Shown piece by piece: positions 1 through 64,000 of a stretch of 64,000 nucleotides of DNA. A program made the translations under genes and the position numbers. This DNA comes from Acetobacteraceae bacterium (GTDB lineage: Bacteria; Pseudomonadota; Alphaproteobacteria; Acetobacterales; Acetobacteraceae): the NCBI GenBank assembly GCA_027451405.1, contig DAIDJM010000030.1:1-64000 (forward strand), read 5' to 3'. Each line of letters starts with the position of its first letter. The stretch's first letter is position 1. Below the pieces are notes generated by a model. It made no database searches. It was not told the DNA's origin and saw only the letters and a list, made by a program, of their open reading frames with translations.

Positions 1-9
1 AAATGCGCA

Positions 10-34
10 AACCCTCTCCCTCCGGGAGAGGGTT
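10..34. terminator. GC-rich stem-loop at window edge
   Basis: A perfect 11-bp stem (10-20 pairing with 24-34) around a 3-nt loop. It probably belongs to the 3' end of a gene outside the window. No T-run follows directly, so a terminator role is inferred only. Confidence 0.4.
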
Positions 35-59
35 GGGTGAGGGAAACCCAACAAAACCC

Positions 60-96
60 CTTCTTTTTCTGAAGAAAAAGAAGCAAAAAGACTCTT
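60..96. repeat. Family A repeat, single arm
   Basis: One 36-nt arm (CTTCTTTTTCTGAAGAAAAA followed by GAAGCAAAAAGACTC) of the nested palindrome seen in full at 37938, 50364, 54920 and 62268. The second arm is absent here. The arm itself folds into a hairpin. Confidence 0.8.
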
Positions 97-223
97 ATTC
101 TTGAAGTGATCTGTTTCGGCCGCCCGCCCTGATCACGGCATCCGTGCCGCCGCGCCGCCCAAACCGTCTCGCCACGGCGACGCATCAGTGCATATAATCC
201 CAGCATTGATGAATGGGCGAGCC

Positions 224-469
224 GTGGCCAGCATCACCATCCGCAACCTCGATGACACGCTGAAATCCCGCCTCCGCATCCAGGCGGCCACGCACGGCCG
301 CTCCATGGAGGACGAAGCGCGCGACATCCTCCGCTCAGCGCTCAGCCGCGAGCCTGCGCCTGCGCCCAAGCTGCCCGCCGCCATCCGCGCCCGAGTGGCG
401 CCCCTCGGCGGCGTCGACCTGCGCACCACGCCCCGGGAGCCGATGCGCGCGCCGCCCACGTTCGAATGA
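224..469 (+). CDS. FitA-like ribbon-helix-helix antitoxin
   Basis: An 81-aa protein when started at the GTG at 224, which gives the usual family beginning MASITIRNLDD; an in-frame ATG at 209 would add five residues. It has a ribbon-helix-helix N terminus, then a GRSMEDEARDIL helix, as in FitA/VapB plasmid-stability antitoxins. These proteins bind their own promoter and neutralise a PIN-domain RNase. The stop overlaps the ATG of the next frame at 466 (ATGA), the standard antitoxin-toxin coupling. The downstream toxin is truncated, so this antitoxin is now an orphan. Family assignment is strong; present function is uncertain. Confidence 0.8.
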   Translation: MASITIRNLDDTLKSRLRIQAATHGRSMEDEARDILRSALSREPAPAPKLPAAIRARVAPLGGVDLRTTPREPMRAPPTFE

Positions 470-612
470 TCCTCCTGGATACCAACATCCTGTCCGAACT
501 GATGCGCCCCGCGCCGGAAACCAAAGTGGAGCAGTGGCTCGCCCTCCAGCCGAGCGCGAGCGTGTTCATCTCCGCCATCACCGATGCGCCCGACGCCAGA
601 AATGCCCCCTAG
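466..612 (+). pseudogene. Truncated FitB-like PIN toxin
   Basis: A 48-codon frame beginning MILLDTNILSELMRP, the conserved PIN-domain start with the first catalytic Asp (D5). It continues through the FISAIT segment near residue 34-39, then departs from the family into DAPDARNAP and stops at 610-612. FitB-type toxins are about 140 aa, so roughly two thirds, including the later acidic residues, are missing. The hsdR gene starts 48 nt downstream, so this looks like the junction where the restriction locus was inserted. An inactive toxin is inferred. Confidence 0.75.
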
Positions 613-660
613 CGTGCGTTGCGCCCGCGCAACCCACCAGCAACGCCCCCGGGCCCCCGT

Positions 661-2829
661 GTGACCCTCAACGCCGCCGCCCCGGAAGCCCATTCCCGTG
701 TCGTCATCGACGCCCAACTCAAGGACGCCGGCTGGGCGCTGACGGACGGCCGCTCGGTCCGTTTCGAAGTCATGATGCCGGACGGCACCAAAGCCGACTA
801 TGTGCTCGGCGACCGGCACGGCCGCGCCCTCGCAATCCTCGAAGCCAAGCGCATCGCCATCGATCCGCTCGCCGCCGAGCAGCAGGCCCGCAACTACGCC
901 ACCCAGCTCGGCGTCCCCTTCATCTTCCTCGCCAACGGCCGCGAAATCTGGTTCTGGGACTACGAGCGCGAAGCCCACCCCCACCAGGTCAAGACCATCT
1001 TCTCGCAAGCCGACCTGGAACGCCGCTTCGCCGCCCGCCAGACCCAGCGCGACCTGCTCAGCATCGAAACCGACGACAAGATCGCCGGCCGCCCCTACCA
1101 GCGCGACTGCATCGACACGCTGTGCCGCGAAATCGTCGCCGGCCGCCGCAAGATGCTGGTCGAAATGGCAACCGGCACCGGCAAGACCCGCACCGCCGCC
1201 GCCCTGATCAAGCGCCTCTTCGCCGCCGGCATCGTCACCCGCGTGCTGTTCCTGGTCGACCGCATCCCGCTCGCGCGCCAAGCGGAAGACGCCTTCGCCG
1301 AATACCTCCCCGACCTGCCCGCTTACGTGAAACGTGCGGGCCGCCGTTTTCAGGACGAAAAGCGCATCACCATCACCACGCTCCAAAGCATGGTGAACGA
1401 CTACGCCGCCTACTCATCGGGCTATTTCGACCTGATCATTTCCGATGAATGTCATCGTTCCATTTACGGAAAATGGTCCGGCGTGCTCAAGCATTTCGAC
1501 GGGCTCCAGATCGGCCTCACCGCCACCCCCTGCGCCGCCTCGCCCGAAACCCTGGCCGCGCTGGAAGACGAGGAAGACCGCGCCTTCGTGCGCGACACGC
1601 TGCGCTTCTTCGAACTGGACCGGCCAACCTTCCGCTACGGACTGAAGCAGGCCATCCAGGAAGGCTATCTGGTTCCCTACCGCATCTACCACGCCATGAC
1701 GGTCAAAACCGCCGCCGAAGGCGGGTTCCCGGTCAGCCGCGCCGAGCTCGACTGGACCGCGATGGATGCCGACACCAAGGCGGAGTTCGAGGCGCTTTTC
1801 GCCAAGGAAGATCCGATCATCGTCGACCCGAACGCGCTGGAACGGCGCTTCACCATCCCCGAGCGGAACCGCGCCATGGTGCGCGAATTCCGCGACGTTC
1901 TGGCCCATGGCTACACCGGAGGCGACGGCGTGCGGCGTTTCCCCCAGGACGGCAAGACCATCGTCTTTGCCGTGACCAAGCGCCACGCCGCAACCCTCGC
2001 CCAGATGTTCGACGACGCCTTCGCCGACCGCAAACCCTCGCCCGAAATCCGCTACGCGGATTTCGTCGTCTCCGACTCCGGCGCCGACGATACGGTCAAC
2101 CCGCTGGACAAGATACGCCGGTTCAAGAAAGAGGACTTCCCCCGCATCCTGGTCTCGGTGAACATGCTGGACACCGGTTTCGACTGCCCCGAAGTCGTGA
2201 ATCTGGTCATGGCCCGCTTCACGAAATCCGCCATCCTCTATCAGCAGATGCGCGGCCGCGGTACGCGCCGCGCCGACCTCATCAAGAAAACAAGCTTCAC
2301 CATGTTCGATTTCACGGGCGTCACCGCCTACCACGGCGACGACGAAGACGTGCCGGCCGATGGCGGCTTCGTCGTCTCGGCCAAGAAACCCGAGCGCGAG
2401 AAGCGCAAGCGCGGTCTGCTGGTTCTCGACATCAACGACCATATCGACCCGGCCACCCGCGGCTGGGTCACGCTGGACGAAAACGGCAGCGAGCAGCGCG
2501 ACGCCCCGGCGATCGACCCCCGCGCCGCCGAGCTTGGCGCGCGCTTCGAAGGCTGGCTGCTCGATCAAACCGGCCTCACCCCCGACCAGGAGCGCCTGCT
2601 GCGCATGGTCGGCGAAGTCATCCGCGCCAACGCCGGCGACCTCGAAAGCATCGAGCCCTACCATTTCGCCAACGACCCTTTCCGCAATCTCGGGGGACGC
2701 CGCCTCGCCGAACGCCTGTTCGGCGGCCCGGAAGGGTTGGCGGCGCATCTCGCCAGCCTCAATGCGGCCGTCTTCGCACCCGCCGCCCCAATTCCCCCCG
2801 CCCCCGAGGCGGCCCGCCCCACCGCCTGA
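661..2829 (+). CDS. hsdR: Type I restriction enzyme R subunit
   Basis: A 722-aa motor and nuclease subunit of a type I restriction-modification complex, which translocates DNA and cuts at a distance when the HsdS target is unmethylated. Visible motifs: a PD-(D/E)XK-type nuclease core near the N terminus (D46...E61-x-K63, within DYVLG and LAILEAKR), Walker A MATGTGKT near 168-176, the DECH box at 261-264, a helicase C-terminal half with the QMRGRGTRR motif, and a C-terminal region of the EcoEI type. I chose GTG 661; the frame is open upstream to a TTG at 619 but that stretch resembles no family member. hsdM follows after 14 nt. Confidence 0.92.
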   Translation: MTLNAAAPEAHSRVVIDAQLKDAGWALTDGRSVRFEVMMPDGTKADYVLGDRHGRALAILEAKRIAIDPLAAEQQARNYATQLGVPFIFLANGREIWFWDYEREAHPHQVKTIFSQADLERRFAARQTQRDLLSIETDDKIAGRPYQRDCIDTLCREIVAGRRKMLVEMATGTGKTRTAAALIKRLFAAGIVTRVLFLVDRIPLARQAEDAFAEYLPDLPAYVKRAGRRFQDEKRITITTLQSMVNDYAAYSSGYFDLIISDECHRSIYGKWSGVLKHFDGLQIGLTATPCAASPETLAALEDEEDRAFVRDTLRFFELDRPTFRYGLKQAIQEGYLVPYRIYHAMTVKTAAEGGFPVSRAELDWTAMDADTKAEFEALFAKEDPIIVDPNALERRFTIPERNRAMVREFRDVLAHGYTGGDGVRRFPQDGKTIVFAVTKRHAATLAQMFDDAFADRKPSPEIRYADFVVSDSGADDTVNPLDKIRRFKKEDFPRILVSVNMLDTGFDCPEVVNLVMARFTKSAILYQQMRGRGTRRADLIKKTSFTMFDFTGVTAYHGDDEDVPADGGFVVSAKKPEREKRKRGLLVLDINDHIDPATRGWVTLDENGSEQRDAPAIDPRAAELGARFEGWLLDQTGLTPDQERLLRMVGEVIRANAGDLESIEPYHFANDPFRNLGGRRLAERLFGGPEGLAAHLASLNAAVFAPAAPIPPAPEAARPTA

Positions 2830-2843
2830 CCGGAAGCCCGCCG

Positions 2844-4466
2844 ATGCCCTTCACGCCCGAGATGCGCCAAAGCATCGATCAGATTCGCAACTACCTCTAT
2901 GGCGGCGGCTACCCCGACCCGGTCAGCAACGCCGAACAGCTTTCCTTTCTGTTCTTCTTCTACCTGATCGAAGGGCTCGATCAGGAAAACGCCGACCGTG
3001 CCCGCGCCGCCAGACAGCCTTACGAAAGCCTGTTCGCCGGCCCGCCCTGGACGCTCCGCAACCCGCTGAACGCGCCCGCCAAGGGCGAGACCACTATCCC
3101 GCGCAGCCGCTTCCGCTGGAGCCTCTGGGCGCGCGGCATGAGCGGCGCGTCCCTGATCACCTTCGTGCGCGACGAAGTCTTCCCGTTCTACGCCGAGATC
3201 GCCGAACGCTCCGCCGTCAATTTCATGGACGGCGCGCGCCTGGTCATCGACGACCCAACCGTATTTGCCCAAATCGTCACGCTGATCGATCAGCTCGGGC
3301 TCGACGACGCCGACGCCGACACCAAGGGCGACCTGTTCGAGCACATCCTGAAACAGATCAAGCAGGCCGGCGAACTCGGCCAGTTCCGCACCCCGCGCCA
3401 CATCATCCGCGCCATCGTCGCCATGGTGGACCCCAGGATCGGCGAGACGATCTACGACCCGGCGGCCGGCACCGCCGGCTTCCTGGTCGCCGCCTTCAAC
3501 CACATCCGCCTCGCCAATTCCGCGCAGATCGAGGAGATCGACCAGGACGGCAAGCGCATCCGCCGCGGCTATGGCGAGCGGCTGACCGCCGCCCAATGGG
3601 GCCAGTTGAACAACTCGACCTTCTACGGCAACGATGTCGATCCGAAAATGGTCCATCTCGCCACCATGAACCTCACGCTGCGCGGCCTCGCCAATGTGCT
3701 GATCCGCAAGCGCAACGTGCTCACCACCTCGCTCGACCGCGAGGAACGCGCGTCTCTCGGCCTGCCGACGGATGGCTACGACGTGATCCTTGCCAATCCG
3801 CCTTTCTCCGGCCGGGTGGACCGCGACCGCATCGTCGATGACGTCAAAATCGGCACCAGCACGGCGACCGAGCTGCTGTTCCTGAAATACATGATTGACA
3901 ATCTGAAGCCCGGCGGGCGCTGCGGCGTGATCGTCCCGGAAGGCGTGCTGTTCGGCTCCACGGGCGCGCACCGCGAGCTGCGCCGGATTCTCATGCAGAA
4001 CAACCAGGTGGAAGCGGTGCTCTCGCTTCCGGGCGGCGTCTTCCAGCCTTATTCCGGCGTGAAAACTTCGGCGCTGATTTTCCAGAAGGGTGGCCGCACC
4101 GAACGGGTGATTTTCCTGCACGCAAGCAATGACGGCTTCAAGCTCGACGCGAACCACGATCAGCCGATTGAGGCCGACGATCTGCCCGGCCTGATCGAGG
4201 CTTTTGGCAGCCGCGAGGAAAAATGGTCCGAGTGGCAGAACCGCGATGCGGAAAAGCCCTGGACGGAGAACTGGTGGTTTGCCGATCCCGGCAGAATCGA
4301 ACGCGAGGACTGGAATTTGTCCGGGTCCCGTTACCGGCCCGAAAGCCGGGAGGCGGCGGACCATCGCGATCCGCGCGTAATTCTGGAAGAATTGCAGGCG
4401 GATGTGGAGACAATGCTAGGCGACATTCAGGCGCTAGCTTTGGAGTTGCGGGGAAACGCGGCGTGA
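2844..4466 (+). CDS. hsdM: Type I modification methyltransferase M subunit
   Basis: A 540-aa N6-adenine methyltransferase subunit. It has an N-terminal HsdM helical domain (starting MPFTPEMRQSID), an AdoMet-binding motif I DPAAGTAGF near residue 205 and the catalytic NPPF motif near 318, with a C-terminal helical region that would contact HsdS. The start ATG at 2844 fits family length. Its TGA overlaps the GTG start of hsdS (GTGA), indicating translational coupling. With HsdS it methylates the recognition site, and with HsdR it forms the restriction complex. No missing motif was seen, so the enzyme is probably functional. Confidence 0.93.
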   Translation: MPFTPEMRQSIDQIRNYLYGGGYPDPVSNAEQLSFLFFFYLIEGLDQENADRARAARQPYESLFAGPPWTLRNPLNAPAKGETTIPRSRFRWSLWARGMSGASLITFVRDEVFPFYAEIAERSAVNFMDGARLVIDDPTVFAQIVTLIDQLGLDDADADTKGDLFEHILKQIKQAGELGQFRTPRHIIRAIVAMVDPRIGETIYDPAAGTAGFLVAAFNHIRLANSAQIEEIDQDGKRIRRGYGERLTAAQWGQLNNSTFYGNDVDPKMVHLATMNLTLRGLANVLIRKRNVLTTSLDREERASLGLPTDGYDVILANPPFSGRVDRDRIVDDVKIGTSTATELLFLKYMIDNLKPGGRCGVIVPEGVLFGSTGAHRELRRILMQNNQVEAVLSLPGGVFQPYSGVKTSALIFQKGGRTERVIFLHASNDGFKLDANHDQPIEADDLPGLIEAFGSREEKWSEWQNRDAEKPWTENWWFADPGRIEREDWNLSGSRYRPESREAADHRDPRVILEELQADVETMLGDIQALALELRGNAA

Positions 4467-5599
4467 ATGCAGCGCTGGTCGACTTCTGCACCTTTTCCGG
4501 GGGCGGAAAGCTCAAGCTCTCGAAGCAGCACTACGTTCCAGAGGGCTTTCCAGCATTTAGCGCGGCGGGCCAGGACGGTTACGTTAGTACAGCAGAGTTT
4601 CATGCCCCCGCGATCGTGGTGTCCGCGATCGGCGCAAGGTGCGGCAAGGCATTTTTGGCCGATGGCGCTTGGACTTCACTTGCCAATACGTATTGCGTCT
4701 TTCCAGACACATCGAGGGCTGATCCACGTTTCCTCTGGTATCAATTAAACGACGAAAACAGTTGGAAGAAATCCGGAACCGCGCAGCCCTTCATCAAACC
4801 GAGCGACATCAAACAGCGGCAGGTCGTTCTCCCGCCGCTGGAGGAACAACGCCGGATCGTGCGCGTACTGGACCGAGCGGCGGAGATCAGGCGCCGCGCC
4901 GACACCGCCCGCACCAAGGCCCGCGCCATCATCCCCGCCCTCTTCCTCGACATGTTCGGCGACCCGACGACGCTGATTGAACGCTGGGGTGGCGCATGCT
5001 TCGAAAACCTCGTCAGCTCAAAGCTGCTCGGGCTAGTTCGCTCTACTCGCCATCAGAGCGAGACTGGAGCAGTTGGCTACGTTCGGATGAACGCAATCAC
5101 CATCGACGGTCGGGTCTTGCTGAACGATCTGCGTCGAACCGACGTGACGCCCGAAGAAGCAGCGTCGCACGCGCTTCGACCTGGAGACCTGCTCTTCAAC
5201 ACCCGAAATTCCTACGATTTGGTCGGCAAAATAGGGCTTTACGCTGGGCCACCTAACAACGTATTCAACAACAACATAATGCGGCTACGATTTGATAATC
5301 GTGTGTCCGCAGCATTCCTCAACGCCTATTTTCAAACACCTGCAGGCCAAGCAAGCATTAAATCGATTAAAAAGGGCACGACGTCTGTGTGCGCGATCTA
5401 CTACAAGGATTTGGCGAAGATCGAAGTCCCTCTACCACCGCTCCCGCTCCAGAACGCCTTCGGCGAACAAGCCCACCGCTTAGAGACAATCGCCACAAAC
5501 CTCGACAGCGCCGTCACAAAGGCCGAAGCCATGGCTGCGGCCCTTTCGGCGGAGGTCTTCAAGACCGACGCTGCAGCAGCTTTGTGCGATGCCGCTTGA
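4463..5599 (+). CDS. hsdS: Type I specificity subunit
   Basis: A 378-aa DNA-recognition subunit. The start is a GTG at 4463 overlapping the hsdM stop. Two target-recognition halves are each followed by a conserved helical spacer. The first spacer is near residues 120-170 (VVLPPLEEQRRIVRVLDRAAEIR). The second, near 325-370, contains VPLPPLPLQNAFGEQ and ends in a long helix. The sequence specificity cannot be read from the protein. The TRD regions have weaker GC bias than hsdR and hsdM, as is usual for exchanged specificity modules. The last 11 nt overlap a truncated DarT-like frame. Confidence 0.9.
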   Translation: MNAALVDFCTFSGGGKLKLSKQHYVPEGFPAFSAAGQDGYVSTAEFHAPAIVVSAIGARCGKAFLADGAWTSLANTYCVFPDTSRADPRFLWYQLNDENSWKKSGTAQPFIKPSDIKQRQVVLPPLEEQRRIVRVLDRAAEIRRRADTARTKARAIIPALFLDMFGDPTTLIERWGGACFENLVSSKLLGLVRSTRHQSETGAVGYVRMNAITIDGRVLLNDLRRTDVTPEEAASHALRPGDLLFNTRNSYDLVGKIGLYAGPPNNVFNNNIMRLRFDNRVSAAFLNAYFQTPAGQASIKSIKKGTTSVCAIYYKDLAKIEVPLPPLPLQNAFGEQAHRLETIATNLDSAVTKAEAMAAALSAEVFKTDAAAALCDAA

Positions 5600-5780
5600 T
5601 CTCACAGCCGCACGCGGTCTGCTCTTTCGCATCACTCACGTTGGCAATCTGCCTTGGCTGCTCCGCCACGGCCTGCACGCCGCGAACGGCCAAGTAAGCG
5701 ACCCCAACTTCATCGCGATCGGCAACCCCGTGGAGCGGCCCCCAGTTCGACCGGACACCTGGCGCGGCCTGAGGACCTAG
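5589..5780 (+). pseudogene. Truncated DarT-like (DUF4433) toxin fragment
   Basis: A 63-codon frame whose first about 45 residues match the start of DarT/DUF4433 DNA ADP-ribosyltransferases: LLFRITHVGNLPWLLRHGLH, then DPNFIAIGNP. After the GNP the sequence departs from the family (ERPPVRPDT) and stops; intact DarT is about 200 aa. The ATG lies inside hsdS (11-nt overlap), so an intact ancestor would have been co-translated with the restriction operon. No macro-domain DarG antitoxin is seen. I recognise the family from memory of the N-terminal motif; the truncated piece should be inactive. Confidence 0.65.
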
Positions 5781-5980
5781 TCGTACGCCTGGGCATGAGC
5801 CCGCGCCAAGCGACACGACGCCCGCGACCTCATCGCCGAGGGCCGCCCTCACCGCACCGATCGGATCGCACTCCCCCTCATCCTCGCGACCCAGATCGCC
5901 ACCCTGCTGATCTTCCAAACCCCAGCCTGGAACAAACTCGCCCACACCCTCGTCTGACCCGGCCGCCCTCCCAAAAAAGC
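5781..5980. other. Gene-remnant spacer
   Basis: No complete gene is visible. One + strand frame without a start codon encodes a hydrophobic tail (IALPLILATQIATLLIF) and stops at about 5957, which may be the end of a decayed small membrane protein. The stretch is the 3' boundary of the restriction locus. Confidence 0.3.
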
Positions 5981-6009
5981 TTGACAGAGTTCTTGTTTTG
6001 TTCCAGTCT
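5981..6009 (+). promoter_or_regulatory. SOS promoter: -35 with perfect LexA box
   Basis: TTGACA at 5981-5986 is a consensus -35. A perfect alphaproteobacterial LexA box, GTTC (5989-5992)-N7-GTTC (6000-6003), fills the 17-nt spacer. A weak -10 (CAGTCT, 6004-6009) places the transcription start at about 6016, the proposed GTG codon. The same arrangement with identical spacing precedes the paralog at 51104. LexA would block RNA polymerase directly. Confidence 0.8.
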
Positions 6010-6015
6010 GCCGCC

Positions 6016-6606
6016 GTGACCGACCTCCCCATCGGCCTCGCGGTAAACCTCCGCTACGTCCTGCGCTGGCTCCAGGCGGCCCTCCGCCCCGCGCCCGCCG
6101 ACGAGCGCCATGCCCGCCGCACCACCATCGCCTCCCGCTGGCTCGACCGGCTGAGCGTGCGCCTCCTGCGCCTCATCCGCCAAACCCTCGCCGGCACCCT
6201 CAAAGCCCCCGAGCGCCGCGACCCTGCCCGCGCGGTCGCCTCCCCCCGCGCCCCCGCCGCGCGCTGGGCCCTCCCGCGCAGCTTCGGCTGGCTCGCCCGC
6301 CTCCTTCCCCAATCGGTGCCCGCCGCCGAAGCCCTGACCGCCCTGGTCGAGGATGCCGAGCTCGACGCCCTGATCCGCGCGGAGCCCGCCCGCTTCGGCC
6401 GCCTCCTCCGCCCGCTCTACCGCGCGCTCGATCTCCGCCCGCCCGACCACCTCCTGCTCTCTTTCCCGCGCCGCCGTCCTCGCCCCGCCGCGCCGCCCCC
6501 CACCCGGTCACCCGCCGCGCCCGCCGCGCAAGCGCCCGCGCCCGGCGACCCCTCCCACCATCGAGGCCCGCCGCCCGGCTTCCAATACACCCCGAAAGCG
6601 GCCTGA
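6016..6606 (+). CDS. LexA-box-controlled uncharacterised protein, copy 1
   Basis: A 196-aa protein of unknown function, very rich in Arg, Ala and Pro. The N-terminal half is amphipathic and helical. The best-conserved part is ALPRSFGWLAR (about residues 85-95), followed by AEPARFGRLLRPLYRAL and a Pro-rich tail. It is paralogous to the gene at 50538-51104, which shares ALPRSFGWLAR, AEPAR and RLLRPL in the same order. I chose GTG 6016 because it sits 35 nt downstream of the -35, exactly as in the other copy, and leaves essentially no 5' leader. Induction by DNA damage is inferred from the promoter. No catalytic motif is recognisable. Confidence 0.75.
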   Translation: MTDLPIGLAVNLRYVLRWLQAALRPAPADERHARRTTIASRWLDRLSVRLLRLIRQTLAGTLKAPERRDPARAVASPRAPAARWALPRSFGWLARLLPQSVPAAEALTALVEDAELDALIRAEPARFGRLLRPLYRALDLRPPDHLLLSFPRRRPRPAAPPPTRSPAAPAAQAPAPGDPSHHRGPPPGFQYTPKAA

Positions 6607-6646
6607 CCGCCGCACGCCCATTTTATTCCGTTGTAGTAACAAATAA

Positions 6647-7204
6647 TCACTCGGACGCCGCCATCCTGGCCCGCAGCCCATCCACCCGCGACCGGTCCCG
6701 GAACAGCAGCCGGTAAACCTCGTGCTCGCCCAGCGCATCGGAAAGACAGACGAACGCCGAATAAGGCACCAGCACCAGAAACATCAGGATGATGGTCGCC
6801 CCCGCCATCATCACGGACGACCCCACCACATGCTGCAGGGATAGGCTCACCGGCTCATGGTGAATGACCCCGAGAATCAGTTCCTCCACCGTGGTCAAAA
6901 CCAGCAGCACGAGCAGGAACACGAGCGAATGGGCAACGATCGGCCAGATCAGCGCTTTGTCCCTATACCGTCGTTCGATATGCAGCATCCGCGCGAACAG
7001 CATGAATTTGGCGAGCACCATCGCCTTCACCACCGCGATGCCCCACATCGCGAAATTCACGCCGACCGTGCTCAGCACCGCCCGCTTGAACAGGATGATC
7101 GCCCCGAGACAAATATAGAGATAGAGCGAGAGCCCCAGAAAAGCCTTCAGCTCGTCGAAGGCCCGCTCGCCCAGCCGCGCCGTCCTGGTCGCAGGTTCGC
7201 TCAT
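6647..7204 (-). CDS. Four-helix inner-membrane protein of unknown function
   Basis: A 185-aa protein with four predicted membrane segments, around residues 22-42, 48-72, 85-107 and 130-155. The loop after the second helix is charged (IERRYRDKAL). I do not recognise a named family. It converges on the LexA-box gene with 40 nt between them and is divergent from the sensor kinase gene at 7430. Transcript and role are unknown. Confidence 0.6.
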   Translation of the reverse strand: MSEPATRTARLGERAFDELKAFLGLSLYLYICLGAIILFKRAVLSTVGVNFAMWGIAVVKAMVLAKFMLFARMLHIERRYRDKALIWPIVAHSLVFLLVLLVLTTVEELILGVIHHEPVSLSLQHVVGSSVMMAGATIILMFLVLVPYSAFVCLSDALGEHEVYRLLFRDRSRVDGLRARMAASE

Positions 7205-7429
7205 CCGGTCGCCCTCCGAAAGCGCGCAACCCCTCCACTATGAGCCACTGCCCGCCCGCGAACAACGCCGGATCGGCCCTCCCACGAAATCCTGCTGATT
7301 TTATCTTGCCATTTTTGCATAGCCCCGGGCCGAAGCACGCCCACGGTTCGGCCCAGGAACGTTCCGCCTTCCGCCAACCCCCACCCAAGGTTGCCATACC
7401 CCAGCCTCCCCAGATACGCGGGAGGCAAA

Positions 7430-8761
7430 ATGACCCTCTGGCCCCGAAGCCTCGCGACCCGGACGCTGCTGACCCTCCTTCTCGGCCTCGCCTTCGTCCA
7501 GGCTGCCGGCCTCCTGATCCACGCCCTCGACCGCATCGGTCTCCAGCGCCAGGCCGACCTCCGCACTGCCGGCATCCGCACCGCCAGCCTCTACCGAACC
7601 CTCGTCGCCACCTCGATCGCCGAGCGCCCCGCCGAGCTCAAGGAGCTCGAACTCGGCGACGGCATCACCGCGACCCTGGCCGACGCCCCCCCGACCGACC
7701 CGCCCGACCCCACCCCCCCGGAGATCGCCCAGACCATCCGCCTCAACATGGCCTACGTCCCGATCCGCTCCCGCAACCGCCCCCGCGACATCCAGATGCG
7801 CGGCCTCCCCTGGGACGGCGCCGTCACGATCGGCCTGAAATTCCCCGACCGCGGCTGGCTGGTTCTCGAACTCCCGATCCCCAAGCCCCGCCCCTGGCAC
7901 TCCCCCACCTTCCTGCTCGCCTTCGTCCTCATGACCGTGGCCGCCGCCCTGCTTTCACTCTGGGCCGTCCGCCAGCTCATCGGCCCGGTCGCCACCCTGG
8001 CCGCCGCCGCCGAACGCCTCGGCCGCGACGTCAACAGCCCCCCGCTCCCCGAAACCGGCCCCACCGAGGTCGCCCGCGCCGCCGCCGCCTTCAACACCAT
8101 GGCCACCCGCATCCGCCGCTTCGTCCAGGACCGCACCTTCCTCCTCACCGCCATCGGCCACGATCTGCGAACACCCATTACGCGCCTCAAACTACGCGCC
8201 GAGTTCATCGAGGACGACGACCTCCGTGACAAATTCATCGCCGACCTCGACGAGCTCGACACCATGCTCACCGCCACCCTGGCCTTCGGCCGCGACGCCG
8301 CCGACGCCGAACCCGCCACCGCCATCGATCTTGGCGCGCTCCTCCGCACCGTGCTCGACGAAGTCGCCGACGCCCGCCCCGACGCGGCCGAAAACCTCGC
8401 CTATGCCGGCCCCGAACACCTCACCCTATCGGGCCGCCCGGTCGCGCTGAAACGCGCCTTCACCAACCTCGTCACGAACGCCGTCAAATATGCCGGCGGC
8501 GCACACATCATCCTCACCCCTCCCGATGGCGGCCAGACCCGGATCCTCGTGGAAGATAATGGCCCCGGCCTCCCACCCGACGAACTCGAGCGCGTCTTCG
8601 ACCCGTTCTACCGCATCGAGACCAGCCGAAACCGCGAAACCGGCGGCACCGGGCTCGGCCTGCCGATCGCCCGCAATATCCTCCGCGCCCATGGCGGCGA
8701 CGTCACGCTCAGCAACCGCCCGGGCGGCGGCGCACGCGCCACGGTTGTCCTGCCTGCGTGA
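7430..8761 (+). CDS. Orphan sensor histidine kinase
   Basis: A 443-aa membrane-bound histidine kinase. Order: transmembrane helix near 10-32, a periplasmic domain of about 120 residues, a second helix near 160-182, HAMP linker, HisKA with the H-box AIGHDLRTPITRL (phospho-acceptor His at about 244), and HATPase_c with N-box NLVTNAVKYAGG, G1 VEDNGPGLP and G2 GGTGLGLPIARN. The ATG has an ideal ribosome site GGAGG at 7421-7425. All kinase boxes are intact. No response regulator gene is adjacent on either side, so the partner must be elsewhere. The EnvZ-like layout is family knowledge; the signal is unknown. Confidence 0.88.
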   Translation: MTLWPRSLATRTLLTLLLGLAFVQAAGLLIHALDRIGLQRQADLRTAGIRTASLYRTLVATSIAERPAELKELELGDGITATLADAPPTDPPDPTPPEIAQTIRLNMAYVPIRSRNRPRDIQMRGLPWDGAVTIGLKFPDRGWLVLELPIPKPRPWHSPTFLLAFVLMTVAAALLSLWAVRQLIGPVATLAAAAERLGRDVNSPPLPETGPTEVARAAAAFNTMATRIRRFVQDRTFLLTAIGHDLRTPITRLKLRAEFIEDDDLRDKFIADLDELDTMLTATLAFGRDAADAEPATAIDLGALLRTVLDEVADARPDAAENLAYAGPEHLTLSGRPVALKRAFTNLVTNAVKYAGGAHIILTPPDGGQTRILVEDNGPGLPPDELERVFDPFYRIETSRNRETGGTGLGLPIARNILRAHGGDVTLSNRPGGGARATVVLPA

Positions 8762-8796
8762 GGGAAGTCTTCTTCTCCTCACGGAAAAAAAAGCGC

Positions 8797-8817
8797 GTTT
8801 CGCGTCCGGCGCGAAAC
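8797..8817 (-). terminator. Stem-loop after the kinase gene
   Basis: An 8-bp perfect stem (8797-8804 with 8810-8817), flanked on its left by a run of A. Read on the minus strand it is a hairpin followed by eight T, so it would terminate minus-strand transcripts; no minus-strand gene is apparent there. Confidence 0.35.
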
Positions 8818-8912
8818 ACCGCTCATCCCGAAATCGTTACGCCCACCCTCTGGCACAAGCCGTTATCTTTGAAAGGCATATCATTGGCCCACTAGAACAA
8901 TGGGGGTCGTCC

Positions 8913-10190
8913 ATGGCCAAGTTCCTCTGGGATGCGCCCGTCACCGGCCTCTGGTCGGACCCAGCGAACTGGGCCTCCCCCTCGGGTGGCACCCCCGGCA
9001 TCACCGACTCCGTGCAAATCATCGATCTCACGCCCGATCCTTTCACGGTCGCGATCACCAACGGTGCGGCGGCCTTCAATCTCGTGCTAGATGCGGCGGG
9101 CGGCCAATTGCTCGACTTGGCCACGCTCCGCATCGGCAACCAGCTCCGCGCCTGCGCCGGCACACTCACCCTTGCGCGGGGCGCCCTCCTCGAGGGCGGC
9201 ACGATCTCGCTCGGCGCCCACGCCCAGTTCCTCTCGACGGACGGCACACTCGCGGGCCTCACCTGGCGGGGCCCGCTCGATATCGGACCCAATGACGCGC
9301 TATCCCTTGGCGCCGGCGTCAACCTGGAATCCGCCAATGGCGGACCCGGAACGGTCCGGCTCGGCGGCGTGCTCGATTTCCGCTCCAGCACAATATTCGG
9401 CGGCACACTTGCTTTCGGTGTTGGCGGTTACGCCACCGTCTTGAACTCCGGCGTGCTCGATTTCGCACCTGGATCCCATATCGAGCTCCGCGGCGAGGGT
9501 TCCTTCAACGGCGCCACCGTCGTCAATGACGGCCTGATCACCGCTGCCGGCACGGCAGCAGGCTTCGAAACCCTCTCGCCCCACACATTCCTCAACAACG
9601 GAACAATCCAAATTACCAACCGGGCGCAAATTCGCGCGGTCGGCAACACCGACTGGACCAACGCGGGACAGATCGCCGTCACCGGCGCGGCACTCACCTT
9701 TCTCTACCCGAAGGACTTCCTCAACACCGGCGTCATCACCCTCTCTGATCATGCCAGTTTCAGGGTTTTCGAAGGCAGCGAGGGGCAAGCCGGGCAGGCC
9801 ACGAACAACGGCACCATCCGGCTCGCGACGGGCTCCAGCCTGATCGCCGCGCCCTCGCTCGCCGGAACCGGAACCCTCGTGCTCGGCCTCAACACGGAAG
9901 CGACGCTTTTGGGTCCGTGCGCGCAAACTGCCGATTTCGTCAGCTCCGGCGCGACCCTTTCCCTCTACGACCCGCAAACCTTCCGAGGTCTCATCGCCGA
10001 TTTCGGTTCCGGCGACGTGATCGACCTGCCGCAGACCCAGGCTGACGCGCTCGCCTACGCGAACCACACGCTAACCCTGACCGAAACCGGCACGCCAGTC
10101 GCATCGTTGCATTTTCTCGGCAGTTATCACGCGAGCGAATTCCAACTCTCGTCCGATGGAACCGGCGGCACACTCGTGAAAATCATCTGA
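8913..10190 (+). CDS. Beta-rich repeat protein, tandem copy 1, probably exported
   Basis: A 425-aa protein of short beta-strand repeats rich in Gly, Thr, Asn and Leu. It opens with a W-x-G-x-W-x-D-x-x-NW type module (TGLWSDPANW, residues 11-20) and contains successive LxxGxTL-like turns that suggest a beta-helix. It ends in a module with FRGLIADFGSGDVIDL and a FQLSSDGTGGT tail, as seen at the C termini of large exported adhesin-like proteins. No Sec signal peptide is present, so export would need a C-terminal route such as type I secretion; that is inference. The neighbour at 10274 is a clear paralog (same module order and length). ATG 8913 was chosen by that alignment. Confidence 0.7.
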   Translation: MAKFLWDAPVTGLWSDPANWASPSGGTPGITDSVQIIDLTPDPFTVAITNGAAAFNLVLDAAGGQLLDLATLRIGNQLRACAGTLTLARGALLEGGTISLGAHAQFLSTDGTLAGLTWRGPLDIGPNDALSLGAGVNLESANGGPGTVRLGGVLDFRSSTIFGGTLAFGVGGYATVLNSGVLDFAPGSHIELRGEGSFNGATVVNDGLITAAGTAAGFETLSPHTFLNNGTIQITNRAQIRAVGNTDWTNAGQIAVTGAALTFLYPKDFLNTGVITLSDHASFRVFEGSEGQAGQATNNGTIRLATGSSLIAAPSLAGTGTLVLGLNTEATLLGPCAQTADFVSSGATLSLYDPQTFRGLIADFGSGDVIDLPQTQADALAYANHTLTLTETGTPVASLHFLGSYHASEFQLSSDGTGGTLVKII

Positions 10191-10273
10191 GCCGGCGGGC
10201 AAACTCGGCGCCCGGCGCCGCGCCGCCGCCATTCCAACGTGCTCCCATCACCAACACCCGAGGGATCTGGCCC

Positions 10274-11554
10274 GTGTCCATTACCGAATGGAAGCAACCC
10301 GTGACCGGTCTCTGGTCCGACGCCAAAAACTGGACCAGCGGCACCGCTCCCGGCGCCAACAGCGACATTGCCATCCTCGACTTGGCCCCCGACCTCTACA
10401 CCGTAGCGATTGCCAACAACGCCGCTGCGGACCGCCTTGCGCTCGACAGCCCAGGCGCCACCCTCCTCGATCTCGCGACTCTCGCGATCGGCGCTCATCT
10501 CCAGATTACCGCCGGCACACTCGCGCTCGGCCAGGGCGCCACGCTCGAAGGTGGGACGACCACGCTCGGCCCCGGCGCCAGCTTCCTCTCCACCGGCGGC
10601 ACGCTCGCGAACCTCACCTGGCGCGGCCCGATCGACCTCGCCGGCAGCAACGAATCCCTCGCCTTCGGTCCTGGCGTCACCCTCGAAGCCCGCAATGCCT
10701 CGCCGCACACCGCCATCAGGCTCGGCGGCACGCTCAGCCTCCTCTGCGCCACCACGCTGCATGCCACGCTCGATTTCGGCGGCACTGGCCTTGCCGCACT
10801 GAGCAACGCGGCCCCTCTCACCCTCGCCCCCGACAGTATAATCCATCTGCGCGGCAATGGCTATTTCGGAAGCGGCACGCTCGTCAGCGAGGGAACCATC
10901 AAAGACATCACCGCCTCTGCCGCCTTTGTCTTCCTTTCTCCCAAATTTTTCCTCAATCTCGGCACCATCACCCTCGCGCAAGGCGCCGAACTCCGCGCAG
11001 CCGGCAACACCGATTGGACCAATGCCGGCCATATCGCCATAAACCACGCGACGCTTCTATTCTCTGCTCCCAACGAATTCGCTAATCTTGGGACCATCAC
11101 GCTCGCCGCCCATGCCGCCCTCGACCTGCTCCCCATTCCCGGGGCCACCGGCAACGCTAGCAACGACGGCGCCATCTCGCTTGACACCGGCGCCCATCTC
11201 TATCTCGCTGCCCCACTGGCCGGTCACGGCAGCCTCACACTCGGCCAGAATACCGAAGCTACTTTCCTCGGGGGCGCCCCCGACCAGAAGATCGCGTTTG
11301 AAAGCACGGACGCCACGCTCAATCTCGCGGATGCCGCCACCTTCCACGGCCTCATCTCAGGCTTCGGTGCCGGCGACGTCATCGATCTCCTGCAAGCCCC
11401 GGCAACGGGCCTCAATTACGCGAACAACACCCTCACGCTCATTGACGGCAGCACGACGGTCGCAGCACTTCACCTGCCCGGCCCGTATCATTCCAGCGAC
11501 TTCCATCTCTTTTCTGATCGCGCTGGCGGCACGTTCATCAAAATCGTGACCTGA
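10274..11554 (+). CDS. Beta-rich repeat protein, tandem copy 2, probably exported
   Basis: A 426-aa paralog of the preceding gene. It shares the start module TGLWSDAKNW, the block AGNTDWTNAGHIAI in the middle, NTEATFLG, and the C-terminal FHGLISGFGAGDVIDL plus FSDRAGGTFIKIV. The GTG at 10274 matches the start of copy 1. No signal peptide was seen. The 83-nt gap between the copies suggests a tandem duplication that has since diverged strongly. Likely surface or secreted; binding partner unknown. Confidence 0.7.
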   Translation: MSITEWKQPVTGLWSDAKNWTSGTAPGANSDIAILDLAPDLYTVAIANNAAADRLALDSPGATLLDLATLAIGAHLQITAGTLALGQGATLEGGTTTLGPGASFLSTGGTLANLTWRGPIDLAGSNESLAFGPGVTLEARNASPHTAIRLGGTLSLLCATTLHATLDFGGTGLAALSNAAPLTLAPDSIIHLRGNGYFGSGTLVSEGTIKDITASAAFVFLSPKFFLNLGTITLAQGAELRAAGNTDWTNAGHIAINHATLLFSAPNEFANLGTITLAAHAALDLLPIPGATGNASNDGAISLDTGAHLYLAAPLAGHGSLTLGQNTEATFLGGAPDQKIAFESTDATLNLADAATFHGLISGFGAGDVIDLLQAPATGLNYANNTLTLIDGSTTVAALHLPGPYHSSDFHLFSDRAGGTFIKIVT

Positions 11555-12241
11555 CCCCGCCCGATCCGGCACCCTTATTATAAGGATGCGTGTCCGTAGC
11601 TTTATGCGCCGAGACACCTTTCCTTGAGCATGCGGTCTGTCTTCGCGGTCGTTCCCGCCATCTCCCCTTAGAATTTCGTGCGGTCGCGCTAGGTTATAAT
11701 GATTCCGCAACGGGTGTCTATCGCGCATGGCGATTTTATTGCTTTACAAAGTCCGTGAACGGAAGTTAAGAACCCGACTGTCAAGCCTCTGATCGACCTG
11801 CCGTTCGAAAGAGCCGTGCCGGAACGACGCTTCCCCGCAGCAAGTCTGCGGGCGCTGGTCTTGAAACAAGAAATGTAAGAGTTCGTCTCGATTTTCGGTC
11901 ATTGCCACGCTTATTTTTAGATTTTCACGGCTATCTCCGACATCTGTCCAGTGAAGGCAGAGCGGGAAAGTCGCCAGGTGAGCCTCTCCATTGTGGGCTC
12001 GACACAAAAAACCGAGGAGACGTCCGACCCATGCTGCCCATCATTCGAAGTCCCTGAGCTGTCGCGGTCGGTGCCATGCTGGCGCCGCACGCGACTTTTT
12101 CCATGATCATCGAACGCACGCGTCGAACAGGCGGCTTCGCCTGCCGGCTGTTGTTGCGTTTCTTTTATGGGTTTCCGCGCACGGTGCTGTGCGGAAGGCG
12201 CGATCTGCTGCTGTTTTCGCATGAAGCTGAAGGAGAAGGGT
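11555..12241. other. Long leader region upstream of the xoxF-like gene
   Basis: 687 nt with no convincing gene. A near-palindrome CCTTATTATAAGG lies just after copy 2 (about 11573-11585). A TATAAT at 11695-11700 could be a -10 for the dehydrogenase, although its -35 is weak. A short hairpin (caggc...gcctg) lies near 12128-12144. Such a long leader suggests regulation, possibly by the metal or alcohol, but no known riboswitch was recognised. Confidence 0.35.
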
Positions 12242-14218
12242 ATGACACGATTCACCATGAAGCGTCCGTGGCGAGCCTGCCTGGCTGCCGGCACCATCCT
12301 GGCTGGTTCGGCGGCTCCCCTCGCAGCCCAGGCCCAGCTCGGCCAGACCGGCGCAGGTGCTACCTGGACCACCGAACGCGGGGACTTGCAGGGCACCGGT
12401 TACAGCACGCTCTCAGAAATCAACAGCAGCAACGTGCATAACCTTGTCGAAGAGTTCGCGGTGCCCACAAACGCCTTCCGCAACCATGAAGGCGCGCCGC
12501 TGGTCGTCAACAATCGCATGTATTTCGTTACACCATTCGCTACTGCCAATTCACCGGAACAATCTGAATTGCTCTATGCACTCGATCTGACCCACAAGGG
12601 CAAAGTGCTGTGGGTCTATAATCCCAACGCCAATCCCGGCGCGCGCGCCCAGGCCTGCTGCGACGTCGACAATCGCGGCCCCGCCTATGTGAGCCAAGCC
12701 GACGGCGCGCCGAATGCGGACGGGCTGATCGTCTTCAATACGCTCGACGGCTACATGGTCGGTGTTGATGCCGTCACAGGAACACAGGTCTGGAAAACGC
12801 AGCTCACCAGCATTTCGATCGGTGCCACATTAACCGGCTCGCCCATCGTTGCTGACGGTGTCGCCATGGTCGGCAATTCCGGTGCTGAGGACGGGGTACG
12901 CGGTCAGGAATGGGGTGTGAACGTCACCACCGGCGCGATTGTGTGGGCCGCCTATAATACTGGACCGGACTCCGATGTCGGGATTGGCCCCTGGACGCAT
13001 AATTTCTACGCCAAGGATCGCGGCAAGGATCTCGGCGTCACTAGCTGGAACGGCGGCAACTGGTGGCAGCAAGGCGGCGCCACTTCCTGGGGCTACCATA
13101 CGTATGATCCGGTCAATGATCTCTGGATCACCGGCACCGGCAATGCCGACCCATGGCTGTCCGTCACCCGCGGGGGCATCGGCGCTGCCAAATGGGCCGC
13201 CAGCATCATCGCCCGCAAGCCGAGGACCGGCCAAGTGGCTTGGGTCACCCAGCTCACGCCCAATGACAATTATGATTTCGATTCCATTGCAGAAGCCATG
13301 GTCGCCGACATCACTTTCAAGGGCCAGCCACGACATGTTCTGATCCACACCGACAAGAACGGCTACACTTTCACGCTGGATGCCGCGACCGGCGAAATCC
13401 TGGTGGCCGGCGACACGACTGTCGCGCTGAACGGCGGCTCCAGCTATATAAACTGGGCCCAAGGTTACGACCTGAAGACCGGAAAGCCAATCAATCAGAC
13501 CAATGTCATTACGAAATACGGGCCCAATGGCGCCGTGCCGGTCAACTGCCCCAGCCCGGGCGGCGTAAAGGATCCGGAGCCGGACTCATTCTCCTATCTC
13601 ACCGGGCTGGCCTACATACCGGCGCATAATGGCTGCATCAGCCTGATGGGACTCGGTGCCAACTGGATCGTTGGTGTTCCCTTCACGGGCTTCACCACGG
13701 GTCGCCATCCGGGCGGGGCGCCCATCACCTGGGTCAATCCGGGTTCTCCAGGCGGATTGATCGCCTGGAACCCCGCCCGGGGCACGCCGGTATGGACCGT
13801 ACTCGAGCCGTATCCGCTTTGGGGCGGCGTGCTGAGTACGGCCGGCAATCTGGTCGTCTACGGCACGCTGAGCAACGGCACCGACGCCGCTCAGAACCCG
13901 ACCGTAAAAATCCTCAACTCGCACACTGGCAAACTTCTCTGGTCCACGGCGCTCGAATGTAACACGGTCGGCTCGCCCATGACCTTCATCGGCGCCGACG
14001 GTCATCAGCGGATCGCCATCTTCACCGGCACCGGCAGCACCGGCAATGCCGGCACCGGCCAGTGCCCCTTCATCCAGCAATATAACCCGGTGGGCAAACC
14101 GCCCGGACGCGAAACCGCCACGACCACCACCTGGCTCGGTCAGCAGCTCAAGGTGCCGGCGACCGCGGTGAGCAACACGGCGACCTCGGGCTATCTGCAC
14201 GTGTTCAAATTGCCCTGA
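12242..14218 (+). CDS. xoxF: Lanthanide-type PQQ-dependent alcohol dehydrogenase (XoxF-like)
   Basis: A 658-aa periplasmic quinoprotein that oxidises a primary alcohol and passes electrons to a cytochrome c. The signal peptide runs to about A31 (PLAAQA). Eight-bladed propeller features: the vicinal disulfide C139-C140 in ACCDVDNRG, metal ligands E216 (SGAE) and N301 (GTGN), the tryptophan docking stretch GGATSWGYHTYDP, and the catalytic Asp in NDNYDFDS. The residue two after the catalytic D345 is D347; Ca-dependent MxaF has Ala there and lanthanide enzymes have Asp, so a lanthanide cofactor is predicted. No C-terminal heme domain is present. AAGGAG lies ahead of ATG 12242. It is more divergent than classic XoxF, so the substrate may not be methanol. 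Confidence 0.85.
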   Translation: MTRFTMKRPWRACLAAGTILAGSAAPLAAQAQLGQTGAGATWTTERGDLQGTGYSTLSEINSSNVHNLVEEFAVPTNAFRNHEGAPLVVNNRMYFVTPFATANSPEQSELLYALDLTHKGKVLWVYNPNANPGARAQACCDVDNRGPAYVSQADGAPNADGLIVFNTLDGYMVGVDAVTGTQVWKTQLTSISIGATLTGSPIVADGVAMVGNSGAEDGVRGQEWGVNVTTGAIVWAAYNTGPDSDVGIGPWTHNFYAKDRGKDLGVTSWNGGNWWQQGGATSWGYHTYDPVNDLWITGTGNADPWLSVTRGGIGAAKWAASIIARKPRTGQVAWVTQLTPNDNYDFDSIAEAMVADITFKGQPRHVLIHTDKNGYTFTLDAATGEILVAGDTTVALNGGSSYINWAQGYDLKTGKPINQTNVITKYGPNGAVPVNCPSPGGVKDPEPDSFSYLTGLAYIPAHNGCISLMGLGANWIVGVPFTGFTTGRHPGGAPITWVNPGSPGGLIAWNPARGTPVWTVLEPYPLWGGVLSTAGNLVVYGTLSNGTDAAQNPTVKILNSHTGKLLWSTALECNTVGSPMTFIGADGHQRIAIFTGTGSTGNAGTGQCPFIQQYNPVGKPPGRETATTTTWLGQQLKVPATAVSNTATSGYLHVFKLP

Positions 14219-14229
14219 CATCAAGGCAG

Positions 14230-14252
14230 GCGCGCGGCCGCTGGCCGCGCGC
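14230..14252 (+). promoter_or_regulatory. Strong hairpin between xoxF-like and xoxJ-like genes
   Basis: A 10-bp all-GC stem with a 3-nt loop, 12 nt after the dehydrogenase stop. There is no T-run. It probably stabilises the upstream mRNA segment or lowers read-through, giving more dehydrogenase than XoxJ; that role is inferred. Confidence 0.5.
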
Positions 14253-14295
14253 GGACCTTCCGCAACATCGCAACGAGACTCACCACGGTGCCACC

Positions 14296-15204
14296 ATGTC
14301 CCTTTCCCTGAACACCAGCCTGCCGCTCGGAATATTCCTATCGCTTCTTCACGCAGCATCCCCCGCGGAGTTGGCCTTAGCTCGACCGGCTGCGAAGCCA
14401 GAACTCGCCGTCTGCGCCGACCCGAACAGCCTTCCTTATGCCAGCGACCAACAACCAGGCTTCGAAAACAAAATTGCCGAATTGTTGGCCGCGGATCAGC
14501 ACGCTACTCTGCGCTACGCCTGGTTTGCTCCGATCCGCGGCTTCCTGCGCAACACGCTGCTTGCCGGCGCCTGCGACGTGGTGATCGGCATGCCGGCCGC
14601 GCTGCAAGGCCCGCCGGTCGCGATGACCCGCCCCTATTACGCGGCCAGCTATGTCGCCGTGACGCGCACGAATGACCCGCGGCATTTCACCTCCTTCGAC
14701 GATACCTGGCTGAAGAGCGCCAATATCGGCGTCATGCTCCTCGGCGACGACCAGGCCATCACGCCGCCGCAGGTCTCGCTCAGCAACCGCGGCATAACAC
14801 AGCATATGACCGGCTTCCCCATGCGGGTCGGCGGCAATGTTTCCAATCCACAAGCTCGCATCATGGAGGCGGTCGCCAAAGGCAAGATCGACGTCGCCTT
14901 CGTCTGGGGTCCCCTCGCCGGCTATTTCGCGAAACAATATGGCGGAGCGCTCCGGCTCGAACCCGTCACCGCCGACGCAAAAAATCCCCAGTATCAATTC
15001 GTCTATGCCATGGCGATGGGCGTGCGCAAAACCGACACCGCGCTCCGCGACCGCCTGCAGTCCACGATCGACCGCCATCAGACCGAAATCGCCGCCATCC
15101 TCGACGATTACGGGATCCCGACGGTTCCGTTGTTGCGGACGTCTGCGCCGCCGTCACAGTCCCCGGCCTCCAAGAAGGCCAACGAAACGCCGCACACCAA
15201 CTGA
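14296..15204 (+). CDS. xoxJ: XoxJ-like periplasmic binding protein
   Basis: A 302-aa solute-binding-fold protein. A signal sequence covers about the first 28 residues, followed by the typical LAVCADPNSLPY opening and a fold resembling amino-acid-type periplasmic binding proteins (VVIGMPAAL, YYAASYVAV, DVAFVWGP). Proteins of this type (MxaJ/XoxJ) sit next to PQQ methanol dehydrogenases and are thought to assist dehydrogenase activation rather than transport. The position between the dehydrogenase and cytochrome genes supports this. No transporter genes accompany it. The Ser/Pro-rich C-terminal tail is probably disordered. Confidence 0.83.
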   Translation: MSLSLNTSLPLGIFLSLLHAASPAELALARPAAKPELAVCADPNSLPYASDQQPGFENKIAELLAADQHATLRYAWFAPIRGFLRNTLLAGACDVVIGMPAALQGPPVAMTRPYYAASYVAVTRTNDPRHFTSFDDTWLKSANIGVMLLGDDQAITPPQVSLSNRGITQHMTGFPMRVGGNVSNPQARIMEAVAKGKIDVAFVWGPLAGYFAKQYGGALRLEPVTADAKNPQYQFVYAMAMGVRKTDTALRDRLQSTIDRHQTEIAAILDDYGIPTVPLLRTSAPPSQSPASKKANETPHTN

Positions 15205-15220
15205 CTAGCAGGAGATGAAC

Positions 15221-15703
15221 ATGCATGTGAAACATTGCCTCATCGCCGCGGCGCTGGCCGTCTCCGCAGCCGCGCCGTGGGCCTTTGCCACCACAGGACT
15301 TGGCGTCCCGCCCAATCCAAACAAATTCGGTCCATTCAAGCCCATTCCATTGCAGAGCGTGAATACCGGCGTGCTGGGCAATGGCGGTACACAGGCCGAC
15401 GGCCGCCGTGCCTTCATGATGTATAATTGCTACCAATGCCACGGCAACACCGGCACCGGCACCGGACGCGGCGCGAATATCACGCCCTTCGCCACCGGCG
15501 GCCTGACCTACGATCAGGTCTACAACGTGATCATGCGCGGCGAACCCTATGGCGGCATGCCCTCGTTCGCCAATTACGTCACCCAGGCAGACATCTACAA
15601 TCTCTACATCTACATCAACAGCCTGGATTCTACGGGATCCGGCGTCCCCCCCGTCGGCACCGCCACCTTCGTCAATTGGTGGGTGCAGACTCCGAAATAC
15701 TGA
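15221..15703 (+). CDS. xoxG: XoxG-like periplasmic cytochrome c
   Basis: A 160-aa c-type cytochrome with a signal peptide (about 1-24, ending APWAFA) and one heme site, CYQCH, near residue 70. A likely Met ligand lies in GGMPSF. It would be the electron acceptor of the adjacent dehydrogenase. ATG 15221 is preferred over 15215 because AGGAG at 15210-15214 is then 6 nt away. The gene follows xoxJ by 16 nt. The FJG order matches mxa/xox clusters. Confidence 0.85.
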   Translation: MHVKHCLIAAALAVSAAAPWAFATTGLGVPPNPNKFGPFKPIPLQSVNTGVLGNGGTQADGRRAFMMYNCYQCHGNTGTGTGRGANITPFATGGLTYDQVYNVIMRGEPYGGMPSFANYVTQADIYNLYIYINSLDSTGSGVPPVGTATFVNWWVQTPKY

Positions 15704-15742
15704 TATCGCCGACCCATCTTCATTTCCACTCGGAGCCAAGAC

Positions 15743-15823
15743 ATGAATTGGAAAGTCCCGAAAGTCCTCGAAATCGCGCTCGGCGCGGAAATCAGTGCCT
15801 ACGCTTGCGCACAGACTCAGTAA
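15743..15823 (+). CDS. pqqA: PqqA, PQQ precursor peptide
   Basis: A 26-residue peptide beginning MNWKVPKVLEIALG. It contains the diagnostic Glu-x3-Tyr pair, E16 and Y20 (GAEISAYA), whose side chains are crosslinked by PqqE and become pyrroloquinoline quinone. The Trp-3 and Pro-6 positions also fit the family. GGAG at 15732-15735 serves the ATG. It lies 39 nt after the cytochrome gene, in the same direction. No pqqB, C, D or E gene follows, so maturation must be done by enzymes encoded elsewhere. It is too short for most gene callers. Confidence rests on the ExxxY motif and the context. Confidence 0.85.
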   Translation: MNWKVPKVLEIALGAEISAYACAQTQ

Positions 15824-15851
15824 CTCTGGACCAAAGAACGAGTATCCCAAA

Positions 15852-16697
15852 TTGTTGTGCCACCCGCTCACGGCCTGCAAGCAGGCCCCGAATGCTCCCG
15901 CGTCGGGCATTCGGGGCCGCCCACCGACCCCGCCGAACGCGATCACCCTGACGGCCGCGCTCGTCCTCGGAACGCCCGCCAACGCGCAAACCTTCTATGT
16001 CAGTGATCAGAAGAACGGCGTCACTGCGCTGGATGCCACCAGTTTCCAGCAAACCGCGCAATTCCCCACCGGTGGCCAAATCCCCCGCGGCATCGCGGTG
16101 ACACACGACGGCAAATTCCTGCTGACGGCCAACCAGGCCAGCGGCGATCTCTCCGTCCTCGATCGCGCGACCGGCACGCTTCGCGTCCGTATCCCCATCG
16201 GCCCCTCGGCCGAAATGGTTCGCACGCAAGGCGACACCGCCTTCGTCACCTACGAACCACCGGCCGACAAGGGCGGCCTCGCCCATGTCGCCATCGTCGA
16301 TCTCGACCGCCTCGCTGTCACCGCGAGCCTCCCCAGCGGTCATGAAACCGAGGGAATCGAATCCTCCACCGATGGCAAATCGCTCCTGGTCGCCAATGAG
16401 GGTGACGACACCCTGGATGGACAACGTATGTTCGTCGCCGCCGCCAAGGCCGGTTTGATCCAGGTCTTCGACGCCAAGACCTTCGGCCGCCAAGCCGACA
16501 TCAAAGTCGGTAAGCGTTGCTGGCATTTCAGTTTCACGCAGGATGGACAACATATCCTCGCTGCCTGCGGCCGCTCCGATGCGCTCTATGTGATCGATGC
16601 CACCCGCCTGCGCGCGATCGAGACCATCTTCGGCTTCAAGGTGCCCTGGGGCATCGTCGCCTACCCGAACACCAATGGGACCCTCGACGTCCCATAA
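15852..16697 (+). CDS. YVTN beta-propeller protein of the PQQ cluster
   Basis: About 281 aa of YVTN-type propeller repeats (FYVSDQKNGVTALDA, FLLTANQASGDLSVLDRATG, SLLVANEGDD, HILAACGRSDALYVIDA). A signal-peptide-like stretch LTAALVLGTPANA precedes the mature start QTFYVS. Related propeller proteins accompany PQQ dehydrogenases. The true start is unclear: only TTG 15852/15855 or a GTG at 15795 (overlapping pqqA) are in frame, and both give a long, odd N terminus. An ATG at 15893 reads MLPRRAFGAAHRPRRT in another frame and would join the signal peptide after a 1-nt shift, so a 5' frameshift is possible. Confidence 0.7.
   Translation: MLCHPLTACKQAPNAPASGIRGRPPTPPNAITLTAALVLGTPANAQTFYVSDQKNGVTALDATSFQQTAQFPTGGQIPRGIAVTHDGKFLLTANQASGDLSVLDRATGTLRVRIPIGPSAEMVRTQGDTAFVTYEPPADKGGLAHVAIVDLDRLAVTASLPSGHETEGIESSTDGKSLLVANEGDDTLDGQRMFVAAAKAGLIQVFDAKTFGRQADIKVGKRCWHFSFTQDGQHILAACGRSDALYVIDATRLRAIETIFGFKVPWGIVAYPNTNGTLDVP
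15872..15918 (+). promoter_or_regulatory. Two overlapping, mutually exclusive hairpins after pqqA
   Basis: Hairpin 1 is 15872-15887 (7-bp stem, AA loop). Hairpin 2 is 15884-15918 (12-bp stem, 11-nt loop). They share GGCC at 15884-15887, so only one can form fully. Neither has a T-run. The layout suggests an attenuator or mRNA-processing element that sets pqqA above the downstream genes. The function is inferred. Confidence 0.55.
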
Positions 16698-16733
16698 TCA
16701 AATCCCGTTTCGTCGCGGACAGGAGGTTCACGC

Positions 16734-17393
16734 ATGCCCTCTGACAACACCCGGCAATTTGGCCTAGCGACTCCCGCCAGTCTCGCCGCTGCGCCGATGC
16801 GCGAAGTCGGCGCTCACCGGCAGCTCCCAACCCGCTACACCACCCCCGCCATCGCGCTGCACTGGGTCATCGCCGCCCTGATCGGCCTGAACCTGATCCT
16901 CGGTCTCAGTTTCGCTTTCCTGCCAAAATCCGGGCTCCACCCGTTTGTGAGCCTTCACGAATCCTTCGGCATCACCGTGCTCGGCCTGGCGCTGATGCGC
17001 CTACTCTGGCGTCTCACCCACCGCCCCCCGCCGCTGCCCGACTATCCGGTCTGGCAACAAAAGGCCGCCCACCGTGTCCACGCGCTCCTCTACGCCCTGA
17101 TGTTCGCCCTTCCCCTCACCGGGTGGGCCTACGCCAGCGCCTGGAAAGGCGCCGGCGCCTCGTCCATGCGCCTGTTCTGGACTCTCCCCTGGCCCCGCAT
17201 CGGCTTCTTCGCCCATCTCGCCCCCGCAACGCGACAAGCGTGGCATACCGCTCTTGGCCAGTTGCACTACGCCGTGGCTCTGCTGCTTACCGCCCTTTTC
17301 GTGCTCCACGTTACCGCCGTACTGAAACATCAGTTTGTCGACCGTATTCCCGAACTACAACGGATGTGGCGAGCGCCTCGGGCGGATCGGTGA
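16734..17393 (+). CDS. Cytochrome b561
   Basis: A 219-aa four-helix membrane cytochrome b561. Heme-ligand histidines occur in the expected places: ALHWVIAAL in helix 1, LHESFGI in helix 2, HRVHALLYAL in helix 3 and LHVTAVLKHQF in helix 4. It has an ideal ribosome site, AGGAGG (16721-16726). It closes the PQQ-oxidation cluster and could transfer electrons between periplasmic donors and the quinone pool. A second b561 lies at 38094. The N-terminal 30 residues before helix 1 are longer than usual. Confidence 0.85.
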   Translation: MPSDNTRQFGLATPASLAAAPMREVGAHRQLPTRYTTPAIALHWVIAALIGLNLILGLSFAFLPKSGLHPFVSLHESFGITVLGLALMRLLWRLTHRPPPLPDYPVWQQKAAHRVHALLYALMFALPLTGWAYASAWKGAGASSMRLFWTLPWPRIGFFAHLAPATRQAWHTALGQLHYAVALLLTALFVLHVTAVLKHQFVDRIPELQRMWRAPRADR

Positions 17394-17467
17394 TGTTTTC
17401 GACGCCAATAAGGTGGCATGCTGATCGACCTCTTCGGCCTCGACAGCGTCCCGGCCAGCCCGGCGGG

Positions 17468-18925
17468 TTACGCGGCGTCCGCTAGTAACCGAGCGATGGC
17501 CCGGATATCGGCCGGACTTGTCTCGCCATTGACGACGCAGGCGCGTACAACGCTTCGGCCCGCCAATACAGATATAGAAACAAAAGCCTTTCCTGAGGCC
17601 AGCACTTCGGCGACAATCCCGGGGACCGGACGTGCCCCCGCGGGTGGCACCAGGCAAACCACTGCCAGGGATGGATCATTTACCACCCGCCAGCCATAGC
17701 CGCGCATCTCGTGGGCCAACAGCGCCGCCAGCTCGACAGAGTGTTCCACATGCGCCGCATAACCCGGCCAGCCCGCAGCGCCGAGCGAGAGGAACAGCCG
17801 CAACCCCACAAACCGTCGTGACCATTGCGCTGAAGTTACATAAGGGTCGACCGCCCGCTCCTGCGAGGGCATGTAGCTCGCTGCGACATGAAAAGCGGCC
17901 GCAACGATGTCCTGCCATCGCGTGAGGAACATGCCGCACCCCATGCTCGCCGCGAACCATTTATGCGCATCAAGCGTGACGGAATCGGCTGTCTCGATAC
18001 CGCGCAGCAATCCCGCCAGGCGCGGCGAAGCAATGACACCGCCGCCCCATGCCGCATCAACATGCAACCAAAGCCCCACCTCCCTCGCGATCGCTCGGCA
18101 TTCCGAAATGGGATCGATCGCGCCGGCGTTGGTGGTTCCCGCTGTCGCCACGATCATGAAGGGAACACAACCTGCTTCGCGATCTGCCGCCAATCTAGTT
18201 CTAAGGGCATCCGCGCTCATGCGCCCGCCGCCATCGGTCTGCACCAACCGGACCGCATCGCGCCCGATGCCGCTTCGGTGCGCAATTTTAATCCACGCGA
18301 GATGGCTGTCCTGCGACGCATAAAAGACCGGGGGCCCGGCAAAAGCGCGCGCGCCCAATTGCGCGAAGGCCGGCTCCGCATGCGTGAGCGCACACACCAA
18401 AGCGGTATCGTTGGCTTCCGATCCGCCGCTCGTGAAATGTCCTGTGGTTGCTCCAGGAAAGCCCAAGCGGCGGCCAATTTCTCGAATGACGTGCGCTTCG
18501 ATCGCAACCGCGGCCGGGGAGGTTGTTGCTGAAGCGAGTTGCGGATTGAAACTGGCTGCAATCCGGTCGGCGCATTGGGAGGGGAAACTCGGTGCCGGGT
18601 TGAAGAGACCTAGATAGCGTGGGTGGGTCACATGCATGACGCCATGCTCGAGTTGCGACATGGTCCAAGTCAGAAGCTCTTCGAGCGGCCGAGGCGCCGC
18701 GAAATCGAATTGCTCGAGATCAGAGTGTATCTGCGCGCGACTCAGCTCCGGCGTCACGGGCCCGGAGGACACGCGGCGCTCGGCCGAGTCTAGTGCCGTG
18801 GTTAGGAAATCCTGGATTGCAACCCGTTCCCTCCGCTCGGGAAAGAGAGCCAGCACCTCTTCCTGCTGCGGCTCGGTTGCGAGCAGCCACTGATTTTGCG
18901 TATCCAAGATAGGCCCTGGAATCAC
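17468..18925 (-). CDS. Group II PLP-dependent amino-acid decarboxylase
   Basis: A 485-aa pyridoxal-phosphate enzyme of the aromatic-amino-acid/glutamate/diaminobutyrate decarboxylase superfamily. Key motifs: FTSGGSEANDTAL (phosphate-binding region, about 165-177), HVDAAWGGG (cofactor-contacting Asp, about 292-300) and DAHKWF (Schiff-base Lys, about 325). It starts at a GTG whose GTGA overlaps the stop of the aminotransferase gene, so the two are co-translated. Substrate cannot be fixed from sequence; aromatic or diamino acids are possible. The pair suggests a pathway making an amine. It converges on the cytochrome b561 gene. Confidence 0.85.
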   Translation of the reverse strand: MIPGPILDTQNQWLLATEPQQEEVLALFPERRERVAIQDFLTTALDSAERRVSSGPVTPELSRAQIHSDLEQFDFAAPRPLEELLTWTMSQLEHGVMHVTHPRYLGLFNPAPSFPSQCADRIAASFNPQLASATTSPAAVAIEAHVIREIGRRLGFPGATTGHFTSGGSEANDTALVCALTHAEPAFAQLGARAFAGPPVFYASQDSHLAWIKIAHRSGIGRDAVRLVQTDGGGRMSADALRTRLAADREAGCVPFMIVATAGTTNAGAIDPISECRAIAREVGLWLHVDAAWGGGVIASPRLAGLLRGIETADSVTLDAHKWFAASMGCGMFLTRWQDIVAAAFHVAASYMPSQERAVDPYVTSAQWSRRFVGLRLFLSLGAAGWPGYAAHVEHSVELAALLAHEMRGYGWRVVNDPSLAVVCLVPPAGARPVPGIVAEVLASGKAFVSISVLAGRSVVRACVVNGETSPADIRAIARLLADAA

Positions 18926-20310
18926 CGCAACTCGCTCAGTGTTCGATCGAAGGCACGGCGAAGCCCGCAGACCAGAGTCTCGATATCCTCCTCTTGCATG
19001 GTCAGAGGCGGCGACATCGCGATTAGATTGGCCAGCGGCCGCACGATCACGCCTTCCTCGTAGCCATGCGCCACGATTCGGGCGGGCACGCGCAAAGCCG
19101 GATCGAACGGCGTCTTCCGCGGCTTATCCGCCGTCAGCTCGATAGCTGCCATCATCCCGGCACCACGAATGTCGCCCACCAGCGGATGATCGGCGAACCT
19201 CCGCACCAGCGCCGAAATCAGGATCCTTCCCGAAAGTCGTGCATTTTCTACCAAGTTTTCGCGTTCGATGATGTCCAGATTCGCCAGAGCCGCGGCGGCC
19301 GCCACCGGATGCGCCGAATAGGTGAAGCCGTGTGCGAAGGTTGGCAAGCGACCGGCATTCTCCGTCAGCACGCGCCAGATCCGCTCTCCCACCACACTCG
19401 CCGAAATCGGCTGGTAGCCGCTTGAGAGACCCTTGGCGATGGTGATCAGATCGGGCTTGATCCCATAAAGCATCGTGCCGAGAGGCGCTCCCAATCTCCC
19501 GAAGCCGCAGATCACCTCATCGGCGATCATCAGGATGTCATATCGGTCCAGCACTGCCTGGATCGCCGGGAAATACCCTTCCGGCGGCACCAGCACGCCG
19601 CCCGTACCCATCACCGGCTCCGCGATGAACGCCGCAATCGTCTCAGGCCCCTCCCGCACAATCAGGGTCTCGAGTTGATCGGCCAGATAGCGCGTGAACG
19701 CCGCTTCGCTCATGCCGTCCGGCTTGCCGCGATATTGGTCCACCGACAACGTCCGCAGCGCGTACGACCGAGGCAGATCGAACATCTCGTGACAATAGCC
19801 GAGGCCGGTCAGACTGCCAGCGCCGAGTGTCACGCCATGATAGGCACGCTCCCGCGCAATGATCTTCTTCTTCTGTGGCAAGCCACGCAGATTGTTATAA
19901 TACCAGATCAGCTTGATGTTCGTATCGTTTGCGTCCGATCCCGACGTGCCGAAGAACACCTTCGACATGCCCGGCGGCATCCATTGCAGAATCCGATCGG
20001 CCAGCCGGATCGCCGGTTCGTTGGCGATGCCGGTGAAGCTGTGTGCATAGGGCAGAATTGACGCCTGCCGCGCCATCGCCTCGACGATTTCCTGTCGCCC
20101 GTAGCCGACATTCACGCACCAGAGGCCGGACGATCCGTCGATGCACCACCGCCCCGTGGAGTCCATCACCCGAACACCGTCTGCTTGAACGACAATGCGC
20201 GTATCCTTGGGCGGCTCACTCTCGATCGCGCTGAACGGGTGGAAGAAGCTCCGCCGGTCCATGGCTTCGAGGAACAGATCGTGGGGGTGTGCGCTGTCCA
20301 TGCCAAACAT
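18922..20310 (-). CDS. Class III omega-aminotransferase
   Basis: A 462-aa fold-type I transaminase of the beta-alanine/omega-amino-acid:pyruvate group. Motifs: FFGTSGSDANDTNIKL (phosphate loop), AYHGVTLGAGSLTG, IADEVICGFGR (cofactor Asp) and TIAKGLSSGYQP (Schiff-base Lys), then FTYSAHPVAAAAALANL. Full family length. It is first in a two-gene operon with the decarboxylase, overlapping by 4 nt. The amino donor is unknown. A divergent gene at 20668 (probable diiron oxygenase fold) may share its regulatory region, which would fit a small amine-derived metabolite pathway; that is inference. Confidence 0.87.
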   Translation of the reverse strand: MFGMDSAHPHDLFLEAMDRRSFFHPFSAIESEPPKDTRIVVQADGVRVMDSTGRWCIDGSSGLWCVNVGYGRQEIVEAMARQASILPYAHSFTGIANEPAIRLADRILQWMPPGMSKVFFGTSGSDANDTNIKLIWYYNNLRGLPQKKKIIARERAYHGVTLGAGSLTGLGYCHEMFDLPRSYALRTLSVDQYRGKPDGMSEAAFTRYLADQLETLIVREGPETIAAFIAEPVMGTGGVLVPPEGYFPAIQAVLDRYDILMIADEVICGFGRLGAPLGTMLYGIKPDLITIAKGLSSGYQPISASVVGERIWRVLTENAGRLPTFAHGFTYSAHPVAAAAALANLDIIERENLVENARLSGRILISALVRRFADHPLVGDIRGAGMMAAIELTADKPRKTPFDPALRVPARIVAHGYEEGVIVRPLANLIAMSPPLTMQEEDIETLVCGLRRAFDRTLSELR

Positions 20311-20667
20311 GCTCGCCTGTGCACCGGGTCGCCCGACCCACGCCGACGGACCACTCAGCCCGCCGTGCCGCCAGACGCCGACACAACCATGGTAAGGCCG
20401 TTCGCCGTCCCGCCGGCAGAAGCAAATGATCTAGTTCGACACTGGCATTTGGTCTCTGCCAGCCACCTCCAGCCTGCGCGCTGCCGCCACGTCGCGGCCA
20501 TTGATGCACATCAATGCCTATCCGCCTTTTCGTCGCGCAATTCGATCCGTCGCGAAGATTCGTGACATCAACCAACTGAGCCGTCCGCCGGCACTGGCGC
20601 CAATCCATCGGCGAGCGGCCGCACGAGACAGCAGCGCCATTCACCACAATTTTGCAGGAGCCCTCCC
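20311..20667. other. Divergent intergenic region
   Basis: 357 nt between the aminotransferase operon and the gene at 20668. No gene is visible. It must carry both promoters. AGGAG at 20656-20660 is the ribosome site of the rightward gene. Confidence 0.4.
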
Positions 20668-21336
20668 ATGCAACTCGCCCAGGACGAGACAATGAACGTC
20701 TCCCCTCGCCACGCCTACGAAGACGTGATCGACGAAATGTGTGCTCTTCCCTGGTCGGAACTAAGCCGCCACGATCTGAACCTGGTCGCCGGCGCCTACC
20801 AACATTTCTCCACCCAATTCTGCGAAACGGTAGAGATCGCTTGCGCGCGATTTCCCGCCGACCGCAAGCTGATCGAGCTCCGTGACGGCGAATGCGACAC
20901 CGACAATCTGTCGCCCTACCCGGGCGTCGCCGAACCCGGCGAACGGATGAATCACGACGAATTCATGCGCCGGACTGTTGCCATGGCCGACCTTACACCC
21001 GCCGACCGGTCCAAGCTGGAGGCACTCGGCGATGCCTATCTCGCCACCGCTCGCGCCGTCGATCCGGCCATCCGCATTCTCAGTCTTCCAAGCTACGAGG
21101 ATGGCGGGCTCGAGCGCTTGTTCCGCGCCGTTCTCCGTGCCGAGAGCTGGGACGAGCCGTCACTCGCCGCATTCCAGCACTTTCTGGTCGGCCATGTCAG
21201 TCTGGACAGCAATCCGGAAACCGGCCACGGCGCTTTGTGCCGCCATCTCAGGCCGGACGACCGCATCCTGCCGCTTTGGCGCGCCTTCCAAACCTTGCTG
21301 GTCGACGCGGTGCCCCGTTTCGCGCAAGCCGGCTGA
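20668..21336 (+). CDS. Probable heme-oxygenase-like diiron protein (DUF3050-like)
   Basis: A 222-aa helical protein. The C-terminal part reads FLVGHVSLDSNPETGHG then HLRPDD and WRAFQTLLVDAVPRF. This pattern of H, D/E and H followed by W...AF...L resembles DUF3050 and other heme-oxygenase-like diiron oxidases (HDO) of the TenA/PqqC fold. Further candidate ligands are E in HFSTQFCETVEIA and the MNHDEFMRR segment. HDO enzymes use O2 to modify or cleave amino- or fatty-acid substrates. Clear AGGAG 8 nt before ATG 20668. It is divergent from the aminotransferase/decarboxylase pair. Family call is tentative. Confidence 0.55.
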   Translation: MQLAQDETMNVSPRHAYEDVIDEMCALPWSELSRHDLNLVAGAYQHFSTQFCETVEIACARFPADRKLIELRDGECDTDNLSPYPGVAEPGERMNHDEFMRRTVAMADLTPADRSKLEALGDAYLATARAVDPAIRILSLPSYEDGGLERLFRAVLRAESWDEPSLAAFQHFLVGHVSLDSNPETGHGALCRHLRPDDRILPLWRAFQTLLVDAVPRFAQAG

Positions 21337-21380
21337 CGACGCCACACCCGGCCGTGCTCACGCGCGGCCGGAACATTCCT

Positions 21381-22208
21381 TCAGACCGCAGCCGCCACGA
21401 GTTCCCTGAGCTTCGGCTGAATATGCGCGTTCCCCGCAACGAGATCGTTTCCGCCGACATCCCGCAGCACGAATTCCGTTCCATCCGGGTGCGTCACACT
21501 CCCGCCCGCCTCACGCACGATCAGCACGCCCGCGGCCACGTCCCAGGCCTGCAACCCGAGTTCCCAATAGGCCTCGTAACGTCCCGCGGCGACCCAGGCG
21601 AGATCGAGCGCCGCCGATCCGAAGCGCCGCACGCCGGCCGAAACCGGCATGAGCCCCGCCAGCACCGGCGGAAAAGAGGCGCGGATCGAGGGCTTCACCT
21701 TGGCGAACGGAATTCCCGTGGCGAACAGCGCCTCTCCCATCTCCCGCCGCGACGACACGCGAAGCCGCCGCTCGTTCATGAAGGCCCCGCCGCCTTTCTC
21801 TGCCCAGAACATTTCGTCATGGGCTGGATTATAGATCATCCCGGCCGCCAACTCCGCCCCGCCATCCGGCAGCCGCCGTTGCAACCCGATCGAAATCGCC
21901 CAGTGCGGAATGCCATGGAGAAAATTCGTGGTCCCATCGAGCGGATCGACCACCCAACGCCACGCCCAGTTCTCGCTCCCCGAGGCCCCGCTCTCCTCCA
22001 TCAGGAACGCATATCCCGGCCGCGCTTTCGCCAGTTCATCGCGGATCGTCTGCTCGGCCCGCAAATCGGCCTGGCTCACGAAATCCGACGGCCCCTTCAC
22101 ACTGACCTGAAGCTGTTCCACTTCCGAGAAATCGCGCAGCAGCCGCTTCGACGCTTTCTGCGCCGCGTTCTGCATCACCACCATATGCGGCGAAAGCCGG
22201 GCCGACAT
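21381..22208 (-). CDS. suhB: Inositol monophosphatase family protein
   Basis: A 275-aa Mg-dependent phosphatase. Metal-binding motifs: EESGASG (about 71), DPLDGTTNF (about 87-95) and WDVAAGVLIVREAGG near 220-234. Full length. Typical of bacterial SuhB, which dephosphorylates inositol-1-phosphate and also assists rRNA antitermination in enterics. It follows efp by 4 nt and so ends a run epmB-efp-suhB. Which role dominates here is not visible. Confidence 0.88.
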   Translation of the reverse strand: MSARLSPHMVVMQNAAQKASKRLLRDFSEVEQLQVSVKGPSDFVSQADLRAEQTIRDELAKARPGYAFLMEESGASGSENWAWRWVVDPLDGTTNFLHGIPHWAISIGLQRRLPDGGAELAAGMIYNPAHDEMFWAEKGGGAFMNERRLRVSSRREMGEALFATGIPFAKVKPSIRASFPPVLAGLMPVSAGVRRFGSAALDLAWVAAGRYEAYWELGLQAWDVAAGVLIVREAGGSVTHPDGTEFVLRDVGGNDLVAGNAHIQPKLRELVAAAV

Positions 22209-22212
22209 CGTC

Positions 22213-22779
22213 TCAGCCCTTGGCCCGCTCCACGTAGCTCGCGTCCTCGGTCTTCACCACCACGCGCTCCCCGGTCTCGATGAAGGGCGGCACCATGGTC
22301 TTGACCCCGTTGGAGAGCTTCGCCGGCTTGTAGGACGAGGCCGCCGTCTGCCCCTTCACCACCGGATCGGCCTCCACGATCTCGAGGATCACCGTCGCCG
22401 GCAGATGCGCCGCCACCGGCTCGCCCTCCACCAGATCGACCTCGATGGTCATGTTATCCTGCAGAAACGGCGCCGAATCCCCGAGCAGCTCCAGCGGCAC
22501 ATGCGTCTGCTCGAACGTCTCCGGATCCATCAGCACCATGTTGGTGCCTTCCGTATAGGAATAAGTATATTCCTTGTTGTCGGTCATCAGCCGCTCGACA
22601 GTGTCGGCGGTGCGCCAGCGCTCGTTGGTTTTGTTGCCGGTCTTGAGGTTGCGCATCTCCACCTGGATGAACGCGCCACCCTTGCCGGGCGTGATGATCT
22701 GCTGCTTGAGCACGGTCCAGCGCTGGCCTTCATGCTCGATGACCTGGCCGGCACGGATCAGGTTCGCCTGCTGCTTCAT
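22213..22779 (-). CDS. efp: Elongation factor P
   Basis: A 188-aa three-domain translation factor that rescues ribosomes stalled on polyproline. It starts at the ATG beginning MKQQANLIRAGQ; the open frame extends upstream but with non-family sequence. The modifiable lysine is K33 in PGKGGA, equivalent to E. coli K34. The gene for an EpmB-type lysine 2,3-aminomutase lies 43 nt upstream, so beta-lysylation of K33 is predicted. C-terminal OB domains (LSNGVKTMVPPFIETGERVVV) are intact. Confidence 0.95.
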   Translation of the reverse strand: MKQQANLIRAGQVIEHEGQRWTVLKQQIITPGKGGAFIQVEMRNLKTGNKTNERWRTADTVERLMTDNKEYTYSYTEGTNMVLMDPETFEQTHVPLELLGDSAPFLQDNMTIEVDLVEGEPVAAHLPATVILEIVEADPVVKGQTAASSYKPAKLSNGVKTMVPPFIETGERVVVKTEDASYVERAKG

Positions 22780-22822
22780 GGGGCGTCGGGGCTCTCTGGG
22801 CTGTCTCGGGGAGGGTCGCTCT

Positions 22823-23812
22823 CTACCCGCCGGCCCATTCCCCGGCAAGCGGCGGCACCACTGCCTTCCCCTCCCGCCCCCGATCCTGCACGTAGGTCGG
22901 CCAGGCCAGCCCCGTCACCCGCCCCCGCAACCCTGCCAGCAGCCGCCGCCCTTCCTCGACCGGCACCGCAAACCGCGCGGTCCCGGGCGCCGGATCGAGC
23001 TGATGCAGGTAATAGGGTTTGATCCGGTGCCGCAGCATCGTCCGGAACAACCCTTCGAGCGCCGCCACGCTGTCATTCACACCGCGCAACAGCACCGTCT
23101 GCCCCAGCATCACCACACCTGCCCCTGCGATCCGCCGCAACGCCCGCGCCGCCTCCCCCGAAAACTCCCGCGCATGGTTCGCATGCACCGCGAGATAGAG
23201 CGGCGTCTCCAGGGCCATCGCGGCCACCAGCGCCGGTGTCACGAGCTCGGGCGCGGCCATCGGCACCCGGCTATGGATCCGCAGCAGCTCGACATGCGGG
23301 ATCGCCTCGATCCGCCGCAGCAGGCCCCCGAGCCGCCGCGCCGACAGCATCAGCGGGTCGCCGCCCGTCAGGATCACCTCCCGGATCGCCGGCCGCGCCG
23401 CCACATACGCCAGCGCCGCCGCGATCTCGGCCTCGCTGAGCACCCCACCCCCGGGCCCCACCTGCTCGCGCCGGAAACAGAACCGGCAATAGAGCGGGCA
23501 GGCCAACAGCGGCTTGAGCAGCACCCGATCGGGATACCGGTGCACGATACCCGGCACCGGCGAGAGCGCCTCATCCGCGATCGGATCGACACTCTCGTGC
23601 GGCGCCGTCACCAGCTCCGCCGCGCTCGGCACCACCTGCAACCCGATCGGATCGTCGGCGGCCTCGATCAGCGCCCGGAACGCCGGCGGGATCGCCACCG
23701 CATAGCGCGCCGCAACCGCCTCGATCGCCGCCCGATCCTCAGGCGTCATCAGCCCCGCCTCGATCAGCGCCCCAGCATCGCGCAGGGTGCGTCCACTATC
23801 CCCATCCGGCAT
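22823..23812 (-). CDS. epmB: EF-P (R)-beta-lysine-forming radical SAM aminomutase
   Basis: A 329-aa radical SAM enzyme with the 4Fe-4S motif CPLYCRFCFR near residue 105-114, VILTGGDPL, and the EpmB signature PYYLHQLDPAPGTARF near the C terminus. It converts alpha-lysine to (R)-beta-lysine for attachment to EF-P. Its length matches EpmB rather than catabolic lysine aminomutases (about 416 aa). ATG 23812 was chosen; the 21-nt gap to the dapF start means both divergent genes have very short leaders. The ligase EpmA is not in this window. Confidence 0.9.
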   Translation of the reverse strand: MPDGDSGRTLRDAGALIEAGLMTPEDRAAIEAVAARYAVAIPPAFRALIEAADDPIGLQVVPSAAELVTAPHESVDPIADEALSPVPGIVHRYPDRVLLKPLLACPLYCRFCFRREQVGPGGGVLSEAEIAAALAYVAARPAIREVILTGGDPLMLSARRLGGLLRRIEAIPHVELLRIHSRVPMAAPELVTPALVAAMALETPLYLAVHANHAREFSGEAARALRRIAGAGVVMLGQTVLLRGVNDSVAALEGLFRTMLRHRIKPYYLHQLDPAPGTARFAVPVEEGRRLLAGLRGRVTGLAWPTYVQDRGREGKAVVPPLAGEWAGG

Positions 23813-23833
23813 GGCGCCGGGATATAGGGGGGC

Positions 23834-24697
23834 GTGACGAACGACACCAACCCTGGCCGCCGCTTCTGGAAGATGCACGGCGCCGGCAACGATTTCGCCA
23901 TCTTCGACGCCCGCGCCCAGAAGCTCGCCCTGCCGCCCGAAGCGGTCGCGCCGCTCGCCGACCGGCACACCGGCATCGGCTTCGACCAACTCATCCTGCT
24001 CGAGCCGCCGCGCCATCCCGACGCCGCTCTGTTCATGCGCATCCTGAACGCCGACGGTTCCGAGGCCGGCGCCTGCGGCAACGCGACCCGCTGCGTTGCC
24101 TGGCTGATCGCGGAGGAAAGCGGCGCCGACCATGCGATCATCGAGACCCGCGCCGGCCTGTTACCGACGCGGCGGACAGGCCCCGGCCAATTCGAGGTCG
24201 GTATGGGCGTGCCATCCCTCGACTGGCGCAGCATCCCGCTGAGCCGCGAGGCCGACACGCTGCACCTGCCCCTGCCCGGCGACCCGGCCGCCTGCAGCAT
24301 GGGCAACCCGCACGCGACCCTGTTCGTCGAAAACCTCGACGCTACCCCAATCGCCGCCCTCGGCCCCAGCCTCGAACACCACCCGCTCTTCCCCGACCGC
24401 GCCAATATCGGCTTCGCGCAGATCCTCGCCCCCGACCGCATCCGCCTCCGCGTCTGGGAACGCGGCGCCGGCCTCACCCGCGCCTGCGGCTCCGGCGCCT
24501 GCGCCGCTTTGGTCAACGCTGTTCGCCGGGGGCTGAGCGAACGCGCGGCGACGCTGGTGCTGGACGGCGGCGAGCTGCGGATCGGCTGGGGCATGGATGG
24601 GCGCGTGACGATGGATGGGCCAGCGGCGCTGGCCTATCGGGGAGAGGTGCCTCCGGCGGGCAGGGGCAAGGCACCTGCCCGCCGGAGGCACGCTTGA
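23834..24697 (+). CDS. dapF: Diaminopimelate epimerase
   Basis: A 287-aa cofactor-independent racemase of lysine and peptidoglycan precursor synthesis. Two catalytic cysteines lie in GACGNATRC (about 78) and ACGSGACAA (about 219). The N-terminal KMHGAGNDF motif is intact. GTG start with a G-rich ribosome site. The last about 15 residues ([13 protein letters not shown] region) are not family sequence: they are encoded by a family B palindrome (24647-24691) that reads through into a new stop. The TGA overlaps the TTG start of mtaB. Confidence 0.93.
24647..24691. repeat. Family B palindrome inside the dapF 3' end
   Basis: Perfect 18-bp arms (24647-24664 and 24674-24691) around a 9-nt loop, built from the GCCTCCGGCGGGCAGG core of family B. 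It is translated as the dapF tail and ends 2 nt before the mtaB TTG start, so the RNA hairpin may affect mtaB translation. Confidence 0.85.
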
Positions 24698-25917
24698 GCA
24701 CAGACATCCTAACCTTCGGCTGCCGCCTCAACACCTTCGAATCCGAGGTGATCCGCGCCCACACGGCCCACGCCGCGCCGATGCTGGTGGTCAACACCTG
24801 CGCCGTCACCGCCGAAGCGGAGCGTCAGGCTCGCCAGGCCATCCGCCGCGCCCATCGCGAGGACCCCGCCCGCCCCATCGTCGTCACCGGCTGCGCCGCC
24901 CAGATCGCGCCCGAGCGCTGGGCCGCCCTCCCCGGCGTCGCCCGCGTGCTCGGCAACGAGGAAAAGCTCCGCCCCGAGGCCTGGACCCCGGACGCCACCC
25001 ACGCCGTCTCCGACATCATGGCCGCCCGCGAAACCGCGCCGCATCTCGTCACCGGCCTCGCCGGCCGCACCCGCGCCTTCGTGCAGGTCCAGCAGGGCTG
25101 CGACCATCGCTGCACCTTCTGCATCATCCCGTTCGGCCGCGGCCCCAACCGCTCGGTGCCGATCGGCGCGGTGGTGGAACAAGCCCGCGCGCTCGTCGCC
25201 CGCGGCTACCGCGAGCTCGTGCTCACCGGCGTCGACATCGCCAGCTACGGCCCCGACCTGCCAGGCCGCCCGCGCCTCGGCCAGCTCGTCCGCCGCCTCC
25301 TCGCCCTCGTCCCCGACCTGCCCCGCCTCCGACTCTCCTCGATCGACCCCGCCACGATCGACGACGATCTCTGGCGCGCGCTCGCCGACGAACCTCGCCT
25401 CATGCCGCATCTGCACCTAAGCCTTCAGGCCGGCGCCGACCTCATCCTCAAGCGCATGAAGCGCCGCCACACCGCCACCGACGCGGAGGCCGTCATCGCC
25501 CGCGCCCGCGCGCTCCGCCCCGGCATCGCCATCGGCGCCGACCTGATCGCCGGCTTCCCCACCGAAACCGACGACCTGTTTCAGGAAACGCTCGATTTCG
25601 TGACGCGCACGCAACTGCCCTACCTGCACGTCTTCCCCTACAGCCCCCGCCCCGGCACCCCCGCCGCGCGCATGCCGCAAATCCCGGCCCCCGACCGCCG
25701 CGCCCGCGCCGCCCGCCTGCGCGCCGCCGGCGAAGCCAACGCCGCCGCCTTCCACGCGACCCAGATCGGGCGCGTGGTGCACGTACTCTCGGAGACCGGC
25801 GAAGCCGGCCACACCGAACATTTCGCCCCCGTCCGCCTCACCGCCCCGCCCGGCGCCCTCATCGCCGCCCGCATCACCGGCGCCTCCGCCCGCACGCTGC
25901 TCGCGGAAGCGGCCTGA
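24694..25917 (+). CDS. mtaB: tRNA t6A37 methylthiotransferase (MtaB-like)
   Basis: A 407-aa radical SAM methylthiotransferase. An N-terminal UPF0004 domain carries cysteines at FGCRLN, NTCAVT and TGCAAQ for the auxiliary cluster. The radical SAM motif is [15 protein letters not shown], then [11 protein letters not shown]. It would convert t6A37 to ms2t6A37 in tRNA. Start at TTG 24694, overlapping the dapF stop (TTGA); this gives the expected N terminus [12 protein letters not shown]. The TRAM domain at the C terminus is short. ftsY follows after 5 nt. Confidence 0.9.
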
Positions 25918-25922
25918 CGCCC

Positions 25923-26852
25923 ATGGCCGGCTTCTTCTCCCGCCTCAAGCAAGGCCTCTCGCGCAGCACCCAGAAACTCACCGGCGGCCTCGCCGCCATC
26001 ACCAAACGCCGGCTCGACGACGAAGCCCTCGAGGAACTCGAGGAAACCCTGATCGCCGCCGATCTCGGCCCCGCCGTCGCCAAACGCATCATCGCCAATT
26101 TTCGCCGCACCCGCTTCGGCACCGAAGTCACCGACCGCGAAATCCGGGAATCCCTCGCCACCGAAATCGCGACTATCCTGGAACCGGTCGCCCAACCCTT
26201 CCGCCTCGACCCCACCCGCAAACCCCACGTCGTACTCGTCGTCGGCGTCAACGGCACCGGCAAGACCACCACCATCGGCAAACTCGCCCTCCAATTCCGC
26301 GAGGAAAACAAGAAACCCGTCCTCGTCGCCGGGGACACCTTCCGCGCCGCCGCCGTCGAACAGCTGCAAATCTGGGGCGAACGCACGAAATCCCCCGTCA
26401 TCGCCGGCGCCACCAACGCCGACGCCGCCGGCCTCGCCTTCGAAGCGCTGACCCGCGCACAGCGCGACCAAGCTGACGTCCTGCTGATCGACACCGCCGG
26501 CCGCCTCCACAACAAAGCCGCGCTGATGGAAGAACTCCGCAAAATCATCCGCGTCTTGCGCAAACAAGACGAAACAGCCCCCCACTCGGTCCTCCTCGTC
26601 CTCGACGCAACCACCGGCCAAAACGCCATCCAGCAAGTCCGCGTCTTCAAGGAAATGGTCGATGTCACCGGCCTGGTCGTCACGAAGCTGGACGGCAGCG
26701 CCCGCGGCGGCATCGTCGTCGCATTGGCGGAAGAGTTCGGCATCCCGGTGCACGCAGTGGGCGTAGGCGAACAAGCGGGCGATTTGCGGGCGTTCGAGGC
26801 GGTCGATTTCGCCCGCGGCCTGGTAGGCGAGCCTGAGACGGCGCCGGGCTGA
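25923..26852 (+). CDS. ftsY: Signal recognition particle receptor FtsY
   Basis: A 309-aa SRP GTPase that docks SRP-ribosome complexes at the membrane. NG domain only: a helical N domain (LDDEALEELEETLIAADLG), G1 GVNGTGKTTT, DTFRAAAVEQL (I-box), G3 DTAGR, G4 TKLDG and the closing GxGE motif GVGEQAGDLRAF. The acidic A domain found in E. coli is absent, as in many alphaproteobacteria. ATG 25923. A family B repeat with a T-run follows immediately. Confidence 0.95.
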   Translation: MAGFFSRLKQGLSRSTQKLTGGLAAITKRRLDDEALEELEETLIAADLGPAVAKRIIANFRRTRFGTEVTDREIRESLATEIATILEPVAQPFRLDPTRKPHVVLVVGVNGTGKTTTIGKLALQFREENKKPVLVAGDTFRAAAVEQLQIWGERTKSPVIAGATNADAAGLAFEALTRAQRDQADVLLIDTAGRLHNKAALMEELRKIIRVLRKQDETAPHSVLLVLDATTGQNAIQQVRVFKEMVDVTGLVVTKLDGSARGGIVVALAEEFGIPVHAVGVGEQAGDLRAFEAVDFARGLVGEPETAPG

Positions 26853-26854
26853 AA

Positions 26855-26927
26855 CGCGCCTCCGGCGGGCAGAGGCTCCGCCTCTGCACTCCGCTGGGGC
26901 CAAAAGGCCCCAGACCCCATTTTTTTA
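26855..26927 (+). terminator. Family B repeat acting as ftsY terminator
   Basis: Two stem-loops: GGCAGAGG/CCTCTGC and GGGGCC-AAAA-GGCCCC, then CAGACCCCA and seven T. It begins 2 nt after the ftsY stop. The last hairpin plus T-run is a textbook intrinsic terminator. Confidence 0.8.
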
Positions 26928-27006
26928 GTGCAGAGAAGGACCAATCATGCCTCTATAGACTCCCTAAATAGTTTCGTCGCTGCCTTGCCGATTGGGGGTT
27001 GTAGCC

Positions 27007-28005
27007 GTGCCGACCGTCTCTCTAGGAAAAATAGAGCGTATCGATCCGAGGTCAATTTGGGCCCACGAAGCTATGGATTTTACGCCGTGGCTTGCAGACA
27101 ACCTTGGTCTGCTAGGAGAAACTCTAGGACTCGAACTAGAGCTGGTCAAAACTGAGGTAGCAGTGGGTGATTTCGCCTGCGATATTCAGGCTATCGACAC
27201 TGGCAGCGGGCGCCGCGTGATCATCGAAAACCAGCTAGCTCAAACTGATCATGGGCACCTTGGCCAACTTATCACTTACGCGGCAGGCCTCGACGCCGCA
27301 GTAGTGATTTGGATCGCTCCAAAAGTCCGGGAAGAGCACCGAGAAGCGATCGACTTCTTGAATCGCCACACCCGTGAGACTCTCGATTTTTTCATGATTG
27401 CAGTCGATGTCATCCGAATATCTGGCTCGCCTCCAGCCGTAGAATTTAAATTGGCCGCATCACCGAACGCCTGGACAAAAACGGCTGCTGCCTCAAGCGA
27501 TAGCGTTGTATCTGAAGTTAGCCGAGCCTATCAGAAATTTTATCAGGGTCTGATGGATGATCTCCGCGAGAAGTATAACTTCACCAATGCAAAGGCGGCA
27601 CAGCCACAGAACTGGTATTCTTTTTCAAGTGGTAGGCCAGGTATCACTTACACAGCTACGTTCGCTTCAGGAGATAAACTCCGTGCTGAGCTTTACATCG
27701 ACGTCGGCGATACAGCAAAGAACAAAGCGATTTTCGATGCCTTAAAGTCCAATGAGACTTCCGTTCAGGAGGAGTTAGGTGAGCCGCTGTTGTGGGAGAG
27801 GCTTGATAACAGACGTGCATCCCGGATCTCTATCGTCCGTGAGAATACCTCGATCGCCGATGCAGCCCGTCAAGAACAAGAAATACGAGAGTGGCTCGTC
27901 CAGCGCCTTCTGAAGCTGAAGAGCGTGTTCGGACCCAGAATAAAATCTGCAACCGACATTGCAAATTCCTGCACCGGTATAGCCGGAGGCAGCGGACCGG
28001 GGTGA
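27007..28005 (+). CDS. DUF4268 protein with restriction-nuclease-like domain
   Basis: A 332-aa protein. The N-terminal about 120 residues resemble a PD-(D/E)XK-type nuclease fold: E in the TEVAVGDFACDIQAID strand, then VIIENQLAQTDHGHLGQLITYA with an E-x-Q core. The C-terminal about 150 residues match DUF4268 (YSFSSGRPGITYTATF, RAELYID, WERLDNRRASRISI). DUF4268 proteins often occur as solitary accessory genes with a presumed defence or DNA role. GTG 27007 has a GGGGGT site 7-8 nt upstream. The gene is visibly AT-richer, with different codon use from its neighbours, suggesting transfer. Function unknown. Confidence 0.75.
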   Translation: MPTVSLGKIERIDPRSIWAHEAMDFTPWLADNLGLLGETLGLELELVKTEVAVGDFACDIQAIDTGSGRRVIIENQLAQTDHGHLGQLITYAAGLDAAVVIWIAPKVREEHREAIDFLNRHTRETLDFFMIAVDVIRISGSPPAVEFKLAASPNAWTKTAAASSDSVVSEVSRAYQKFYQGLMDDLREKYNFTNAKAAQPQNWYSFSSGRPGITYTATFASGDKLRAELYIDVGDTAKNKAIFDALKSNETSVQEELGEPLLWERLDNRRASRISIVRENTSIADAARQEQEIREWLVQRLLKLKSVFGPRIKSATDIANSCTGIAGGSGPG

Positions 28006-28057
28006 CACCCGGTCACGCAGCCAGGCCCCAACCGCTTCCCACCCATGCCCAACCAAC

Positions 28058-28124
28058 GGGGTCTGGGGCCCACCGGCCCCAGCGGAGTGCAGAGGCAGAG
28101 CCTCTGCCCGCCGGAGGCGCGCTG
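28058..28124 (-). repeat. Family B repeat (3' of the BNR pseudogene)
   Basis: An inverted copy relative to 26855. Read on the minus strand it follows the end of the broken BNR gene by about 45 nt and has both stem-loops. With the copy at 26855 it brackets the DUF4268 gene. Confidence 0.8.
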
Positions 28125-28167
28125 CACCACGCACAGCGCCACCGCCGTCCCACCAGACGCCAAACGC

Positions 28168-28505
28168 CTAATGAATAACCAGCGTCCAAACACCACGCCC
28201 GTACGTCGCCGCCCGCAGTACTTTGCCGTTCGGTGACTGGCTCAGCGAACTCACCTGCACGCCCGGTAGCCCGGCGCCGAGCAGCGATCAGTTCGCGCCG
28301 CCGTCGGTGGTGGCGTACACACCGAGCCAGGTTGCCGCGTAGAGCGTGTTGCCGGTGCGGTCCAATCTGTCGGCGATCACCTGGTTGATCGGCACGTCTG
28401 GCAGCCCGTTGCCGGCCGCGCTCCAGCTGGCGCCGGCATCCGGGCTTTTCAGCATGCGCGTGGCGCGGAAGGTGGGCGCCCGGGAGCTGACGGGGGGGGC
28501 GAAAC
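28168..28505 (-). pseudogene. BNR/Asp-box repeat protein remnant with in-frame stop
   Basis: The minus-strand frame carries Asp-box type repeats: SPDAGASWSAAGNGLP, then TLYAATWLGVYATTDGGAN. A TGA at 28290-28288 stands where the repeat expects Trp (GGANW). The same frame continues for 39 more codons (LPGVQVSSLSQSPNGKVLRAAT, YGRGVWTLVIH) to the natural stop at 28168. Upstream of about 28500 the similarity ends, so the 5' part is lost. The ancestor was probably a secreted sialidase-like or photosystem-stability-like beta-propeller. Coordinates of the 5' end are approximate. Confidence 0.65.
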
Positions 28506-28869
28506 ATCGGCTGCGCGTCCCGTCTCGGACGTCATGTTGCGCCGCTGACGATACGCGCCGACTGGCGGCTGCCCTGATCCCATGTCCTTCATCAAACGCG
28601 TGCGGTGTCGTAACATCCACTCCGGATCGACAATGGCGGCAAACATAGTCGCAAGCTGAAGTGGCGCCGTGCCGGATCGGCCAGGTCACCGACATCCGCC
28701 CTCCGCGAAGGCCCTGATCTGCCTGCGAGGCGCCGCGGACTTCCCAATCTGCCCCGTCGCGGGTCCGGCAACCCGCCACCGTTCCCACTTGCCGGGCGCC
28801 CCCGCCCGTGTCACCCAGAAGCCGGGCTCCTTCCGTCATGGGTCGGACCACGCGATCGAAGGAACCGAG
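28506..28869. other. Non-coding spacer
   Basis: 364 nt between the BNR remnant and the glycosyltransferase start. Frames are open on both strands because of high GC but none resembles a protein. It holds the promoter of the rightward gene. Confidence 0.35.
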
Positions 28870-30429
28870 TTGACAGCAGCCGCTTTGACGTTTGCGGCCA
28901 GCCTGGCCCGCCCGGCCTCGCTCCTCGCCCGCCTCGACACCCCGCGCGGCGGCGTCGTCGCGCTGATCCTGACCACCTGCCTCGCGCGCCTCGCCTTCGC
29001 CGGCCTCACTGGCCTCGGCATCGACGAGAGTTACATGGCCGCCGCCGGCCGGACGCTCCGCCTCAGCTATTTCGACCACCCGCCCATCGCCTGGTGGCTT
29101 ACCTGGGCCGCGGAGCAGCTCGGCGGGCCCCACAACGACCTCGTTATCCGCCTGCCCTTCATCGCGCTGTTCGCCGTCAGCACCTGGCTCATGTTCCGGC
29201 TCACCGCCGCCCTGTTCGGCGAATGCGCCGGCCTCTGGGCCGCTGCCGCGCTGAACGCTGCGCCCGTGCTCGGCATCGCGACCGGCAGCTGGATTCTGCC
29301 GGACGGCCCGCTGGATGCGGCGCTCCTGGGCGGCACGCTCTGCTTCTGGCACGCGACGCGCGATGAGCGGGCCGCCGCCTGGCCCGCCTGGATCGGCGCC
29401 GGCCTCTGCTTCGGTCTGGCCCTCTGCGCGAAATACACAGCACTCCCGATCCTGCTCGGCCTCGGCGCCTACCTCGCCACCACGAAAACCCGCCGCGTCT
29501 GGCTCGCACGACCGCAGCCCTACGCCGCCGCGGCTCTCGCTTTTGCGCTGCTCGCGCCCGTCCTCCTCTGGAATGCGGAGCACGGCTTCGCCTCCTTCCG
29601 CTTCCAGGGCGGCCGCGCGTTCGGCCGCAGCCTCCACCCGCTAGGCCCGGTCGCGGCCGCGTCCGGCGAGGCCTTATTCTTCCTGCCTTGGCTGTTCGTC
29701 CCGCTGCTGATTCTGCTCTGGCGAGCCGCCCGCACCGGCCCCGCCGATCCGCGAAGCTGGCTGCTCGTCTGCCTCGCCGCGCCCTCGTTCCTGTTTTTCG
29801 AAATCGTCTCGCTGCAGGCCCGCGTCCTGCCGCACTGGGCCGCCCCCGCGCTGATGCTGGCGCTTCCTCTGCTTGGCGCCGCGATCGCCACGCGCCGCCA
29901 AACCAGCCGCGCGCTGCGCTTCGCCATGATCGCCACCGCCATCACCGTGACTGCCGGCCTGACCTTCGTCACCTCCGAAATCCGCTACAATTGGTTGCCC
30001 GACGTCGCCGAGGATTTCGCGCTCGGCCACGATCCCGACCTGGCCGCGGTCGATTGGGACTCCCTGCAGACCGAGTTGCGGCAGCGCGACGCCTTCACGC
30101 CGAACCTCGTCATCGCCGCCACCCGCTGGCTCGATGCCGGCAAGATCGATTTCGCGCTCAGGGGCGAAATCCCGGTCCTCTGTCTCGGCAACGACCCTCG
30201 CGAATATGGCATCGCCGCGCCGCTCGCCGCCTATGCCGGCCGCGACGTCCTGATCCTCGCCCCGCGCGAAACCCTCGCCTCGATCCGCGCACGTTTCGGG
30301 GCCGAATTCGACCGCATCGAGCCCGTCCCGCCGCTGCTGATCCGCCACGCCGGCAAACCCGCGATGATGGTGCCTGCCTTTCTCGGCCACGAACTGCGCG
30401 CGGTACCGGCAAGGACCACGCTCCGCTGA
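28870..30429 (+). CDS. ArnT/PMT-like lipid-linked glycosyltransferase
   Basis: A 519-aa polytopic membrane protein (about 10 helices) of the GT39/GT83 type. The first periplasmic loop has the catalytic pair in GLGIDESYM, followed by YFDHPPIAWWL, a hallmark of ArnT-like enzymes that use polyprenyl-phosphate sugars. A C-terminal periplasmic domain follows about residue 360. Likely role: addition of a sugar to lipid A or a protein in the periplasm. Start TTG 28870 was chosen because residues before it are not family-like; an upstream start cannot be excluded. Confidence 0.8.
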   Translation: MTAAALTFAASLARPASLLARLDTPRGGVVALILTTCLARLAFAGLTGLGIDESYMAAAGRTLRLSYFDHPPIAWWLTWAAEQLGGPHNDLVIRLPFIALFAVSTWLMFRLTAALFGECAGLWAAAALNAAPVLGIATGSWILPDGPLDAALLGGTLCFWHATRDERAAAWPAWIGAGLCFGLALCAKYTALPILLGLGAYLATTKTRRVWLARPQPYAAAALAFALLAPVLLWNAEHGFASFRFQGGRAFGRSLHPLGPVAAASGEALFFLPWLFVPLLILLWRAARTGPADPRSWLLVCLAAPSFLFFEIVSLQARVLPHWAAPALMLALPLLGAAIATRRQTSRALRFAMIATAITVTAGLTFVTSEIRYNWLPDVAEDFALGHDPDLAAVDWDSLQTELRQRDAFTPNLVIAATRWLDAGKIDFALRGEIPVLCLGNDPREYGIAAPLAAYAGRDVLILAPRETLASIRARFGAEFDRIEPVPPLLIRHAGKPAMMVPAFLGHELRAVPARTTLR

Positions 30430-30483
30430 CCTCGGCGCGCCGCCCCCGATTCCGGCGGCCCAGCGCCCGAAGCCCCCCTTGTC

Positions 30484-31029
30484 TCACCCTGAAAAACGCC
30501 CCGCGAACGCGACGAATTTCTGCATGAAATCCGCAACCCGCCCCTGCGTGTCCGCGTCGGTCAGCCGCCCCTCGCCATCGAACCGTTCCTGTGCCCGGGG
30601 AACCAGCAGTTCCGCCGCCGAAAACAGATGCATCGCATGGTAATACACCACCTGCCGCAGGTGCATCTGCGCCCGTGCCGTCCCGGTCAGGCTGGTGCTC
30701 GCGCCGATGACGGCGACCGGCTTGCCGCTCGTGGGCTTGCTCTTCTCCGGCCGCGAGAGCCAGTCGAGCGCGTTCTTGAGGCCGCCGGGAATGGAATAAT
30801 TGTATTCTGGTGTCGAAATCACCAGCGCGTCCGCGCCGGCCACCGCCTCGCGGAGCGCGATCACCGGCGCGGCTGGCGCCCCTTCGCGTTCGGCGCTGTA
30901 GATCGGCAGGTCGAGGCTCGGCGCGAGCGTTAGGGTCACGCCCTCCGGCACATGGTCGGCGCAGGCGCGCAGCAGGGCAGTGTTGTAGGAACCGGCGCGC
31001 AGGCTGCCGGACAGGCCGAGGATACGCAT
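30484..31029 (-). CDS. NADPH-dependent FMN reductase
   Basis: A 181-aa flavodoxin-fold quinone/FMN reductase. It has the phosphate loop GLSGSLRAGSYNTAL at residues 4-18 and the PEYNYSIPGGLKNALDWLSR motif near 75-94. ATG 31029 was chosen because it gives the standard start MRILGLSGS. Such enzymes reduce flavins, quinones, chromate or azo dyes with NADPH. It converges on the glycosyltransferase gene and is divergent from the secreted protein at 31128. Confidence 0.87.
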   Translation of the reverse strand: MRILGLSGSLRAGSYNTALLRACADHVPEGVTLTLAPSLDLPIYSAEREGAPAAPVIALREAVAGADALVISTPEYNYSIPGGLKNALDWLSRPEKSKPTSGKPVAVIGASTSLTGTARAQMHLRQVVYYHAMHLFSAAELLVPRAQERFDGEGRLTDADTQGRVADFMQKFVAFAGRFSG

Positions 31030-31127
31030 GGCGTGAGGGTCTCCTTGCCGCGGATCGCCGCTCGGGCGGGGGTTTAACGTGCCAGTAAACCCCATGCGGC
31101 AGAGAGGCGCTCTTTGCGAGGCCCCGG

Positions 31128-32807
31128 ATGCGCATCGGCCCCTTCCTTGTCCTGTTCTGCGCGTGGCTCCTGCCGTCCGCGGCAAGCGGCGCGCCAGTCG
31201 GCTTCATCGACGGAATCAGCGCCGCGGGTTTGAGCGGCTGGGCCTGCGTCCCCGGAAACCCGGCCCCGGTGAGCATCGCGATCGTCGCGGGTGACCGCCT
31301 GCTCGGCGTCTATCCCGAGACCGCGACCCGCGCCGACGTGGCCCGCATCTGCGGCACGATGCGCGCCGGCTTCGCGATCGGTTTCGACCGCGCGACCCAG
31401 GACCAGCTCGTGGGCGAGCCGTCGCTGAGCGCCTTCGCGCTGGCGCCCTTCAATGCCCCCCTGCCGCTCCAAGGCTCCAACCCGGCCGCCTATCAACCCT
31501 ACCGGCTGCCCCTCGGATCCCTGGTTCAGGTCGCCGGCGGGCTGGCGCTGGGCGACATCGCGGGGCCCGGTTCGCCTCGGCTTTCGGTCTATGCGGGAGC
31601 GCCGGCCGCCGATGGCGGCCTCGCCGGCGGCGCGCCCCTGTTCGGCAGCGCCCCCGGCGGCGTGAACGTGGCTGCCCCGCTCCCGGTCTTCACGCCGCCG
31701 CCCGGCGCCGCCCTGCCGGTGTTCGGCTATGCGCCCGACCAGGCAGGCGCGCCGGTTCCGCTGGCCCATCCCGTTCCGGCCGCCGCCGGAGCCGCCTCGC
31801 TCCCGATCGGCGGCACCGTCGCGCAAAGCGGCAGTCTCGCCGGTATCCGCGACACAGTTTTCACGGCCTGGATTCCCGCCGGCCAGGGCTTCGCCGGGGT
31901 CTCGGGCAAGGTCGCGCTGACCGGCAACGCGCCCGGTTTCAGCGAGGCGCTGGCGCTGCTCGGCACCACCACGGACGATCCGGCCAGCTGCGCCCGGCGG
32001 AATGGCCTCGCGGTCTCCGCGCCGCCCGCGATGGCCCGTCTCTGGGCGGGCATCCTCAAAAACACCGGGGCGTCGACCGTGACGATCCCGGTGAACCTGG
32101 CACTGCCCTACCCGGTGACGCCGGTTTCGCCCGCCGGCAGTTGCGCCGTGCTGCTCATCAGCGCCGGCTACCCCTATCTCAGCCCGACCACCCCGCTCTA
32201 CACCACCGCCTCCGCCGCGCTGACAATGGCGACCGCGCCTGCCACGGCCGGCGCCCCGCAGGTTGTCCCGCTCGGCCTAGGCGGCGAGTTCCGCATCGCC
32301 TCGGGAACCAGCTCGGCCCAGTCGGTGCTAGTCGGCCTACAGGCCCTCGTGCCGCTCGAGCTCGATGCGATCGCCGGAGCGCTCAGCACGGCGCCCGTCG
32401 TAGGCGCGCCTGCGGCGTCCGGCTGGCTCCCCATACCTGCTGGCAATTGGGCGTATGAGACATCGTTTCTCTATTTGCCGGCCGCCATCTGCGCCGGCCT
32501 CGGCCTCGCCGCGCATCCGGCCAACGGGCTGTTCGCGATGCTGCGCCAGGGTAACCCTGGGTCCATGACGGTGCCGGCCGGATCGGTGCCACTGATGCGG
32601 GTCGGGGTTGAAAGCCTGGGCGGGCTGCCGATCCAGAAATCGACCTATCAGGCCTTCACGGCGACGGTGCCCGCCGCGACCCCCTTCCGGCTCGGAACCG
32701 GGGATTGCCTGATCGGCCTTGGTTCAAGCGTGCCGAGCGCCGGCGGCACTCCGGGCATGCTCGATGTCGAGGATCAATCGACGGTGTATCTGCGCGTCTC
32801 GGGCTGA
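31128..32807 (+). CDS. Secreted protein with N-terminal GWA-type domain, unknown
   Basis: A 559-aa protein with a clear signal peptide (about 1-22, LLPSAASGA). Residues 24-90 (GFIDGISAAGLSGWACVPG, then DRLLGVYPE and RADVARICG) resemble the short beta domain with a G-W-A core found fused to glycosyltransferases and in exported proteins. The remaining about 450 residues are low-charge, Ala/Gly/Pro-rich beta sequence without a name I can give. Six Cys suggest periplasmic disulfides. ATG 31128. Probably surface or secreted. Confidence 0.6.
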   Translation: MRIGPFLVLFCAWLLPSAASGAPVGFIDGISAAGLSGWACVPGNPAPVSIAIVAGDRLLGVYPETATRADVARICGTMRAGFAIGFDRATQDQLVGEPSLSAFALAPFNAPLPLQGSNPAAYQPYRLPLGSLVQVAGGLALGDIAGPGSPRLSVYAGAPAADGGLAGGAPLFGSAPGGVNVAAPLPVFTPPPGAALPVFGYAPDQAGAPVPLAHPVPAAAGAASLPIGGTVAQSGSLAGIRDTVFTAWIPAGQGFAGVSGKVALTGNAPGFSEALALLGTTTDDPASCARRNGLAVSAPPAMARLWAGILKNTGASTVTIPVNLALPYPVTPVSPAGSCAVLLISAGYPYLSPTTPLYTTASAALTMATAPATAGAPQVVPLGLGGEFRIASGTSSAQSVLVGLQALVPLELDAIAGALSTAPVVGAPAASGWLPIPAGNWAYETSFLYLPAAICAGLGLAAHPANGLFAMLRQGNPGSMTVPAGSVPLMRVGVESLGGLPIQKSTYQAFTATVPAATPFRLGTGDCLIGLGSSVPSAGGTPGMLDVEDQSTVYLRVSG

Positions 32808-32914
32808 ACCGGCGCGCGCAGCCGCCCGGGCCGGATCGGGGTCGCCAGCACGGCGGCCGTGGCGAGACCCGCGGCGGCAACGAGGAGGCTCAGCATCTCG
32901 ACCCAGGTGCTCAT
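32774..32914 (-). CDS. Possible small single-span membrane protein
   Basis: A 46-aa frame with one hydrophobic segment (MLSLLVAAAGLATAAVLATPI) and a short charged tail. A GGGAGA site stands 6-7 nt before its ATG. It lies 98 nt downstream of the TSCPD gene on the same strand and overlaps the end of the secreted protein gene by 34 nt in antisense. Only composition and the ribosome site support it. Confidence 0.35.
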   Translation of the reverse strand: MSTWVEMLSLLVAAAGLATAAVLATPIRPGRLRAPVQPETRRYTVD

Positions 32915-33012
32915 GACGGTTCTCCCAGCCCAGGACTGAAACGCCAAATTGTGCGCGCCCGTCGCCGCACCGCACCGCTTCGTGATTTGCCTCCCCGCTC
33001 CCGGGGCCCCCG

Positions 33013-34473
33013 TCAACCGACGATCCGCAGCGCCCGTCGCCGCATGCGCGGCGGGAGATCGAGCGGCAGCAGCGGCGCGGTTTCCCCCGCCATCTCCGTC
33101 TCGGGCACCGGCTCGGGCAGCCGCCGCCCGAGATAATTCACCGCCAGCGTTCGGAACACGTAATCCAGCACCGAGCTCGCCTGGCTGATCGCCGGGTCGC
33201 CCTCTACCTGGCCCGCCGGCCCGAAATCGGTCGCGGTGAAGGCATCGACGAACGCATCCAGCCGAACCCCATGCTGCAGCCCGATGCTCACCGCCTGCGC
33301 CAGGCATTCGATCAGCGCCCGCGTGGTCGCTCCCTCCTTGGGCAGCGCGATGGTGATCTCGCCGAGCGCCCCGTCGGGATATTCCCCGGTGCGCAGAAAG
33401 ACACGATGCCCGCCCACCGTGACCTTCTGAGCCAGCCCCTGGGCCCGTGCGGGCAGCGGCCGGGCGCGCGGCGCGATCGTCGTGCGCGCCGGCAGAGACG
33501 GCGCCGGCAGGGCGACGGGCTCGGCGGGCATCCGCTCGAGATAGGGCGCGAGCGCCCGGTGCATCGCCAGATGCGCCTCGTGCGATGCCGGAGGGAGCGG
33601 GTCGCTGCCGGTCAGCGACGCGGCCAGCGCCGCCTCGGGCGAGAGCTGGCTGCTGGCCAGCCGGTCGAGCGCCGCGCGGCTCAGCCGCCCCTCGCGCACC
33701 GGGCCGAAGGCCGGCGCGATCCCGGCGGTTTCGATGCCGAGCAGCGCATCGACCTCACCGGGCGGCAGCAGACAGGTCGCGCCCGGCGCGCCGGGTGTGA
33801 GGCGGGCGCGGGCGCGGGCGGCCTGCGCGGCCTCGGCCAGGCCCGGAACCGGCGAACGTGGCGGGAGCGGCCAGTCGGCCCCGGTCGCGAGCAGGTCGAG
33901 TTGCGGGCTTTCGAGGGCGAGCGCCACCTGCGCGCGCAGCAGGGCCCCCAGGCAGGCGGCCGTGTCGCGGGCGGCCTGGCTCGCGTAAGGCAGGCCGAGC
34001 GCCGCCAGGAGATCGTCCAGACCGGAAAGCGCGATCTCGTAAGGCCCTTCGGGCGCGAACAGGCGGCAGGCGCGGGCCGCGTCGTTGCAGGCCTCCGCGA
34101 AGGCGCGCACCTCGAAGCCCGCGCCGGGCGTCAGGAACGCGGCAACGTTCAGCAGATAGCCGGGCGGCCCCGGCTCCCCGCGCCAGACATTTGCGGTAGG
34201 CGCCGCGCGGCGCTGGCGCAGCAGCGCGTGGAGCGCGAGCGGCAAGTCCGGCTGCCCCGCCTGCCGCGCCCGCTGGGTCAGGATCCCGAGCCAAACGCCG
34301 CTGGCGCCGGCGATCGAGAGATTGCCGGTGCCGGGGGTGAGGGAAGCCAGTGCGTCGGCGGCGCGATCATCCCAGGTCGCGGGCAAGGTCACGGTCCGCG
34401 GCGCCGAGTCGGGATCGGCGGCGCCGGCAACCTCGCGCATGCGGATGCCCTGCCAGAGGCGAATGGTTCGCAC
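33013..34473 (-). CDS. TSCPD-domain protein related to the NrdJ C terminus
   Basis: A 486-aa protein. Its C-terminal half (ARAQGLAQKVTVGGHRVFLRTGEY, DGALGEITIALPKEGATTRALIECLAQA, ISLGLQ-like IGLQHGV, SSVLDYVFRTLAVNYLGR) matches the TSCPD region at the end of B12-dependent ribonucleotide reductase NrdJ. The N-terminal half is helical, with a weak resemblance to the reductase barrel but no visible radical or cysteine-triad motif. NrdJ proper is about 1200 aa. It may be a truncated or regulatory RNR-like protein. The role is unknown; the domain call is firm. Confidence 0.7.
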   Translation of the reverse strand: MRTIRLWQGIRMREVAGAADPDSAPRTVTLPATWDDRAADALASLTPGTGNLSIAGASGVWLGILTQRARQAGQPDLPLALHALLRQRRAAPTANVWRGEPGPPGYLLNVAAFLTPGAGFEVRAFAEACNDAARACRLFAPEGPYEIALSGLDDLLAALGLPYASQAARDTAACLGALLRAQVALALESPQLDLLATGADWPLPPRSPVPGLAEAAQAARARARLTPGAPGATCLLPPGEVDALLGIETAGIAPAFGPVREGRLSRAALDRLASSQLSPEAALAASLTGSDPLPPASHEAHLAMHRALAPYLERMPAEPVALPAPSLPARTTIAPRARPLPARAQGLAQKVTVGGHRVFLRTGEYPDGALGEITIALPKEGATTRALIECLAQAVSIGLQHGVRLDAFVDAFTATDFGPAGQVEGDPAISQASSVLDYVFRTLAVNYLGRRLPEPVPETEMAGETAPLLPLDLPPRMRRRALRIVG

Positions 34474-34485
34474 GAAACCAGCCTA

Positions 34486-34531
34486 GAGCATTTCCCGACC
34501 GGATGAAATCATCCGGTCCGGCGGAATGCTC
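34486..34531. repeat. Imperfect extragenic palindrome
   Basis: Outer arms GAGCATT (34486-34492) and AATGCTC (34525-34531), inner 8-bp stem GACCGGAT/ATCCGGTC (34497-34504, 34511-34518), loop GAAATC. It resembles the GAGCATT-type palindromes scattered in alphaproteobacterial genomes. Located just upstream of the TSCPD gene start. Confidence 0.7.
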
Positions 34532-34691
34532 CAGGAAACAACGACATAGGACACCGCGCCGCGCCACGGGCTCTGGCGGCGGGGGACGGCGGCGCCATGA
34601 TCGGGTTGCGCCGCGGCCGGCCAGGGCAGAGCGAGAGGCCGCCGGCAGCGCGTCTGGACCACCCGAGCCCCCTCCCCTATACCCCGCCTCG

Positions 34692-35096
34692 ATGATCGGC
34701 ACCCGCCTGTTCACCCTCTTCCGCGGCCAGGAAGTCGGCCGCGACAGCTATGGCAACCGCTACTACGAAGAGCGGCGCGCCCGCTCGGCCGAGTTGCGCC
34801 GCCGCCGCTGGGTGATCTTCGCCCGCGGTCAGGAAGAGGCGACGCTCGTGCCCCCGGACTGGCACGCCTGGCTGCACTACACCACCGACGCGCCGCTCAC
34901 CGGGCCCCGTTACGACTGGCAAAAGCCCCACCAGCCGAATCTCACCGGCACGCCCTACGCTTATTTCCCGCCCGGGCACGATTACCGCGGCGGACGCCGG
35001 CCGCCCGCCACCGGGGACTACGAGGCCTGGTCGCCCGACGCTCCGCCGCTCGAGGCGCCCGCCGCGCTGGCCGCGCTGCCCTCCTCCGAGGCCTGA
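34692..35096 (+). CDS. NDUFA12-type complex I accessory subunit
   Basis: A 134-aa protein of the NADH:ubiquinone oxidoreductase 17.2-kDa (NDUFA12) family: LFTLFRGQEVGRDSYGNRYY at the start, RRWVIF, and PPDWHAWLHYTTDAPL in the centre. In alphaproteobacteria this is one of the few supernumerary subunits shared with mitochondria, bound on the matrix-side arm. It opens a tight rightward run of seven genes (34692-37931) linked by 4-nt overlaps or gaps below 10 nt. The C-terminal Ala/Pro tail is variable. Confidence 0.9.
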   Translation: MIGTRLFTLFRGQEVGRDSYGNRYYEERRARSAELRRRRWVIFARGQEEATLVPPDWHAWLHYTTDAPLTGPRYDWQKPHQPNLTGTPYAYFPPGHDYRGGRRPPATGDYEAWSPDAPPLEAPAALAALPSSEA

Positions 35097-35104
35097 CCCG
35101 CCCC

Positions 35105-35626
35105 ATGGCCCGCCACAACCCGGCCGAACTCATCACCGGCGCCGTCGTGCTGCTGCTCGCCGGCGGCTTCCTCGCCTACGCCGTCACCAACACCGGCCAG
35201 GGTCTCGGCGAAGGCGGCTACGTCCTCCACGCCGCCTTCGACCATGTCGACGGCCTCTCCCCGGGCTCGGACGTGCGCATCGCCGGCGTGAAGGTCGGCA
35301 GCATCCAGTCGATCGTGCTCGATCCGAAGACCTATCTCGCCGACGTGACATTCTCGGTGCAGAACGGCGTCACCCTCACCACCGATAGCAGCGCCACGGT
35401 GTCCACCGAGGGCCTGCTCGGCGGCAAATATCTCGCCCTTGCCACCGGCGGCGCCGACACCGACCTCAAGAACGGCGGCACCATCACCATCACCCAGGGC
35501 TCGATGAACCTCGAAGCGCTGATCGGCAAATACATCTTCGGCAGCGGACCGGGGGGGGGCGGAGGCAACCGGGGAAGCTCGTCCTCCGGCGCATCGAACG
35601 GCGGCGGGCTCGCGCCCCTCAAATGA
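35105..35626 (+). CDS. mlaD: MlaD, phospholipid-transport MCE protein
   Basis: A 173-aa protein with one N-terminal helix (about 8-27) and one MCE domain (YVLHAAFDHVDGLSPGSDVRIAGVKVG through GLLGGKYLAL). MlaD forms the periplasmic hexamer of the Mla ABC system that keeps outer-membrane lipid asymmetry. A Gly/Ser-rich tail ends it. mlaE, mlaF and mlaC are not nearby. The last 4 nt overlap the next gene (ATGA). In many Rhodospirillales this gene sits with NDUFA12 and DUF2155, as here. Confidence 0.92.
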   Translation: MARHNPAELITGAVVLLLAGGFLAYAVTNTGQGLGEGGYVLHAAFDHVDGLSPGSDVRIAGVKVGSIQSIVLDPKTYLADVTFSVQNGVTLTTDSSATVSTEGLLGGKYLALATGGADTDLKNGGTITITQGSMNLEALIGKYIFGSGPGGGGGNRGSSSSGASNGGGLAPLK

Positions 35627-35835
35627 CCGGCGGCACGCGCTGGCTCGATCGCGAAGGGCGGCCGATCGCCTGCCGCGAAAAGCTCGCCGTGCTCGAGGAA
35701 AACGCGACCGAACTGCGCCAGACGATGCAGGACATGTTTGAAGACGCGGTGCTGATGGGCGTGGATGAGGGATCGATGCGCCAATGGCTCACGGACCTGG
35801 TCGCCGCACTGACAAGCCCGAGGCAGGCCAGATGA
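35623..35835 (+). CDS. Small conserved-context protein, unknown
   Basis: A 70-aa soluble helical protein (REKLAVLEENATELRQTMQDMFEDAVLMGVDE). It overlaps mlaD at its start and the DUF2155 gene at its stop by 4 nt each, so it is translated as part of the operon. I recognise no domain. The long amphipathic helix suggests oligomerisation or a partner protein. Confidence 0.75.
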   Translation: MTGGTRWLDREGRPIACREKLAVLEENATELRQTMQDMFEDAVLMGVDEGSMRQWLTDLVAALTSPRQAR

Positions 35836-36221
35836 CCCGCTTCGCGCTCGCCGCGCTGATCGCGCTTCTTCCCCTCGCGGCGCTCGCCGCCGACCCGAAA
35901 ACGCCCGACCTCTCGCCGCCTGATTCCTGGGTCGAGCGCGGCGCCGGCACGATCCGCGTGCTCGACAAGCTCGACTCGACGGTTCGCACCCTCACCCTGA
36001 AAGTCGGCGAAAAAACCGACATCGGGTCGCTCAGCCTCACCCTCGCCGGCTGCTATGTGCGCCCGCCCGACCTGCCGCCTGACGCCGCCGCCCACCTCGT
36101 GATCACCGACGCCGCCGACCAGCAAGCCACCGTCTTCGACGGCTGGATGTTGCACGACGAACCCAATCTCGGGATGCTCGAACACCCGGTCTACGACGTC
36201 CAGCTCGCCGGCTGCTCGTGA
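35832..36221 (+). CDS. DUF2155 exported protein
   Basis: A 129-aa protein with a signal peptide (about 1-19, LAALAA). DUF2155 signature: IRVLDKLDSTVRTLTLKVGE, then LSLTLAGCYVRPP and VFDGWMLHDEPNLGMLEHPVYDV. Two Cys could form a disulfide. Its function is unknown, though it is broadly conserved next to NDUFA12 in alphaproteobacteria. The ATG overlaps the previous stop and the stop overlaps the otsB GTG. Confidence 0.88.
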   Translation: MTRFALAALIALLPLAALAADPKTPDLSPPDSWVERGAGTIRVLDKLDSTVRTLTLKVGEKTDIGSLSLTLAGCYVRPPDLPPDAAAHLVITDAADQQATVFDGWMLHDEPNLGMLEHPVYDVQLAGCS

Positions 36222-36919
36222 GCCCCGACCTGCCGGACGCGGGCCGCACCGCCTTTCTGCTCGATCTCGACGGCACGCTGATCGACATCGCTCCCCGCCC
36301 GGACCTGGTCGTCGTGCCGCGCGAACTTCCCGCCACCCTCGCCCGCGTCCGCGACCGCGCGGCGGGCGCGCTCGCCATCGTCAGCGGCCGCCCGATCGCC
36401 GAGATCGACGCGCTGCTCGGCCCCGGCTTCGCCGCCGCCGGCCAGCACGGCGCGGAACTGCGCGCCGCACCCGGCGCCCCGCTTTCCCACCCCGACCTGC
36501 CGGCGCCCGATCCCGCCTGGCTCGAGGGCGCGGCGGACCTCGCCGCCGCCCATCCCGGCGCGCATCTCGAGCGCAAGCGCCACGGCTTCGTGCTCCATTT
36601 CCGCGAGGCCCCTTCCCATGGCGCGGCCCTCCGGCGGGGACTCGAAAACCTGCTCGCCGGCGCCCCGGGCTTCACCCTTCTGGCCGCCAAAATGGCATGG
36701 GAAATCCGCCCCGAAGCAGCGCACAAAGGTGCGGCGGTCGAGGCGCTCATGCGGCAACCCCCGTTCGCCGGGCGGTCGCCGCTCTATGTGGGGGACGACG
36801 TGACGGACGAGGATGGGATCGTGGCCGCCCTGGCGCTCGGCGGGCGGGGACTTCGCGTGGACTCCGATTTCGGCGCGCCTGCCGGCGTGCGCGCCTGGCT
36901 CGCGGCGATCGCGGCATGA
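36218..36919 (+). CDS. otsB: Trehalose-6-phosphate phosphatase
   Basis: A 233-aa HAD-superfamily phosphatase. Motif I DLDGTLIDIAP (nucleophile Asp at about 16), motif II VSGRP, lysine motif K-G in AAHKGAAVEAL, and motif IV GDDVTDEDG. It releases trehalose from trehalose-6-phosphate, supporting osmotic tolerance. The synthase otsA is not adjacent. GTG start in a GTGA overlap with DUF2155. Full length for the family. Confidence 0.9.
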   Translation: MSPDLPDAGRTAFLLDLDGTLIDIAPRPDLVVVPRELPATLARVRDRAAGALAIVSGRPIAEIDALLGPGFAAAGQHGAELRAAPGAPLSHPDLPAPDPAWLEGAADLAAAHPGAHLERKRHGFVLHFREAPSHGAALRRGLENLLAGAPGFTLLAAKMAWEIRPEAAHKGAAVEALMRQPPFAGRSPLYVGDDVTDEDGIVAALALGGRGLRVDSDFGAPAGVRAWLAAIAA

Positions 36920-37401
36920 TCCGCGTTGCCATCTTCGGGCTGGTGGCCTGCCTCGCCGCGCTCGGGGTCGCGCTCTCGGCCCAGCATCTCTTCGGCCTGA
37001 TCCCCTGCCCGCTCTGCTATCTCGAGCGCATCCCCTACCGGATCGGCATCTACGCCTCGCTGCTCGCGATCCTGCTCTGGGGCGTCTGGCGGCTGCTCGC
37101 GATCGGCGCGCTCTTCGCCGCGATCCTCGTCGCGGTCGGCCTTGCCGCTACCCATGTCGGCGTCGAGCAGCATTGGTGGAAAAGCCCGCTGCCGGAATGC
37201 AGCGCCCCCGATTTCCGCGGCATGACCGTGGAGCAGCGCCTTGCCGCCATGCGCGACCGCCCGAGCAAGAGCTGCGAGGACCCCGACTACCTGCTGCCCC
37301 CCCTGCCGCTGACCTTCGCGCAGGCGAACCTCATCTACGCCCTGGCGGTGCTGGCCGGACTCGCCATCTCCGCCCGCAGCACCCTACGGAGAGAGGCATG
37401 A
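36916..37401 (+). CDS. dsbB: Disulfide bond formation protein B family
   Basis: A 161-aa four-helix membrane protein. The quinone-linked CPLCY motif is near residues 31-35 and the second periplasmic Cys pair is at PECSAP and SKSCEDP (about 95-118), as in DsbB. It would reoxidise a DsbA protein using ubiquinone. The ATG overlaps the otsB stop. A DsbA-like gene is at 38881 on the other strand, and could be its partner or a separate isomerase-like protein. Confidence 0.88.
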   Translation: MIRVAIFGLVACLAALGVALSAQHLFGLIPCPLCYLERIPYRIGIYASLLAILLWGVWRLLAIGALFAAILVAVGLAATHVGVEQHWWKSPLPECSAPDFRGMTVEQRLAAMRDRPSKSCEDPDYLLPPLPLTFAQANLIYALAVLAGLAISARSTLRREA

Positions 37402-37931
37402 CCCTGCCCGGCGATCTCGAGGAAGCCGACCGCGTCGAGCGCATGATCCGCGTCGACCATGCCGGCGAATACGGCGCCCGCCGCATCTACCAGGGCCAGC
37501 TCGCGGTGCTCGGACGCGGCCCGAAAGGCGACATCCTGCGCCACATGCAGGCCCAGGAGCAGGTCCATCTCGATACCTTCTCGGAACTGATCGGCCGCCG
37601 CCGGGTCCGACCCACCGCGCTGCTCCCCTTCTGGCATGTCGCCGGCTTCGCGCTCGGCGCCGTCACCGCCGCGATGGGCACCCGCGCCGCCATGGCCTGC
37701 ACGGTCGCGGTCGAGGAAGCGATCGACGAACATTACCGCGCGCAGTCCGGCACGCTCGGGGACGACGAGGCCGAACTGCGCGATACGATCGAGAAGTTCC
37801 GTGCCGAGGAGCTCGAACATCGCGATATCGGGCTCGAACACGAAGCCGAGCTGGCGCCGGGCTATCGCGCGATGAGTGCCGCGATCAAGTTTGGGTGCAA
37901 GGTGGCGATCGCCATCAGTGAGAGAGTGTAA
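37398..37931 (+). CDS. coq7: Ubiquinone biosynthesis hydroxylase Coq7
   Basis: A 177-aa carboxylate-bridged diiron hydroxylase. Two repeats supply ligands: DHAGEYGA and EQVHLDTF in the first, VEEAIDEHY and EELEHRDIGLEHEAE in the second. It hydroxylates demethoxyubiquinone, the penultimate step of ubiquinone synthesis. It ends the overlapping run begun by NDUFA12 (ATGA overlap with dsbB). A family A repeat begins 6 nt after the stop. Confidence 0.94.
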   Translation: MTLPGDLEEADRVERMIRVDHAGEYGARRIYQGQLAVLGRGPKGDILRHMQAQEQVHLDTFSELIGRRRVRPTALLPFWHVAGFALGAVTAAMGTRAAMACTVAVEEAIDEHYRAQSGTLGDDEAELRDTIEKFRAEELEHRDIGLEHEAELAPGYRAMSAAIKFGCKVAIAISERV

Positions 37932-37937
37932 GGGATT

Positions 37938-38053
37938 CTTCTTTTTCTGAAAAAAAAGAAGCAAAAAGACTTCGTCTGTTTGTGACTGGGGCTTGTACAG
38001 GCCCCGAGCGAATATGAGTAAAGTTTTTTTGGTTCTTTTTTTCAAAAAAGAAC
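37938..38053. repeat. Family A nested palindrome
   Basis: Left arm 37938-37972 and right arm 38020-38053 are inverted copies of each other. Each arm also folds alone, and a small central hairpin GGGGC...GCCCC lies at 37988-38005. About 116 bp between coq7 and the cytochrome b561 gene. Confidence 0.85.
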
Positions 38054-38093
38054 ACCCTTCGTCCTTGCGCGTTGCGCGCCGGGAGGGACCCGC

Positions 38094-38750
38094 ATGACAC
38101 CGATCCGCAACACGCACGAGCAATGGGGCAGCATCCAGCGCACGTTCCACTGGGGCATCGTGCTGCTGGTGCTCATCCAGCTCATCTTCGGCTTCGTGAT
38201 CTATTCGGTCGGCGGCAAGGGCGCTCCGGAAGTGGCCCGCTTCTGGCACCCATCGCTCGGCATCACGATCGGCGCGCTGATGCTGCTGCGGCTCGGATGG
38301 CGCCTGGCCAATCCGATCCCCGAGACGCCGCGCGACATCGTGCCCTCGATGCAAGGCATCTCGAAATTCACCCATTACGGACTCTATGCGCTGCTGATCC
38401 TGCAACCGCTGGTCGGCTACGTCCTGGTCTCCGCCTTCGGCCATTCTCCCGAATGGTTCGGCGTCGCGATGCCGCCGATCGTCGGCAAAAGCCCGCATAT
38501 CGCGCATGTGTTCGGCTACATGCACGGCGCAATCGCGTTCCTGATCCTCGGCTTCCTGGCCCTGCACATCATGGGCGCGCTGCAACACGAACTCGTGCTG
38601 CGCGACAACGTGCTGCCCCGCATGCTGCCCGGCCTGGCGATGACACCGGAGCGGCAGGCGCGACAGGAAGGCGACACCGTCGATTTGCGCAACGCGGTGC
38701 GGACGTGGGTGCGGCGCGACAACGTGACACCGTCGAAGCGAGCTGGATGA
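38094..38750 (+). CDS. Cytochrome b561
   Basis: A 218-aa four-helix diheme b561: QRTFHWGIVLLV, FWHPSLGITIGA, THYGLYALLIL and FGYMHGAIAFLILGFLALHIMGALQHE carry the histidines. Likely quinone-linked electron transfer or superoxide oxidation at the inner membrane, as in CybB. Distinct from the copy at 16734. It is flanked on both sides by family A repeats (37938 and 38766). ATG 38094. Confidence 0.88.
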   Translation: MTPIRNTHEQWGSIQRTFHWGIVLLVLIQLIFGFVIYSVGGKGAPEVARFWHPSLGITIGALMLLRLGWRLANPIPETPRDIVPSMQGISKFTHYGLYALLILQPLVGYVLVSAFGHSPEWFGVAMPPIVGKSPHIAHVFGYMHGAIAFLILGFLALHIMGALQHELVLRDNVLPRMLPGLAMTPERQARQEGDTVDLRNAVRTWVRRDNVTPSKRAG

Positions 38751-38765
38751 TGGATCCTGAAGAGT

Positions 38766-38872
38766 CTTCTTTTTCTGAAGAAAAAGAAGCAAAAAGACTT
38801 TTGTCTGTTTAGGCCGGGGCTTGTAGAGGCCCCGAGCCAATGCAAATAAGGTTTGCTTTCAAAAGGAGAACA
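38766..38872. repeat. Family A nested palindrome, right arm decayed
   Basis: The left arm is intact (38766-38800). The central hairpin GGGGCTTGTAGAGGCCCC resembles that at 37988. The right arm is reduced to a GGTTTGCTTTCAAAAGGAGAAC-like remnant. It lies between two convergent genes. Confidence 0.8.
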
Positions 38873-38880
38873 ATCTTCCT

Positions 38881-39618
38881 CTAGGAAGCATGTTTCCGCG
38901 CCGCGGCAACGGCCGCGGACAATTCTTCCGGGGTTACGGCTCCGGGGATGAAGCTTTGGCCCACGACGAAAACTGGCGTTCCCTCGACACGCATGGTGTG
39001 CGCGAGTTCGAGGTTGGCCTGCAGGCGCTGGGTCACGGCTGGACTCGCCATGTCATGAATCAGCTTGTCGGGATCGAGGCCGAGCGATTTGGCAGTGTCG
39101 CGGATGCTCTCCTCGCTCGGCTGACCGGACGATTTCATCAGCGCCTGCTGCATCTTGAGATAACCGCCTTGCGCCTGGGCCGCGACGATCGCGCGGCTTT
39201 CGAGTTCGCTCGCGGGTCCGAGCACCGGGATATCCTTGTAGACGACGCGAAGATGGGGGTCGTGCGCCACCATCGATTCGATCGCCGGCAGCATGCGCCG
39301 GCAATAAGGGCAGCGCGGATCGTAGAACTCGACGAGCGTCACGTCCCCCGAAGGATCGCCGGCGGCCGGATCGCCCGGCTTGTGAAACAGTGCGTCGCGG
39401 TTGGCCGCGATGCGCGTCTGCGCGGCGGCGGCGGCGCGGGCGTCCTCGTCCGCCTGGAATGCGGTGAGCGCGTCGCGCAGGATCGAAGGGTCGGATTTCA
39501 GCGCCTGGCGGACGATGTCGATGATCTGCTGGCGCTGCGCGGAGGTGAAGCCGTCATCGGCCCGGGCGAGCGGGCTGAACAGGCCGAGGATCGCGAGCGT
39601 GAGGGCGAGGCGTTTCAT
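38881..39618 (-). CDS. DsbA-family thioredoxin-fold protein
   Basis: A 245-aa periplasmic protein: signal peptide about 1-20, an N-terminal helical extension (QRQQIIDIVRQALKSDPSILRDAL), then a thioredoxin fold with active site CPYC in FYDPRCPYCRRMLP (about 108-111) and cis-Pro at GTPVF. The extension with CPYC matches Com1/ScsC-type DsbA proteins. It is translationally coupled to the upstream FrhB-family gene (ATGA overlap). It could be the partner of DsbB at 36916. Confidence 0.88.
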   Translation of the reverse strand: MKRLALTLAILGLFSPLARADDGFTSAQRQQIIDIVRQALKSDPSILRDALTAFQADEDARAAAAAQTRIAANRDALFHKPGDPAAGDPSGDVTLVEFYDPRCPYCRRMLPAIESMVAHDPHLRVVYKDIPVLGPASELESRAIVAAQAQGGYLKMQQALMKSSGQPSEESIRDTAKSLGLDPDKLIHDMASPAVTQRLQANLELAHTMRVEGTPVFVVGQSFIPGAVTPEELSAAVAAARKHAS

Positions 39619-40859
39619 GGTCTTTCCTGCGGGGCGGGCGCCGGCCCGCTTAGCATCGGCGAGGCGGCCGGACCAGGGCGCTCGCCGGGTTCGGGGGTGA
39701 TGCCGTAGGGCGCGACCAGGTCCCAGACATGGGCGGGGACCATGTATTTCATCCGCGCCGGGTGCGTGCTCCGGAGATGCAGCACGGTCTCGATCGCCTT
39801 CATCTCCACCCGCGCGCGGGCGAATTCGAGCCCTTTCGGCCCGATGCGGGGCATGAGCCAGCCGGCGATCGGCCGCGCCCAGTCCGGCATGGCGCGCAGC
39901 GGCAGGCCGCCGGCGGCGCGCCGCGTGTTCTCGGCGAAACCCCGCACGGAGCCGCGGCGGCGGCCGCGATCCTCACAAGCATCGAGATGGATCTCGTCGC
40001 CGAGCGAGGCGAGCAGTTCCTCGCCGCGCTCGTTGCGCACCACCAGCCATTGCGCGCCGGTGCCGCCCATATAGCCGACGGTGAGATCGGCGAGCACGTT
40101 CGTGTAATCGACGCAGGTGCGGCAGGTGAGCGGAAAGAAATCGCGCGGCAGCTTCGAGATCGGCAGTTTCAGGAAAGGAATGAGCTGGGTGTGCCCGTCG
40201 CTGAAGCGCAACTCCACGCGATAGTCGGCGCGGAATTCGAGATAGGTGACGCTGTCCGGATCGCGCGCCAGCAGGGCCAGGAACTGGTGGAAATTCTCGG
40301 TCGTCGTGTTGTCCGAACAGGGCGTGCCGATCACATAGAGGCGCTCAAGCCCGAGTTTCCGCTCGAGACGGCGCAGCGCATGGATCTGGCAGGGAATGCC
40401 GATCACCGCGAGCCGCCGGTGGCCGGCGGCGAGTGCCGGCTCCAAAAGCGCCAGCAGCGGCGCGTAGCCCATGCGCATCCCGCGACATTCGGCGAGTTCG
40501 CGCGGATCGGTGACCAGCCGCGGGACCGGCTTCCAGCGATCCTGGGGATCGGGTCCGACCGTCAAGATCGCATCGACCTGGCCGCGCTCGAGCAGGATTT
40601 CGCCGATTCGCGTGACGATGCCGGTCCATTGCGCGCCCGGAAGCGGCGGCCGGAGCGAGGCGCGGAACATGCGCCGGAACGGGCCGAAAAAAATCTCGTC
40701 CGGCAGTGCCGGATCGCGCGCGCGCCCGTGCACGGCGCGCTCCATGGCGGGATAATCGGGCTGAATGAACTGGCAGGCGCTGGCGCAATCCTTCGGGTTC
40801 GCGGTTCGCGAAATGCCGCAATCGGTGCAGAGCGAGCGGGCGGGCGGTTCGGCATTCAT
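39615..40859 (-). CDS. FrhB/BciB-family iron-sulfur flavoprotein
   Basis: A 414-aa protein of the coenzyme F420 hydrogenase beta-subunit family. N-terminal Cys cluster CTDCG...DCASAC (about 11-30), central VIGIPCQIHALRRLE and GTPCSDNT, then a second Cys set FFPLTCRTCVDYTNVLADLTVGYMGG. In bacteria with bacteriochlorophyll a close relative is BciB (8-vinyl reductase), and in plants 7-hydroxymethyl chlorophyll reductase. Phototrophic Acidiphilium-type organisms make this possible, but no other pigment gene is in the window. Substrate unassigned. Confidence 0.78.
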   Translation of the reverse strand: MNAEPPARSLCTDCGISRTANPKDCASACQFIQPDYPAMERAVHGRARDPALPDEIFFGPFRRMFRASLRPPLPGAQWTGIVTRIGEILLERGQVDAILTVGPDPQDRWKPVPRLVTDPRELAECRGMRMGYAPLLALLEPALAAGHRRLAVIGIPCQIHALRRLERKLGLERLYVIGTPCSDNTTTENFHQFLALLARDPDSVTYLEFRADYRVELRFSDGHTQLIPFLKLPISKLPRDFFPLTCRTCVDYTNVLADLTVGYMGGTGAQWLVVRNERGEELLASLGDEIHLDACEDRGRRRGSVRGFAENTRRAAGGLPLRAMPDWARPIAGWLMPRIGPKGLEFARARVEMKAIETVLHLRSTHPARMKYMVPAHVWDLVAPYGITPEPGERPGPAASPMLSGPAPAPQERP

Positions 40860-40964
40860 GTCGATCTGTTCCGGGTGGCTTGCGAAATGCCATTAAATGT
40901 AACCAGGGCGTGCATACCGCGTTCAGTGTGCGACATAAGGCGCGAGATCGGAAAGGAACCGACG

Positions 40965-41087
40965 ATGAAACGCACTTTAATGACGCTTCTGTTGCTCGCG
41001 GCCGCGGTGCCGCTCAGTGGCTGTGTGGTCTATGGGGGCCCGGGCCGTCCGGGCTGGTGCTACTACCACCCCTATCGCTGCCGCTGA
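40965..41087 (+). CDS. Small lipoprotein
   Basis: A 40-aa peptide with a lipoprotein signal: hydrophobic stretch TLMTLLLLAAAVPLSGC with lipobox LSGC (Cys at about 20). The mature part is only 20 residues, rich in Gly, Pro, Tyr and Arg. AAAGGA precedes the ATG. Its 3' end overlaps zur by 74 nt in antisense (convergent). Function unknown. Confidence 0.65.
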   Translation: MKRTLMTLLLLAAAVPLSGCVVYGGPGRPGWCYYHPYRCR

Positions 41088-41544
41088 GCGCACAGCCGGC
41101 GCAGAGCCCTTCCACCTCCACCGTCGCCCGCAGCGGCGCGAAGCCGCGGCGGGCGGCGGTGGCGGCGACCGCCTCCGCGATCGCTGGGTCGTCCACCTCC
41201 TCGGCCTTTCCACAGGCGGTGCAGAGAAAAAACTGCGCGGCATGATCGTGCGGCGCGTCGTCGTGGCAGCCGACGAACGCGTTGAGTCGCTCGAGCCGAT
41301 GCACGAGCCCCTGCGCCATCAGAAAATCCAGCGCCCGATAGACGGTCGGCGGCTGCAGGCTCGCGCCCTGCTCGCGCATCCGGTCGAGCAGCGCATACGC
41401 CCCGACCGGCTCGGGTGAAGCCAGGATCAAGCCCAGAACATCGCGCCGGAGTTTGGTCAGCCGCGCCCCGCGCCGAGCGCATAGCGCCTCAGCTTGCACC
41501 AGGCGGGCTTCGAGCGGCTCCGGAGCGGGGGGTTGGCGGGTCAT
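41014..41544 (-). CDS. zur: Zinc uptake regulator Zur (Fur family)
   Basis: A 176-aa Fur-family repressor. A winged helix (PPTVYRALDFLMAQGLVHRL) is followed by the metal-sensing HDDAPHDHAAQFFLC and the structural zinc cysteines CTACG and CAGC. A His/Ser/Pro-rich tail is overlapped by the lipoprotein gene. Divergent from znuA with only 41 nt between the start codons, so one operator can control both sides. Zur with Zn represses znuABC. Confidence 0.88.
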   Translation of the reverse strand: MTRQPPAPEPLEARLVQAEALCARRGARLTKLRRDVLGLILASPEPVGAYALLDRMREQGASLQPPTVYRALDFLMAQGLVHRLERLNAFVGCHDDAPHDHAAQFFLCTACGKAEEVDDPAIAEAVAATAARRGFAPLRATVEVEGLCAGCALSGSDRGGSSTSPDGPGPHRPHSH

Positions 41545-41552
41545 GCCGCTAC

Positions 41553-41560
41553 GTTATAAC
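41553..41560. promoter_or_regulatory. Candidate Zur operator
   Basis: GTTATAAC, a perfect 8-bp palindrome within the 41-nt zur-znuA gap, similar to the core of alphaproteobacterial Zur boxes. Assigned by position and symmetry. Confidence 0.6.
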
Positions 41561-41585
41561 ATGGCCCAACTCTGGGGAGAAGGCG

Positions 41586-42446
41586 ATGCGCTTCCGCCTT
41601 GCCGCCGCCTTGGCGCTGCTGGCCGCGACTGGCGCGCAGGCCGCGCCGTCCGTCATTGCCGCCGAGAACGTCTACGGCGCGGTGGCCTCGTCCGTGGCCG
41701 GGCCGGGTGTGCCGGTCACCAGCATCCTCACCAATCCGAACCAGGACCCGCATGCGTTCGAACTGAGCCCCATGGTGGCGCGCGAAATCGCCGACGCCGG
41801 CATCGTGGCCTATAATGGCGCGGGTTACGACCCCTGGATGACGCGGCTGCTGGCCGCTTCGCCGCGGCCGGCGCGGCAGGCGATCGAGGCGGCCGCGCTG
41901 ATCGGCGCCAAACCCGGCGGCAATCCGCATCTCTGGTATGATCCGAGGACGGTCCCGGCGATGGCGAGCGCGCTGGCCGCCGCGCTGGCCGCCGCCGATC
42001 CCGCCGGCGCTGCAGGCTATCGCGCACGGGCCGCCGCGTTCCGCGCCTCGCTCGCGCCGCTCGACGCGCGGATCGCGGCAATGCGCCGGCAATTCGCCGG
42101 CACGCCGGTCACCGCCACCGAGCCGGTGTTCGGGGCCATGGCCGCCGCACTCGGGCTCGCGATGCGCAACGAGCGTTTCCAGATCGCGATCATGAACGAC
42201 ACCGAGCCGCGGGCCTCCGATGTCGCGGCGATGGAATCCGACCTCAAATCGCGGCGCGTGCGGCTGCTCTTCTATAATGCGCAGGTCACCGACAATATCG
42301 TCCGGCATCTGCTGAGCCTCGCGCACGAGGCGGGCGTGCCGGTCGTCGGCGTGACCGAAACGATGCCGCCCGGAACCGGCTATGTCGCCTGGATCATGGG
42401 CGAGCTCGACGCGGTCGAGGCCGCGCTGCGGGAGAGCCGCTCGTGA
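41586..42446 (+). CDS. znuA: Zinc ABC transporter substrate-binding protein
   Basis: A 286-aa cluster A-I metal-binding protein. Signal peptide about 1-19. Metal ligands are expected at His in [10 protein letters not shown], His in GNPHLWYDP, and at the E of TEPVFGAM. The His-rich loop seen in many ZnuA proteins is absent. It delivers zinc to ZnuBC. It overlaps znuC (GTGA) and is divergent from zur. Confidence 0.88.
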
Positions 42447-43207
42447 TCGCCCTCCGCTTCGATGACGTCACGATCTCGGCCGGCGGCCGGCGCATCCTCG
42501 AGGATGTGAGCGCCACGATCCGCAGCGGCGAATTCGTGGGCGTGCTCGGCCCGAACGGCGCCGGCAAGACCACGCTGATGCGCGCCGTGCTCGGGCTCGT
42601 GCGCCCCGCCGCCGGGCGCATCGAGGTCGTGGAACGGCCGATCGGCTACCTCCCGCAGGTACGGGTTTCCACCGCGGCCGGCCGCATCTGCGGCTTCGAC
42701 CTGCTGGCGAGCGGGCTCGGCGCCGCGCGCTTCGGGCTGCCCTGGATTTCGCGCGCGCAGCGGGACGAGATCGGCCGGGCGCTCGCGCTCGTCGATGCGG
42801 AAGCGCTCGCCGAGCGGCCGATCGGCTCGCTTTCCGGCGGCGAGCGGCAACGGCTGCTGCTCGCCCAGGCGCTGCTCGGCCGACCGCGCATGCTGCTGCT
42901 CGACGAGCCGCTCGGCGGACTCGATCCGCGGCGGCAACATCAGGTGCTCGGCCTGATCCGCCGGCTGCAGCAGGAACTCGGGCTGACGGTGCTGATGAGC
43001 GCGCACGAGCTGAACGCGGTGATCGGCATCGTCGACCGGGTGCTTTATCTCGGGGGCGGACACGCGGCGCTCGGCGCGGTGGACGAGGTGGTGACCTCGC
43101 CGGTGCTCTCCCGGCTCTACGGCGCGCCGATCGACGTGGTGCGCGCGGGCGGGCGCATATTCGTCACGCAAGGGGCGCGGGCGGACGACCGGGTCGCCGC
43201 GGAATGA
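42443..43207 (+). CDS. znuC: Zinc ABC transporter ATP-binding protein
   Basis: A 254-aa ABC ATPase: Walker [10 protein letters not shown] (about 34-42), signature [15 protein letters not shown], Walker [14 protein letters not shown]-switch SAHE. GTG start coupled to znuA; its end is coupled to znuB by a 4-nt overlap. Energises zinc import. Confidence 0.9.
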
Positions 43208-43989
43208 ATCCGCTTGATTACGATTTCATGCGCAACGCCTATCTGGCGGCCGGCATCGTCTCGGTGCTCGCGGCGGCCACCGGCTATTTTCTGGTGCTGC
43301 GCGGTCAGAGTTTTGCCGGGCACGCGCTGGGACATGTGGGTTTTGCGGGCGCCGCGCTCGGCGCCTGGGCCGGCCTCTCGCCGCTCGGCGGACTGATCGC
43401 GATCACCGCTGCGGGCGGCGCCGGCATGGGACTGCTCGGCTCGTCGCTGGAAGAGCGCGATGTCGGGATCGGCATGGTGCTGGCCCTCTCGCTCGGGCTC
43501 GGCCTGCTGTTCCTCGGCTTCATCACCCACTCCGCGGTGCAGGCCACATCGCTGCTGTTCGGGAACATTCTTGGTGTGGACCGCGCGACCGTGCTGGCGC
43601 TGGCCGCGATCGCGGCCGCGAGCCTGCTCTCGCTCGGGCTGATCGCCCGGCCGCTGCTGTTTGCGAGCCTGCAGCCGGAACTGGCGGAAGCGCGGGGATT
43701 GCGGCTGCGGGCGCTTTCGGTCGCCTTCCTCGGCCTCGTGGGCTTGGCGGTGGCGGCGAGCGCGCAGATCGTGGGCGTGCTGCTGGTCTTCGCGCTCATG
43801 GTGGGACCGGCAGCGGCCGCGCAAAATCTCACGGTGCGGGTCGGACGCGGCTTCGCGCTCGCGGTCACGATCGCGGTCGCGCAATCATTGTGCGCGATCA
43901 CGCTCGCCTTCTACACCGACTGGCCGGTCAGTTTCTGGGTAACGGCCCTGAGCACCGGCACCTATCTGGCCGCACTCGCCGCGCGCTGA
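43204..43989 (+). CDS. znuB: Zinc ABC transporter permease
   Basis: A 261-aa ABC-3 family membrane protein with about eight helices. Conserved blocks FLVLRGQSFAGHALGHVGFAGAALG near the N terminus and QIVGVLLVFALMVGPAAAAQ near the C terminus. Last gene of the zur-controlled operon. Confidence 0.9.
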   Translation: MNPLDYDFMRNAYLAAGIVSVLAAATGYFLVLRGQSFAGHALGHVGFAGAALGAWAGLSPLGGLIAITAAGGAGMGLLGSSLEERDVGIGMVLALSLGLGLLFLGFITHSAVQATSLLFGNILGVDRATVLALAAIAAASLLSLGLIARPLLFASLQPELAEARGLRLRALSVAFLGLVGLAVAASAQIVGVLLVFALMVGPAAAAQNLTVRVGRGFALAVTIAVAQSLCAITLAFYTDWPVSFWVTALSTGTYLAALAAR

Positions 43990-44179
43990 GACGGCCCTGC
44001 AATCATTGGTTGCAGATTCCTTAAGAATACACCAGCACGACCCGGCCTTGTTCACCATCTCGTAGAACCGCTATGGTTCATGAGCACGCCGCGTGGTGGT
44101 CGCAAGTTCCCAACTGCGATCTCATGTGGCATCGGCGTCGTATCGCGCGCGGCGGTCGATAACGCCGGGGGAGCCCGTG

Positions 44180-44670
44180 ATGAAATTTCCGCCTTCTGCA
44201 GAGGATAAGTCTGCGGTCTCAAGGCCTCGCAAAGCCGTATTGTTATGCAGTGCGGGATTGGCGCTCGCCGCCACCGGGGCGCAGGCCGACACCGATCCCC
44301 GCCTGCTGCCGCCACTCTCCGGTCACACGGCGCGAAACTGGCAGGCACACCCAGAGTTGCAGGCAGGCGTCTATGCGCAACTGGCGAAGCCGGGCATGGC
44401 CGTTGATCCGAGCGCGGCGCTCGCGACAGGCAGCACCTGGACCGCACTGCCGGTCCTCCCCGGTTCATCATTGACCTCGCCCGCAGTGATGACCGACGGC
44501 ACCGTGCTCGTGCACGGGGGTAACGCGCCGAACTCGTACCAGGTGACGCCCGACAGCACAGGTTATTGCGCTTTCGGGACTTCTTTCACCGCGGCGTCGA
44601 TGCCGCTCATCAACGGCACGCAATATCAGCCGCTCTACGCGGCCACCGTCATTCCGCCGGATGGCCGCAG
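44180..44670 (+). pseudogene. Truncated kelch/galactose-oxidase-like secreted protein
   Basis: Begins with a signal peptide (about 1-36). It has a kelch-type start (STWTALPVLPGSSLTSPAVMTDGTVLVHGG) and reaches YAATVIPPDGR, where a second blade should follow. Similarity then ends abruptly near 44670 and the frame runs into unrelated sequence to a stop at 44767. Intact relatives have several more blades. The break coincides with the start of the AT-richer island. The right end is approximate. Confidence 0.6.
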
Positions 44671-44797
44671 AGGGGCACGACGCACCATGGCGCTCTCTAC
44701 ATGTTGCGACTGCTTACGCGGGACACCCGTCGTGGAAGCCTGTGGCAAACGTGAAGAGTCGGCGTGACTGAAGTTTAACATAACAACGTTGGACAAA

Positions 44798-45625
44798 ATG
44801 CAAACGTGCATCCTTCTCTCCAAGCCTCGCAGCGGCGCGACGGTATTTCGGCACGCTTTGAAATCCAACCCAGTCGTGTATGACATGGGTGAGATTTTCA
44901 ATGAGAGCAAGCGCAGATCGTTTTTTCAGTTTACGGCCAAAAAAATAGTGAAGGACTTGACTTGGAGCCTCCCGAGCAAGTCAATGCAGCTTTTCGAGTT
45001 ATACGTTGACTATTGTGGCACCATCGCTCAACGCGAAAAACCTGCTTGCGAGGTTGTGATATTAGATGTGAAATATGACCATCTGCATTTCATTCACAGA
45101 CCTTGGCAGCGGTTTGGCGCCCAGCCAGCGCTGTATGATTTGATACGTACTAATAGATGGCCCGTAATAAATTTGCGCCGCCTGAGTGTCTTGGCGGCCG
45201 CGATCTCGAATAAGCTAGCTGTGCGCGACGGCATCTATCATTTAAAGACTGGGACGGATAGATCCGATCGCGAGCCGATCGAACTCGACCCTGAAGCGAC
45301 TCTTAAAAGTTGTACCGCGATGCTCTCCGAGTCCGCAGGCATCGCTCGAGCGCTGGAAGGATACGATAATTATTTAGAGCTTACTTACGAAACACTTTTT
45401 GAGGTGGAGGGGGGGCAACTGTCTTCTGCCGTGTTGGCAAAGGTTGCAGGATTTCTTGGTGTCCCGAACAAATTCGATCCATCGCCGGCCTTAGAGAAGG
45501 TTGTTAAAGGAGATCCTCTGCAATACGTGAAGAATCGGAATGAAATCGTCGCAAAAGTGGTGCCTCATCTCCCAACCGGTGCTTCATCTCCCAAGGTTCC
45601 CGTCGTAAATTCACAGAGTGGCTGA
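44798..45625 (+). CDS. Sulfotransferase-family protein
   Basis: A 275-aa protein. The PAPS 5'-phosphosulfate loop is recognisable in LLSKPRSGATVFRHAL (about 6-20) and the 3'-phosphate element in INLRRLSVLAAAISNKLA (about 125-142). The order and spacing fit Stf0/NodH-like sulfotransferases. It may sulfate a polysaccharide or lipid. ATG 44798 was preferred to the TTG nine nt upstream. Much AT-richer than flanking genes, so probably acquired. No PAPS synthesis gene is nearby. Confidence 0.65.
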   Translation: MQTCILLSKPRSGATVFRHALKSNPVVYDMGEIFNESKRRSFFQFTAKKIVKDLTWSLPSKSMQLFELYVDYCGTIAQREKPACEVVILDVKYDHLHFIHRPWQRFGAQPALYDLIRTNRWPVINLRRLSVLAAAISNKLAVRDGIYHLKTGTDRSDREPIELDPEATLKSCTAMLSESAGIARALEGYDNYLELTYETLFEVEGGQLSSAVLAKVAGFLGVPNKFDPSPALEKVVKGDPLQYVKNRNEIVAKVVPHLPTGASSPKVPVVNSQSG

Positions 45626-45755
45626 TAAAATGTATTCGACAGTTCTTCATCGATCCCCGTTTGATGATCGACCGCTCGCAAAGGCTTGACGATTTGGCGC
45701 GAGCATTTTCAGAATTTATGTTCGTCAAGCCATAACCCATCTGCAGGGTAACCGC

Positions 45756-46973
45756 ATGAAAATTGCGCTGTCACGCAAGGCTCGATCCGCTGCGTTGCCC
45801 TGGGCTTTTGTCGCGTCTTTCGTGCTCGGGTTTGCTAACCCGGCCTTTGCGCAAGTCACCCTGTGTGATCCGCAGCTCTTCTCGTCGTCCAAATTTATTG
45901 ATCAAAACCGTTCAATCCTCGTCGAATACTTGACGTCGTTATCAAAAAGTCCAACCCACAAGATACTTTCTGGCCAATGGTTCGGCGCACACAAATCCTT
46001 TGATCTTGTCGTAAAAAAACTCGAAACGGAAACGGGGCGTACCCCCGTTATTTTTGGATCTCACTATACACTCATCAGGCCCTCGACAAAACCACTGGTT
46101 GTTCCTCCCACCGAATCGGCCGAGCAGGATCGCGTACTCGATCACATACTTGAGGACCATTGGGCAGCGGGCGGCCTCGTTGCCCTGAGTTGGTTGGCGG
46201 ATAATCCATGGCATCGGCTGGGGACAGGTCCAATGTGCCGCAAGGTGCCCACGCCTTGCGCGGGCGGAACATTAAGTGAGTTGATGCGTACGGATAACCC
46301 CGCCGGCGCCTATTTTCACGCGGAGCTTGACCAGATGGCAGCTCATCTTGCGGTTCTGCAGGATGCAGGCGTTGTGGTGCTGTTCCGGCCATTTCATGAG
46401 ATGAACGGATCTTGGTTTTGGTGGGGGGCTAGATCCGCAACGTCGCCGACGCCGGCGGAGTTTTCTGCCTTCTGGGCTTACGTGCATGACTACTTCACGG
46501 TGAGGAAGAAGCTGAGAAATCTCTTGTGGGTTTACTCGCCGGGCAATGCTGGGCCGACGCCAAAGTTCTATCCGTGGGGCCTAAAGCAGCCGGCGACCTA
46601 CTATTACCCAGGAAGTAATCTCGTCGATATCGTCGCAGTGGATTTATACGGCGATCACCTCAACCCCCCGACGGCAAGCGAGTCAACTGAGCGCGACCAC
46701 GCGACCATCGGGAGTTACCGCGATTTGGTCGCGCTCGGTAAACCTTTGGGTCTCGGCGAATTGGGCCCCTCACATCCCAGAGGTGGTAACTTCGATTTTT
46801 CAGCAATCATCGACGAGCTAGTGAAAGACTATCCGCGAGCGACGTTTTTCTTGGCATGGCAAGACTCTCCCGCGCAGGGTAAGCGTTTCGCTATCGTGAG
46901 CAATGCCGCCCCAGAGGAATTGATGAACAACCCACGAGTCGCATCGTGCATCGTTTCGACTTCAATTCCCTAA
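45756..46973 (+). CDS. GH26 endo-beta-mannanase-like glycoside hydrolase
   Basis: A 405-aa exported enzyme. Signal peptide about 1-32 (FANPAFA). GH26 landmarks: HKILSGQWFGAH at the start, acid/base Glu215 in RPFHEMNGSWFWWG, VDIVAVDLYGD, and nucleophile Glu335 in LGLGELGPS. A GH26 endomannanase or related activity on beta-mannan is expected; substrate not certain. Same AT-richer composition as the sulfotransferase, suggesting joint transfer. It may trim an exopolysaccharide made by the cell. Confidence 0.85.
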   Translation: MKIALSRKARSAALPWAFVASFVLGFANPAFAQVTLCDPQLFSSSKFIDQNRSILVEYLTSLSKSPTHKILSGQWFGAHKSFDLVVKKLETETGRTPVIFGSHYTLIRPSTKPLVVPPTESAEQDRVLDHILEDHWAAGGLVALSWLADNPWHRLGTGPMCRKVPTPCAGGTLSELMRTDNPAGAYFHAELDQMAAHLAVLQDAGVVVLFRPFHEMNGSWFWWGARSATSPTPAEFSAFWAYVHDYFTVRKKLRNLLWVYSPGNAGPTPKFYPWGLKQPATYYYPGSNLVDIVAVDLYGDHLNPPTASESTERDHATIGSYRDLVALGKPLGLGELGPSHPRGGNFDFSAIIDELVKDYPRATFFLAWQDSPAQGKRFAIVSNAAPEELMNNPRVASCIVSTSIP

Positions 46974-47060
46974 GTCACCCCCACTAGGCTCGACACCTAA
47001 TCAGGGTTAGCGGCGCGCGAAGCGCCTGTTTCTCTAGCCTCTCGTTGAAAGGGGGCAGCG

Positions 47061-47400
47061 ATGGCGAACAAGCTCTGGCTTGTGACCGGCAATCGGCGGT
47101 GTTCGAGCCGCGGCTGCCGACCAACTAGCGGTATCCTCCAAAGGCTCCGCAACGGCGGGCGCCGGCAGGACGGGCCCCGCCTGCCAGCGGTCGTCTACCA
47201 CGGTCACAACCGCATTCCACCGCTGGTTGGCGCGCGGCGGGTGGCACAGTCTGCCGGCCGCTCTCAGCGACGCACTGCGCGGCTTCATGGCGGCACGCGG
47301 CACCACGCCGGTGATCCCGAAAAACCCCACATACAAGCGCCGCCAGCCGTTCGACTGGCGCATGCCGACGCGGACGTGGCAGCCGGAGATGGCAGGGTAA
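47061..47400 (+). pseudogene. IS5-type transposase remnant
   Basis: Pieces of an IS5-family (IS1031/IS427-like) transposase: an N-terminal start ANKLWLV and RLPAVV, a one-nt frame change near 47196, then TTVTTAFHRWLARGGWHSL. This joins directly to the later DALRGFMAARGTTPVIPKN segment and ends in RRQPFDW. The internal catalytic portion is deleted. No terminal inverted repeats were identified. Confidence 0.6.
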
Positions 47401-47827
47401 GAGGCGACTTTGCATTGCGGCGCTGTGCTCTAACGCTGCAGCTCGGATCATCGGGCGGACATCCGCGCCGAGAACACCGCCAAGTGGCGACGCATCGCGT
47501 TCAGGCGTCGTCCCATGCTGCCGCTCGACTTAGTCATGGGATACGTGAAGGAAGCCTTTCCAAAGCTGATACCAGCGCCCTGCATCTCATATCTTCGACC
47601 GTATCTGCAACGAGCACGGGATCCAACACCGATTATCACTCTCGGACCAACGGCAGGCAGAGCGGATGAATCGCACTATCAAAGACGCAACCTCGAAAGC
47701 ATTCCAATGTGCCCCGCCTTTCTATCACCCAGCGAGTCGCGCTTCAGGGTGAACACCGATGAATCAGGTTACGCTCCCACACTTATTGACTGAATGCGCC
47801 CGCAACACGGCCTGGTCAAAAGCCCAG
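47401..47827. other. Degenerate sequence after the IS remnant
   Basis: 427 nt with no coherent gene. A stretch near 47441-47520 (RADIRAENTAKWRRIAF-like) may be the tail of the same transposase. The rest is unexplained. Confidence 0.35.
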
Positions 47828-47890
47828 GGGGTCTGGGGCCTTTCGGCCTCAGCGGGCCCCGGGCAGAGCCCGGGGCGCCGGAGGGACGGC
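47828..47890 (-). repeat. Family B repeat (3' of the CoA-transferase gene)
   Basis: Read on the minus strand it follows the CoA-transferase stop by about 22 nt: CTCCGGCG, CCCCGGGC/GCCCGGGG stem, then GGCC-GAAA-GGCC and CAGACCCC. A variant with a different first stem. Confidence 0.75.
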
Positions 47891-47911
47891 CCAACCCGAA
47901 CGCGCTTCTCT

Positions 47912-49108
47912 TTATAGGGCCTGCCATGGATCGCGGCCGGCGGCGAGCGCGGCCAGGATCGGCGCGGTCTGTTCGCCGAGCGCCGGGCTCGGTGTCATGG
48001 CAGCACAAGGCTGGCCGTCGATCAGGATCGGCGCGCGAAGTCCGGGGACCGTGCCGGCGACTGCCGCCGGGTTCGGCAGATCGAGCCGCAGCTGGCGATG
48101 TTGCACCTGCGGATCATCGAAGGTCTGAGTGAGCGAATTGACCGGACCGGCGGGAACGCCGGCGCGCTCCAGCGCGGCGAGCAGCCGATCGCGAGGGTAG
48201 GTTTCGATGCGGGCGGCGAGGCGCGGGATGAGCGCCTCGCGGTGGCGCACGCGGGCAGGATTGGTCGCGTATTCGGGATCGGTCGCAAGGTCGCCGGCGC
48301 CGAGAACCGCGCAGAGCTTGGCGAACTGGCCGTCATTGCCGACAGCAATCACGATATGGCCGTCCTGGGCCCGAAAGGTTTGATACGGCACAAGATTGAC
48401 ATGAGCGTTGCCGACACGCGCGGGGTTGCGGCCGGTCGCGAAGAAATTGAGTGCCTGGTTGGCGAGCACCGCGACCTGCGTGTCGAGCAGGCTCATATCG
48501 ATATGGGCCCCTTGCCCCGTCCGATCCCGCTCGTGAAGCGCGGCGAGGATCGCCACCGTCGCATAGATTCCGGTGAAGATGTCGGCATAGGCGATGCCGG
48601 CTTTGAGCGGCTCGCCTTCCGGTTCGCCGTTGAGGCTCATGAAGCCACCGATCGCCTGGACCACGAAATCGTAACCGGCGCGCTGCGCATAAGGGCCGGT
48701 CTGGCCGAAGCCGGTGATCGAGCAGGTGATGAGGCGCGGGTTTTCCGCGGCCAGCGTCGCGTGATCCAGTCCGAATTTGCGCAGATCGCCCACTTTGAAG
48801 TTCTCGAGCACGATATCGGCGTCGCGGGCCAGGCGGCGGACGGTTTCCTGACCGGAATGGGTGGCGAGGTCGAGCGCGATCGAGCGCTTGCCGCGGTTCG
48901 CGGCATGATAATAGGCCGCGCTCAGATTGCCGCCATCGGCGGCTTCGATGAAGGGCGGCCCCCAGGCGCGGGTCTCGTCGCCCGCGCCCTCGCGCTCCAC
49001 CTTGATGATCGTGGCGCCGAGATCGGCCAGCAGCTGACCGGCCCAGGGGCCGGCCAGCACGCGCGCGAGTTCGAGGACGCGAACGCCCTTGAGCGGCCGG
49101 TTCGTCAG
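47912..49108 (-). CDS. Class III CoA transferase (probable succinyl-CoA:glutarate CoA-transferase)
   Basis: About 398 aa of the CaiB/BaiF family: [33 protein letters not shown] at the N terminus, [11 protein letters not shown], catalytic Asp in [23 protein letters not shown] (about 180). It follows glutaryl-CoA dehydrogenase, so activation of glutarate with succinyl-CoA is likely. No ATG, GTG or TTG lies at the family start; the codon in place is CTG 49108, which overlaps the gcdH stop (CTGA). Translation by a CTG start or coupled reinitiation is proposed. Confidence 0.83.
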
Positions 49109-50301
49109 GAGAAAGCCTGCAGGCCCGTGATCGCGCGGCCGAGGATCAGCGCATGAATATCGTGCGTGCCCTCGTAGGTATTCACGGTCTCCAGGTTCTG
49201 CGCGTGGCGCATCACATGGAACTCGGCCGAAATACCGTTGCCGCCATGCATGTCGCGGGCCGCGCGGGCGATCTCCAGCGCCTTGCCGCAATTGTTGCGC
49301 TTGATCAGCGAGATCATCTCGGGAACCATCTCGCCGGAATCGAACAGGCGGCCGACGCGCAGGCAGGCTTGCAGGCCGAGCGCGATCTCGGTCTGCATGT
49401 CGGCGAGCTTTTTCTGGACCAACTGGGTCGCGGCGAGCGGACGGCCGAACTGCTTGCGGTCGAGCGTGTATTGGCGCGCGGCGGCGAAACAGGCTTCGGC
49501 GGCGCCCATCGTGCCCCAGGCGATGCCGTAGCGCGCGCGGTTGAGGCACCCGAACGGGCCCTTGAGGCCGGCGACGTTCGGCAGCAGGTTTTCCTCGGGG
49601 ATCTCGGCATTCTCGAGCACGATCTCGCCGGTGATCGAGGCGCGGAGCGAGAGCTTCTTCTCGATCCTGGGCGTGGAGAAGCCGGGCGTGCCGCGCTCGA
49701 CGATGAAGCCGCGAATGGCGTTGTCGTGCGCCGCCGATTTGGCCCAAACCACCGCGAGATCGGCGATCGGGCTGTTCGTGATCCACATCTTGCCGCCCGT
49801 GAGGCGGTAGCCGCCGTCGATTTTTTCGGCGCGGGTGCGCATCCCGGCGGGATCCGAGCCGGCATCGGGTTCGGTGAGACCGAAACAACCGACCCATTCG
49901 CCGGTCGCGAGCCTGGGCAGGTATGTCTGGCGCTGCGTTTCCGAGCCGTAGGCGAAGATCGGGTGCATGACGAGCGAGGACTGGACGCTCATGGCCGAGC
50001 GGTAGCCGGAATCGACGCGCTCGATCTCGCGGGCGACCAGGCCGTAGCTGACGTAGTTGAGGCCGGCGGCGCCATATTCGGCCGGGATCGTGGGGCCGAG
50101 CAGGCCGAGCGCACCCATCTCGTTGAGGATGTCCCGGTCGAAACGCTCATCCAGATAGGCCGAGGTGACGCGCCCGAGGAGCTTCTCCTGAGCGTAGGCG
50201 CGGGCCGTGTCGCGGACCAGGCGCTCCTCCTCGGAAAGCTGGCCGTCAAGCGCGAAGGCGTCCTCCCAGTCGAAGACGCGGCGGTGGGTCTGGGTGTCCA
50301 T
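49105..50301 (-). CDS. gcdH: Glutaryl-CoA dehydrogenase
   Basis: A 398-aa acyl-CoA dehydrogenase-family flavoenzyme that oxidises and decarboxylates glutaryl-CoA to crotonyl-CoA. Signatures: [30 protein letters not shown], [16 protein letters not shown], and catalytic Glu in [16 protein letters not shown] near residue 375. It serves lysine, tryptophan and glutarate catabolism. Operon with the CoA transferase downstream. Confidence 0.92.
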
Positions 50302-50322
50302 CGGAGGATTATAGCGGAGGAT

Positions 50323-50356
50323 GCCTGCGGCGGGCAGGGTGGGCTCCGCCTGGAGG
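50323..50356. repeat. Degenerate family B fragment
   Basis: Only GCCTGCGGCGGGCAGGG and a GGGCTCCGCC remnant of the first stem survive, upstream of gcdH and next to a family A element. Confidence 0.5.
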
Positions 50357-50363
50357 AAAGGAT

Positions 50364-50483
50364 GTTCTTTTCCTGAAGAAAAAGAACCAAAAAGACTTTG
50401 GTCTGTTTGGGGGCGTGCTGGCTGAAAGGCTCATTCTCATACGAGATAAAGTCTTTTTGCTTCTTTTTCTTCAGAAAAAGAAG
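50364..50483. repeat. Family A nested palindrome, best-preserved copy
   Basis: Left arm 50364-50399 and right arm 50448-50483 are nearly perfect inverted copies of each other (about 33 of 36 positions). Each arm contains its own hairpin (TTCTTTTTCT/GAAGAAAAAGAA type). The central 48 nt are not conserved. It lies between two genes that read away from each other's 3' and 5' ends on the minus strand. Confidence 0.88.
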
Positions 50484-50537
50484 ATTCTTTTGTTTTGTCC
50501 TCGTAACATTATGAACGCGCGAAAGCGCGGGCGGCGT

Positions 50538-51104
50538 TCAGCCGATTTTCGGCGAGAGGGCGTCGAAGATCGGATGGCCGCGGCGGGGCCAGTCTTTGTA
50601 GGATGGGACCCATTCCTCGGGCGCGGCCTGGGATGGGGGGTCGCGGATCGGTTCGGGGGGTTTGATGCCGAAGGCGTGGCAGAGCGGGCGCAGGAGCCGG
50701 CGGCAGCGGGCGGGCTCGGCGGCGAGCAGGTCTCGCAGCGCGGGGTCGGCGAGCCTGGCTTCGACTTCGTCGATCACGGCGTCGGGGCGCTCGAGTTCGC
50801 GGGCAAGCCAGCCGAAGCTGCGGGGCAGCGCGATCCGGCGGATCGCGGGTCTGGCGCGCTCGGGGGGCTCGGCGCGGGTGGCGGGCGCCCGGGGGCGAGG
50901 CGGGCGGAGCCGGCCTTCGGCGTGAAGGGCGGCGAGGCGGGCGAATTTGGCGATGATCGCGTCGATCCAGAGGGTCGCGGCGGTGATGCGGCCGATGCGG
51001 GGGCCGCGTTCGCTGGGCTCGAGGGAGCCGATCACGGCGGCCCGCAAATTGTGAAGGGCCGTGAGGAGAGCGGCGACGAAGCCAGGCGGGCGCGGCGGGA
51101 GCAC
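50538..51104 (-). CDS. LexA-box-controlled uncharacterised protein, copy 2
   Basis: A 188-aa paralog of the protein at 6016. Helical N-terminal half (ALLTALHNLRAAVIGSL), then ALPRSFGWLAR at residues 92-102, AEPARCRRLLRPLCHAFGIKPPE, and a divergent C-terminal tail ending WPRRGHPIFDALSPK. The GTG at 51104 is 35 nt from the -35, as in copy 1. The open frame continues far upstream of 51104 but that part is non-coding. Function unknown; DNA-damage induction predicted. Confidence 0.75.
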   Translation of the reverse strand: MLPPRPPGFVAALLTALHNLRAAVIGSLEPSERGPRIGRITAATLWIDAIIAKFARLAALHAEGRLRPPRPRAPATRAEPPERARPAIRRIALPRSFGWLARELERPDAVIDEVEARLADPALRDLLAAEPARCRRLLRPLCHAFGIKPPEPIRDPPSQAAPEEWVPSYKDWPRRGHPIFDALSPKIG

Positions 51105-51110
51105 GGGGCG

Positions 51111-51139
51111 ATTATTGAACAAAACAGGAACGTGGTCAA
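51111..51139 (-). promoter_or_regulatory. SOS promoter: -35, perfect LexA box, -10
   Basis: On the minus strand: TTGACC (51139-51134), GTTC-N7-GTTC (51131-51117), then AATAAT (51116-51111) as -10 after a 17-nt spacer. The predicted transcription start coincides with the GTG at 51104, so the mRNA would be leaderless. Confidence 0.82.
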
Positions 51140-51248
51140 GGGGCCGCGGGCGAGATGCGGCCTGTCGGTGGCCTCTGGATCGACGCGCTTCGCTCGCGAT
51201 GCGCCAGTTTGATAAGCAGGGATCATCCATCGATGCCGGGGGGCAGTC

Positions 51249-52037
51249 ATGTCGGACGTTGCGATGCCGGACGATGCCCTGCCGCGCGGCGAGGGCAGCG
51301 CCGTCGGCGATGAGCGTTTCTTTCTGGTCGCATCGGCGGTCATGGTTGCCGTCATCATCGCCGGCTTCGCCAAGCTGTATCTGCGCGGGATTTCGACGTT
51401 TGCCGCGCCCTGGCCCGTGCATCTTCACGCTCTCGTCTTCATGGGTTGGGTCGGCTTTTTCATGGTCCAGGTGGGGCTGGCCACGACCGGACGCCTGCGG
51501 CAGCATAGATGGCTGGGGCGGATCGGTGCGCTGCTGGTGCCGGCGCTGGTCGTCATCGGCGCGGCGACGCTGTTTCGCATGATGCGGCATGCGACCGTGC
51601 CGCCGTTTTGGACCTATGCCTATTTCCTGGTGATGAATCTGATGGCGCTGACCGGCTTTGCCGGGCTCGCGCTTGCGGGGATCCGGCTGCGGCGGCGGAC
51701 GCTTTGGCATCGGCGTCTGCTCTTTTGCGGCATGGCGGCCCTGGTGATTACGCCGGTCAATCGTCTGATGCCGGATGCGGTGCTGGCGCAATCCATGAGT
51801 CTCGGCTCGGCGCTGGCGATTTTGCTGTTTCCGGTGGCGGGGATGATCGCCGACCGGCTGCGCGATGGGCGCGTTCATCCTGCCTGGTTTTGGGGGCTTG
51901 GGGTTCTCGTGGCGACGGGGGTCACGACCGAGATTGTCGGGCGCACGCCGTTGGCTGGGGTGGCGGTCACGCGAATTACGGCGGGGAGCCCTGGGGCGGA
52001 GGTCGATCCGTTCGTGCAGCATTTGCCGCCACGGTAG
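51249..52037 (+). CDS. Seven-helix membrane protein, DUF2306-like
   Basis: A 262-aa polytopic protein with about seven helices. Conserved-looking segments: PWPVHLHALVFMGWVGFFMVQVGLATTGR, RQHRWLGRIGALLVPALVVIGAATLFRMM and LWHRRLLFCGMAAL. The paired His-containing helices resemble DUF2306/cytochrome-b-like membrane proteins. No function can be given. Divergent from the LexA-box gene with 144 nt between. Confidence 0.65.
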   Translation: MSDVAMPDDALPRGEGSAVGDERFFLVASAVMVAVIIAGFAKLYLRGISTFAAPWPVHLHALVFMGWVGFFMVQVGLATTGRLRQHRWLGRIGALLVPALVVIGAATLFRMMRHATVPPFWTYAYFLVMNLMALTGFAGLALAGIRLRRRTLWHRRLLFCGMAALVITPVNRLMPDAVLAQSMSLGSALAILLFPVAGMIADRLRDGRVHPAWFWGLGVLVATGVTTEIVGRTPLAGVAVTRITAGSPGAEVDPFVQHLPPR

Positions 52038-52104
52038 TGGCGCTGGACGGCGACTTTGGGGTGCCGGCGGGAGACGTTTTTTGGCCGCAACATGCGCTGG
52101 GCAG

Positions 52105-52123
52105 GTGGGCTGAAGCCCACTTT
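52105..52123 (+). terminator. Short terminator-like hairpin
   Basis: A 7-bp stem GTGGGCT/AGCCCAC with a 2-nt loop, followed by TTT, between the convergent genes ending at 52037 and 52138. Weak. Confidence 0.4.
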
Positions 52124-52137
52124 GCCTCGCTGGCTCG

Positions 52138-53013
52138 CTATCGAGGCGTGGCGGCAGCGATGGCGCCGGCGGTGGTGAGCCAGAGGCGATCCCGGGCCTG
52201 CGCGATATGGGTGAGCGCCCGGCGCAAATGTCTCAGCCGGTAGGGCTGGCCGACGATGTAGGGATGCAGCGCGATGCCCATGACCAGGCCGTTCTCTTCC
52301 GCCTGCGCGCGCATTTCATCGAATTGATCGACGATCATGTCGGCGAATTCGCTGGCGGAGTGCTTGCGCGCGACGATCGCGGGAATGTCGTTGATTTCTT
52401 GCGGATATGGAACGGCGAGCAAGCGTCCGCCGCGGGTGCGCAACCAGATGGGCTGGTCGTCCATGCACCAATCGAGGACGTAGCCGTAGCCGGCCTCCTG
52501 CAGAAGGTCGGGCGTGGCGCGGCTTTCGGAAATCCATGGGCCGAGCCAGCCACGAGGGGCCTTGCCTTCGGCCTCTTCGATGCGGCGCGTCGTGGCGGCG
52601 ATGAGGGCCCGTTCCGCGTCTTCATCGAGCGAGCCCTGGCGTTCGCTGTTGGTCCAGCCGTGAGCGACGATTTCGTCGCCGCGGGCGCGCAGCGCGCGCG
52701 GGATTTCGGGGGCGTGCTCGTAGAGGCTCGCGTTGACGAGTGCAGAGCAAGGGAACGCCAGCGTGTCGAACAAGTCCAGCAGCCGCCAGACGCCCACCCG
52801 GTTGCCGTATTCGCGCCAGGCGAAATTCAGAATGTCGGGTTGCGGCCCGCCGGGGGCGAGTTCAGCGCCGAGTCCTTCACCGAACGCGAAATGTTCCAGG
52901 TTGAGGGCCAGATACACCGCGAGGCGCTGCCCACCGGGCCAGGTATAGGGGGTTCGCCCACGCATGGGCTGGTAGTCGAATCGGTTATGGTGCGGGAGCG
53001 GGCCGAAAGGCAT
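52138..53013 (-). CDS. Polysaccharide deacetylase / allantoinase PuuE-like
   Basis: A 291-aa NodB-fold protein. It has FAWREYGNRVGVWRLLDLFD, the substrate-side HGWTNSERQGSL (His after the 100s), GWLGPWISESRATPDLLQEAGYGYVLDW and a C-terminal ALHPYIVGQPYR. The usual TxDDG motif is altered in this branch, which includes metal-independent PuuE allantoinases. Substrate therefore uncertain: uric-acid catabolism or polysaccharide. ATG 53013. Confidence 0.78.
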   Translation of the reverse strand: MPFGPLPHHNRFDYQPMRGRTPYTWPGGQRLAVYLALNLEHFAFGEGLGAELAPGGPQPDILNFAWREYGNRVGVWRLLDLFDTLAFPCSALVNASLYEHAPEIPRALRARGDEIVAHGWTNSERQGSLDEDAERALIAATTRRIEEAEGKAPRGWLGPWISESRATPDLLQEAGYGYVLDWCMDDQPIWLRTRGGRLLAVPYPQEINDIPAIVARKHSASEFADMIVDQFDEMRAQAEENGLVMGIALHPYIVGQPYRLRHLRRALTHIAQARDRLWLTTAGAIAAATPR

Positions 53014-53080
53014 GGGCAGGGGGACTCCGGGAGTGGGTGCGGCGTGGTTGCGCGCCGGCCGGGGAGGATTTACGGAGCCG

Positions 53081-53146
53081 GGGTCTGGGGCCTTTCGGCC
53101 CCAGTGGGGTGCAGGGGCAAAGCCCCTGCCCGCCGGAGGCGCGCTG
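53081..53146 (-). repeat. Family B repeat (3' of the ABC exporter)
   Basis: Read on the minus strand it begins 4-5 nt after the exporter stop: GCGCGCCTCCGGCGGGCAGG, stem with TTTG loop, then GGGGCC-GAAA-GGCCCC and CAGACCCC. Complete double stem-loop. Confidence 0.85.
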
Positions 53147-53149
53147 ATT

Positions 53150-54904
53150 TCAGTCCGCCGCTTCTCCGAGATCGAACTGCAACGCCGCCAGCCGCGCGTA
53201 CAACCCGGCTTCACGCCGCAACCGATCATGGGTGCCTTCCGCGGTGATCGAGCCGTTTTCCATGACGACGATGCGGTCGGCGCGGCGGATGGTGGCGAGG
53301 CGGTGGGCGACGACGAGCGTGGTGCGGTCGTGGGCGAGGACAGTGAGCGCGTGCTGGACGGCTTGTTCGGACTCCGCATCTAGCGCGCTGGTGGCTTCGT
53401 CGAGCAAGAGGATCGGGGCCCGGCGCAGGATGGCGCGGGCGATGGCGACGCGCTGGCGCTGGCCGCCGGAGAGGCGGACGCCTTTTTCGCCCAGGAACGT
53501 GTCGAGACCTTCGGGGAGGTCGTAGAGGAAGTTGGCGGCGGCGGCATCGATCGCGTGGTGGAGGTCGGCGTCGGTGGCGTCCGGACGGCCGTAGCGGATG
53601 TTGTCCGCGGCGGTGGCGCCGAAGATGAACGGGTCTTGGGCGACGACGGCGATGCGGCGGCGGATGTCGGCGGGGTCGGCGTCGCGCAGATCGGTGCCGT
53701 CGATGCGGATGGTGCCGGATTGCGGGTCGAAGAAGCGCAGCAGGAGCTGGAAGACGGTGGTTTTGCCGGCGCCGGAGGGGCCGACGAGGGCGACGGTTTC
53801 GCCGGGTTCGATGCGGAGCGAGAAATCGTTCAGCGCTTTGGTGTCGGGGCGGCTCGGATAGCGGAAGGTTACGCGGTCGAACTCGATGGCGCCCTGCGGT
53901 GGGGTTGGGAGCGGGGCCGGGTTTGGCGGGGCGGCGATGGCGGGGATTTCGTGTTTGAGTTCGAGCAGGCGGTCGGCGGCGCCGGCGGCGCGCTGCACTT
54001 CGCCCCAGAGTTCGCTGAGGGTCGCGCCGGATGTGGCCAACAGGATCGCGTAGAAGACGAAGCTCGAGAGCTGGCCGCCGGTCATGCGGCCGGCAATGAC
54101 GTCGCGGCCGCCGACCCAGAGGCTGAAGGTGATGGCGCCGAAGCCGAGCAGGATGACGCAGAGGATGAGGGCGGCGCGGGTGCGGGCGCGGCGGAGCGCG
54201 GTCTGCACCGATTGTTCGCTGCGGGCGGCGAAGCGGTCGCGGTCGATCGGTTCGTGGGTGAAGGCCTGGACGGTGGCGAGCGCGCCGATGGTTTCTTCCG
54301 CATAAGCACCAAGATCGCCGACGCGGTCCTGCGCGGCGCGGGAGAGGCGGCGTTCGCGGCGGCCGAAGATCAGCAGCGGGACGAGCACGGCGGGGACGAC
54401 GAGGACGACGATGCCGGCGAGTTTGGGGCTGGTGGCGATCAGCAATGCCAACGCGCCGATCAGCATGATGATGTTGCGGACCCACATCGAGATGGCGCTG
54501 CCGACGAGGGCTTGCAGGACGCTGACATCGGCGGTGAGGCGTGAGAGGACGTCGCCGCTGCGGGCGGTTTCGAAATAGGCGGGAGCGAGGCCGATGACGT
54601 GGCCGAACAGGTCGCGGCGGAGGTCGGCGCCGATGCGTTCGCCGAGCCAGGAGACGAGGTAGAAGCGGGCGGCGGTGGCGCAGCCGAGAGACGCGACGAT
54701 GGCGAACATGGCGATGGCAGTGCGGTTGAGCGCGGCGGGGTCGTGGCCGGCGAAACCGGTGTCGATCAGGTGTTTGAGGCCCTGGCCGATGCCGAGGACG
54801 AGGGCGGCGGCGGCGAGGAGCGCTGTGGCGGCGCCGGCGGCGCGGGCGGTGTAGGGGCGGAGATAGGGGAGGAGGAGGCGGAGGGGGGCGGTTGGGCGAG
54901 GCAT
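53150..54904 (-). CDS. MsbA-like ABC exporter (ABCB family)
   Basis: A 584-aa half-transporter: six transmembrane helices (residues about 15-310) fused to an ATPase. Walker A GPSGAGKTT (about 375), Q-loop VAQDPFIFG, signature LSGGQRQRVAIARA, Walker B ILLLDEATSALD, H-loop VAHRLAT. Homodimeric export of a lipid or other hydrophobic substrate is expected. The start ATG 54904 excludes an N-terminal extension that would be encoded by a family A repeat. Confidence 0.9.
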   Translation of the reverse strand: MPRPTAPLRLLLPYLRPYTARAAGAATALLAAAALVLGIGQGLKHLIDTGFAGHDPAALNRTAIAMFAIVASLGCATAARFYLVSWLGERIGADLRRDLFGHVIGLAPAYFETARSGDVLSRLTADVSVLQALVGSAISMWVRNIIMLIGALALLIATSPKLAGIVVLVVPAVLVPLLIFGRRERRLSRAAQDRVGDLGAYAEETIGALATVQAFTHEPIDRDRFAARSEQSVQTALRRARTRAALILCVILLGFGAITFSLWVGGRDVIAGRMTGGQLSSFVFYAILLATSGATLSELWGEVQRAAGAADRLLELKHEIPAIAAPPNPAPLPTPPQGAIEFDRVTFRYPSRPDTKALNDFSLRIEPGETVALVGPSGAGKTTVFQLLLRFFDPQSGTIRIDGTDLRDADPADIRRRIAVVAQDPFIFGATAADNIRYGRPDATDADLHHAIDAAAANFLYDLPEGLDTFLGEKGVRLSGGQRQRVAIARAILRRAPILLLDEATSALDAESEQAVQHALTVLAHDRTTLVVAHRLATIRRADRIVVMENGSITAEGTHDRLRREAGLYARLAALQFDLGEAAD

Positions 54905-54919
54905 GGGGGGAAGGTAGGT

Positions 54920-55037
54920 GTTCTTTTTCTGAAGAAAAAGAACCAAAAAGACTCTGCGTGTTTTGGGCCTGAGACCTGGCTGCGGCACGGGCTCAAAACA
55001 CGCGAAAGTTTTTTGGTTCTTTCTTTCAAAAAAGAAC
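54920..55037. repeat. Family A nested palindrome
   Basis: Left arm begins at 54920 and right arm ends at 55037. A perfect 10-bp central stem, GCGTGTTTTG (54956-54965) with CAAAACACGC (54994-55003), extends the palindrome, so nearly the whole element can form one long cruciform. Lies between two minus-strand genes. Confidence 0.87.
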
Positions 55038-55047
55038 GGAGACTTTT

Positions 55048-56769
55048 TTAGTGCGCCTGTGTGATGAACGTCCCCCAGTTGGCATACGTGCCGCGCGGGA
55101 ACTTCGTGGCGTTCGGGATGAACTCGTTGGCCGTCCAGTAATGTTTGGTTTTGGCGTCCTGCGTGGCGCCGCCGTAATCGCCCCAGCGGCCGATGCCCGT
55201 ACTGCCGTAGCCTGTGAAGCCGTCGTCCGCGGTATTGCCCTTGCCTTTGATGATGATGGCTCCGGTCGGCGCGTTCCCGGTGAATTCGACGAACGCGGTG
55301 CTCGGGTAGGCGCCGGGCACGCCGGTCGTGTTGTGGCAGATCGACATGCCGATCAGGCCGGTGCCGGTCTTGTCGAGCGCCAGGTCGGGATAGCTGATGC
55401 TGTAGCCGTTGCCCGGGACGACATAGCCTTGGGCGGCGATGCTGGCCGAGACCATTCCGGTGCTGGAAACGGTCGGTTTGACGGCGAAATAGGCGATCAC
55501 GTCGCGCGCCAGCCCGTTGCCATCGGTGGTGCCGGTGGCAAGCGCGCCGTAGAGCGTGCCGGCCGCGTATTTGACGCCGCCGCCGAACGCGTTGTAGCCG
55601 CCGGCGAGCTTCGGCGACTGGGTGGCGCCGATCGACTTGCCGTAGGGGCCGACATGGTTGGGTTCGGTCGATGGGACCGTGCCGCCATAGGCTTCGGCCG
55701 CAACGTCAACGCCGTACGCGCGCAGGGAGGTCGGGCTGGTGGGCAGCAGGTTCGTGTTGCTGATGGCCCAGACGCGAACATTGGTGCTGCCGTCGTCGAT
55801 GTTGCGGGCGGTCATGGCGAGCTCGGTGCCGCCGGCGGCGCCGAGGAAGGCTTGGCCGGGCGCTGGGATCGCCGGCTGCACGACGAAATCGGGCATGCCG
55901 AAGAACACGTAATTGATGCTGCTGCCCGATTCCATGAGCAGCTTCGGCAGGCAGTAGAACGCCGTCTCGACGAAGTTGCCGGTGGCATTCGAGAACAGAT
56001 CGGCCGCGATATAGAAGCCGTTCTTGTCGAAGCCGACCTGCGGATAGTCGGGCAGGCAGAGCGCGGTGCCGCAGGCCGAGATCTGGCTGGTAGCGCCGCT
56101 GATTGTATAGAGGTAGTAGGCGCCGGCGGGATTGCTGGTCTGACTCACCGCGACATAGAAGCCGGTGAAGCTGGAGCTGAAGGCGAGTTCCTCGACGAAC
56201 CAGCGTTGCGTGGTGGGGTCGTAGATCACATGGGGGTCGCTGAGCGTGTAGCCGGCGTTGTTGTTGAAGAAGGTGGTGTTCGCGACGGGGCCCGCGAGCA
56301 CGCTGCCGTTCGCGCTGAAGATTTCGAGGGAGTTGTTGATGATTTCGAAAACCTGGTTGGCATAGACGGCGAGCCCCTGGTCCGGCGGCTCGAGTTCGCC
56401 GCCGGTGGCCGCCAGGTTCGCGCCTTCATACAGGCCGGTGAATCCGGTGACGCTGGTGGGCGGGTTGCTGATCGCTTCCACCACGTTCGCGTTCGGGGTG
56501 ATGGCGCGGGGCAGCTGGCTCGGGATGCGCAGGATCGAACCGTCCGGATAACGGTGGCGGGGCATTTCGATCGGATGCGCGACGGCGGCGCGCAGGGCGG
56601 CGAAATTGGCTGGGCTCGTGGCGAGCGCTTTCAGCGAGGGGACGTAGCGCGCCGTGGCCGCGACGGGTACCGACACGGGCGTTGCCGTGAGGGACGCGGC
56701 CTGGGCGCCGGCGGGCAGCACGACAGCGGCGAATACGGACGTCTGTAGAAACGAGCGAATGGAAAACAT
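55048..56769 (-). CDS. Large secreted protein of unknown function
   Basis: A 573-aa protein with a signal peptide (about 1-25, LPAGAQA), starting at ATG 56769 behind GGAGG. The body contains propeller-like segments: DPHVIYDPTTQRWFVEELAF, YPQVGFDKNGFYIAADLF, and a C-terminal RWGDYGGATQDAKTKHYWTANEFIP. I recall similar sequences as unnamed exported proteins. Four Cys in the middle could pair. Likely periplasmic or extracellular; no catalytic motif identified. Confidence 0.7.
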   Translation of the reverse strand: MFSIRSFLQTSVFAAVVLPAGAQAASLTATPVSVPVAATARYVPSLKALATSPANFAALRAAVAHPIEMPRHRYPDGSILRIPSQLPRAITPNANVVEAISNPPTSVTGFTGLYEGANLAATGGELEPPDQGLAVYANQVFEIINNSLEIFSANGSVLAGPVANTTFFNNNAGYTLSDPHVIYDPTTQRWFVEELAFSSSFTGFYVAVSQTSNPAGAYYLYTISGATSQISACGTALCLPDYPQVGFDKNGFYIAADLFSNATGNFVETAFYCLPKLLMESGSSINYVFFGMPDFVVQPAIPAPGQAFLGAAGGTELAMTARNIDDGSTNVRVWAISNTNLLPTSPTSLRAYGVDVAAEAYGGTVPSTEPNHVGPYGKSIGATQSPKLAGGYNAFGGGVKYAAGTLYGALATGTTDGNGLARDVIAYFAVKPTVSSTGMVSASIAAQGYVVPGNGYSISYPDLALDKTGTGLIGMSICHNTTGVPGAYPSTAFVEFTGNAPTGAIIIKGKGNTADDGFTGYGSTGIGRWGDYGGATQDAKTKHYWTANEFIPNATKFPRGTYANWGTFITQAH

Positions 56770-56929
56770 GCTCAACCTCCGCGGGCCAGATCGCTGCAAC
56801 CGGAGGTCGTTTGGCGTATGCGGAACGGACCGGAAGTTGCAGGACTGAACCTATGTTCTGGTTCGCCGCTTTATGCACGGCGGCGGAGCCTATCTCCACC
56901 GCTACGGGCCTGCAATCTTGCCGGTCGCG

Positions 56930-57916
56930 TCAGTCGGCGTATCCGTCGGGGTGGGAGTCGCGCCAATCGAGCGCGTGGCGGACGATGGTGTGCAGATCAG
57001 GGTATTGCGGCGACCAGCCGGTTTCGCGCCGGAGTTTTTCCGAGGACGCAACCAGGCGGGCCGGGTCGCCGGGGCGGCGGGGGGCGATGCGGACCGGGAC
57101 GCGGCGGCCGCTGACGGCTTCGACCGCGCGGATGACTTCCATGACGGAATGACCCTGGCCGTTGCCGAGATTGTAGGTGACGGAACGGGTTTCCAGCGCA
57201 TCCAAGGCGAGCAGGTGGGCGGTCGCGAGATCGGCGACATGGATGTAGTCGCGGATGCAGGTGCCGTCGGGCGTCGGATAATCGTTGCCGAACACCGCGA
57301 TTTCGGGACGGCGCCCGAGCGCCGCGTCGATCACGAGCGGGATCAGGTGGGTTTCGGGACGGTGGTCCTCCCCGGCGCGGCCGGCGGGGTCGGCACCGGC
57401 GGCATTGAAATAGCGCAGGCACGCGGAGCGCAGACCCGACACCTGGTCGGCCCAGGCGAGCGCGCGCTCGATCATGTATTTGCTCTCGCCATAGGGCGAG
57501 CCGGGCTCGATGCGTTCGGCCTCGTCGATCGGGATGCGCTCGGGATTGCCGAACAGATTGGCGGTCGAGGAGAGCACGAATTTGCGGACGCCATGGCGCA
57601 GGCAGGCCTCGATCAGGCGAAACGCGTAGCCGGCATTCTCGGTAAAATAGCGGAACGGCAACTTCATGCTCTCGCCCACCAGCGAGAGCGCGGCGAAATG
57701 AAAGACCGCGTCCCACGGCCCGCCGGCGAGCGCCGCGTCGAGCGCGGCCGCATCGGCGATGTCGGCCTCGATGAAACGCGCGGCGGCAGGAACCGCGGCA
57801 CGGTGACCCTGGCGGAGATTGTCGATCACGGTGACCTGGTCGCCGCGATCGAGCAGGGCGAGAACGAGGTGGCTGCCGACATAGCCGGCGCCGCCGGTCA
57901 CCAAATAGCGTTTCAT
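56930..57916 (-). CDS. galE: UDP-glucose 4-epimerase
   Basis: A 328-aa extended short-chain dehydrogenase. NAD motif [10 protein letters not shown] at 7-16; catalytic SSTANLFG (Ser) and Y-x3-K in [11 protein letters not shown]; substrate loop [16 protein letters not shown]-terminal [13 protein letters not shown]. It supplies UDP-galactose for envelope polysaccharide, fitting the export lipoprotein gene upstream on the same strand. Confidence 0.92.
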
Positions 57917-57918
57917 GC

Positions 57919-57990
57919 TTGCCTCCGGCGGCGAGGGCCGCGCCCTGGACCCGTCGGGGCCGCAGGGCCCCGGAGCCCTCTACTTCGGTC
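57919..57990. repeat. Diverged family B element
   Basis: GCCTCCGGCGGCGAGGG, a GGCCGCGCCC stem and GGGGCCGCAGGGCCCC second stem. It differs from the consensus at many positions and sits 5' of galE, unlike the other copies. Confidence 0.55.
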
Positions 57991-58068
57991 CGACAGAAAG
58001 GTCAGGCCGGATGCGAGTTCTTTCCGCTTACAAAAGAAAATGGGCCGGTGAGGTGACGGAGGCACGGC

Positions 58069-58800
58069 TCATGGCCGCGACGTATTATTCACCACCGGAT
58101 TGAGATTATAGGAGAACCCCCACGTCACCGGAACGAATTGCTGGATGTGCTGGTTCACCCATACGTAAATCCGCGCGATCCCGGTTTTCGGCACATAGAC
58201 GATGTCGAACGGCGCCAGGCGCAGATCGGCCGCCGGATCGCGGCCTGAGACGGCGTCGCTGTAGCGCGTGCGGATGACGACCGGGCGGTCGTCGTCGCCG
58301 TGGCGGATCACCAGAACCGCGTCCGGATCGCCGGTCGGGCGCAGCCCGCCGGCCCGCGCGATCGCCTGGACCAGCGTGAGCGGCGGACCGGCGGTCAGCA
58401 ACTCCCCGGGGCTCGGCACCTCGCCCGCCACGTAGAGACGGGTCGGCGAAGGCTGTTTCACCTCGACCGTCAGGCGCGGGTCCTTCAGCTCGCGGGCATA
58501 AATCACGCGCAGGCGGGCACCGAGCTGCTCCGGCGTGCGTCCGGCGGCCGGAATCGCCTCGGCGAGCTGCGTCGTGATGCGGCCGTCGGGCCGGACCGTG
58601 ACGTCCTCGTCCAGCTCGGGCGTGAGGAAAAGCCGGATCCCGAGCAGGTCCCCCACCTGTATGCGATAGGGCGGCGGGGGCGCCGGCGCGGCCAGCGGCG
58701 GCGGCGGATCGGGCGCGCCGGCCGACATGCATCCGCCGGCCAGCGCCGCCGCGAGAAGGGCGAGTCGGGCAGCGCGTTGCACAACCCATGGTCCGATCAA
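58069..58800 (-). CDS. Wza/GumB-like polysaccharide export lipoprotein
   Basis: A 243-aa (TTG 58800) or 237-aa (GTG 58782) outer-membrane lipoprotein with lipobox LAGGC. A Poly_export domain (YRIQVGDLLGIRLFLTPELDEDVTVRPDGRI) and one SLBB domain (LYVAGEVPSPGELLTAGPPLTLVQAIARAGG) follow. It would form the outer-membrane channel for capsule or exopolysaccharide. Shorter than E. coli Wza, like GumB. The rest of a polysaccharide cluster is not in the window. Confidence 0.88.
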   Translation of the reverse strand: MIGPWVVQRAARLALLAAALAGGCMSAGAPDPPPPLAAPAPPPPYRIQVGDLLGIRLFLTPELDEDVTVRPDGRITTQLAEAIPAAGRTPEQLGARLRVIYARELKDPRLTVEVKQPSPTRLYVAGEVPSPGELLTAGPPLTLVQAIARAGGLRPTGDPDAVLVIRHGDDDRPVVIRTRYSDAVSGRDPAADLRLAPFDIVYVPKTGIARIYVWVNQHIQQFVPVTWGFSYNLNPVVNNTSRP

Positions 58801-58965
58801 GCCGCCCGGCTTTCAACCGAAAAAACCCGGAGCGGCCGGCCCCCCTCCCCGCCCGGCTGGCGAAACGCTCGCCGGAAGGCTAGAGCCCGGAACGACGCGC
58901 TTCCGCGCGCGTTGCCCGCGACCCCTCTGCCGGACCTGCCCCGACCATGCAGCACCCCTGACGGG

Positions 58966-59541
58966 ATGGAGTTTTCGCCCACCCATCTGCTGGCGCTCGC
59001 CGGCAAATCCTGGCTGCTGCAGGGCCTCGCCATCATCCTCGGCACCTTCGTGCTCGAGGACGCGGCGACCGTGATCACCGCGCTGAGCGTGCAGGCCGGC
59101 AAGGTCGCGCTGCCGGTCGGGCTGGTCTCGCTCTATCTCGGCATCGTTCTGGGCGATCTCGGGCTTTACGGACTCGGGCGGCTGGCGGACCGGTTCGCCT
59201 GGGCGCGGCGGCTGATCCCCGAGGCGCGGCGCCATATGAGCCGGAGCTGGCTCGAGCGGCACGTGTTCAAGGTGGTGTTCATCAGCCGCTTCATCCCCGG
59301 CGCCCGGCTGCCGACTTACACCGCCTGCGGCTTCCTGCGGGCGAGCTTCCGCGCCTTCGTGGGGGCGGCGATCGTCGCCACGCTGATCTGGACGAGCTGC
59401 CTGTTCGGGGTTTCCCTGCGGGTCGGCAAGTTTCTCATGGACCATCTCGGCGCCTGGCGCTGGGCGGGCGCGGTCGGTTTCGCGCTATTCATTGTGGTGG
59501 CAGGCCGGATCGCGGCCAAAATGCAGGAGACGACCCCCTGA
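58966..59541 (+). CDS. DedA-family membrane protein
   Basis: A 191-aa SNARE-associated/DedA protein. Two re-entrant blocks are visible: VLEDAATVITALSVQ near the start and FISRFIPGARLPTYTACGFL in the centre, with conserved acidic and Arg residues. DedA proteins include undecaprenyl-phosphate flippases, which fits the uppP gene nearby. It is shorter than typical DedA. ATG 58966. Confidence 0.82.
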   Translation: MEFSPTHLLALAGKSWLLQGLAIILGTFVLEDAATVITALSVQAGKVALPVGLVSLYLGIVLGDLGLYGLGRLADRFAWARRLIPEARRHMSRSWLERHVFKVVFISRFIPGARLPTYTACGFLRASFRAFVGAAIVATLIWTSCLFGVSLRVGKFLMDHLGAWRWAGAVGFALFIVVAGRIAAKMQETTP

Positions 59542-59549
59542 GCGAGTTC

Positions 59550-60647
59550 GTGGCACAGTCGATCGGCGACGCGGTCGCCTTCGAGGGGCCGGCGCCGCGC
59601 CCCGAACGGGCGGTCTCGCCGTTCGAGTTCCTGCCCGGCTGGCTTTGTTACGGCCCGGTGATCGCGCAATGGATCGCGCTCGGTCTGCGCCACGGCGATA
59701 TGAGCCTGCCGACCGCGGCCAATCCGGCGATCCCCACGGGCGGCCTGTGCGGCGAGCGCAAGACCGCCTCGCTCGACCTCGTCAGCGGCGCCGCGCGCGA
59801 CTGGGTCGCGCCCTATACCACCCTCTCGACCGGGAACGACGATCTCGCCCGCGCCGAACGGGCGCTCGCCGAGGCGGGGCTCGCGCTGCCCGTCGTGCTG
59901 AAGCCGGATATCGGCTGCAACGGCACCGGCGTCCGGCTGATCCGCGACCGTGCGTCCCTGGAAGCCGCGCTCGCCGCGTTCCCCCGCTCCGTGTCGCTCG
60001 TCATGCAGCGTTTCGTGCCCTATCCGGGCGAAGCTGGTTTGTTCTACATCCGCCACCCGCACGAAACGCGCGGCCGCATCACCTCGGTGACGCTGAAATA
60101 CCCGCCCTCGGTGGTGGGCGACGGGCAATCGACGCTGCGGCAACTGATCGAGGCCGATCCGCGGCACGGCAAGCTGCGCCACCTCTACGCGGCGCGGCTC
60201 GGCGGCCGGCTCGAGACCGTGCCGCCCGCCGGTCATCGCGAAACGCTGGTGTTCGCCGGCAATCACTGCAAAGGCTCGATCTTCCGCAACGGCGCGGACA
60301 TCGCGACCGAGGCGCTCACCGACCGCCTCGATGCGATCGCGCAATCGATGCCCGATTTCCATTTCGGGCGTTTCGACCTGCGCTACGCGACGCTCGGCGC
60401 GCTCCGGCGCGGCGAGGATTTCCGCATCATCGAGATCAACGGAGTCGGCGCCGAAGCGACCCATATCTGGGATCCGGCGACCTCGCTCTGGGAAATCTGG
60501 CGCGCCCAGCTCAAACATTACGGCGCGAGCTGGAAGATCGGCGCCGCGATGCGCACCCGGGGCGCACGCCCGAGCGGTCTCGTGCCGATGGCCCGCGACT
60601 GGCTGCTGCAGCGCCGGCTCATGAAATCCTATCCGCTCAACGATTGA
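59550..60647 (+). CDS. ATP-grasp-like ligase, unknown substrate
   Basis: A 365-aa protein. ATP-grasp hallmarks: VVLKPDIGCNGTGVRLI (nucleotide-binding Lys and Gly loop, about 115), FVPYPGEAGLFYIRHP, and the metal-binding ending FRIIEINGVGAEATHIWDP. Resembles carboxylate-amine ligases such as D-ala-D-ala-like enzymes of unnamed families. GTG 59550, 8 nt after the DedA stop. An envelope-related role is suggested by its neighbours only. Confidence 0.75.
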   Translation: MAQSIGDAVAFEGPAPRPERAVSPFEFLPGWLCYGPVIAQWIALGLRHGDMSLPTAANPAIPTGGLCGERKTASLDLVSGAARDWVAPYTTLSTGNDDLARAERALAEAGLALPVVLKPDIGCNGTGVRLIRDRASLEAALAAFPRSVSLVMQRFVPYPGEAGLFYIRHPHETRGRITSVTLKYPPSVVGDGQSTLRQLIEADPRHGKLRHLYAARLGGRLETVPPAGHRETLVFAGNHCKGSIFRNGADIATEALTDRLDAIAQSMPDFHFGRFDLRYATLGALRRGEDFRIIEINGVGAEATHIWDPATSLWEIWRAQLKHYGASWKIGAAMRTRGARPSGLVPMARDWLLQRRLMKSYPLND

Positions 60648-60672
60648 CCGCGCACAGCCAAACGGGGGTCTG

Positions 60673-61518
60673 ATGGATCCGATACAGGCGATCGCGCTCG
60701 CCGCGCTGCAAGGTGCGACCGAGTTGTTTCCGGTCAGTTCGCTCGGCCACGCGGTGATCGTGCCGCCGGTGCTCGGCTGGACCATCGACGAACACGGGGC
60801 GGCCTTCCTGCCCTTCCTCGTGCTGCTGCATCTCGGCACCGCGACCGCGCTGCTGCTCTATTTCTGGCGCGACTGGTGGGCGCTCGCGACCGGCACGCTC
60901 GGTATCGGCAGCGCGCAGCGCGTGCGCGAAAGCCGCCACATCCTGCTGCTGCTCGTGGTCGCGACCATCCCGGGCGTGATCGTCGCGGCGGGGCTCGAAC
61001 ACGCGATCCGCCGGCTGTTCGCCTCGCCCCTCTATGCCGCCGGCTTCCTCGTGGCCAACGGGGTGCTGCTGCTCGCGGGCGAGGCGCTGCGCCGCCGCGT
61101 GCGGCCCGGCGCTGCCACCGCGATCGCGAGCCTTTCCATCGCCGACGCCATCTTTGTGGGTGTCTGGCAATGTCTCGCGCTGCTGCCCGGCATCTCGCGG
61201 TCGGGCGCCACCATCGTCGGCGGCCTGCTGCGCGGCATCGACCATGCAGCCGCCGCGCATTTCTCGTTCCTGATCGCAACCCCCATCATCCTCGGCGCGA
61301 CCGTCTTCGAAATCCCGAAATTGCTGCACGCCGCGGTGCCGCCAGGCACGATCCCGCTCTCGTTCGGCGCGGCGGTCGTGGCCGGCATCGTCGCGTTCCT
61401 CAGCACCGCGTTCCTGATGCGCTATTTCCGCAACCACGAGGCCTGGGCGCTCAACCCGTTCGCCTATTACTGTCTCGCGGTCGGCCTCGCCGCCCTCGCC
61501 TATTTCGGTCTCGCATGA
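60673..61518 (+). CDS. uppP: Undecaprenyl-diphosphatase
   Basis: A 281-aa BacA/UppP membrane phosphatase recycling undecaprenyl diphosphate for cell-wall and polysaccharide synthesis. Both signatures are present: GATELFPVSSLGHAV (residues 15-29, with the Glu and Ser) and LLPGISRSGATIVGGLLRG (about 172-190). Its start follows the ATP-grasp gene by 25 nt and its end overlaps the SGNH gene by 4 nt. Confidence 0.92.
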   Translation: MDPIQAIALAALQGATELFPVSSLGHAVIVPPVLGWTIDEHGAAFLPFLVLLHLGTATALLLYFWRDWWALATGTLGIGSAQRVRESRHILLLLVVATIPGVIVAAGLEHAIRRLFASPLYAAGFLVANGVLLLAGEALRRRVRPGAATAIASLSIADAIFVGVWQCLALLPGISRSGATIVGGLLRGIDHAAAAHFSFLIATPIILGATVFEIPKLLHAAVPPGTIPLSFGAAVVAGIVAFLSTAFLMRYFRNHEAWALNPFAYYCLAVGLAALAYFGLA

Positions 61519-62261
61519 TCACCCGACGCGCCCTCGCCCTGCTCGCGCTGCTGCTCGCCGGCGCCGCCTCGCCGGAACTCGCGAGCGTGCCGCTCTCGCG
61601 GCTCGACCTGCCCTGGTGGAAAGCGCGCTTCCTCGCGAAGGAAGCCGAATTGCGGCACGGCCCCTACGACCTCGTCTGGTACGGCGACAGCATCACCCAG
61701 AACTGGGAACGCAACGGCCCCGAACCCTGGTATCGGTTCCGGCCGATCTGGGAACATTATTACGGCAACCGCCACGCCATCGATCTCGGCTTCAAAGGCG
61801 ACACCACCGCCCACCTGCTCTGGCGCATCGACCATGGCGAGGCGAGCGGCATCCACCCGAAAGCCGCGATCGTGCTGATCGGCGCCAACAATTTCGGCAG
61901 GCTGCGCTGGCCCGCCGCGCCCACTTTCCGCGGCATCGAAGCCGTGGTCGTCGCCTTGCAGCAACACCTGCCCGGCACGCAAATCCTGCTGATCGGCGTG
62001 CTGCCCTCGATCCGCAACCCCTGGGTGGACCGCAACACCGCGGAAGTGAATGCTATGCTCGCGGCCCGCTACGCGCACACGCCGGGCGTGACCTACCGGG
62101 ATCTCGGATATTTGTTTCTGAAGAACGGGCGGGTGGATCCCACGCGGTTTCTCGATCCCCACCTGACGCCGCCCGATCCGCCGCTGCACCCGACCCCGGC
62201 GGCACAAGCCGATATGGCGGCGGCGATCGAGCCGGATATCGAGCGGATGATGAGGCCGTGA
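61515..62261 (+). CDS. SGNH/GDSL-type hydrolase, exported
   Basis: A 248-aa protein with a signal peptide (about 1-18). The SGNH blocks are YGDSITQNW (Ser), HAIDLGFKGDTTAHLLWRI, IGANNFGRL (Asn), and the closing DPHLTPPDPPLHPT with catalytic Asp and His. Likely an esterase or acetylhydrolase acting on envelope sugars. Overlaps uppP (ATGA). A family A repeat follows 6 nt after the stop. Confidence 0.82.
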   Translation: MITRRALALLALLLAGAASPELASVPLSRLDLPWWKARFLAKEAELRHGPYDLVWYGDSITQNWERNGPEPWYRFRPIWEHYYGNRHAIDLGFKGDTTAHLLWRIDHGEASGIHPKAAIVLIGANNFGRLRWPAAPTFRGIEAVVVALQQHLPGTQILLIGVLPSIRNPWVDRNTAEVNAMLAARYAHTPGVTYRDLGYLFLKNGRVDPTRFLDPHLTPPDPPLHPTPAAQADMAAAIEPDIERMMRP

Positions 62262-62267
62262 AGGAGT

Positions 62268-62381
62268 CTTCTTTTTCTGAAGAAAAAGAAGCAAAAAGAC
62301 TTTTGTCTTTGATCCCGGACCTTCCAAGGTCACGGATCATGCGAGAAAGTTTTTTTGGTTCTTTTTTTTCAAAAAAAGAAC
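62268..62381. repeat. Family A nested palindrome
   Basis: Left arm 62268-62303, right arm 62346-62381, with a central ACCTT-CC-AAGGT hairpin. Like the copy at 37938 it begins 6 nt after a stop codon and ends shortly before the next start (62389). Confidence 0.87.
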
Positions 62382-62388
62382 AAAACTG

Positions 62389-63735
62389 ATGGCTCTCGCG
62401 GACAGTCTGCGCCCCCGCCACGTGGCGATGATCTCCTTCGGCGGCATCATCGGCGCCGGGCTCTTCGTCGGCAGCTCCGCCGCGATCCACCAGGCCGGGC
62501 CGGGCGCACTGCTGAGTTACGCGGTCTCCGGCACGATCATCTTTCTCATCATGCGCATGCTGGGCGAGATGGCGGTGGCGCGGCCGGGGCTTGGGTCGTT
62601 CGCCTCCTATTCGGCGCTCGGGCTCGGTTCCTGGGCGGGGTTTCTGACCGGCTGGCTCTACTGGTATTTCTGGGTGATCACGGTGGGCGTCGAGACCATC
62701 GCGGGCGCCAAGCTGGTGGGCGAATGGGTGGCCGCACCGGTCTGGCTGATCGGACTGGTGCTGATTTCGCTGATGACGGCGACCAATCTGGTCTCGGTGC
62801 GCAGCTATGCCGAGTTCGAATTCTGGTTCGCGTCGCTCAAAGTGGGCGCGATCGCGCTCTTCATCGTGCTCGGGCTCGGCTACGTGTTCGGGTTCGGGCC
62901 AGGACCGGGCGCGGCAATCGCGACGATGACCGCGCATGGCGGTTTTTTCCCCCATGGCTGGGGCGCGGTGCTGGCGACCGTGCCGGTCGTGATTTTCTCG
63001 ATGATGGGCAGCGAGGTGGCGACGATCGCCGCAGCCGAAAGCGCCGATCCGGCCGGCAACGTGGCGCGCGCAGGGCGGACCGTGAGTTTCCGGATTCTGG
63101 CTTTCTACGTGGCCTCGATCGCAGTGATCGTGGCGGTGATGCCCTGGGACGCGGTGACGGTCGGCACCTCACCCTTCACGCAGGCGCTGGGCGCCATGCA
63201 TGTGCCCGGCGGCCGCGCGGCCATGTCGGTGGTGGCGATCACGGCCGTGCTGTCCTGCCTCAATTCGGGGCTCTACATCACCTCGCGCATGCTGTTCGAA
63301 CTGGCCTCGCGGGGCGAGGCGCCGCGCGGCTTCGCCGCCGTCTCGGGCCAGCGCGTGCCGCGGCGCGGCATCCTGTTCGGCACGGCAGCGGGGTTCGCCG
63401 CGGCCCTGGCCTCGATCATCTCGCCCAACGGCGTGTTTCTGTTCCTGATCAACACCTCGGGCGCGATCATTCTGTTCGTGTATCTGATCATCGCGCTCGC
63501 GGAACTGCGCCTGCGCCGCCAGCTCGAGGCGGAAGGCGAGGCGCTCAGTCTGCGGATGTGGGGCTTTCCCTGGCTCAGCTACGCCACGATCGGCGGAATC
63601 GTCGCGATCCTGGCGAGCATGGCGTTTTTGCCCGGGCTGCTCTGGCAACTCGTCCTGAGCGCGGCAAGCGCCGCCGCGGTCATGCTCGCCTGGCGGGTGC
63701 AGCAAAGCCGGTCGCTGAAGCCGGCGCGTTCGTAA
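62389..63735 (+). CDS. Amino-acid permease (APC superfamily)
   Basis: A 448-aa transporter with about 12 helices. N-terminal signature ISFGGIIGAGLFVGSSAAIHQAGPGALLSY and MRMLGEMAVARP; helix 6 region FSMMGSEVATIAAAE; CLNSGLYITSRMLF in the second half. Matches the proton-coupled AAT group (GabP/AnsP-like). Substrate unknown. ATG 62389 lies just 7 nt after a family A repeat, so the leader is very short or derives from the repeat. Confidence 0.88.
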   Translation: MALADSLRPRHVAMISFGGIIGAGLFVGSSAAIHQAGPGALLSYAVSGTIIFLIMRMLGEMAVARPGLGSFASYSALGLGSWAGFLTGWLYWYFWVITVGVETIAGAKLVGEWVAAPVWLIGLVLISLMTATNLVSVRSYAEFEFWFASLKVGAIALFIVLGLGYVFGFGPGPGAAIATMTAHGGFFPHGWGAVLATVPVVIFSMMGSEVATIAAAESADPAGNVARAGRTVSFRILAFYVASIAVIVAVMPWDAVTVGTSPFTQALGAMHVPGGRAAMSVVAITAVLSCLNSGLYITSRMLFELASRGEAPRGFAAVSGQRVPRRGILFGTAAGFAAALASIISPNGVFLFLINTSGAIILFVYLIIALAELRLRRQLEAEGEALSLRMWGFPWLSYATIGGIVAILASMAFLPGLLWQLVLSAASAAAVMLAWRVQQSRSLKPARS

Positions 63736-63760
63736 GTCGGGCCGGGTTTGCCTGGCTGCG

Positions 63761-63832
63761 GCGCGCCTCCGGCGGGCAGGGCTCCGCCCTGCACCCGCTG
63801 GGGCCGAAAGGCCCCAGACCCCGATTTTTTAA
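63761..63832 (+). terminator. Family B repeat acting as permease terminator
   Basis: A full copy 25 nt after the permease stop: GCGCGCCTCCGGCGGGCAGG, stem GGCAGGGC/GCCCTGC, then GGGGCC-GAAA-GGCCCC, CAGACCCC and six T. Intrinsic terminator structure. Confidence 0.82.
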
Positions 63833-63990
63833 GGTGAGGTTCTATGTCGTGGGTCGGCTAGCGACCCCATGTCGACAGTCCAGCGCCGTCGGGCCATGGC
63901 CAAAACCCGTCATTCAATGTGGTGCAAAATTCAAGACTTATGAGGTGCTGGAAAGATGTTAGGCTATCGCCTTTTAGTGGTGGAGAGATT

Positions 63991-64000
63991 ATGATCGAGA
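63991..64000 (+). CDS. Possible gene start cut by the window end
   Basis: ATGATCGAGA follows GGTGGAGAG (63979-63987), a plausible ribosome site 3 nt away. Only three codons are visible. Nothing else was found between 63833 and here. Confidence 0.2.

Follow-up and report, generated by a model that had tools for sequence, protein, structure and literature searches.

SulA, SidA/DidA, TisB and SymE are division inhibitors and toxins that the SOS response induces; they are small and their control is of the LexA type. The protein family described here is like them in the small size of its products and in its putative LexA-type control; it differs from them in its predicted helical bundle with a basic tail, in its tens of copies, and in having no sequence match in NCBIfam to SulA, the one among them that was compared. 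A second point of reference is the leaderless bacterial gene: as in such genes, the -35 element of the family lies 35-38 nt from the start codon and hardly any sequence resembling a Shine-Dalgarno (SD) element is found, but here an entire expanded paralog family preserves this layout from genus to genus, with a changing operator. A third close system is the alphaproteobacterial LexA regulon, for which two papers (PMC12700426, PMC7987155) give GTTC-N7-GTTC as the LexA motif of Caulobacter and alphaproteobacteria. The family resembles this regulon in the sequence of the box, its spacing and its place over the core promoter, and it has the box in common with an ImuA-like gene. Unlike in the known regulon, eleven paralogs of a single family hold the genome's only exact TTGAC-N3-box layouts, the family appears to be leaderless, and no exact box is present in the sampled members of most related genomes.

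The window, by which we mean the whole 64,000-nucleotide stretch of DNA that was analysed, belongs to contig C30 of an Acetobacteraceae genome (G000; 3.37 Mb in 67 contigs) and carries two copies of the gene. Copy 1, on the forward strand, occupies 6016..6606 and encodes 196 residues, with a putatively leaderless GTG at 6016-6018 and a stop at 6606. Counted from the initial T of the -35 element TTGACA (5981..5986), its GTG is 35 nt away, and the LexA-type box GTTCTTGTTTTGTTC (5989..6003) occupies the spacer between this element and a weak -10 position, CAGTCT (6004..6009); other copies in this genome have GATACA, CATACA, AATAAT and similar at this place. The gene is followed by a family-associated 3' motif, CACGCCCATTTTATTCCGTTGTAGTAACAA (6613..6642, forward strand). 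Copy 2 lies on the reverse strand at 50538..51104 (188 residues, putatively leaderless GTG at 51102-51104, stop at 50538), with -35 TTGACC at 51134..51139, the LexA-type box GTTCCTGTTTTGTTC at 51117..51131, -10 AATAAT at 51111..51116 and, at 50492..50517 on the same strand, a diverged 3' motif, CGTTCATAATGTTACGAGGACAAAAC, which was recognised by eye and missed by pattern searches. The first-pass annotation had given both loci the same -35 element, an exact GTTC-N7-GTTC box and a GTG 35 nt from the -35, along with the shared peptides ALPRSFGWLAR, AEPAR and RLLRPL. The peptides are present in both proteins, and box and distance are seen at both copies; the shared -35 is not exact, as TTGACA at copy 1 reads TTGACC at copy 2. 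The bare box occurs twice in the window, against 1.63 occurrences expected from shuffles; this is about the chance frequency, and the argument therefore rests on the whole layout. Just upstream of copy 1, at 619-5599, genes resembling the type I restriction-modification genes hsdR, hsdM and hsdS were seen by eye.

The proposal of a real paralog family at separate loci extends well beyond two loci: a search with copy 1 finds 12 copies in the 3.37-Mb genome, and a profile search finds the same 12. The twelfth member, on contig C15, lacks its 5' end. Identity of the members to copy 1 is 32-38%, or 37-42% by local alignment, and the copies on C66, C47 and C41 have 93-95% DNA identity among the three. 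Two extra relatives, on C57 and C65, were reached through the 3' motif. The C65 relative is a C-terminal piece at the contig end, and the C57 relative is a short, leaderless-looking form with GTTAGCGATCCTAAC at the place of the LexA box (G000:C57:10671; locus L213, about 1087-1520). Three near-identical copies (L013, L014 and L015) have a common upstream hairpin-rich repeat (GGGGTCTGGGGCCTTCCGGCCCCAGCGGG...), which is also found inverted elsewhere in L013. By rough gene calling, the downstream gene lies on the opposite strand at 7 of the 11 copies, a proportion not clearly above chance.

All 11 copies with a 5' end have TTGAC-N3-GTTC-N7-GTTC, and the GTG follows 35-36 nt after the initial T of the -35. 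The genome contains exactly 11 perfect matches to the pattern TTGACNNNGTTCNNNNNNNGTTC, all of them upstream of family members; for two further sites with one mismatch, no link to the family was established. A search for TTGACNNNGTTCNNNNNTTGTTC gave no match with the reversed-pattern control and none in the remaining 199 genomes of this bacterial family. All 11 promoters agree in TTGAC, GTTC, TTTGTTC and a single base of the -10, and the N3 and the first three N7 bases vary, holding only 0.65-0.9 bits. With the layout fixed and the proteins 32-42% identical, the promoter is thus far better kept than the protein. The box had been proposed to fall within the promoter spacer, and this is found in all 11 promoters, where it fills the 17-nt -35/-10 spacer and sits where a block of the promoter would be expected; because it fills the spacer, there would hardly be room for LexA and RNA polymerase at once.

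One LexA is encoded in the genome. The bare GTTC-N7-GTTC has 82 genome sites vs 43 for a reversed control, and many bare sites are therefore due to chance. The stricter pattern GTTCNNNNTTTGTTC has 13 sites, made up of the 11 family promoters, the ImuA-like gene and a gene on C44. At the ImuA-like gene, whose match to NCBIfam NF033429 (E 8.3e-15, 55 bits) is under the cut-off of 150, the site is in reverse orientation and abuts the ATG. Boxes at SOS genes were compared for the two that were located, recA and uvrA not being among them: the ImuA-like gene has the strict box and lexA's own box has one mismatch. Based on these sequences, LexA control of the family in this genome is likely. The suggestion that this is a damage-response family is thus upheld in part: a LexA-type box is present in all 11 copies here that retain their 5' end, but it is not a rule for the family as a whole. 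Other sites of this type were seen elsewhere in the genome. On C44 (G000:C44:34254-34268; L020), an exact LexA-type box abuts the GTG of a leaderless-looking gene for 197 residues with no Pfam match; considered as a family member, this gene has no detectable relationship to the others. GTTC-N7-GTTC also occurs beside an apparent parE (G000:C13:52102-52116; L256) and beside a gene for a helix-turn-helix regulator (G000:C9:35625-35639; L242), both recognised by eye and both possible LexA targets.

Promoters and operators outside this genome were studied in 125 distinct members, a sample skewed towards the top profile matches and obtained from 129 rows by removing four repeats of the same locus. 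It includes the best 20 of 46 members in G150, 13 of 31 in G090, 6 of 19 in G091, 8 of 23 in G033 and 12 of 37 in G020. Three sampled rows and the C15 copy, with its missing 5' end, were left out of the scoring. The row L267, whose start is uncertain, was assigned as box-bearing by hand, and the box of L266 directly adjoins an ATG in frame and not the TTG chosen by the script. With start codons picked blind to the promoter, TTGA or TTGC is found 35-38 nt upstream of the start in 98 of the 125 members, and no other 4-nt bin holds more than six; the geometry seen twice in the window is therefore a family trait. An SD-like sequence precedes the start in 3 of 125 members (a raw count, without control). 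The leaderless GTG starts read from the window are thus supported here by promoter geometry, and the layout is the rule in the sampled members; on this evidence the family would, as a rule, be leaderless.

The gene is present in at least 37 of 200 genomes and at least 20 of 102 genera of the same bacterial family (G000 included), with at most the best 16 candidates scored per genome (for G000, the best 16 of 81). A class-wide screen of 385 genomes, with at most the best 8 candidates scored in each, found none in the 384 other genomes, at least 4 of which are from the same bacterial family; this negative is soft because the scoring of candidates was shallow. As far as sampled, the protein family is confined to one bacterial family. 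A recount in six genomes, for three of which the best 150 of a larger number of candidates were scored, gave at least 46, 37, 31, 23, 22 and 19 copies. Shortly after the stop, mostly at 5-22 nt, many members in several genera have a sequence like CACGCCCATTTTGTTACGATATCGTAACAAAA, which is found within 8 substitutions in 48 of 121 members vs 3 of 665 shuffled windows. In G000, all 7 matches with up to two mismatches are at family members or at the C57 and C65 relatives. Among 29 matches in G152, 11 are at members from the copy recount; 12 others were inspected by eye, of which about 8 stand after a relative, full-length or short, and the other 4 are ambiguous.

The products are predicted to be small and strongly basic and to fold as helical bundles; their median pI is 12 and their charge +22 over 70 members. 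AlphaFold2, using a 70-member alignment, gives a helical bundle at residues 6-147 and a low-confidence Pro/Arg tail (pLDDT 83.6; 88-96 in the blocks 11-60 and 91-150, and lower between). The earlier reading, that nothing identifies a function, still holds: Pfam gave nothing convincing (TilS at E 0.12 in one protein, EccE at E 0.0095 in 1 of 70), NCBIfam, SulA models included, no match in 70 members at E 0.01, PHROGs no match, and PADLOC two noise matches only, each in 1 of 11 members. Among PDB sequences a designed protein came up at E 0.0067 and the remainder above E 0.5; Rfam gave, near copy 1, only a microRNA model far below its cut-off. Foldseek against PDB and viral libraries returned nothing significant (best E 0.77, an unrelated chain), and in a structural comparison (VIA), considered for a Dps- or ferritin-like bundle, the best match, 5hjf_D, had Z 6.8, rmsd 3.8 and 104 aligned residues, below the tool's noise line. 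No paper on such a family was found by title or abstract, from which absence from print does not follow; as far as searched, the family is undescribed, as the first-pass annotation had thought. Because of the charge, our guess is that the products bind nucleic acid or the nucleoid.

That the LexA box would hold for the family at large is not confirmed by the upstream regions of homologs: only 39 of 125 sampled members, in 7 of 26 scorable genomes, have an exact GTTC-N7-GTTC, and it is absent from the sampled members of the other 19. The exact counts are 11 of 11 in G000, 11 of 13 in G090, 6 of 6 in G091, 8 of 20 in G150, 1 of 4 in G018 (the other three have one mismatch), and 1 of 1 in both G113 and G181. 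A general lack of the box among homologs had been named as evidence against the proposal, and it is what we see in most genomes; yet the box recurs, with a different geometry, in other genera. Outside G000 it almost always runs up to the start codon, 12-13 nt nearer than in G000, and it abuts the called start in 9 of the 11 box-bearing members of G090 and in all of those in G091 and G150. The information content of these boxes is biased, since exact boxes were selected. In the tree of 129 members, the box-bearing ones outside G000 lie within another branch (support 95), G181 excepted, whose placement is unsure. Fourteen changes of the box state are required on this tree, so the box comes and goes, and gains and losses cannot be simply counted.

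Other motifs are found at family promoters elsewhere. GTTA-N7-TAAC is present in 8 of 8 sampled members of G193 (0 of 2500 in a shuffled control) and GTNA-N7-TAAC in 8 of 12 in G020, with TAAC overlapping the -10 in both genomes. In G150, GTTA-N7-TGTC is found in 10 of 20 sampled members vs the LexA box in 8 of 20. With up to two mismatches allowed, the palindrome GGTTAGTTATATAACTAACC is found 8 times in G033, always at a family member (8 of 23 copies); two genomes of the same genus lack it. Of ten lexA promoters inspected, eight have an exact GAAC-N7-GAAC, among them those of G004, G020, G033, G041 and G193; that of G000 has one mismatch, and that of G152 only one clear half-site. An altered LexA specificity in the box-less genera finds no support in this, as lexA keeps an exact box in 5 of 6 checked genomes whose members have none. 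Members without the box where lexA keeps it suggest that a second factor, other than LexA, may act on the family in the box-less genomes.

Several other explanations have to be weighed. A spurious open reading frame in GC-rich DNA might be suspected from the long overlapping frames on both strands, but this is refuted and keeps next to no probability: all 14 pairs compared in related MAGs (near copies, or copies at one locus) have a dN/dS of 0.24-0.61, the differences among the three near copies are in third-position excess, and the alignment yields a confident model. The pooled dN/dS of 0.43 indicates a real, fast-evolving protein under purifying selection. Promoter, reading frame and 3' motif might alternatively form a non-autonomous mobile cassette with the gene as cargo. 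Such a cassette would account for 12-46 dispersed copies per genome, for a unit bounded by the -35 and the family-associated 3' motif, and for copies in one MAG group that are mostly 78-88% identical over about 1 kb. However, many copies share a locus in related MAGs, one 3' flank is common to two genomes of one genus, and no relative was found in plasmid, phage and viral-contig collections, whether with a single member or with an 11-member alignment. In the 129-member tree (a quick search with long branches), moreover, members group mostly by genome, and all 12 G000 copies form one branch with support 92. We thus consider a cassette improbable; vertical inheritance with repeated duplication fits the dispersed copies best. 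Two insertions beside copies in related MAGs proved by eye to be ordinary genes, a HicAB-like pair and an EamA-like transporter. One MAG copy, L077, resembles one locus of a related MAG in its left flank and another in its right flank (L096 and L086), by recombination between copies or misassembly.

The family could also be an SOS-induced toxin or growth-arrest family, with an action like that of TisB/SymE or SulA, silenced since its expression is harmful. Operator-like motifs overlap the core promoter or the start wherever a motif was recognised, and evolution is fast (dN/dS 0.43), as this would have it; yet the NCBIfam toxin and SulA models have no match and PADLOC gives noise only, and length and model are unlike small membrane toxins. 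We regard this as unlikely, if conceivable. It is a little less probable, in our view, that a repressor specific to the family, with operators of each lineage's own, reads the box, the likeness to LexA being coincidental here. The recurrent motifs at the same place in G193 (8 of 8), G020 (8 of 12) and G150 (10 of 20) are in line with such a repressor, as is the restriction of all 8 GGTTAGTTATATAACTAACC sites in G033 to family members. Against it, the identical strict box stands at the ImuA-like gene, the box matches the alphaproteobacterial LexA boxes given in PMC12700426 and PMC7987155, other genera have exact GTTC-N7-GTTC as well, at another position, and the G033 palindrome is missing from two genomes of its own genus.

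We thus favour, with a probability of roughly 0.7, the explanation that this is a lineage-expanded leaderless family that is LexA-controlled in this genome, with basic helical-bundle products that would be damage-induced and perhaps bind nucleic acid. Counting against the LexA part are the 19 of 26 genomes whose sampled members have no exact box, the poor -10 of copy 1, the mismatch in the G000 lexA box and GTTAGCGATCCTAAC at the C57 relative. We infer LexA binding, damage induction and a transcript start at the GTG from the promoter sequences. Most likely, LexA on the GTTC-N7-GTTC box in the spacer would shut all 11 present promoters together; upon DNA damage, RecA would trigger the self-cleavage of LexA and the copies would be transcribed in concert, with mRNAs starting at the GTG. 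Our best guess is that the basic helical-bundle products, with their Pro/Arg-rich tail, then attach to nucleic acid or to the nucleoid once the cell is damaged, and the number of copies would supply the dose.

More tentatively, and with less than even odds, we speculate that a single repressor controls many or all members in parallel, and that this wiring is rewritten between lineages (LexA, or a 4-N7-4 operator such as GTTA-N7-TAAC) as the gene, its leaderless promoter and often its 3' motif persist. The family might then be a dosage-amplified stress effector recurrently captured by the SOS response; we do not put this higher because the operators are common to only part of the G033, G020 and G150 copies. 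If LexA controls all copies here, eleven promoters of the SOS response in this organism, acting in parallel, would come from one uncharacterised family, which would also offer a natural paralogous series of leaderless promoters for studying the coexistence of a repressor site with a leaderless start. That operators differ between related genera bears on how whole paralog families may be gained and lost by a regulon, and is directly testable.
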